From Bacteroidia bacterium (GTDB taxonomy: Bacteria > Bacteroidota > Bacteroidia > Bacteroidales > Azobacteroidaceae): a stretch of 24,727 bases of DNA. Each line of letters starts with the position of its first letter. The stretch's first letter is position 1. The notes below the pieces were generated by a model. It saw nothing but the letters and a program-made list of their open reading frames with translations, was not told where the DNA came from and did no database searches. Where the stretch lies: NCBI GenBank assembly GCA_025996865.1, contig BNTV01000075.1, forward strand, positions 1-24,727, read 5' to 3'. Positions 1 through 24,727 of the stretch are shown piece by piece. The translations under genes were made by a program, and so were the position numbers.

Positions 1-1230
1 ATCGCCTTTCGGAGTGAACACAAAAATCTCATCGTCGTACAAATCCATTTTGAAATCATGAATCATATCGTTCGGCGCCGATTCTTTGTGTTCGAGCACT
101 TCGCGCACGTTGTTCATCCATTCATCCAATCCGCTTTCGCCCTTGATACCCTTGTATTTCCAGTGAGCGGCTAAACCTCTTTCCGCTATTTCGTCCATCC
201 GTTTACTGCGGATTTGTACTTCCACCCATTTGCCGTGCGGACCCATTACCGTGGTGTGCAGGGATTCATAACCGTTGCTTTTGGGAATGGACAACCAGTC
301 TTTCAAGCGCTTGGGATTGGGCTGGTACATATCGGTAATCACCGAATAGACTTGCCAACATTCCGCTTTTTCCTTTTCTACCGGCGTATCAAGAACAACC
401 CGAATCGCAAACAAATCGTAAATGTTTTCAAACTCGATTTTTTGTTTCAGCAATTTACTGCGAATGGAATGAATTGATTTAGTGCGTCCCTTGATGTCGA
501 AATTCAGATGTAATTCTTTCAGTTTAAACTTGATAGGCGCAATAAACTCGGCAATGTATTCGTCTCTCGAACGTTTCGTTTCGTTGATTTTCCGTGCAAT
601 AAAATCGTACATTTCCCTGTCCTGAAATTTCACGGACAAATCTTCCAATTCCGATTTGATTTTGTACAAACCCAAACGGTGGGAAATAGGGGCATATAAA
701 TAAGACGCTTCGGCCGATATTTCCAATAAATGTTCTTCGGACAATGATTTAGCTGTTCGCATCAAGTACAAACGGTCGGCAATCATAATTAAAATAACCC
801 GGACATCTTCGGCAAAAGACAGCAACAATTTGTGGAAATTTTCCGTTTCAATAGCGGCGTTTTTAGCATACAATTCCCGGATTCTTATCAAACCGTGAAT
901 AATCCCGCCCACGTCCCTGCCGAATGTATTTCTGATGTATTCGACTGTATAATAGCCCTGTACAACCGATTGAGAAAGCGCAACAGCAACAATTACCGTA
1001 CCTTTCAAACCGATTTCTTCCGAAATAATCAAAGCGGTTTGAAGATTACGATACAAAGGACTTAATCCGTAAACATCATTGACATAAGCGCCCGAATTTG
1101 CTGCCGCCAGAATATGCTCTTTGGCTTTTTTTATATCTTCCGGCGAAACAGAATCACCTACACTGCGTAACAACTTGCGGTAAATGTCTGGAAAAGCGCT
1201 ATGTTCTTTTTTCAACACAGTTTCATTCAT
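1..1230 (-). CDS. RelA/SpoT-family (p)ppGpp synthetase, 3' end outside window
   Basis: Partial gene of 410 codons starting at ATG 1230-1228 and running off the left edge. The family makes and/or degrades the alarmone (p)ppGpp. The synthetase half is well preserved: GRTKSIHSIRSKL (about residues 248-260), YDLFAIRVV (271-279), DWLSIPKSNGYESLHTT (311-327), EVQIRS (337-342) and AAHWKYK (354-360). A TGS domain begins at EIFVFTPKGD (401-410). The N-terminal hydrolase region is recognisable (ADRLYLMRT near 151-159), but the signature His-Asp pair expected near residues 86-87 reads Ser-Gln (VALSQSVVQ), and the first metal-ligand His is also not visible near residues 54-62. By family knowledge this points to a synthetase-only, RelA-like paralogue. 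That it lacks hydrolase activity is inference. It is divergent from the DUF4301 gene and shares an 88-bp intergenic region with it. Confidence 0.93.
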   Translation of the reverse strand, partial: MNETVLKKEHSAFPDIYRKLLRSVGDSVSPEDIKKAKEHILAAANSGAYVNDVYGLSPLYRNLQTALIISEEIGLKGTVIVAVALSQSVVQGYYTVEYIRNTFGRDVGGIIHGLIRIRELYAKNAAIETENFHKLLLSFAEDVRVILIMIADRLYLMRTAKSLSEEHLLEISAEASYLYAPISHRLGLYKIKSELEDLSVKFQDREMYDFIARKINETKRSRDEYIAEFIAPIKFKLKELHLNFDIKGRTKSIHSIRSKLLKQKIEFENIYDLFAIRVVLDTPVEKEKAECWQVYSVITDMYQPNPKRLKDWLSIPKSNGYESLHTTVMGPHGKWVEVQIRSKRMDEIAERGLAAHWKYKGIKGESGLDEWMNNVREVLEHKESAPNDMIHDFKMDLYDDEIFVFTPKGD

Positions 1231-1253
1231 TCTTTTTGCACATAAACTGACTG

Positions 1254-1261
1254 CAAAGTTA
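1254..1261 (-). promoter_or_regulatory. Bacteroidetes -7 box for the RelA/SpoT-like gene
   Basis: On the minus strand TAACTTTG matches the TAnnTTTG -7 consensus and lies 23 bp upstream of the ATG. I see no good TTTG -33 element at the expected distance. Confidence 0.5.
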
Positions 1262-1282
1262 GGATTTTATTTTTAATTTGCG

Positions 1283-1290
1283 TACTTTTG
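1283..1290 (+). promoter_or_regulatory. Bacteroidetes -7 box for the DUF4301 gene
   Basis: TACTTTTG matches TAnnTTTG and lies 28 bp upstream of the ATG at 1319. It is divergent from the minus-strand -7 box at 1261-1254. The -33 element is not clear. Confidence 0.5.
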
Positions 1291-1318
1291 CCAAAACACA
1301 TTAAAAAAGTTTATTCCC

Positions 1319-2803
1319 ATGTTTACACAAATTGATATACAGCAATTAAATGCGAAAGGCATATCAATCGCTCAGATAGAAGAGCAATTGGCGTATTTCA
1401 AAAAAGGTTTTCCGTATTTATCCATTCATGCTTCGGCTTCTATTGAAAAAGGAATTAAGTATATTCCTGAAAATGAACAGGATTTTTTCTTGGACAAATG
1501 GTCTTCCTATTTAAAAGCGAATAAAAAAATCGTAAAATTCGTACCGGCATCGGGAGCAGCCAGCCGGATGTTCAAAGACTTGTTTGAATTTCTCGATTCC
1601 AAAAGTTCCGAACCGGAAAGTCCTTTCCTGAAAAAGTTTTTTGAAGGAATATCCAAATTCGCTTTTTACGATTCCTTGGAATCCGTTGGCGAAAAAAACG
1701 ACGATCGGAAGAAAATCATTGAAATTTTGTTGACGAATAAAGGTTTGAATTACGGTCAATTACCCAAAGGCTTGATTTTGTTTCACAATTATCCGGACGG
1801 CCCGCGTACAGCGATGGAAGAACATTTGGTTGAAGGTGCATTGTACACATGTAACGAAGCCGGAGAGGTAGCCATTCACTTCACGGTTTCGCCCGAACAC
1901 AGGGAGTTATTCCAAAATTTAGCCTCACAAAAATCGCCTTTGTATGCCGAACGATTCGGAGTGAATTATCAAATTGATTTCAGCGAACAAAAATCGTCAA
2001 CCGACACAATTGCTGCGGATTCCGAAAACCAGCCTTTCCGCGATAAGGAACAGTTGCTTTTCCGCCCGGGAGGTCACGGCGCTCTGATTGAAAACTTGAA
2101 CGATATTTTCGCTGATGTGGTTTTTATAAAAAATGTGGATAATGTAGTGCCGGATTCGTTCAAACCGGTGACGATTCTATATAAGCAATTGCTGGCCGGC
2201 GTTTTGGTTGATTACCAACAAAAGATTTTCGAATATCTGCATTTGATCGATTCGGGAAAATACGAACACGAACAATTGATGGAAATGGTGCATTTCCTTC
2301 AGGATGAGCTTTGTATAAAAAATCCGGAAACCAAAATGCTGGAAGACGTAGAACTGGTTTTGTATATCAAATCCAAGTTGAACCGGCCTTTGCGGGTTTG
2401 CGGAATGGTCAGGAATCAGGGCGAACCGGGCGGAGGACCCTTCCTTGCGGTAAATGCCGACGACACTGTTTCACCACAAATTCTGGAAAGTTCTCAAATT
2501 GATTTGAAAGATCCGGAAAAGAAACGTTTGTTCGAACAAGGTACCCATTTCAATCCGGTTGATTTGGTTTGCGCTTTGAAAAACTACAAAGCTGAAAAAT
2601 TCGACTTACTCCGGTATGTGGACAAAAATACCGGCTTCATTTCCCTGAAATCGAAGAACGGGAAAGAGCTAAAAGCCTTAGAATTACCGGGATTATGGAA
2701 TGGCGCCATGTCCGATTGGAACACGGTGTTTGTGGAAGTTCCGGTTGAGACGTTTAATCCGGTGAAGACGGTGAATGATTTGCTGAGGAAAGAGCATCAA
2801 TAA
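1319..2803 (+). CDS. DUF4301 family protein
   Basis: This 494-residue soluble protein matches my memory of DUF4301, a family of roughly 500-residue proteins almost confined to Bacteroidetes and of unknown function. Supporting stretches are FVPASGAASRMFKDL (about residues 74-88), the PKGLILFHNYPDG region near 149-161, a glycine-rich segment LLFRPGGHGALIENLN (about 241-256) and VCGMVRNQGEPGGGPF (about 360-375). I see no signal peptide or membrane segment. The glycine-rich, nucleotide-binding-like motifs suggest an enzyme, but no reaction can be assigned. The ATG at 1319 fits a -7 box 28 bp upstream. It appears monocistronic: the next gene has its own promoter-like box and a much more AT-rich composition. 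Confidence 0.85.
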   Translation: MFTQIDIQQLNAKGISIAQIEEQLAYFKKGFPYLSIHASASIEKGIKYIPENEQDFFLDKWSSYLKANKKIVKFVPASGAASRMFKDLFEFLDSKSSEPESPFLKKFFEGISKFAFYDSLESVGEKNDDRKKIIEILLTNKGLNYGQLPKGLILFHNYPDGPRTAMEEHLVEGALYTCNEAGEVAIHFTVSPEHRELFQNLASQKSPLYAERFGVNYQIDFSEQKSSTDTIAADSENQPFRDKEQLLFRPGGHGALIENLNDIFADVVFIKNVDNVVPDSFKPVTILYKQLLAGVLVDYQQKIFEYLHLIDSGKYEHEQLMEMVHFLQDELCIKNPETKMLEDVELVLYIKSKLNRPLRVCGMVRNQGEPGGGPFLAVNADDTVSPQILESSQIDLKDPEKKRLFEQGTHFNPVDLVCALKNYKAEKFDLLRYVDKNTGFISLKSKNGKELKALELPGLWNGAMSDWNTVFVEVPVETFNPVKTVNDLLRKEHQ

Positions 2804-2843
2804 GAAATCATCTCCCCACCCATTAGCATTAAAATAAAATGAG

Positions 2844-2851
2844 TATTTTTG
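2844..2851 (+). promoter_or_regulatory. -7 box for the two-gene PIN-like cassette
   Basis: TATTTTTG matches TAnnTTTG, 30 bp upstream of the ATG at 2882. The region is AT-rich, so a chance match is possible. No convincing -33 box is seen. Confidence 0.4.
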
Positions 2852-2881
2852 CAGACAGATTTTAAATTTAAAATATAAATT

Positions 2882-3223
2882 ATGAACGAAGTATCAATTT
2901 GGATGACCTACGATTTAGGTGTGGGGGGCGATTTTAGGGGTTTATATTCTTGGTTTGATGACCATGAAGCAATTGAGTGTGGAAATAACATTGCATATTT
3001 TAAATATAAATATGCCGATTCAATCCATACAGACAAAGAATTTGCTAATTCTTTAAAGCAAGATTTGTCGAAAAATATTAAGTTTACTCCTTCAAACAGG
3101 ATTTATATTGTCAGAAAGTCCATAGAAAAGGGGAATACTATTGGCACTTTCATTGTGGGCAAACGAAAAGCAAATCCATGGGAAGGTTTCGGAACAAAAC
3201 CAGATAATACAATTGATGCATGA
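2882..3223 (+). CDS. hypothetical protein, first gene of PIN-like cassette
   Basis: A 113-residue protein I do not recognise as a characterised family. It opens with a strand-like hydrophobic segment (VSIWMTYDLGVGGDFRGLY), has an acidic and aromatic middle (SWFDDHEAIECG) and ends with a basic, Gly-rich tail (VGKRKANPWEGFGTKP). There is no signal peptide, membrane helix or obvious DNA-binding motif. Its stop overlaps the start of the next gene (ATGA at 3220-3223), so the two are translationally coupled. This layout, with a small upstream gene overlapping a PIN-like gene, resembles a toxin-antitoxin operon in which this would be the antitoxin or a partner, but that is inference from layout only. 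The cassette is visibly more AT-rich than the flanking DUF4301 gene, hinting at acquisition by transfer. Confidence 0.7.
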   Translation: MNEVSIWMTYDLGVGGDFRGLYSWFDDHEAIECGNNIAYFKYKYADSIHTDKEFANSLKQDLSKNIKFTPSNRIYIVRKSIEKGNTIGTFIVGKRKANPWEGFGTKPDNTIDA

Positions 3224-3636
3224 CCAACATTCTTATTGATAGTTGTTTTTGGTATAGTATGTTTGATAAATATGATGAACATTACAATAAGGTTCAGCAC
3301 ATGCAAGAATATTTGGAATTTGGAAACATAATACTACCCTATCCAATTATATACGAAACGTTGAATACTCGATTTGTTAAAAGAAAAGAGTGGTTAACAA
3401 CTTTTAACGACTTACTAAAAAGGGAATCCACAGTTCTTGTTTCAGATGAGCCTTATAAAGTGAAAGCGCTTTCCTCTGTTTTGTCAAATACGACAAGACC
3501 TCTAAGTTTAGTAGATATGACAATCAGATTAATGCTTGATGATATTGACCTTAACATTAATGCCCTTATAACATTCAATGTAGAAGATTTTATTGATATT
3601 TGCTCTAATAAAAGAATAGAGTTAATCTCTAAGTAA
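3220..3636 (+). CDS. PIN-like domain protein, possible ribonuclease toxin
   Basis: The 138 residues have the spacing of acidic residues expected for a PIN-domain nuclease: Asp in ILIDSCFWYSMF (residues 4-15), Glu in YPIIYETLN (about 41-49), Asp in LSLVDMTIRLML (about 95-106) and a late acidic residue in ITFNVEDF (about 117-124). PIN domains are Mg-dependent RNases found as toxins and in RNA processing. The usual second Asp in the first motif is replaced by Cys-Phe (DSCFW), and fold assignment from motifs alone is tentative. The start ATG is embedded in the stop of the upstream gene, implying coupled translation. No membrane segment is seen. It could also be an orphan RNA-processing or DNA-repair nuclease rather than a toxin. 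Confidence 0.65.
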   Translation: MTNILIDSCFWYSMFDKYDEHYNKVQHMQEYLEFGNIILPYPIIYETLNTRFVKRKEWLTTFNDLLKRESTVLVSDEPYKVKALSSVLSNTTRPLSLVDMTIRLMLDDIDLNINALITFNVEDFIDICSNKRIELISK

Positions 3637-3706
3637 AATGTCATAAAAGATGACTTGTCCTGAATTTCCTATACCTTTGCTAAAAAATTATGGGAGAAAA
3701 AAAAAA

Positions 3707-4333
3707 CTACAACGAGAATCCTACAAAATCCGGTATCTCTTTCCAAACTTTATCGCGAATGGTTTCCGCCGGATTGGTTGTTGATAATCCGACTACTTTC
3801 ATGCCGGCTGCATTTCCCGAAGCGATGCCGCTGAACGAATCTTCGAACACGTAACAATTTTCGGGCGAAACGTTCAAGTCTTTCGCCGCCAGCAGATAAC
3901 ACATCGGATTAGGTTTTCCGCTTGTAATCCGGTCGGCTGAAACAACGGTATCAAAATATTGTCTAATAGGCAGCTTCCGGAAAATCGCTTCCAATTTTGC
4001 ATTATCCGAACTGGTTACTAATCCGGTTTTTATGCCGGCTTTTTTCGATTCGATCAAAAATTCCAAAGCGCCGGGAATCGTTATCGTATCCAACTGCAAA
4101 TCAAAAGCATGATTGGCGGCTTCCAGTTCTTTTTGCTTTTCTTCCGATAAATGAGAGAAGTAACGGGCAATGATATGGGGAAGCGTCGTGCCCTTAATCA
4201 CTTTTTCGAGATTTTCAACGCCGGAGTTATAGTCTTTTCCGGCTTTACTCCAAAATTTGTCATACTGCGGCTCCGTGTCGATAATTACGCCGTCCAAATC
4301 GAAAAGGTAGGCGATTTCCGAATAATTGTTCAT
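3707..4333 (-). CDS. HAD-superfamily hydrolase, beta-phosphoglucomutase-like
   Basis: A soluble 208-residue phosphatase/phosphomutase of the HAD superfamily, subfamily I. All four motifs are visible in order: nucleophile motif FDLDGVIIDTE, Thr/Ser motif LVTSSDN, Lys motif SGKPNPMCY, and acidic motif YVFEDSFSGIASGNAAGM. The cap sits between motifs I and II, as in beta-phosphoglucomutase and pseudouridine-monophosphate-type phosphatases. The substrate cannot be read from the sequence. I chose the ATG at 4333-4331 (MNNYSEIAYLFDLDG) rather than an in-frame ATG at 4360, because the likely -7 box at 4365-4358 would place transcription start downstream of 4360. The downstream neighbour on its left is convergent. 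On its right the gene abuts a repeat and an IS5-like element. Confidence 0.9.
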   Translation of the reverse strand: MNNYSEIAYLFDLDGVIIDTEPQYDKFWSKAGKDYNSGVENLEKVIKGTTLPHIIARYFSHLSEEKQKELEAANHAFDLQLDTITIPGALEFLIESKKAGIKTGLVTSSDNAKLEAIFRKLPIRQYFDTVVSADRITSGKPNPMCYLLAAKDLNVSPENCYVFEDSFSGIASGNAAGMKVVGLSTTNPAETIRDKVWKEIPDFVGFSL

Positions 4334-4357
4334 ATAATAATTGTATTTTTGCGAGTA

Positions 4358-4365
4358 CAAAGGTA
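4358..4365 (-). promoter_or_regulatory. -7 box of HAD gene, straddling a repeat edge
   Basis: On the minus strand TACCTTTG matches TAnnTTTG, 25 bp upstream of the chosen ATG. Seven of its eight bases lie inside the 113-bp repeat that starts at 4359, so the repeat edge may have created or replaced this promoter. Confidence 0.45.
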
Positions 4366-4471
4366 ACGATTATTTATCAGAAATCACCCCAATTATATTT
4401 GAACCAGAAGAAACCTTGCTAACTTTGCAAGAAAAAAGCGCGAAGGTGGCAGCGTAGTCGGATTTTAAATA
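4359..4471 (+). repeat. 113-bp dispersed repeat, copy 1
   Basis: Matches 10980-11092 with two mismatches over 113 bp. It carries a plus-strand promoter-like pair, TTTG at 4398-4401 and TAACTTTG at 4420-4427 (18-bp spacer), and a small hairpin CTTGC-N7-GCAAG near 4415-4431. Its right edge is the first base of the IS5-like element. No terminal inverted repeat is seen. It is probably the end of a mobile element carrying a transposase promoter, but the element is not identified. Confidence 0.8.
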
Positions 4472-5729
4472 GGGTCTGCTAAAAAAATGGTAAGTATAAG
4501 AATAATAAAGAATTATGTGTATATTTGTAGAATTAAAAGCAAAGAAAAATGGCAAATACCCGCAAAAAGGATGCAGTACCGCATTATGAAAGTCCGAATT
4601 AGTTGGTTTTGTCGGGCTTTGAGAGTCCATTCGATCAATCGCTGAATCCACAAAATCGCTGGGTAGTTTTGGCACACTTGATACCATGGGATGAAATATG
4701 TAATCTTTATCATCAGCAAGTAGGGATAAGTCGTACCGGTCGTCCGGGCTTAAATCCACGCATTGTTTTAGGCTCGTTAATCATCAAATATCTGTGCCAC
4801 CTGGACGACAGGGAAACGGTAGATCAAATATCGGAAAACATCTACATGCAGTATTTTCTTGGCTATCCGAGTTTCAGCAACGACCCGCCGTTTGATGCCT
4901 CCTTGTTTGTGGAGTTTCGGAAACGTTTGGGATTGGAGACCTAGAATGGCATCAATGAAAAGATAGTATCACTGAAAACGCAAATGGAATCCGGTCAAGA
5001 AAAAGGACGTGTCCTCTTTGATGCCACAGCTTGCCCGCAAGATGGAGATGTTTAAGAAACACATACACACGATAGAAGACAAGATAGTGAGTATTCATCA
5101 ACCGCATGTACGCCCCCTGGTGAGAGGCAAAGCGCAAGCCAAAGTGGAATTTGGCTCCAAGATACACCTGTCCGTGATAGACGGCATTAGTTTTTTGGAT
5201 GAATTGGGCTGGGATGCCTTCAATGAAGGCAGTCACATGGAAAACTACGTGGAACAATACAGAAAACGATTTGGTTTCTATCCGCGAGAGGTGTTGGCTG
5301 ACCGGATTTATTGTACACGAGACAATCGCAAGATGCTAAAAGGGAAGGGCATTGTCTTAAAAGGCAAGCCACTTGGAAGGCCATCGGCGGTGTCGATTCA
5401 CGTAAGTCCGGGGGAGCGTAATCCAATAGAAGGTAAATTTGGCCAGGCAAAAACCGGTTATGGTCTAAACCGCATCAAAGCCCGATTAAAAGATACAAGC
5501 GAATCATGGATTGCCGGCATCATCCTGGTGCTCAACCTCGTCAAGTTGGCGGAGGGGGCATTCCCGTGCCTTATTCAAAAGTGGGTGTTGAGTTTTTCAG
5601 CATACCTTGGTCTCAAAACACAAACCGCGCTCAGAGGTCTATATTTTTTTCTCGCAGAATTGCGGTGGAATATAGCCCGGCCCAAGCAAATTTGGGTCGC
5701 GATTGGGGCTTGAGTTTAACAGCAGACCC
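4472..5729 (+). mobile_element. IS5-like insertion sequence, internally deleted
   Basis: The ends are inverted repeats: GGGTCTGCT at 4472-4480 and AGCAGACCC at 5721-5729, with a partly matching continuation. TA is present on both outer sides (4470-4471 and 5730-5731), compatible with a 2-bp target duplication of the kind seen in some IS5-group elements. The 1258-bp interior holds a single transposase gene, broken by an early stop, an internal deletion and a frame change. The right side abuts a remnant IS110-type end (5730-5797). Confidence 0.85.
4549..5713 (+). pseudogene. IS5-like transposase, broken
   Basis: A DDE transposase of the IS5/DUF772 type in pieces. The start (MANTRKKDAVPHYESPN) is stopped by TAG at 4600-4602. 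The frame then continues through the N-terminal DUF772-like part (GRPGLNPRIVLGSLIIKYL; SFSNDPPFDASLFVEFRKRL) to a second stop at 4942-4944. A later piece reads VLFDATACPQD near 5010-5045. Past that point sequence is missing, and the rest continues in another frame from about 5034 to 5713 (GSKIHLSVIDGISFLDELGW; REVLADRIYC; SPGERNPIEGKFGQAKTGYG; IAGIILVLNLVKLA). The catalytic core is therefore interrupted and the product cannot be active. It is read from the strand facing the GLUG1 gene. Confidence 0.9.
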
Positions 5730-5797
5730 TAATTATCAATTCCGAAGGTTAGATATGAATGCTATTTTTGGATAGAAGAAATTTAGTTCAATAGAAA
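5730..5797 (+). repeat. IS110-type right end, copy 1 (68 bp)
   Basis: Nearly identical to 16021-16087. It differs at three positions near the left side plus one extra T in a T-run. It encodes the last codons of a transposase reading frame (IINSEG then TAG), followed by about 45 bp of non-coding end. In the second copy the same sequence follows IS110-like coding sequence, which is why I assign it to that family. It truncates the GLUG1 gene: the last two codons and the stop of that gene lie in this repeat. Confidence 0.75.
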
Positions 5798-6738
5798 TCA
5801 TTGACAATATCAATCTTACTTGCGTTTTTGAACGGTTTTGGGGCAGGTAGGTAATTGTCATTCCCGTTGTTCCATTGGTCATTGCCGACATCTTTTGTTA
5901 GATTTTTCATGACACTAAGACCTTCTGTAACCATTTTGGCGAGGCTGACAGGAATAACAGTAGTGTCAACAGTGTTTGTCTCCTCGAAATCACTTCGGGA
6001 AAAGCCGATACCTTTGGCGTTGTTACTGCTATAGTAGCAATTATTAGTTGTTCCTATGACACTCGTCCCAACTAAGCCACCGACATGATCTTTACCCTCA
6101 ACATTACCGGAGGCAAAGCAATTGTTTATATAGACAAAGTTAATCCCTACCAAGCCGCCGACACTTTTGTTACCCTCAACATTACTTGATGCATAACAAT
6201 TCCTAATAAATATATTATATCCAACCAAGCCCCCGACCATCTCATCTCCCTCAACATCGCCCTTAGTGTAACAATTGCTTATTGTACCTAAGTTGCTACC
6301 TGCTAAGCCCCCGACAAACTGATTGCCGTTTACACCTCCGGGGGCGATCTCTATTCCGATATTTTGAATAGTAGTACCTTTTCCGGAAACAATTCCGAAG
6401 AAGCCGATATTGTTTGTGGTCGGACGACTAATAAAGAGATTAGTAATCTTATGCCCATTGCCATCGAAAATACCGGAGAAAACACAACTATCCCCTCCTA
6501 TGGGTTGCCAATTTGTGCCGTCAGAGAGTTGAACATCCTGTGTAAGTTTTAAATATTTGCCGGAGTAGTTATTTGCTCTGCTGTTCACATCATTTGCAAG
6601 CAATTCTAAATCAGCCTGATTTGAAATCAGGAACGGATTGTCAACTGTACCGGCACCACCACTGAAAGCTGATTGCGCCAATGCTCTAATTGTGGTCAAA
6701 AGAGCGATAATAAAAGTAAAAAAACATCGTTTTCTCAT
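5788..6738 (-). CDS. secreted GLUG-repeat protein 1, C-terminally truncated
   Basis: A 316-residue exported protein. The signal peptide is MRKRCFFTFIIALLTTIRALAQ, with a cleavage-like ALAQ|S. It is followed by a domain shared with GLUG2 (SGGAGTVDNPFLISNQADLE; GKYLKLTQDVQLSDGTNWQP; FDGNGHKITNLFI). From about residue 140 there are four GLUG-type repeats of the form VGGLVGxN...NCYASGNVEG, known from adhesins and surface proteins and forming a beta-helix-like stack. After PAPKPFKNASKID the protein ends abruptly with VNDFY. The paralogue continues about 190 residues further, and the stop codon here lies inside an IS110-type end, so the original C-terminal domain has been cut off. The gene starts 9 bp after the leader-protein gene A and is surely co-transcribed with it. 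A surface or secreted partner role for protein A is inference. Confidence 0.88.
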   Translation of the reverse strand: MRKRCFFTFIIALLTTIRALAQSAFSGGAGTVDNPFLISNQADLELLANDVNSRANNYSGKYLKLTQDVQLSDGTNWQPIGGDSCVFSGIFDGNGHKITNLFISRPTTNNIGFFGIVSGKGTTIQNIGIEIAPGGVNGNQFVGGLAGSNLGTISNCYTKGDVEGDEMVGGLVGYNIFIRNCYASSNVEGNKSVGGLVGINFVYINNCFASGNVEGKDHVGGLVGTSVIGTTNNCYYSSNNAKGIGFSRSDFEETNTVDTTVIPVSLAKMVTEGLSVMKNLTKDVGNDQWNNGNDNYLPAPKPFKNASKIDIVNDFY

Positions 6739-6747
6739 AGTTTATAC

Positions 6748-7248
6748 TTAAAACGCCGCACGAGTTACATAAATTGTTTGACTTGCTGTAATAGTCGTAT
6801 AAAAATTACCCTGAGGATCAAAAATATTAAGGGAATTATCCGTATTTTTACCAAGTACAATAACGGCGTGATCATTACCAGTAGACTCATAATTACTTAT
6901 ATTATTGGTATTAAAATAGCCTATATATTGACTTAATATTGAATAATTACCAGAAATTACGCGGGAAGTGATATAATTTTGTATATCCGATATACTCATT
7001 CCAGCCCCCATTTCTTCTAAAACAGCATTTGTAACGAGAGAATTCGAATAAGCACTATTGAAATAATTCAATGCATAAGATTCCGCTGCTGATTCCGAGA
7101 AAGATGTACCTCCACTTTCTAACCATGCAACACACCGCCAAAAACAGTCATTATAATATTTACCCCAATAAGTATCCTGTTCGGATTCATCAATCATTGA
7201 CATTGTTTTTGCCAGTTCATCTAAACTCTTTTTTGTTAATTTTCTCAT
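6748..7248 (-). CDS. leader-bearing papain-like small protein A
   Basis: A 166-residue protein with an N-terminal segment resembling Bacteroidetes natural-product leader peptides (KKSLDELAKTMSMIDESEQ, then DTYWGK). In those leaders the end is typically a double glycine; here it is a degenerate WGK. The rest carries residues in the order of a papain/C39-like cysteine-peptidase fold: Cys35 in NDCFWRC, His127 in NDHAVIVLG and Asp144 in LNIFDPQG. It is paralogous to the protein at 13920-14435: the first 31 residues are identical and the rest increasingly different. There is no Sec signal peptide, so export would need a leader-recognising transporter, and none is visible here. It is driven by the promoter at 7310-7280 and followed after 9 bp by GLUG1. 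It could be a modified peptide precursor, a secreted peptidase-like effector, or both; I cannot decide. Confidence 0.8.
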   Translation of the reverse strand: MRKLTKKSLDELAKTMSMIDESEQDTYWGKYYNDCFWRCVAWLESGGTSFSESAAESYALNYFNSAYSNSLVTNAVLEEMGAGMSISDIQNYITSRVISGNYSILSQYIGYFNTNNISNYESTGNDHAVIVLGKNTDNSLNIFDPQGNFYTTITASQTIYVTRAAF

Positions 7249-7553
7249 TTTCTTATAAGTTTTAATGTGAATAATGCTACAAAGATAATGCCTTATAAAA
7301 GGCTTTGCAATAGGTAATTCCTCCCAATTTTATATCAACTTTATTTTCAAGATTCTACAAATACCATTCCATGATTTGTCGCAAAAATAACAGCCTCAAG
7401 CATAGAATGAACGCCCAATTTTCGGTACAGCATCGTTTCTGTATTCCAGATTGTCTTTTCAGATACACAAAGGATGTCGGATATTTCCTTATTACTTTTT
7501 CCTTGCTTGGCTAATTTCAGAATCTCTTTTTCTCTGTTTGTAAGGTTAATTAA
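7138..7553 (-). repeat. 416-bp duplicated block, copy A
   Basis: Aligns without gaps to 14325-14740 with three mismatches. It spans the C-terminal third of the LuxR-type regulator gene, the intergenic promoter and the first codons (leader) of the papain-like protein gene. Identity falls sharply on the downstream side, inside the leader-protein gene. On the other side copy B is cut by an IS1595 element. Confidence 0.95.
7280..7310 (-). promoter_or_regulatory. promoter with spacer palindrome for leader-protein/GLUG operon A
   Basis: Minus strand: -33-like TTG at 7310-7308, a 20-bp spacer, then TATCTTTG at 7287-7280, a close match to the Bacteroidetes TTTG/TAnnTTTG promoter. The spacer contains the perfect inverted repeat GCCTT-N4-AAGGC (7303-7290), placed where a regulator would contact RNA polymerase or block it. 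The same arrangement occurs in copy B. Confidence 0.65.
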
Positions 7554-8147
7554 TTTTTTTTCTTGCCACTGATGCTTCTCAAAGGAATAGGAACTATACT
7601 TTTTTTTGTCTTTACTGTAAATTCCCAAATTCCCGGATTTGTGTATCACAGAACCGGATAGATGACAAACGGCCATCCTCGCACAATCATTTATAAAGAT
7701 GAGAGAAATTTTGTGATAAACCATCAAAGGCAATCCATGATTAAGCAATCTGACATTAAACGCAAAGTAATCAATTTCCTGCGGGTTGCTGTCAGGTTCG
7801 GATAAATATTGTAAAACAGCGCGGTGAATACCAATGAACAATTGTAAATCCTCAGGATAGACAATCTTCGAGAAAAAATCGTAACCCATTTTCAGAGCAT
7901 CATCAAGAGAATATTCGGACAAAAAGAGCTCGTGGTCGGAAACGAAATGAAAACATTGTTTGTGGAAATCAATCACATAAACACTCCCGTTCATTATCTT
8001 TGAAAAAGACTTGAATATTTTCATTTGCAATTCGGATATTTCTTCATCTTCACTCGGTGGTGTAGGAATAGAAGAAATATTTTCAAAAAACAAATGAGGC
8101 ATCAATTCCTCTTTTGTGTGTAAATGCATTTCATGTAAATCGGGCAT
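7347..8147 (-). CDS. LuxR-type HTH transcriptional regulator A
   Basis: A 266-residue soluble regulator. The C-terminal part is a LuxR/GerE helix-turn-helix: LTNREKEILKLAKQGKSNKE (from about residue 202), followed by ISDILCVSEKTIWNTETML and YRKLGVHSMLEAVIFA. The N-terminal 190 residues look like a PAS-type sensor seen in Bacteroidetes regulators (YDFFSKIVYPEDLQLF near 90-105 has the typical 'hP-eDl' pattern); the ligand is unknown. There is no phospho-receiver domain. The gene lies directly upstream of operon A and its stop is 37 bp from that operon's -33 element, so it probably controls the leader protein and GLUG genes of both copies. A truncated duplicate of its C-terminus is at 14534-14740. 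It has its own -7 box at 8184-8177. Confidence 0.88.
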   Translation of the reverse strand: MPDLHEMHLHTKEELMPHLFFENISSIPTPPSEDEEISELQMKIFKSFSKIMNGSVYVIDFHKQCFHFVSDHELFLSEYSLDDALKMGYDFFSKIVYPEDLQLFIGIHRAVLQYLSEPDSNPQEIDYFAFNVRLLNHGLPLMVYHKISLIFINDCARMAVCHLSGSVIHKSGNLGIYSKDKKKYSSYSFEKHQWQEKKLINLTNREKEILKLAKQGKSNKEISDILCVSEKTIWNTETMLYRKLGVHSMLEAVIFATNHGMVFVES

Positions 8148-8176
8148 AATTTTTTTTATTTTACCTTAAATCCTTG

Positions 8177-8184
8177 CAAAGTTA
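8177..8184 (-). promoter_or_regulatory. -7 box for the LuxR-type regulator A gene
   Basis: On the minus strand TAACTTTG matches TAnnTTTG, 29 bp upstream of the ATG at 8147. A -33 TTTG at proper spacing is not evident. It separates the regulator from the upstream LanC-like/GT2 genes. Confidence 0.5.
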
Positions 8185-8258
8185 AACAAAAAATGGCATA
8201 TAATTTATTTCCGCTCAAAAAAGAATTAACCTAAATTTCTATATCTAAATACTTATAA

Positions 8259-9149
8259 TCAATGATTAATAAAATGATCAAACTTTTTAATTGAAAGGTT
8301 GGACAGGTTTGAAAATCGAGTGGTATCATATATTTTTTTGAACAAATTATAAAAAAATATTGCCATATCTTGTTTTTTTATCAATTCTTTGTGTTGCAAT
8401 TCTTTAAATCCTGTTAACATTGATTGTAATTCAGGATGAATCTCTTTGTACATATCTGCTAAGTATTCAAGGATTTCATTTATTATTTGATCGGTTGCCT
8501 GTTTCTGTCTTTCATCTTTTTGCTTGTTTACTTCCGAATCGGAGATACGATGATAATGCAAGAATTGACTATCAATATAGAATTGTCCCTCGTTTTTTGC
8601 TATTTCGACCCAAAGTTTAAAATCTTCTACAGGACAACAATTTTCGTAATGCAAATCATGTTCTATTAAGAAATTCTTCCGAATCATTGCTGTAAAATGA
8701 AAAATCCGATTTCCTCGCAAAAACGACAACAATGGATTGTCTATCCATCCACAGGGTATATTAGTTATACTTCCTGATACTATTGTGTCGCTCATTTGCT
8801 TCATCCTTGTACTACATACAGTAATCGTTGGTTCTGCTTCCATTGTGGCATATTGTATTTTTAATCGGTCAACATGCATGATATCATCGGCGTACATGAG
8901 AGATATATATTTCCCTGAAGATTTTTCTATCCCTACATTCAATGAATGAACGTAATCCATCGGTTCTTTAACGATACAAATACGTTTATCTTTAAAAGGC
9001 CCGGCAATGGATAATGCGTTATCGATCGATTCAAAATTTAGTATAATCAATTCAAAATCTACAAAAGATTGATTGAGTACACTCTTGATAGCATCATATA
9101 TGTACTTCTCATTATTGCCTAAAGGCATTATTATTGATATTAAACACAT
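8259..9149 (-). CDS. family 2 glycosyltransferase
   Basis: A 296-residue GT-A fold glycosyltransferase. The N-terminus has the nucleotide-sugar-binding start LISIIMPLGNNEKYIYDAI and SVLNQSFVDFELIILN. The DxD-like metal motif is in KYISLMYADDIMH (about residues 85-97). The catalytic-base region is ENCCPVEDFKLWVEIA (about 184-199, the usual E-D motif). After residue 225 it carries a helical tail unlike the minimal domain. There is no membrane segment. The donor sugar and acceptor cannot be predicted. It lies 39 bp downstream of the LanC-like gene with no promoter-like box between them, so they are probably one transcript. This suggests that it modifies the product of the same system (a glycosylated peptide or surface protein) rather than LPS, but that is inference from neighbourhood. 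Confidence 0.87.
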   Translation of the reverse strand: MCLISIIMPLGNNEKYIYDAIKSVLNQSFVDFELIILNFESIDNALSIAGPFKDKRICIVKEPMDYVHSLNVGIEKSSGKYISLMYADDIMHVDRLKIQYATMEAEPTITVCSTRMKQMSDTIVSGSITNIPCGWIDNPLLSFLRGNRIFHFTAMIRKNFLIEHDLHYENCCPVEDFKLWVEIAKNEGQFYIDSQFLHYHRISDSEVNKQKDERQKQATDQIINEILEYLADMYKEIHPELQSMLTGFKELQHKELIKKQDMAIFFYNLFKKIYDTTRFSNLSNLSIKKFDHFINH

Positions 9150-9188
9150 TGTATTACTCTTTATTAATTTAACATAAACGTTTTATTG

Positions 9189-10171
9189 TTATAATATTTC
9201 AGTATGTTTATTCGCATGAAATAAAAGAAGACGTCCCAATCCTGCTTCATATCCTATCGGAGAAAAATTTTTATCAATTAATTTCAGCAAATTTTGCATT
9301 GTCGCTTCTTTCTTAGTAATTTCTAAATCAGGGACATGCTCATAATCTATAATTTCGCTTTTTTCATTATCATAGATCAATTTTATTAAATCAATTCTTT
9401 CTTTTAATGAAAGAGCATCTGTATAGATGTTTTTGATCCCATTCCTTATATTATCTTCAACAATATCTTTGTATTTTTTTATCTTATACTTTTTTACAAG
9501 CCTGTTTAAGTACAAACCGACAATAAGGGAACTCGCCACCCTTCCTTTTCGATACAAATCAGAATAGTCGGCTAATAATGCGTTTGAAAAATATATATAA
9601 CCGGAATAGTCAATTAATTTAAGGTAACTTTCATAAATGTTCAACACTGCAGATTTATCATTAACATAGCGAATATCGGCAAAATCATGGAATTGTATGG
9701 TTAAAAATAGTTCCAATCCTTCAAATATTTTTTTATAATTTTTGGCAGTCGATCATCCTCTCTTTTTATATTGCCTACTTTAGAAAGAAAGTAAATTATC
9801 CGTAGTGAATTCACCAATCTCAAAGGTTCTTTTTCTATATTTTCAAGATTTTTGATCAGTGCTTCATATTGTTCTCCGAATATTTCATCGAAGTCAGCTT
9901 CCAACAATTTATTTTCGATCAGATAAAGCAACGTATATCCAATTCCAGCCAAGCCGTTTTCAAAATTATCGTCTTTATTTTTAATGATTAATACTTCCTG
10001 TAACAAATTAAAAGCTTTATCTTCTATCTTTTCGTCTCTTAAACACCTTGATACCTCAAAAAGAGATAATGACAATCCTGCTTTGCCATTATATAACCCT
10101 GTTGCTTTTGTTATGTCGGCATTTAATAAAATGTAATCAACAAACTCTCGAACAATTGTTTCTTGTATCAT
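9189..10171 (-). pseudogene. LanC-like (lanthionine synthetase C-like) protein, frameshifted at A7
   Basis: Two overlapping frames together give about 328 residues. The first (10171-9701) has the repeated Gly-rich helical hairpins of the LanC/alpha-toroid family: GLYNGKAGLSLSLFEVSR and DNFENGLAGIGYTLLYLIEN. The second (to 9189) ends with the matching C-terminal repeat PIGYEAGLGRLLLF. The frame changes in a run of seven A on the minus strand near 9730-9740; one additional A would restore IIKKIFEGLELFLTIQF across the junction. LanC enzymes are Zn-dependent cyclases of lanthipeptides; the Cys and His zinc ligands are not evident here, as in other Bacteroidetes LanC-like proteins I recall. The start ATG at 10171 gives a natural N-terminus. 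It could be a pseudogene, phase-variable by slippage, or a sequencing error. It is followed closely by the GT2 gene. Confidence 0.75.
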
Positions 10172-10201
10172 AATTATATATCTATTTAAAATTTTTCGTA
10201 A

Positions 10202-10911
10202 CTACTCTGGTCTATAAAATTTAGTACACAGCCAAAACTTGTAAGCTGTAAAAACATCCTGTCCGTTTTTGACGGTTGTATTGATAACAGACGAAGCATG
10301 AAACCTGTGTTTTTTACCGTTTACATGACAGCCTGTCTCATCGGCTCCTGCCACCTCGCTTTTTGCAATACGAGCCTGAATTTCCTTATAGATTACTTCC
10401 GATTTCTTGCTCATTCCGGCAAGAATATTGTCAATGCTCCCCTCCGAGAGGGGCAAATGAAAAATATCCCAAAAAAATTGACGTATACGCCGATACGGAA
10501 GAAACTGCCGGACGGACAGATGTTCAATATAACACGGTTGTACACCGGAGATTTCCACTTCCCGGCAACGACTTGCCGGTTCTCCCGAAACAGTTTCCGG
10601 TGACTGACTACATCCGTTGCAATAATTCGGGCTGTGCTCAATTATTTCGTCTACAGCTTCCTGCATAACAAGTGTGTGGTCGCTGGTATGTCCCGCTTGA
10701 CCTCCCTTTTTTTAGTTCTCTTACCACAAAGACTTATTGTATTACTGCGTCCGATGTCCAGAGAAGATGCGGTAGAACTTGCTTTACTGTTACGACCGTT
10801 TTTGAGCAAAGCAATTTCTTCCGTCAAACGCACCACTAACTCCGTCAGTTCTGCGATTTGCGCTTTCATTCGCTCGTATTCTTTACGTGGTATCGTAATC
10901 ATTTCTTCCAT
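10202..10911 (-). pseudogene. IS66-family transposase, deleted and frameshifted
   Basis: The N-terminal part from ATG 10911 carries the coiled-coil segment typical of IS66 TnpC (KEYERMKAQIAELTELVVRL, then TEEIALLKN). After about 90 codons the frame changes near 10655-10665. The second frame holds LSVRQFLPYRRIRQFFWDIF, SEGSIDNILAGMS and the catalytic-Asp motif VAGADETGCHVNGKKH. Two internal deletions are inferred by comparison with remembered IS66 proteins: one before LSVRQFLPYRR, and a large one after NGKKH that removes most of the DDE core and fuses it to a C-terminal-like segment (SVINTTVKNGQDVFTAYK). It cannot be functional. It sits between the GT4 remnant and the LanC-like gene, splitting what was probably one operon. 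Confidence 0.87.
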
Positions 10912-10915
10912 GACG

Positions 10916-10923
10916 CAAATGTA
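10916..10923 (-). promoter_or_regulatory. -7 box of the IS66 transposase
   Basis: On the minus strand TACATTTG fits TAnnTTTG but lies only 5 bp before the first ATG (10911). Translation may therefore begin at the next in-frame ATG, the fourth codon (MITIPRKEY). It could drive read-through transcription into the LanC-like and GT2 genes. Confidence 0.4.
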
Positions 10924-10979
10924 CATAAAAATTAGAATTTCCAAGCGCGTAAGATAAAAAATAAAAAGTTTTTCAGAGG

Positions 10980-11092
10980 AAAGGTAACGATTATTTATCA
11001 GAAATCACCCCAATTATATTTGAACAAGAAGAAACCTTGCTAACTTTGCAAGAAAAAAGCGCGAAGGTAGCAGCGTAGTCGGATTTTAAATA
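10980..11092 (+). repeat. 113-bp dispersed repeat, copy 2
   Basis: Matches 4359-4471 with two mismatches. Here it lies between the IS66 remnant and the truncated GT4 gene. It carries the same plus-strand TAACTTTG box at 11041-11048, which would transcribe antisense to GT4 and GLUG2. On the minus strand it supplies an artificial tail and stop codon (at 10991) to the GT4 reading frame. Confidence 0.8.
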
Positions 11093-11494
11093 GTGGATAT
11101 TCCCTGTAAGGTAACCTGACTTTTGTGGATATCGGCCCCAAACAATGGAGCAATAATATATTTTCACCTGTTCATAAGTCAAATCACTAAAGAAGATAAA
11201 AGGTGTATTGGCTTCCACAGGAAAAAACAATAAATCACCAAAGAAAATCAAATCAAAATTCAACGTATTGATACGTTCGGATAATAGTCTGTTTAGATTT
11301 TCAACATATCTGTCAGCAGGAATGAAAGTATCTGCAAAATTTCCCTTTACGAATAAATCAAGTTGCCCCAATAATTCTAAACCTATTATTTCTATATGAT
11401 GCTTTTCTTTCAACTTATTGTATATATAATACATTGTTCCTGACCAACTGTTTATATCTTTCGGATCCAATCGTGTGAGAAAAATGATATTCAT
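11093..11494 (-). pseudogene. GT4-type glycosyltransferase, N-terminal fragment
   Basis: About 134 residues of the N-terminal Rossmann half of a GT-B glycosyltransferase: NIIFLTRLDPKDINSWSGTM and YYIYNKLKEKHHIEIIGLEL are typical of Bacteroidetes family 4 enzymes. The reading frame then passes into the 113-bp repeat and stops at 10991, so the donor-binding C-terminal half is missing. It starts 14 bp after the end of GLUG2, so it was co-transcribed with the leader-protein B and GLUG2 genes. The rest of the gene is not found beyond the IS66 remnant, so it was deleted rather than just interrupted. Confidence 0.82.
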
Positions 11495-11508
11495 CGATAA
11501 GTTATTTT

Positions 11509-13908
11509 TTAATCATTGAACCAAAACACCTTTTCAAAATCCATCAAATACTTGTCGAATTTTTTCTTACTTTTGTTGGTCAGCATGAAATTGAGATGAA
11601 TCCGGTATCCTTCTTTAGATGTTATTACTACGGTTTTGCATGTCGTGTATTTATCCTCATAAACATTTTTCTGTAAATCTTTAGGATATATCTCCATTAC
11701 GTTGGCATTAAACATTTTTCGCGCTTGTTCATTTGGAGAATCGTAGTATTGGGCTCCATCTTTACCGAGAGGGACATATACAAAAATCACACAATCTTCA
11801 CCCTTAAACCTGATAATTGAATGTAGATTACCAAAAAGCACTTTAAAAAACGTAGCGCCATAAGACAGTTCATGACGATAGGATTGCGCTATTGTGGGTA
11901 AAGGGTCTTTTTCCGTTACTTCTGTTACGGATATAAGATCTTCGTTTTGAGAGGCAATTAAAAATGAAGGCATATTTATACTTACATTTATTTTCTTCAT
12001 TTCCTTTTCCAAAGCGGTTTCTCTTTTGCGTATATCTTTCACCTGTTTGGCGGGATCAACCTTACTTACTTTTTTGAACGGTTTAGGAGCTGGCAGGTAA
12101 CAGTCTTTTCCCTTGCTGTTTCCGTCATTCCATTGGTCTGCGCCAACACCCTTTGTCAGATTTTCCATAATGCCAAGCCCTTCCGTTGCCATTTTGATAA
12201 GAGGGATAGGAAGGAGGCTGTTGCCGGGGACGGGAGTATCGTCGAAGTCGCTTCGGGTATAACCTATACCTTTGCCATGAGCACTAACGCTGTTGTAATA
12301 ACTGTTGCTGATCGTACCGGTGACGTTACCTCCGACGATGCCCCCGACATACCATTTGCCCTCAAGACCACCGATATGCCACTGCCCTTCTACATCGCCC
12401 GTGGCATAGCAGTTGCTGATTGTGCCGCGGTTAAGCCCTACTAAACCACCGGCAGCATCTTTTTTGCTCTTTATATTGCCTGTAGCGCAACAATTGTTGA
12501 TTGTAAATTCATTAACCCCCACCAATCCGCCTACATCCAAATTGCCCTTAACATCGCCCGTGACGTAACAGTTGCTGATTGTGCCACTATTGCTCCCTGC
12601 TAATCCGCCGACAAAGTCAATACCGGTTACACCTCCGGAAGCAATCTCTATGCCGAGGTTTTGAATGGCAGAACTCTCGCCTGTAATTCCGAAGAATCCG
12701 ACATGATCTATATTCGGACGATCAATAAAGAGGTTGGTGATTTTGTGTCCGTCTCCATCGAAAGTTCCTGAAAAAGAGCGATAGTCGCCACTTCTCCCTA
12801 TCGGCCGCCAGTTTGTGCCGTCAGAGAGTTTAATATCCTGTGTGAGTTTTAAGTATTTGCCGGAGTAGTTGTTTGCGCCGCTGTTTATGTCGGTTGCAAG
12901 TTGTTCCAGATCAGTCTGATTGGATATCAGGAAGGGATTGTCGGCGGTGCCGGCGCTGCCGCTGAATGTTGACGGTGTTGCCGCCACTTCTGTATCTTGT
13001 CTGTTTTGTACTGTTTGGGCGACATCAATGGAGTCGCAATTGACTATTGTACTTGAGTTGAGTTTATACCCCACCAGACGGCCGACATTCTCTTTCCCTG
13101 TAACATTACCCGTAGCGTAACTATTACTGATTGTACTTTGGTTAACCCCCGCCAAGCCGCCGACAGTCTCTTTACCCTCAACGTTACCTGTGGCATAACA
13201 ATTGTTGACTGTGTTGCCGTTAGTCGCTATCAATCCGCCGACGGTTCCGATGCCTTCAACATTGCAAGTGGTATAGCAGTTGTTAATCTCACTTGATATA
13301 CTGCTTCTCCCAACCAAACCGCCGACTCCATTTCTGCCCTTTACATTTCCCGTAACGTAGCAGTTGCTGATCTTAGAGGAGTTAACCCCCACCAAGCCTC
13401 CAATATCCATATTGCCCTCTACATAACCCGTGACGTAGCAGTTGCTGATTGTACCGAAATTGCCCCCTGCCAAACCCCCGACACGCTGATTGCCGGTTAC
13501 ACCTCCGGAAGCGATCTCTACCCCAAAATTTTGAATGACAGCACGATGACCGGTAATTCCGAAGAGACCGATGTTGTACATAGTATTCGGACGATCAATA
13601 AAAAGGTTGGTAATCTTGTGCCCGTCGCCATCAAAAAGACCATCGAAAGGCGCTTTATCACCACCCCCTATCGGTTGCCAATTTGTACCGTCGGTGAGCT
13701 TAATGTCTCGAATAAGTTTTAGGTATTTGCCTGAGTAATTATTACTGCCGTTGGTTACATCATTTGCAAGCATCTCCAAATCAGCCTGATTTGATATAAG
13801 GAACGGAGCGTCAACCGTACCGGTGCCGCCGCTGAATTTTGATTGCGCCAATGCTCCAATTGTTGTCAAAAGGGCGATAATAAGAGTAAACAAGTATTGT
13901 TTATTCAT
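11509..13908 (-). CDS. secreted two-module GLUG-repeat protein 2
   Basis: A 799-residue exported protein. The signal peptide MNKQYLFTLIIALLTTIGAL ends in ALAQ|S. Module 1 (about residues 23-310) has an opening domain (SGGTGTVDAPFLISNQADLE; DGDGHKITNLFIDRP) and about six GLUG repeats (VGGLAGxN..ISNCYVTGNVEG). Module 2 (about 314-605) repeats the same plan with about five GLUG repeats and ends in PAPKPFKKVSKVD. GLUG1 corresponds to module 2. Residues about 606-799 form a separate domain of unknown family, starting with a charged helix (KDIRKRETALEKEMKKINVS) and containing a beta-rich region (GEDCVIFVYVPLGKDG; CKTVVITSKEGYRIHLNFML) that may resemble a lipid- or stress-binding fold; I cannot name it. 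It follows the leader-protein B gene by 11 bp and precedes GT4 by 14 bp. Surface adhesion or display is inferred from the family. Confidence 0.88.
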   Translation of the reverse strand: MNKQYLFTLIIALLTTIGALAQSKFSGGTGTVDAPFLISNQADLEMLANDVTNGSNNYSGKYLKLIRDIKLTDGTNWQPIGGGDKAPFDGLFDGDGHKITNLFIDRPNTMYNIGLFGITGHRAVIQNFGVEIASGGVTGNQRVGGLAGGNFGTISNCYVTGYVEGNMDIGGLVGVNSSKISNCYVTGNVKGRNGVGGLVGRSSISSEINNCYTTCNVEGIGTVGGLIATNGNTVNNCYATGNVEGKETVGGLAGVNQSTISNSYATGNVTGKENVGRLVGYKLNSSTIVNCDSIDVAQTVQNRQDTEVAATPSTFSGSAGTADNPFLISNQTDLEQLATDINSGANNYSGKYLKLTQDIKLSDGTNWRPIGRSGDYRSFSGTFDGDGHKITNLFIDRPNIDHVGFFGITGESSAIQNLGIEIASGGVTGIDFVGGLAGSNSGTISNCYVTGDVKGNLDVGGLVGVNEFTINNCCATGNIKSKKDAAGGLVGLNRGTISNCYATGDVEGQWHIGGLEGKWYVGGIVGGNVTGTISNSYYNSVSAHGKGIGYTRSDFDDTPVPGNSLLPIPLIKMATEGLGIMENLTKGVGADQWNDGNSKGKDCYLPAPKPFKKVSKVDPAKQVKDIRKRETALEKEMKKINVSINMPSFLIASQNEDLISVTEVTEKDPLPTIAQSYRHELSYGATFFKVLFGNLHSIIRFKGEDCVIFVYVPLGKDGAQYYDSPNEQARKMFNANVMEIYPKDLQKNVYEDKYTTCKTVVITSKEGYRIHLNFMLTNKSKKKFDKYLMDFEKVFWFND

Positions 13909-13919
13909 GGTATTTATAC

Positions 13920-14435
13920 TTAATACATTACGTAGCTTACATTACTTGCTTGACTTGCTGCAATGGTCATGTGAGTATTAAGTTGTGGATCAAAAATGTT
14001 AAGGGAATTATCCGCATTTGTACTAAGTACAATAACAGCGTGATTACTACCGGTATTACTATAATTACTTATATTATTGGTATTAAAAAAGCCTATATAT
14101 TGACCTTCAATACTACCGGAAGCTATAGAATAATTACCAGAAGTTACACGGGAAGTAAGATAATTTTGTATATCCGAAATACTCATTCCTGCTCCATTCG
14201 CTTCTAAAATACTGGCTGTTCCCGGATAATTTGAATAAACATTGCCAAAATAACTCAATGCGTACGATTCTGCTGCTGATTCCGAGAAAGATATTCCTCC
14301 ACTTTCCATATATGAAACACACCTCCAAAAACAGTCATTATCATATTTACCCCAATAAGTATCCTGTTCGGATTCATCAATCATTGACATTGTTTTTGCC
14401 AGTTCATCTAAACTCTTTTTTGTTAATTTTCTCAT
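13920..14435 (-). CDS. leader-bearing papain-like small protein B
   Basis: A 171-residue paralogue of protein A. The leader-like N-terminus is identical over the first 31 residues (LDELAKTMSMIDESEQDTYW then GKY). The candidate active residues are kept: Cys35 in NDCFWRC, His132 in NHAVIVLS and Asp149 in LNIFDPQL. The segments between and after them differ (for example SNYPGTASILEANGAG against the corresponding stretch in A), a five-residue insertion is present near residue 105, and the C-terminal 20 residues share little. Conserved leader with variable body is the pattern of natural-product precursors or diversified effectors. It is preceded by a promoter copy at 14497-14467 and followed after 11 bp by GLUG2. 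As for A, the function is not established. Confidence 0.8.
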   Translation of the reverse strand: MRKLTKKSLDELAKTMSMIDESEQDTYWGKYDNDCFWRCVSYMESGGISFSESAAESYALSYFGNVYSNYPGTASILEANGAGMSISDIQNYLTSRVTSGNYSIASGSIEGQYIGFFNTNNISNYSNTGSNHAVIVLSTNADNSLNIFDPQLNTHMTIAASQASNVSYVMY

Positions 14436-14466
14436 TTTCTTATAAATTTTAATGTGAATAATGCTA

Positions 14467-14497
14467 CAAAGATAATGCCTTATAAAAGGCTTTGCAA
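14467..14497 (-). promoter_or_regulatory. promoter with spacer palindrome for leader-protein/GLUG operon B
   Basis: Same architecture as copy A: TTG at 14497-14495, 20-bp spacer, TATCTTTG at 14474-14467, and the inverted repeat GCCTT-N4-AAGGC at 14490-14477 in the spacer. Not one base differs from copy A across this stretch. Confidence 0.65.
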
Positions 14498-14533
14498 TAG
14501 GTAATTCCTCCCAATTTTATATCAACTTTATTT

Positions 14534-14740
14534 TCAAGATTCTACAAATACCATTCCATGATTTGTCGCAAAAATAACAGCCTCAAGCATAGAATGAACG
14601 CCCAATTTTCGGTACAGCATCGTTTCTGTATTCCAGATTGTCTTTTCGGATACACAAAGGATGTCGGATATTTCCTTATTACTTTTTCCTTGCTTGGCTA
14701 ATTTCAGAATCTCTTTTTCTCTGTTTGTAAGGTTAATTAA
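14534..14740 (-). pseudogene. LuxR-type regulator B, C-terminal remnant
   Basis: The last 69 codons (from LINLTNREKEI to the stop) of a duplicate of regulator A, essentially the helix-turn-helix alone. No start codon or sensor domain remains, because the IS1595-like element occupies the upstream side. The surviving regulator A would have to serve both promoters. Confidence 0.9.
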
Positions 14741-15710
14741 ATGATTATCCGCATAACGTCCTATTGTAAATTTTCGATTTGAAATCAGTAGGGTAACAGA
14801 CGGCTAGCGCCACCAATCGGTCAAAAAGTTTTTCTCCGAAATACCGGCGATTAAATTTATCACAGAACTTATTGAGATAATATTGTAAATATTCTTTTTC
14901 CAGTTGGTGATGTGCATCCAAAAGCAAACGTTTGACGTTTCCAATGGCAATATGCACCCAGGGAAGTATCTTTGGCAAGTCTACAGGCGCCACAACCTGC
15001 GCATCATGCGACTTCACCTGTGTGATTCACCCGTTTTGATTTTTTTCCTTGCAGGGATTTTCTATAAACTCACTTTCGGTCATCGCCACCACTTTTGACT
15101 GTTTCTGACTGCCTGCGCCACGTTTCAACGGTTCGTCTTTCCGGTCTTCCGGTATGAGCGTGGTAATAAACGCATTATCAAGCTCTACCTGCCCTGAAAG
15201 TGAATATATGTCATCGCGTTTACCCATTACATCGCGCAATTTATTGGCGAGTTCCCAAATGGGTTGATAACGTTTATGACCCAATTGACGCTGCAATTCT
15301 GAAGATGAAAACGACTTTTTGGTAATCGTCAGAAAGTGCATAACAATATACCAATACAAAAATGGCAACTTTGTATGTTCCATTACCGTTCCTGAACGTA
15401 ATGACTGCCGTGTATGACAGTGTTTGCATTCGTAACTCAGTTTGTTTCCAAGCTGGTAATGTTGTTTGCCACCACATTTTGGGCAAACGACACCGGCTTG
15501 GTCTCTTTGGGCTTTAAAATGTAATATACAAGATTCTCGTCAGGAAAATGTTTGGTGAAATCAAAAATATTCATATTAGTTTAATGCTTAAAATTACAGC
15601 TCAAAGATAATGAATATCAGCGAATTATACAAATATTCTTAAAACTTTTTCAATAAATTCTTCGCCTCAATTGCCTCTTTTGGAGATTAGGACATTATGC
15701 GGATAATCAT
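14741..15710 (-). mobile_element. IS1595-family element, internally deleted
   Basis: Bounded by 21-bp inverted repeats: ATGATTATCCGCATAACGTC(C) from 14741 and the reverse complement at 15690-15710, with one mismatch. The transposase inside is on the minus strand and broken. No clear 8-bp target duplication is visible in the flanks, consistent with later deletion next to the element. Confidence 0.87.
14745..15574 (-). pseudogene. IS1595-family (ISXO2-like) transposase, broken
   Basis: The start MNIFDFTKHFPDE is at 15574. A one-base loss near 15534 shifts the frame. The next frame carries the zinc-ribbon CPKCGGKQHYQLGNKLSYEC (about 15485-15426), then ECKHCHTRQSLRSGTVMEH, ASELQRQLGHKRYQP-like sequence (SSSELQRQLGHKRYQPIWEL) and GQVELDNAFITT, where the family's catalytic acidic residue is expected. 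It stops at about 15027. A deletion follows, and the C-terminal part resumes in another frame (DLPKILPWVHIAIGNVKRLL; DKFNRRYFGEKLFDRLVALA). The family is recognised from its N-terminal zinc ribbon and the LGHKRYQPIWE motif. It is not functional. Confidence 0.88.
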
Positions 15711-15711
15711 T

Positions 15712-16087
15712 AAGATTTAAGAGACAAGCAGAAAGAAGTAGTTAAGTTACTTGAGAAACAAAAAACCAGGGATGTGAGAGATTTGGAATCCTACAAGTTG
15801 TCGGTTTGTCATCCCTACAGTGCAGGCGTCAGCGAGACACACTGATCAAGGAACGTTCTACCTGCGTACAGCGGATGCAGAAAGCGACCTCTCCAGTAAT
15901 CTACAATACCCTTGTTTACGGGCAAATATTCATCGAACTCGGTGAAGCTAAATACCTGAAAAAAACAGGAAGACTGGGAACGTAAAAAATTGCTTAAACT
16001 CGCCGAAAAATATAACTGTATAATTATCAATACCGAGGGTTAGATATGAATGCTATTTTGGATAGAAGAAATTTAGTTCAATAGAAA
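15712..16087 (+). mobile_element. IS110-family remnant with right end
   Basis: A decayed IS110-type transposase read in the plus direction. The recognisable part is RQRDTLIKERSTCVQRMQKA (about 15829-15888), the end of the DEDD domain in this family. It is joined directly to a C-terminal-like segment (VYGQIFIELGEAKYLKK), with the middle of the gene missing. A frame change at a run of seven A (about 15957-15964) is needed to continue (QEDWERKKLLKLAEKYNC) to the TAG at 16041-16043. The left part is lost at the IS1595 element. The last 67 bp (16021-16087) are repeated at 5730-5797. Confidence 0.7.
16021..16087 (+). repeat. IS110-type right end, copy 2 (67 bp)
   Basis: Second copy of the sequence at 5730-5797, here in its natural context at the end of the IS110-like coding remnant. 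The common right edge AATAGAAA is followed by unrelated sequence in the two copies, defining the element boundary at 5797 and 16087. Confidence 0.78.
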
Positions 16088-16093
16088 GTCTTT

Positions 16094-16125
16094 TTTGTTT
16101 AATTCGGAATTCTTTTCTACATTTG
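16094..16125 (+). promoter_or_regulatory. promoter of the POT transporter gene
   Basis: TTTG at 16094-16097, 20-bp spacer, TACATTTG at 16118-16125: a full Bacteroidetes promoter match, 34 bp before the ATG. It lies just outside the IS110-type right end. Confidence 0.7.
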
Positions 16126-16159
16126 CAAAAAAATATTAATTTTCCTAATACCAATATTT

Positions 16160-17830
16160 ATGTTTAAAAATCATCCGAAAGGATTATACGCATTGGCTTT
16201 GGCCAATACTGGAGAGCGATTTGGTTATTATACCATGTTGGCTATCTTCGTGTTATTTCTACAAGCAAAGTTCGGGCTGGATTCGGCTGCGGCCACGCGG
16301 TTGAATGCTATTTTCTTAGCCGCTGTTTATTTTTTACCGCTTGTGGGCGGTTTTATCGCCGACAATTGGTTGGGTTACGGTAAAACGGTTACACTCGGTA
16401 TTATTGTGATGTTCGTTGGTTATTTACTGATGGCCATTCCTGGGATGGGTATGATTCCCTTGACTATTGCTTTATTCGTAATTGCTTTGGGTACAGGATT
16501 TTTTAAAGGCAATTTACAAGTAATGGTGGGCAATCTTTACGATGACCCAAGGTATAAAGAACGTCGCGACCCGGGTTTCAGTCTGTTTTACATGGCAATC
16601 AACATAGGCGCCATGTTTGCTCCTGCAGCTGCCACAGCGGTAACTAACTTTTTTATGAATAAGGCCGGCTTGTTTTACGATGCAAAAATTCCGTCACTGG
16701 CGCATCAGTTTCTGAATGGAACGATTAAACCGGAAGGTACGTCGGAACTCACCACGCTTGTTTCCGCTCAAAATGCGGGAATAGCCGATTTGACGCAATT
16801 CAGCCATTTATATATTGATAAATTATCGGAAGCATACAATTATGCTTTCGGTGTGGCATGTATCTCGTTGATTGTTTCGATGTTGATTTTCCTTGCTTTC
16901 CGTAAAACATTCAAACATGCCGATTATAATTCCAAACAACTTGCCGCCCAAACAAACAAGACGGTTGTAGGACCCGAATTGACTAAAAAACAAACCATTG
17001 AGCGGGTGGTCGCATTGTGTCTGGTTTTTGTTGTCGTGATTTTCTTTTGGATGGCTTTCCATCAGAATAGCCAGACAATGACTTTGTTTGCCCGCGATTA
17101 TACCCAAAATTTTGCCGAAGGATGGACACGAATCGGATTTAGCGTTTTGAATCTGTCACTGATTGCTGTCGGCGTTTATGCACTTTTCAGTATTTTCCAG
17201 TCAACAACAGCCAAAGGAAAAGGAGTTTCAGGAATTGTACTTGCAGCTATTTTAGCCCTTTTGGTATGGAATTATGGAGGAATGAACCAACGCATTGATA
17301 TTTTACCGCAAATTTTCCAACAATTCAATCCGTTCTTTGTGATTGCACTGACGCCATTTTCAATTACGATATTTGCGTGGTTGGCAAAAAAGGGGAAAGA
17401 GCCTTCCACGCCTCGAAAAATAGGTTTGGGGATGTTGGTAGCTGCCATAGGATTTGTTATTTTGGCGGTTGCTTCCTATCAGTTGGCAACTCCAGCAGAA
17501 TTAAAATCGGTGGGCGGCGTAAGTCCGGAGTTGGTTTCTCCAAACTGGTTGATAAGTACTTATCTTGTTTTGACTTTTGCTGAACTCTTGTTAAGTCCGA
17601 TGGGAATTTCGTTTGTAACGAAAGTCGCCCCGCCAAAATTGAAAGGACTGATGATGGGCGGTTGGTTTGCCGCAACAGCCATAGGCAATTACCTCACTTC
17701 CATTCCCGGCCAGTTGTGGGAAAGTGGAATCCCATTGTGGGCTGTTTGGGGTGTGCTGATTACTTTGTGCTTACTGTCGGCCATCTTTATTTTCTCGATA
17801 ATGAAACGTTTGGAAAATGCAACAAAATAA
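16160..17830 (+). CDS. POT-family proton-coupled peptide transporter
   Basis: A 556-residue inner-membrane MFS protein that imports di- and tripeptides with protons. Family signatures: the ExxER-like motif in ANTGERFGYYTMLAIFVLF (residues 15-33) in helix 1, and the PTR2 motif FSLFYMAINIGAMFAP (about 140-155) in helix 5. About 12-14 hydrophobic segments run through the sequence, with a long hydrophilic loop between about 165 and 220 and a further charged loop near 250-280. The length suits bacterial POT proteins with extra helices. It has its own promoter at 16094-16125. Downstream, after a REP-like inverted repeat, lies the OPT transporter in the same direction, so this is a peptide-uptake neighbourhood. 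Substrate range cannot be told. Confidence 0.93.
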   Translation: MFKNHPKGLYALALANTGERFGYYTMLAIFVLFLQAKFGLDSAAATRLNAIFLAAVYFLPLVGGFIADNWLGYGKTVTLGIIVMFVGYLLMAIPGMGMIPLTIALFVIALGTGFFKGNLQVMVGNLYDDPRYKERRDPGFSLFYMAINIGAMFAPAAATAVTNFFMNKAGLFYDAKIPSLAHQFLNGTIKPEGTSELTTLVSAQNAGIADLTQFSHLYIDKLSEAYNYAFGVACISLIVSMLIFLAFRKTFKHADYNSKQLAAQTNKTVVGPELTKKQTIERVVALCLVFVVVIFFWMAFHQNSQTMTLFARDYTQNFAEGWTRIGFSVLNLSLIAVGVYALFSIFQSTTAKGKGVSGIVLAAILALLVWNYGGMNQRIDILPQIFQQFNPFFVIALTPFSITIFAWLAKKGKEPSTPRKIGLGMLVAAIGFVILAVASYQLATPAELKSVGGVSPELVSPNWLISTYLVLTFAELLLSPMGISFVTKVAPPKLKGLMMGGWFAATAIGNYLTSIPGQLWESGIPLWAVWGVLITLCLLSAIFIFSIMKRLENATK

Positions 17831-17832
17831 AA

Positions 17833-17940
17833 CACCCCTAAATCCCCTAAAGGGGACTTGGTATTGCAAAATTTTCAAATGAGTAAAATAGAATAAAAAT
17901 AAAAATCCCCGCTCACTAAAGTCCCCTTTAAGGGGTGGGG
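17833..17940. repeat. REP-like inverted repeat pair between transporter genes
   Basis: Two G/C-rich palindromic units in opposite orientation: CCCCTAAAGGGGACTT around 17844-17859 and AGTCCCCTTTAAGGGG around 17920-17935, preceded and followed by CACCCC/GGGGTG. Each unit can form its own hairpin (CCCC-TAAA-GGGG; CCCC-TTTA-AGGGG) and the two can pair with each other across an AT-rich spacer. Such CCCCTAAAGGGG units are common extragenic repeats in Bacteroidetes genomes. It may attenuate transcription from POT into OPT or stabilise the mRNA end. Confidence 0.75.
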
Positions 17941-17955
17941 TAAAACTTAAATAAT

Positions 17956-19980
17956 ATGTCAGAAGAAAAAAAATTCGCACCATTCGTTTCGGCGGATACA
18001 AACATGAAAGAATTTACCGTGAGGGCATTGCTCATCGGTTTGGTACTGGCGGTCATATTGGGCGCTGCCAATGCCTATTTGGGACTGAAAGCCGGTATGA
18101 CGATTGCGGCCACTTATCCGGCGGCAGTCATCGGAATGGCTCTATTGCGTTTCTTCAAAGGAAGCATCTTGGAAGAAAATTTTACGCGAACGGTCGGTTC
18201 CATCGGCGAATCGGTTGCGGCGGGAGCTATCTTTACACTTCCGGCATTTTACATCTCCGGCGTTTGGAGCGGAGAAGAATTTAGTTCGATAAACAGTTAT
18301 TTAACAGCTTCTTTGATTTTGATAACGGGTGGAACACTCGGTGTTTTGTTCGTAGCTTTGCTTCGCCGCGTCATGGTGGAAGACAAGGAATTGCCTTTCC
18401 CTGAAAGTGTTGCCGCTGCGGAAATCCACAAAACCGGACAGAGCGGAGCAGGCGGTTCCAAATATTTGTTTTCGGCAATGATTGTCGGCGCTTTGGTGAA
18501 AATTGCCGGTGACTTGCGGATTTTTGCTACCGAATGGACTCAGTTCTTCAAATCATCGGTGGCTACCTTGGCCAGCGGAAAAACTTTGGAAGGTGGATTT
18601 TTGGCCGGAGGGCCTACCATTAGTCCGGCTTATCTGGGTGTCGGATACATTATCGGGCCAAGGCTTTCTGCCTTGAATTTCAGCGGCTCGGTAATGGCTT
18701 GGGGTTTGATGGTACCGATGTTGTTGGCCATGCTGGGCAGTTCGTTTGTTGAATCCCTCCAAGTGAATGTAGCGAATGGTTTAGGCGCTGATTCTTTGGA
18801 TGCATGGGAAAATGCAGCGGATATCGTGTGGCGTGAAGTTGTCCGGATTATTGCTATCGGCGGCATGTTGGTTGCGGCCTGTTTTACTTTGTACCGGATG
18901 CGCAGCAGCTTGGGAACGGGCTTGAAACGTTCCGTTAAAGACTTGAAACGTGCGGCTCAAGGTTCGGGCGATAACGTGGAACGTACCGAAAAGGATTTGA
19001 AATCAGCTTGGATTTTGGGAGGTATTTGTATCGCTGCCGTACTTACTTTTATCATAACCTATTTTATCTTTAAAACCTCTATTTTAGTTGCTGTTGTAGC
19101 TTCGACGGTGATGATTGTCCTGGCTTTCTTCTTCGCTGCGGTATCGGGATATTTGGTAGGAATAATCGGTTCGAGCAATAACCCCATTAGTGGATTGACG
19201 CTGACGGCTTTGGTGGTAACCGCTTTGATTTTGGTTGCTTGCGGCGTAACAGGCACTGCTGGTGTAGCGGCCGTTTTGGGCATTGCTGCTATTGTATGTG
19301 TAGCGGCGGCAGTCGGCGGAGAAATGTTTCAGGATTTGAAAGCCGGACATATCTTGGGCGGTACGCCTTGGCGGATGCAGGTTGGCGACATTATCGGCGT
19401 GATTATTTCCGGTTTTGTGATGTTCGGCGTGTTGATTATCCTGAATCAAGGCGATATAAACATGGGAATTCAGCAAGGATACGAAGGCGGATTCGGAAGT
19501 AAAAACCTTTCCGCACCGCAAGCCGGCTTGATGGCAACCCTTTCCCACGGCATTGTCGGCGGACAAATGGCTTGGGCTTTGATTATCGCGGGAATGATTT
19601 TGGGTGTCGCTTTTATCCTGATGGGTATTAAGAGTCCGATGTTGATATTCGTCGGGATGTATCTTCCGTTCAGCACCGTATTTGCGATTTTTGCCGGCGG
19701 TTTGATCAAAGGCATTCTGGATTTGTATGTTGCCCGTAGGAAATACAACGAAAATCAGATGGCGACGGTTGAAAATACCGGCGTCTTGCTCGCTTCGGGA
19801 ATGATTGCCGGAGAGGCTTTGATGGGATTGGTAGTGGCCGTATTCGCCATGTTCAACATTTTCTTTTCCGATATGCTTTCGATAAAAAATCCGTTGTATA
19901 TTGTAGGATTAGCGATTGTTGCTGTTATCGGTTATTTCTTTGTAAGCATTCCTTTGAAAAGAGTGAAGAGTTTAGAGTGA
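17956..19980 (+). CDS. OPT-family oligopeptide transporter
   Basis: A 674-residue inner-membrane protein with about 15 hydrophobic segments. The first conserved region EFTVRALLIGLVLAVILGAA, followed by NAYLGLKAGMTIAATYPAAV, is typical of the OPT superfamily, as is the segment ENFTRTVGSIGESVAAGAIF (from about residue 75), with FPESVAAAEIHKTGQSG near 149-165. OPT proteins take up oligopeptides or, in some branches, metal chelates; bacterial members are poorly defined. A charged cytoplasmic loop lies around 310-345. No TAnnTTTG box is seen between the POT and OPT genes, so read-through from POT is likely. It is followed 3 bp later by a PqqD-like gene, a pairing I recall as common in Bacteroidetes. 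Confidence 0.93.
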   Translation: MSEEKKFAPFVSADTNMKEFTVRALLIGLVLAVILGAANAYLGLKAGMTIAATYPAAVIGMALLRFFKGSILEENFTRTVGSIGESVAAGAIFTLPAFYISGVWSGEEFSSINSYLTASLILITGGTLGVLFVALLRRVMVEDKELPFPESVAAAEIHKTGQSGAGGSKYLFSAMIVGALVKIAGDLRIFATEWTQFFKSSVATLASGKTLEGGFLAGGPTISPAYLGVGYIIGPRLSALNFSGSVMAWGLMVPMLLAMLGSSFVESLQVNVANGLGADSLDAWENAADIVWREVVRIIAIGGMLVAACFTLYRMRSSLGTGLKRSVKDLKRAAQGSGDNVERTEKDLKSAWILGGICIAAVLTFIITYFIFKTSILVAVVASTVMIVLAFFFAAVSGYLVGIIGSSNNPISGLTLTALVVTALILVACGVTGTAGVAAVLGIAAIVCVAAAVGGEMFQDLKAGHILGGTPWRMQVGDIIGVIISGFVMFGVLIILNQGDINMGIQQGYEGGFGSKNLSAPQAGLMATLSHGIVGGQMAWALIIAGMILGVAFILMGIKSPMLIFVGMYLPFSTVFAIFAGGLIKGILDLYVARRKYNENQMATVENTGVLLASGMIAGEALMGLVVAVFAMFNIFFSDMLSIKNPLYIVGLAIVAVIGYFFVSIPLKRVKSLE

Positions 19981-19983
19981 AGA

Positions 19984-20310
19984 ATGAAAGTGAATCTTTT
20001 TGACTCGGTTCCTGTTATCAGCGACCCTATTACTACTGAAAAAGAGGGAGAGCTATCGGTGATAGCTTTTCCTCGTTTCAGGAGTAAGTTTATGCAGAAG
20101 TATTTTGTGCCGAAAAATAAATCGGCTGTTATTCGCGTCCGCCTCGAAGAGCACGGTACGGCTGTCTGGGATTTGATTGATGGGCAACGGACGGTGAAAG
20201 AAATTGCGGATGCTTTGGCTGCGCATTTTAACTATGAAGAGAATTATGAGTACCGGGTGGCTGCTTATTTTGATCAGTTGCAGAAGCAAGGGTTTGTGAA
20301 ATGTCGTTAG
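19984..20310 (+). CDS. PqqD-like family protein
   Basis: A 108-residue soluble protein. The C-terminal two thirds match the PqqD winged-helix fold: the hallmark VWDLIDGQRTVKEIADALAA is at about residues 59-78, followed by a helix and a closing strand (AAYFDQLQKQGFV). PqqD domains bind leader peptides and partner with radical-SAM enzymes in RiPP pathways, but stand-alone copies next to OPT transporters are found without such enzymes, and none is visible here. The gene starts 3 bp after OPT, so it is translated from the same transcript. A role as an accessory factor of the transporter is inference. Confidence 0.85.
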   Translation: MKVNLFDSVPVISDPITTEKEGELSVIAFPRFRSKFMQKYFVPKNKSAVIRVRLEEHGTAVWDLIDGQRTVKEIADALAAHFNYEENYEYRVAAYFDQLQKQGFVKCR

Positions 20311-20360
20311 TATAAACTATTTTTTTTTCATAATTTATGTATTAAATCAGATTTTTTATA

Positions 20361-20368
20361 TACCTTTG
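20361..20368 (+). promoter_or_regulatory. -7 box for the outer-membrane barrel gene
   Basis: TACCTTTG matches TAnnTTTG, 52 bp upstream of the ATG, leaving a 5' leader of roughly 45 nt. No clear -33 TTTG is seen. Confidence 0.5.
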
Positions 20369-20420
20369 CGAAATAAAATAAATTTTATTTGCATTAAATG
20401 AAAAATTAATTTAGAAAACA

Positions 20421-21005
20421 ATGAAAAAAGTAGCTTTACTATTAGGATTAGCGGCATTTCTGTTTGTATCTTCAGCAAATGCCCAAAGTAAAAAAAGCGA
20501 AGTTGATTTTGGAGTGGGTGTGTGGAGTTCTAATCAGATTGTCGGAACCATGTCGGATATGATTGTATCCGTTGTTCCGGGAATAGCAATGAAAAATAGT
20601 ACGTCTCCCGGAGCGTTTCATTTAGGATATAAGTATTCTTTATCCGACAGGATTGCCTTGGGGCCTGTGTTTACTTACGATTTGAGTACTTCCGATGCTA
20701 TGGTCGATAATGTAAAAACGGGGAAATTTACGAGTAATTATTATACCTTTTCATTGGAAGGAGATTACAAGTATGTCAACCGGGATAAATTGAAACTATA
20801 TGCGTTAGTGGGCGCCGGAGGTACCATTCTCAACCAAACGTATAAAGACAGTCAAACGAATGAGAAACAGGGTGAGAAGCAAACGTTTTTCAATTTTCAA
20901 GTGACGCCTGTCGGTGTAAAATATGGAGGTTCGTTCGGAGTTTTCGCCGAATTGGGATTCGGTTATAAAGGTATTTTATGCGCCGGATTATTTTACCGTT
21001 TTTGA
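20421..21005 (+). CDS. outer-membrane beta-barrel protein
   Basis: A 194-residue exported protein. The signal peptide MKKVALLLGLAAFLFVSSAN ends in ANAQ|S. It is followed by alternating amphipathic strands rich in Gly, Tyr and Phe (GAFHLGYKYSLSDRIALGP, NYYTFSLEGDYKYVNRDKLK, FGVFAELGFGYKGILCAGLF) and a C-terminal aromatic residue (FYRF), the usual signal for barrel insertion. It resembles small 8-strand OmpA/OmpW-like or PorT-type barrels (DUF6089/porin_OmpL-like families), but I cannot name the subfamily. It is monocistronic: its own -7 box precedes it and pheS has another. Confidence 0.85.
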   Translation: MKKVALLLGLAAFLFVSSANAQSKKSEVDFGVGVWSSNQIVGTMSDMIVSVVPGIAMKNSTSPGAFHLGYKYSLSDRIALGPVFTYDLSTSDAMVDNVKTGKFTSNYYTFSLEGDYKYVNRDKLKLYALVGAGGTILNQTYKDSQTNEKQGEKQTFFNFQVTPVGVKYGGSFGVFAELGFGYKGILCAGLFYRF

Positions 21006-21015
21006 TGAAAATTAA

Positions 21016-21045
21016 TTGCCATATACCACTTTTTTTGTAATTTTG
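21016..21045 (+). promoter_or_regulatory. promoter of pheS
   Basis: TTG at 21016-21018, 19-bp spacer, TAATTTTG at 21038-21045, 27 bp before the ATG at 21073. Good match to the Bacteroidetes promoter consensus. Confidence 0.6.
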
Positions 21046-21072
21046 CACCTAAAATAATTACAAATAAGGGAT

Positions 21073-22092
21073 ATGATTAACAAAATCAATGCGTTATCAG
21101 CGGAAATAAATGACTTACGCGCTAACAACAGCGAAGAAATCGAGGCTTTGAGGATTAAATACCTGAGCAAAAAAGGTGAAATCACCAATCTGATGAACGA
21201 TTTTCGCAACGTGGCCGCCGAAGAAAAACGAGTCATCGGGCAAAAATTGAACGAGCTGAAAGAGAAAGCTCACCAAAGAATCAATCTATTAAAGGAAAGT
21301 TTCGAAAATCAAACATCTTCCGACGATGCTTTGGATTTGACCCGTACTTCTTATCCCTATCATGTCGGCACACGGCATCCGCTTTCCATTGTCCGGAAAG
21401 AGATTTGCGATATTTTTGCCCGTTTAGGATTCAGCATTGCCGAAGGCCCTGAAATTGAAGATGATTGGCATGTTTTTTCTTCCTTGAACTTTGCCGAAGA
21501 CCATCCGGCACGCGATATGCAGGACACATTTTTCGTGAAACATGGAAAAGATTTGCTGTTGAGAACGCACACTTCTTCCGTTCAAACGCGCGTCATGGAG
21601 AAAACGCAACCGCCGATTCGCATCATTTGTCCGGGACGCGTCTATCGAAACGAGGCCATTTCTTACCGGGCGCATTGTTTTTTTCATCAGGTGGAAGCGT
21701 TGTATGTTGATAAAGATGTTTCTTTCGCCGATTTGCAACAAGTCCTTTTGTTTTTTGCCAAGGAAATGTTCGGGACTGATACGAAAATCCGGTTGCGGCC
21801 TTCTTTTTTTCCGTTTACCGAACCGAGCGCCGAAATGGACATCAGTTGTAACCTCTGTGGCGGAAAGGGTTGCCCATTCTGTAAACACACTGGTTGGGTG
21901 GAAATCCTGGGTTGTGGTATGGTCGATCCCAATGTGTTGGAAAACTGCGGAATAGACAGCGAAATTTATTCGGGATATGCGCTGGGAATGGGCATTGAAC
22001 GTATTACCAACCTCAAATATCAGGTGAAAGACTTGCGGTTGTTTTCCGAAAATGATGTGCGGTTTTTACAAGAATTTGAAGCTGCTACGTAA
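21073..22092 (+). CDS. pheS: phenylalanine--tRNA ligase alpha subunit
   Basis: A 339-residue class II aminoacyl-tRNA synthetase subunit that, with PheT, charges tRNA-Phe. The N-terminal coiled-coil arm spans residues 1-85. The catalytic core includes TRHPLSIVRKEICDIFARLG, the GPEIEDDWHVFSSLN region, motif 2 (GRVYRNEAISYRAHCFFHQ) and motif 3 (GYALGMGIERITNLKYQVKD). A Cys-rich insert CNLCGGKGCPFCKHTGW (about 257-273) looks like a zinc-binding knuckle and occurs in Bacteroidetes and some other PheS. Length is normal for the family. pheT is not adjacent; the next gene is nth, 23 bp downstream in the same direction, so the two may be co-transcribed. Confidence 0.97.
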   Translation: MINKINALSAEINDLRANNSEEIEALRIKYLSKKGEITNLMNDFRNVAAEEKRVIGQKLNELKEKAHQRINLLKESFENQTSSDDALDLTRTSYPYHVGTRHPLSIVRKEICDIFARLGFSIAEGPEIEDDWHVFSSLNFAEDHPARDMQDTFFVKHGKDLLLRTHTSSVQTRVMEKTQPPIRIICPGRVYRNEAISYRAHCFFHQVEALYVDKDVSFADLQQVLLFFAKEMFGTDTKIRLRPSFFPFTEPSAEMDISCNLCGGKGCPFCKHTGWVEILGCGMVDPNVLENCGIDSEIYSGYALGMGIERITNLKYQVKDLRLFSENDVRFLQEFEAAT

Positions 22093-22115
22093 TAAGGTAC
22101 AGGGTAAAAACAAAT

Positions 22116-22751
22116 ATGACAAAAAAGGAACGATATGGTTTTGTAATCGACTGGTTTGAACGGAATATACCTATTGCTGAAACGGAGTTGCGTTATAAAG
22201 ACCCTTTTCAGTTGTTGATTTCGGTGATTCTGTCGGCGCAATGTACGGATAAACGGGTCAATATGGTTACTCCCGCTGTGTTCGAGGCTTTTCCGACACC
22301 GGAAGTCATGGCTGCTTCGAACAAAGAAACGGTTTATGAATACATCAAAAGCGTTTCCTATCCTAACAACAAAGCCAATCACCTGGTTGAAACGGCTAAA
22401 AAATTGGTTGGCGATTTTGACGGGAAAGTTCCTTCGAGCATCGAAGATTTAACGAAATTGCCGGGCGTCGGGAAAAAAACGGCGAATGTGATTGCTTCGG
22501 TCGCTTTTAATGTTCCCGCTTTGGCGGTGGATACGCATGTTTTCCGGGTAGCCAACCGAATCGGTTTGACCGATGATTCAAAAACGCCTCTGGAAACGGA
22601 GAAAGAACTGACCAAGTATATTCCGAAGCGTCTTTGGTCAATTGCTCATCATTGGTTGATTTTACACGGGCGATATGTTTGTGTGGCTCGCAAGCCCAAA
22701 TGTGAGAGTTGTGGATTACAGCCTTATTGCAAATGGTACGTGAGTAATTAA
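22116..22751 (+). CDS. nth: endonuclease III
   Basis: A 211-residue DNA glycosylase/AP lyase of base excision repair that removes oxidised pyrimidines. The helix-hairpin-helix is LPGVGKKTANVIA (about 115-127), with the catalytic Lys at 121 and the catalytic Asp at 139 in AVDTHVFRVANR. The C-terminal [4Fe-4S] cluster has Cys189, 196, 199 and 205 (spacing C-x6-C-x2-C-x5-C). LLISVILSAQCTDKRVN (33-49) is the N-terminal family signature. It lies 23 bp after pheS without a promoter-like box. Confidence 0.97.
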   Translation: MTKKERYGFVIDWFERNIPIAETELRYKDPFQLLISVILSAQCTDKRVNMVTPAVFEAFPTPEVMAASNKETVYEYIKSVSYPNNKANHLVETAKKLVGDFDGKVPSSIEDLTKLPGVGKKTANVIASVAFNVPALAVDTHVFRVANRIGLTDDSKTPLETEKELTKYIPKRLWSIAHHWLILHGRYVCVARKPKCESCGLQPYCKWYVSN

Positions 22752-22804
22752 TCGGCAAAATCCGCCCTTTTATCGAAAATTCTTCTTTTTTCAACGATTC
22801 TACG

Positions 22805-22835
22805 TTTGAATAAATAATAATTCCTTCTAATTTTG
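22805..22835 (+). promoter_or_regulatory. promoter of the LiaF-like/LytTR pair
   Basis: TTTG at 22805-22808, 19-bp spacer, TAATTTTG at 22828-22835: a full Bacteroidetes promoter match, 42 bp before the ATG at 22878. Confidence 0.68.
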
Positions 22836-22877
22836 TACGTAATTATTACAACAAATTAATTTATTATAAAACACATT

Positions 22878-23639
22878 ATGAATATGAAAAAAGTTGCATT
22901 CGGAATCATTGTTTTATTTGTAGGAGTTTTCCTACTGTTTCACAACATGGGATATTACCGTTGGTCGATATATCACATTGTTATATCGTGGCCGGCTTTG
23001 CTGATTGGAATCGGAGTCGTGTTGCTGTTTGATGATAAGTCCAAAAATAAAAGCGCCGGCATTATTCTGGCTGCCATAGGGACGCTGTTTCTGTTACCCC
23101 GGATTTTCCATGTAGATGTCAGCGGATTTTTCTTACCTTTGGTAATCATTGTGATAGGCATTCTTTTTATCGTAAAAGCGGCCACAAAAAAACCGCATCG
23201 TTTCAAGGCTTTCGGAGAGACTATTTCCTTTGAAAACAGACGTGGCGATGTAATTGGAACGCCGGACTCCGAAACGAATGCAAACTATGACGGCTACATC
23301 AGCCGGGAATATATTTTTACCGGCGCGAAAGAAAAATGGACTTACAATAATGTGAAAAGCATTGAAATCAGCTCGGTTTTCAGTGGCGTGGAATTGGATT
23401 TTACGCAATTGGAACTGTCGCGAAGTGTAGAAAAAGTGCAGATGAAAATTTCATCCGTTTTCGGAGGTGTCATTTTGTATGTGCCTGACGATTGGAATAT
23501 TATCATGCAAAAAACAGGTGTTTTCGGTTCGTTTTCGGACAACAGACCGCGCAATGTAGTGCAATCGACCAACGGTAAACCGATTTACTTGGAGTTAGAA
23601 GCTGTATTCGGTGGCGGCGAAATCAAATGTTATGAATAA
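22878..23639 (+). CDS. LiaF-like membrane protein
   Basis: A 253-residue protein with four hydrophobic segments in the first 105 residues (FGIIVLFVGVFLLFHNMG; VISWPALLIGIGVVLLF; AGIILAAIGTLFLL; FFLPLVIIVIGILFIV), the LiaF/DUF5668 transmembrane arrangement. The C-terminal half is the LiaF-type beta domain with repeated strand motifs (ISSVFSGVELDFTQ, ISSVFGGVILYVPDDWNI, GVFGSFSDNRP, LEAVFGGGEIKCYE). In Firmicutes LiaF restrains the cell-envelope-stress kinase LiaS; Bacteroidetes homologues commonly accompany LytTR or histidine-kinase genes. An alternative in-frame start is the ATG at 22884. Its stop overlaps the LytTR start, so the two are co-expressed and may form a sensor-regulator pair (inference). 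Confidence 0.87.
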   Translation: MNMKKVAFGIIVLFVGVFLLFHNMGYYRWSIYHIVISWPALLIGIGVVLLFDDKSKNKSAGIILAAIGTLFLLPRIFHVDVSGFFLPLVIIVIGILFIVKAATKKPHRFKAFGETISFENRRGDVIGTPDSETNANYDGYISREYIFTGAKEKWTYNNVKSIEISSVFSGVELDFTQLELSRSVEKVQMKISSVFGGVILYVPDDWNIIMQKTGVFGSFSDNRPRNVVQSTNGKPIYLELEAVFGGGEIKCYE

Positions 23640-24456
23640 TCCTTTCCTCCGAAACATCCAAGCACAATTGTATTATTTAGGTATCTGGGCAATGATTATT
23701 TTTGTCCGGATACTGCTTTTGCATCACAGTTATCTTCCGCCTTCGACCTGTCAGTTTTTTTTTGATTCGTTGATTTTCAATTTTTTACAGGCCGGATGCA
23801 TTTTGGCTTTGTGGTATCCTGTCCGGTATTACCGGGATATTTCGTTGAGTATTCCTTTGTTTGTCCTGTTCCATTTTTTGTTGCTGTTGATTTCCTTTGT
23901 AATTTGGATAGGAATCGGTTATTTACTGACAGACAACATTTTGTCGCACGATTCATTGTACAGCCTGTTCTTTAGGGAAACCTTGCCTTTCCGTTGCCTG
24001 ACCGGATTTCTGATTCATGTCATTTTCATCTTGACTTATTATCTGTTTTTGGCTTCCTATAAAATAAAAGAACAGAAAAAGACCATTGAAGATGCGGTGA
24101 ATGCGCAGAAAAAAACGGTCATAGAAAAGATTACGCGAATAAGCGTCAAGAAAAACCAAGCGATATTCTCTATTCCCGTCGAACAAATCCAATACATCGA
24201 AGCCAACGGCGATTACGTGTTGATTTATACACAAGAAGGCAGGTTTCTGAAAGACAGGACGATGAAGCATTGGGAAACTTATTTGCCCGACAATTTGTTT
24301 GCCCGGATTCACCGTTCGTTTATTGTCAATATTACCTGCATTTCCAAGATAGAACTCTATGAAAAAGAGACTTACAAGGTACAGCTCAAAAATGGAAATA
24401 GCTTGAAAACAAGCGCTTCCGGCTATAAATTATTGCGGCAGAAGATGCAATTGTAA
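23632..24456 (+). CDS. membrane-anchored LytTR-type regulator
   Basis: I choose the ATG at 23632 (MNNPFLRNIQAQLYYLG), which overlaps the stop of the LiaF-like gene by 8 bp; an in-frame GTG at 23611 is possible but less likely. The 274-residue protein has about four membrane helices in the first 150 residues, a short coiled coil (KEQKKTIEDAVNAQKKTVIE), and a C-terminal LytTR DNA-binding domain: IPVEQIQYIEANGDYVLIYT, FLKDRTMKHWETYLPDNLF, ARIHRSFIVNITCISKIEL and GYKLLRQKM. There is no receiver domain, so activation probably comes through the membrane part or the LiaF-like partner rather than by phosphotransfer. Such one-component LytTR regulators are frequent in Bacteroidetes. Targets are unknown. 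Confidence 0.9.
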   Translation: MNNPFLRNIQAQLYYLGIWAMIIFVRILLLHHSYLPPSTCQFFFDSLIFNFLQAGCILALWYPVRYYRDISLSIPLFVLFHFLLLLISFVIWIGIGYLLTDNILSHDSLYSLFFRETLPFRCLTGFLIHVIFILTYYLFLASYKIKEQKKTIEDAVNAQKKTVIEKITRISVKKNQAIFSIPVEQIQYIEANGDYVLIYTQEGRFLKDRTMKHWETYLPDNLFARIHRSFIVNITCISKIELYEKETYKVQLKNGNSLKTSASGYKLLRQKMQL

Positions 24457-24727
24457 TCTTTTAAATCATTAGGGTTAAAGTGGAATTGGATAATTAAAAA
24501 GTTGAAAATACCGACAGAAAAGAGAGGAATACACAAAAGAAGCGGATGTAATGAACCGGCATGCGAAAATTAAAATTCCCGCAAACCTGCCTGAGCCGTG
24601 TCATTCGCATTCCAACCATCATATTGTGTTAAAAATTCTTTTCCATCGTATTTTTCCGGTTACCGGCACAGCAGAATGATAACAATGCAAAAATCTGAAT
24701 GTGAATTACCTCAAACGTTGCGTAGCC
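24457..24727. other. terminal intergenic stretch, no gene assigned
   Basis: These 271 bases carry no supported gene. A minus-strand reading frame of about 30 codons (24570-24662) has plausible composition but no start and a stop directly upstream. No TAnnTTTG promoter that leads to a gene inside the window, and no RNA gene, was recognised. Confidence 0.5.

Follow-up and report, generated by a model that had tools for sequence, protein, structure and literature searches.

The 24,727-nucleotide stretch of DNA analysed here, which we call the window, carries what we read, with a probability of about 65%, as a polymorphic effector/immunity cassette of Bacteroidales in decay, from a system with microcin-type (C39) type I export. 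At the heart of this island are two small proteins that, judging from sequence, look like antibacterial enzymes equipped with a bacteriocin-type export tag. The features are as follows.

5788..6738, minus strand: truncated partner of copy B, with a signal peptide and GLUG repeats; domain F9 absent
6748..7248, minus strand: leader plus papain-like protein copy B (P0002), recognised by homology to copy A; leader at 7162-7248
7347..8147, minus strand: intact LuxR/GerE-type regulator (PF00196, 58.9 bits)
8259..9149, minus strand: GT2 glycosyltransferase (PF00535, 66.3 bits), which clusters with the GT2 genes of relatives
9189..10171, minus strand: frameshifted LanC-like gene, as ORFs 9701-10171 and 9189-9716 (PF05147 on the first, 27.9 bits, cut-off 23.2)
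10202..10944, minus strand: IS66-type transposase remnant (PF03050, 30.4 bits on 10202-10666; 10651-10944 without a match)
10991..11494, minus strand: N-terminal fragment of a GT4 glycosyltransferase, which clusters with the 370-aa GT4 of the related locus L003; truncated by an IS end
11509..13908, minus strand: candidate immunity protein or partner of copy A, with a signal peptide, GLUG repeats (Pfam Glug) and a conserved C-terminal domain, F9 (12045-11512)
13920..14435, minus strand: leader plus papain-like protein copy A (P0001); leader codons 1-29 at 14349-14435, core on to 13923
14436..14739, minus strand: LuxR 3' fragment and region upstream of copy A, 304 nt, 99.3% identical to 7249-7552
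14740..15711, minus strand: IS1595-like element with 24-nt inverted repeats (PF12762 weak, 19.2 bits, below the cut-off of 27)

Both small proteins (166 and 171 aa) consist of a leader and a core and nothing more, and they share 77% protein identity across 95% of the query. A sequence-only reading of this DNA had already pointed to two small proteins with a leader and Cys, His and Asp residues, and an alignment of 47 papain-like rows bears it out: Cys35 is kept in 46 of them, Cys39 and His132 in all 47, and position 149 is occupied by Asp in 38 and by Cys in nine. The AlphaFold model is papain-like (mean pLDDT 85; pLDDT at least 90 at 106 of 171 residues), so that the window proteins combine the predicted papain-like fold with the Cys-His-Asp/Asn residues that characterise the Cpe1/CdiA-CT toxins. 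When the family profile was compared with PDB sequences, its sole matches, which are weak and confined to the His/Asp part, were papain-like toxins of the CDI/T6SS type. None of the Pfam matches in the nine island proteins that were scanned is a T6SS or CDI carrier domain. The model, the toxin matches and the presence of the same leader on other enzyme cargos, several of them beside C39 exporters, support the earlier suggestion of a peptidase-like effector.

Copies A and B differ at 1 of 200 nt in the upstream region, at 0 of 87 nt in the leader, and at 46 of 228 nt in the core (codons 30-105). Because the leader and the upstream region are so nearly identical, the duplication is not due to chance. 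The “duplicated cassette” of the window is nevertheless, as its sequence attests, partly wreckage and partly broken by mobile elements. The LuxR gene, earlier counted twice, has only the 304-nt 3' fragment as its second copy; the fragment stops where the IS1595-like element starts (14740), and past that element there is no significant LuxR similarity. The IS66 fragment adjoins the truncated glycosyltransferase, which is cut by an IS end (10980-11093) 98% identical to 4359-4472. The LanC-like protein and the two glycosyltransferases, one truncated, that had been placed between the copies were all recovered, except that the LanC-like gene proved to be split by a frameshift: the intact L003 gene aligns to 10171-9728 in one frame and to 9734-9192 in another. 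At the far end, ORF 5788-6738 terminates inside a repeat (5730-5797).

With a frameshift in the LanC-like gene, a truncated GT4, a LuxR fragment, a truncated partner and three kinds of IS remnant, the window genes might all be non-functional remnants and the papain-like ORFs mere recent duplicates. This explanation, which overlaps with the decaying cassette, deserves some weight, and we consider it unlikely, since the catalytic residues are kept in both papain-like ORFs, dN/dS between the copies is ~0.42 (166 codons), relatives carry fuller clusters (L003, L020/L021, L023 and L029), and an exporter operon persists in the genome of the window.

Elsewhere in Bacteroidales, leaders of this type precede unrelated enzymes: papain-like proteins, Tox-MPTase2 zinc peptidases, a Tae3-like amidase, an L,D-transpeptidase (YkuD) and C39-like peptidases. 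One cultured relative, Proteiniphilum sp. X52, has nine leader matches. Several of these cores match catalytic domains and retain the active-site motifs. A constant N-terminal leader is thus followed by exchangeable C-terminal domains of toxin type, one of the features that characterise polymorphic toxin systems. The cores range from ~80 to 352 aa among the 31 leader ORFs of at least 100 aa (5 of 36, shorter than 100 aa, were left out), and are therefore not the small-peptide cargo of class II microcins. From the same 31 ORFs, three were dropped in the analysis of the next gene (one had no further neighbour and two had a next gene on the opposite strand). The next same-strand gene is signal-peptide-like in 25 of the remaining 28 loci versus 79 of 340 in the background, a comparison in which the Fisher tests treat related loci as independent and signal peptides are called by our own heuristic rule rather than by SignalP. 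The three loci without such a gene are L066, L101 (where the next gene is LanC-like) and L141.

In the window, the corresponding gene is the GLUG protein. GLUG repeats are indeed present in both of the proteins that had been described as a duplicated GLUG protein, and the GLUG part of 5788-6738 is 61-64% identical to that of 11509-13908; the former, however, has no F9 domain. In L004 and L022, the secreted protein encoded directly after the papain-like cargo is an F9 homologue that lacks any GLUG part, and no other GLUG ORF occurs across the 32 regions examined. On this sequence evidence, the recurrent partner is the C-terminal F9 domain of the larger GLUG protein, not its GLUG part, and the earlier suggestion of display with a surface repeat protein is conjectural. 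A list of F9 proteins comprises 29 members, query included; the F9 model has a pLDDT of 88, and the window F9 lacks ~40 internal residues typical of the family. LuxR is similarly peripheral: a single LuxR gene (L141, 31% identity) lies near leader loci elsewhere in the 32 regions, and neither LuxR nor GLUG is core to the system as its sequences present it.

Could the papain-like protein be an exported peptidase, paired with an inhibitor or a substrate, that works in nutrition, in processing of the surface or in host interaction, and not in killing bacteria? General peptidases are among the enzyme types, the GLUG repeats of the window partner could suit a surface role, and structural matches of the papain-like model include staphopain, also in complex with its inhibitor staphostatin. 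The PDB sequence relatives are, on the contrary, interbacterial toxins, and the cell-wall-type cargos (Tae3-like amidase, L,D-transpeptidase), together with Tox-MPTase2 and the differing cores behind a conserved leader, fit effector repertoires better than digestion. We therefore regard a non-killing role as improbable.

Within 10 kb of 25 leader loci, C39-ABC genes were found at 11, HlyD at 10 and TolC at seven, and LanC-like, GT4 or C39-ABC genes, singly or together, occur in that range at 20 of the 25 (in L005, the truncated leader gene was positioned by hand). The recurrence of LanC-like and glycosyltransferase genes that had been proposed as a check on the gene set thus holds, whereas that of GLUG does not and that of LuxR barely does. 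No C39 transporter lies inside the window. For the window, the pairing of leader and exporter known from class II microcins is therefore found only elsewhere in its genome, where a C39-ABC/HlyD/TolC operon is located on another contig (C89). The sequence-only reading, which saw no LanB, radical-SAM enzyme or C39 transporter, was correct about the transporter for the window. The C89 operon is probably the exporter of the window's effectors.

Such loci have been treated in the literature consulted and in automatic annotation as RiPP pathways, in which the small protein would be a long precursor, its core modified by the LanC-like and glycosyltransferase enzymes, and the secreted partner a signalling protein. 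The leader is of the GG type, source annotations call P0042 a TIGR04149 RiPP and P0034 a natural product precursor, and TIGR04149 (“rSAM-modified RiPP”) scores 27.2 bits on the L022 cargo (cut-off 25). It falls just below on L026 (24.3) and has no match on the other six cargos scanned; neither window leader protein has an NCBIfam match, so the TIGR04149 cut-off is not reached there. Against this reading, several cores match catalytic domains and have their active-site motifs intact. A search for the TIGR04148 radical-SAM maturase at E <= 1e-20 came up empty in 11 of the 13 leader-bearing genomes, including the window's own (88% complete); in the other two, the maturase does not share a contig with a leader. 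No LanB dehydratase was recognised among the window ORFs, and in an alignment of ten LanC-like relatives no column has Cys or His in at least five proteins, as is also the case in the published set, in the part of that article consulted (PMC10352776). Against PDB synthetases, only N-terminal stretches of the LanC-like proteins match. These observations, with the core lengths, speak against the modified peptide that had also been suggested, and we hold a RiPP pathway to be very improbable.

Each part of the proposed effector/immunity system is already known; a description of the combination did not turn up in the open-access literature searched, as far as the consulted portions of those articles go, and the same portions underlie the following comparisons. 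Class II microcins (MccV, with a C39 PCAT, MFP and TolC) share the double-glycine-type leader, the adjacent candidate immunity gene and, in several relatives, the C39-ABC/HlyD/TolC genes beside the cargo (PMC10233263); here, in contrast, the cargo is enzyme-sized and LanC-like and glycosyltransferase genes are added. Polymorphic toxin systems (Zhang et al. 2012) share the conserved N-terminus, the varying C-terminal toxin-type domains, the adjacent candidate immunity genes and Tox-MPTase2, and their Tox-PL1 resembles the papain-like C-H-D pattern (PMC3482391), but delivery here would depend on a GG leader and a type I exporter with a C39 domain. The terms “leader peptide”, “GG motif”, “LanC” and “double-glycine” were not found in the portion of that article examined; “double-glycine leader” occurs once in its full text. 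Cpe1/Cpi1 and CdiA-CT are alike in papain-like fold, C-H-D residues, the weak but exclusive PDB profile match and a downstream partner gene, but those described are linked to T6SS or CDI carriers, whereas here there is the leader alone and a partner with a signal peptide; Bacteroidota is not among the phyla named for such toxins in the portion consulted (PMC12136450). The “GG-Bacteroidales” RiPPs (TIGR04148/TIGR04149/TIGR04157) and BGC3-5 have a related leader, a LanC-like protein without zinc ligands, a TIGR04157-related GT4 and, in some, a C39 transporter (PMC10352776), and differ in the maturase and the enzyme cargos discussed above. The GT4 proteins of L023 and L029 score 204 bits against TIGR04157, below the cut-off of 400. 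Cdz of Caulobacter is likewise a type I secreted bacteriocin with an immunity protein, but its toxins are glycine-zipper proteins, not enzymes (PMC5380434). Unlike in the class I lanthipeptide pathway, the LanC-like proteins here have no zinc-binding Cys/Cys-His.

In the system that we propose, the effector would be made with a GG-type leader of ~30 residues, which a C39-peptidase ABC transporter acting with HlyD and TolC would recognise and cleave after the G-x site, exporting the cargo past both membranes. Outside, the cargo may attack the envelope of a neighbouring cell; that of the window would be a papain-like cysteine peptidase or amidase directed at peptidoglycan peptides or a periplasmic protein. 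The Sec-exported product of the next gene downstream (in the window, the F9 domain) might shield the producer in its periplasm. The LanC-like and glycosyltransferase proteins would play an accessory role and may attach sugars to the cargo or help to present it; this is the least certain step.

It is an even bet, in our view, whether Bacteroidales possess carrier-free polymorphic enzyme toxins, in which a short leader and a C39 type I exporter would deliver whole peptidoglycan- or protein-cutting enzymes, zinc-less LanC-like proteins and glycosyltransferases would modify or present them, and leader-anchored recombination would swap toxin/immunity modules; many “long-core RiPP precursors” in Bacteroidales would then be antibacterial enzymes. 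If this is true, genes named as RiPP or natural-product precursors are effector enzymes and some “signalling” neighbours are immunity genes, polymorphic enzyme toxins gain a further route in type I (C39) secretion, beside T6SS, CDI and others, and a concrete, testable role emerges for the zinc-less LanC-like proteins and the glycosyltransferases, both recurrent in leader clusters.

Repertoires may shift in such a system through exchange or divergence of core and partner behind a leader that, in two genomes together with its upstream region, is kept constant. Among within-genome pairs with leader identity of at least 80%, upstream region and leader are both constant in G000, the genome of the window, and in G314, and the leader alone is constant in G320 and G378. 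In the pair from G629, identity is 80% in the leader, 45% in the upstream region over its aligned part, and 25% in the core.

The island in the window carries two leader genes, which appear in the ORF list as follows:

6748-7248, minus strand: leader protein, copy B
13920-14435, minus strand: leader protein, copy A

The ORF list, Pfam and repeat analysis place two GLUG proteins, one LuxR/GerE regulator, one GT2, a LanC-like gene and a GT4 fragment in the same island, which is heavily damaged. The LanC-like gene is split over two frames (an intact relative aligns to 10171-9728 and 9734-9192), the GT4 ends within an IS end that repeat analysis finds to be 98% identical to another IS end in the window, and an IS66 remnant is situated between these two genes. 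Of the second LuxR, just 304 nt of the 3' part remain, 99.3% identical and stopping at an IS1595-like element. The end of the first GLUG protein falls within a repeat (5730-5797, about 68 bp) with a second copy at 16021-16087. These near-identical direct repeats form both island borders; an IS lies next to the left copy, which cuts off the first GLUG gene. At 2882-3636 of the window there is also a gene pair with a 4-nt overlap, the second protein of which resembles a PIN-type nuclease by eye and has no Pfam match.

The 5' parts of copies A and B are more alike than their cores: there is one difference in the upstream 200 nt and none in the 87-nt leader, as against 46 of 228 nt in codons 30-105, and dN/dS is about 0.42 over 166 codons. 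The same pattern is seen within genome G314, where three cassettes have identical upstream 300 nt and leaders of 84-100% identity, and where end-to-end core identity is 64% or just 6-8%, the third ORF being short (110 aa). Among pairs with at least 80% leader identity, to which these within-genome comparisons are confined, leader conservation also exceeds core conservation in G320, where leaders are 96-99% identical and one core pair 49%, and in G378 (91% and 44%), with upstream regions that are not constant in either genome. Proteiniphilum sp. X52 has a large repertoire for a single genome: seven of its contigs together carry nine matches to the leader at E <= 0.001.

A search with alignment A5 at E <= 1e-5 picked up the leader in 6 of the 393 Bacteroidales genomes in the sample, a number that rises to 12 when the threshold is relaxed to E <= 0.01. 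At E <= 1e-5 it was also matched in 6/151, 2/12 and 1/5 genomes of the families of G300, G378 and G314, respectively, and in 2/392 genomes of the phylum sample, both of them Bacteroidales. This one leader type precedes several kinds of enzyme domain, of which the papain-like core is one. Tox-MPTase2 cores occur at loci L006 (25.7 bits) and L144 (28.7 bits; cut-off 25), with L028 under that cut-off at 22.2 bits, and a YkuD L,D-transpeptidase core (28.9 bits; cut-off 23.4) occurs at L100 in the window's own genome. The core of L023 is CHAP-like, at 23.8 bits under the cut-off of 26, and matches PDB 4hz9 at 4.2e-17, a structure that PMC11796386 gives as the T6SS amidase Tae3. The L135 core is a C39-like peptidase (3.7e-15 to PDB 9jdd), and that of L105 scores 23.1 bits for Peptidase_C39_2, under the cut-off of 24. 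Ten of the 31 leader ORFs that are at least 100 aa long contain HExxH, compared with 3 of the 235 other ORFs between 100 and 400 aa in length (p 2.4e-8). Some cargos, for example those of L026, L066, L102, L134, L138 and L141, have no recognised domain. A further motif after the leader, around W-x-GG-Y-V-x-G, is common to 10 of 36 leader ORFs and stands before different enzyme types; in other ORFs it was found in 3 of 369, and each of those three lies in a region where leader ORFs are present too. Significant alignment between L023 and L135 is limited to the leader and this post-leader stretch, and the papain-like family of the window lacks the motif. In the papain-like alignment A4, Cys replaces the third catalytic residue, Asp, at position 149 in 9 of 47 rows, Cys39 being always kept; one of the nine, P0010, also lacks Cys35. 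These members possibly have an altered chemistry or are inactive.

It could be proposed instead that the leader protein is a RiPP precursor. Against this stand the enzyme domains that make up several of the cores, the lack of a conserved Cys/His column among ten LanC-like proteins, and the failure to find the TIGR04148 maturase in 11 of the 13 genomes with leader genes, the window's own among the 11. One of the two that have it is G067, where it scores above cut-off in the LanC-like locus L068. No leader match was recorded for L068 or for three other LanC-like loci, L067, L069 and L071, in which radical-SAM-like sequences can be seen by eye. Both kinds of system can thus coexist in one genome. 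We read the pattern in certain published clusters as possibly that of effector plus partner.

Relatives carry fuller systems than the window. In Bacteroidaceae bacterium HV4-6-C5C (L003), GT2, GT4 and an undamaged LanC-like gene accompany the papain-like gene, as do genes for a C39-ABC transporter, HlyD and TolC; in Marinifilaceae BB29 (L004) its neighbours are C39-ABC and HlyD genes, two genes of the LanC-like type and one for a secreted partner. Within 10 kb of the leader at 25 loci (E <= 1e-5), several of them cut by contig ends, LanC-like genes recur at 17, GT4 at 14 and GT2 at 13, so that the sequence-only reading was right to include LanC-like and glycosyltransferase genes. That reading's gene set was incomplete, since a C39-ABC exporter recurs as well (11/25), with HlyD at 10 and TolC at 7. 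At least one of LanC-like, GT4 and C39-ABC is near the leader at 20 loci, and none of them at L005, L027, L028, L135 and L143; among seven weaker or otherwise found loci, LanC-like genes are near the leader at two, GT4 at two and C39-ABC at three. Because few Bacteroidales genomes have LanC-like genes (30 of 393 at E <= 1e-8), we infer that their co-occurrence with the leader goes beyond chance. The GLUG protein has to be dropped from the proposed set, as it did not recur in 32 regions, and the place of LuxR is doubtful, with a single recurrence (L141, 31% identity).

There is no C39-ABC transporter gene within the window. Another contig of the same genome, C89, encodes one with 77% identity to that of L003, with HlyD and TolC beside it, as well as a further leader cargo and a pair of paralogous secreted proteins; this exporter could export the window proteins in trans. 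The leader cargo on C89 is that of L100 (C89:9001-21266), a protein at 9532-10176 with the YkuD domain; it is flanked by the two secreted proteins and adjoins the exporter genes. The sequences show both that exporter genes recur near the leader and that the window's genome has such genes on another contig.

We favor a polymorphic effector/immunity system with C39 type I export. Its architecture, family, predicted fold, leader-over-core conservation and partner adjacency are shown by the sequences, and its presumed activities would be cleavage by C39, export of the cargo, the killing of neighbouring cells, immunity and perhaps glycosylation. The main difficulty for this effector model is that damaged partner domains lie beside intact enzymes in the window; the window copy may therefore be silent or otherwise protected. 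GG leaders with C39 T1SS, polymorphic enzyme toxins and secreted immunity are each already known. Their combination was not found in the open-access literature searched, nor was any account of a single Bacteroidales leader type that precedes papain-like, Tae3-like, YkuD and Tox-MPTase2 domains.

Among the secreted proteins that follow leader cargos, the one at L102:10527-12254 has an erythromycin-esterase-like domain (PF05139, 102.7 bits) and the one at L136:2425-3066 has leucine-rich repeats. In P0070, a homologue of the partner C-terminal domain F9, a leader-like stretch precedes the hydrophobic signal-like region, a layout that would fit recombination between a leader gene and a partner gene. 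The window's genome (5.4 Mb, 421 contigs, 88% complete) is the largest among the 45 searched; its family also includes genomes of 1.0-1.2 Mb at 99% completeness, which are reminiscent of Azobacteroides-type endosymbionts.
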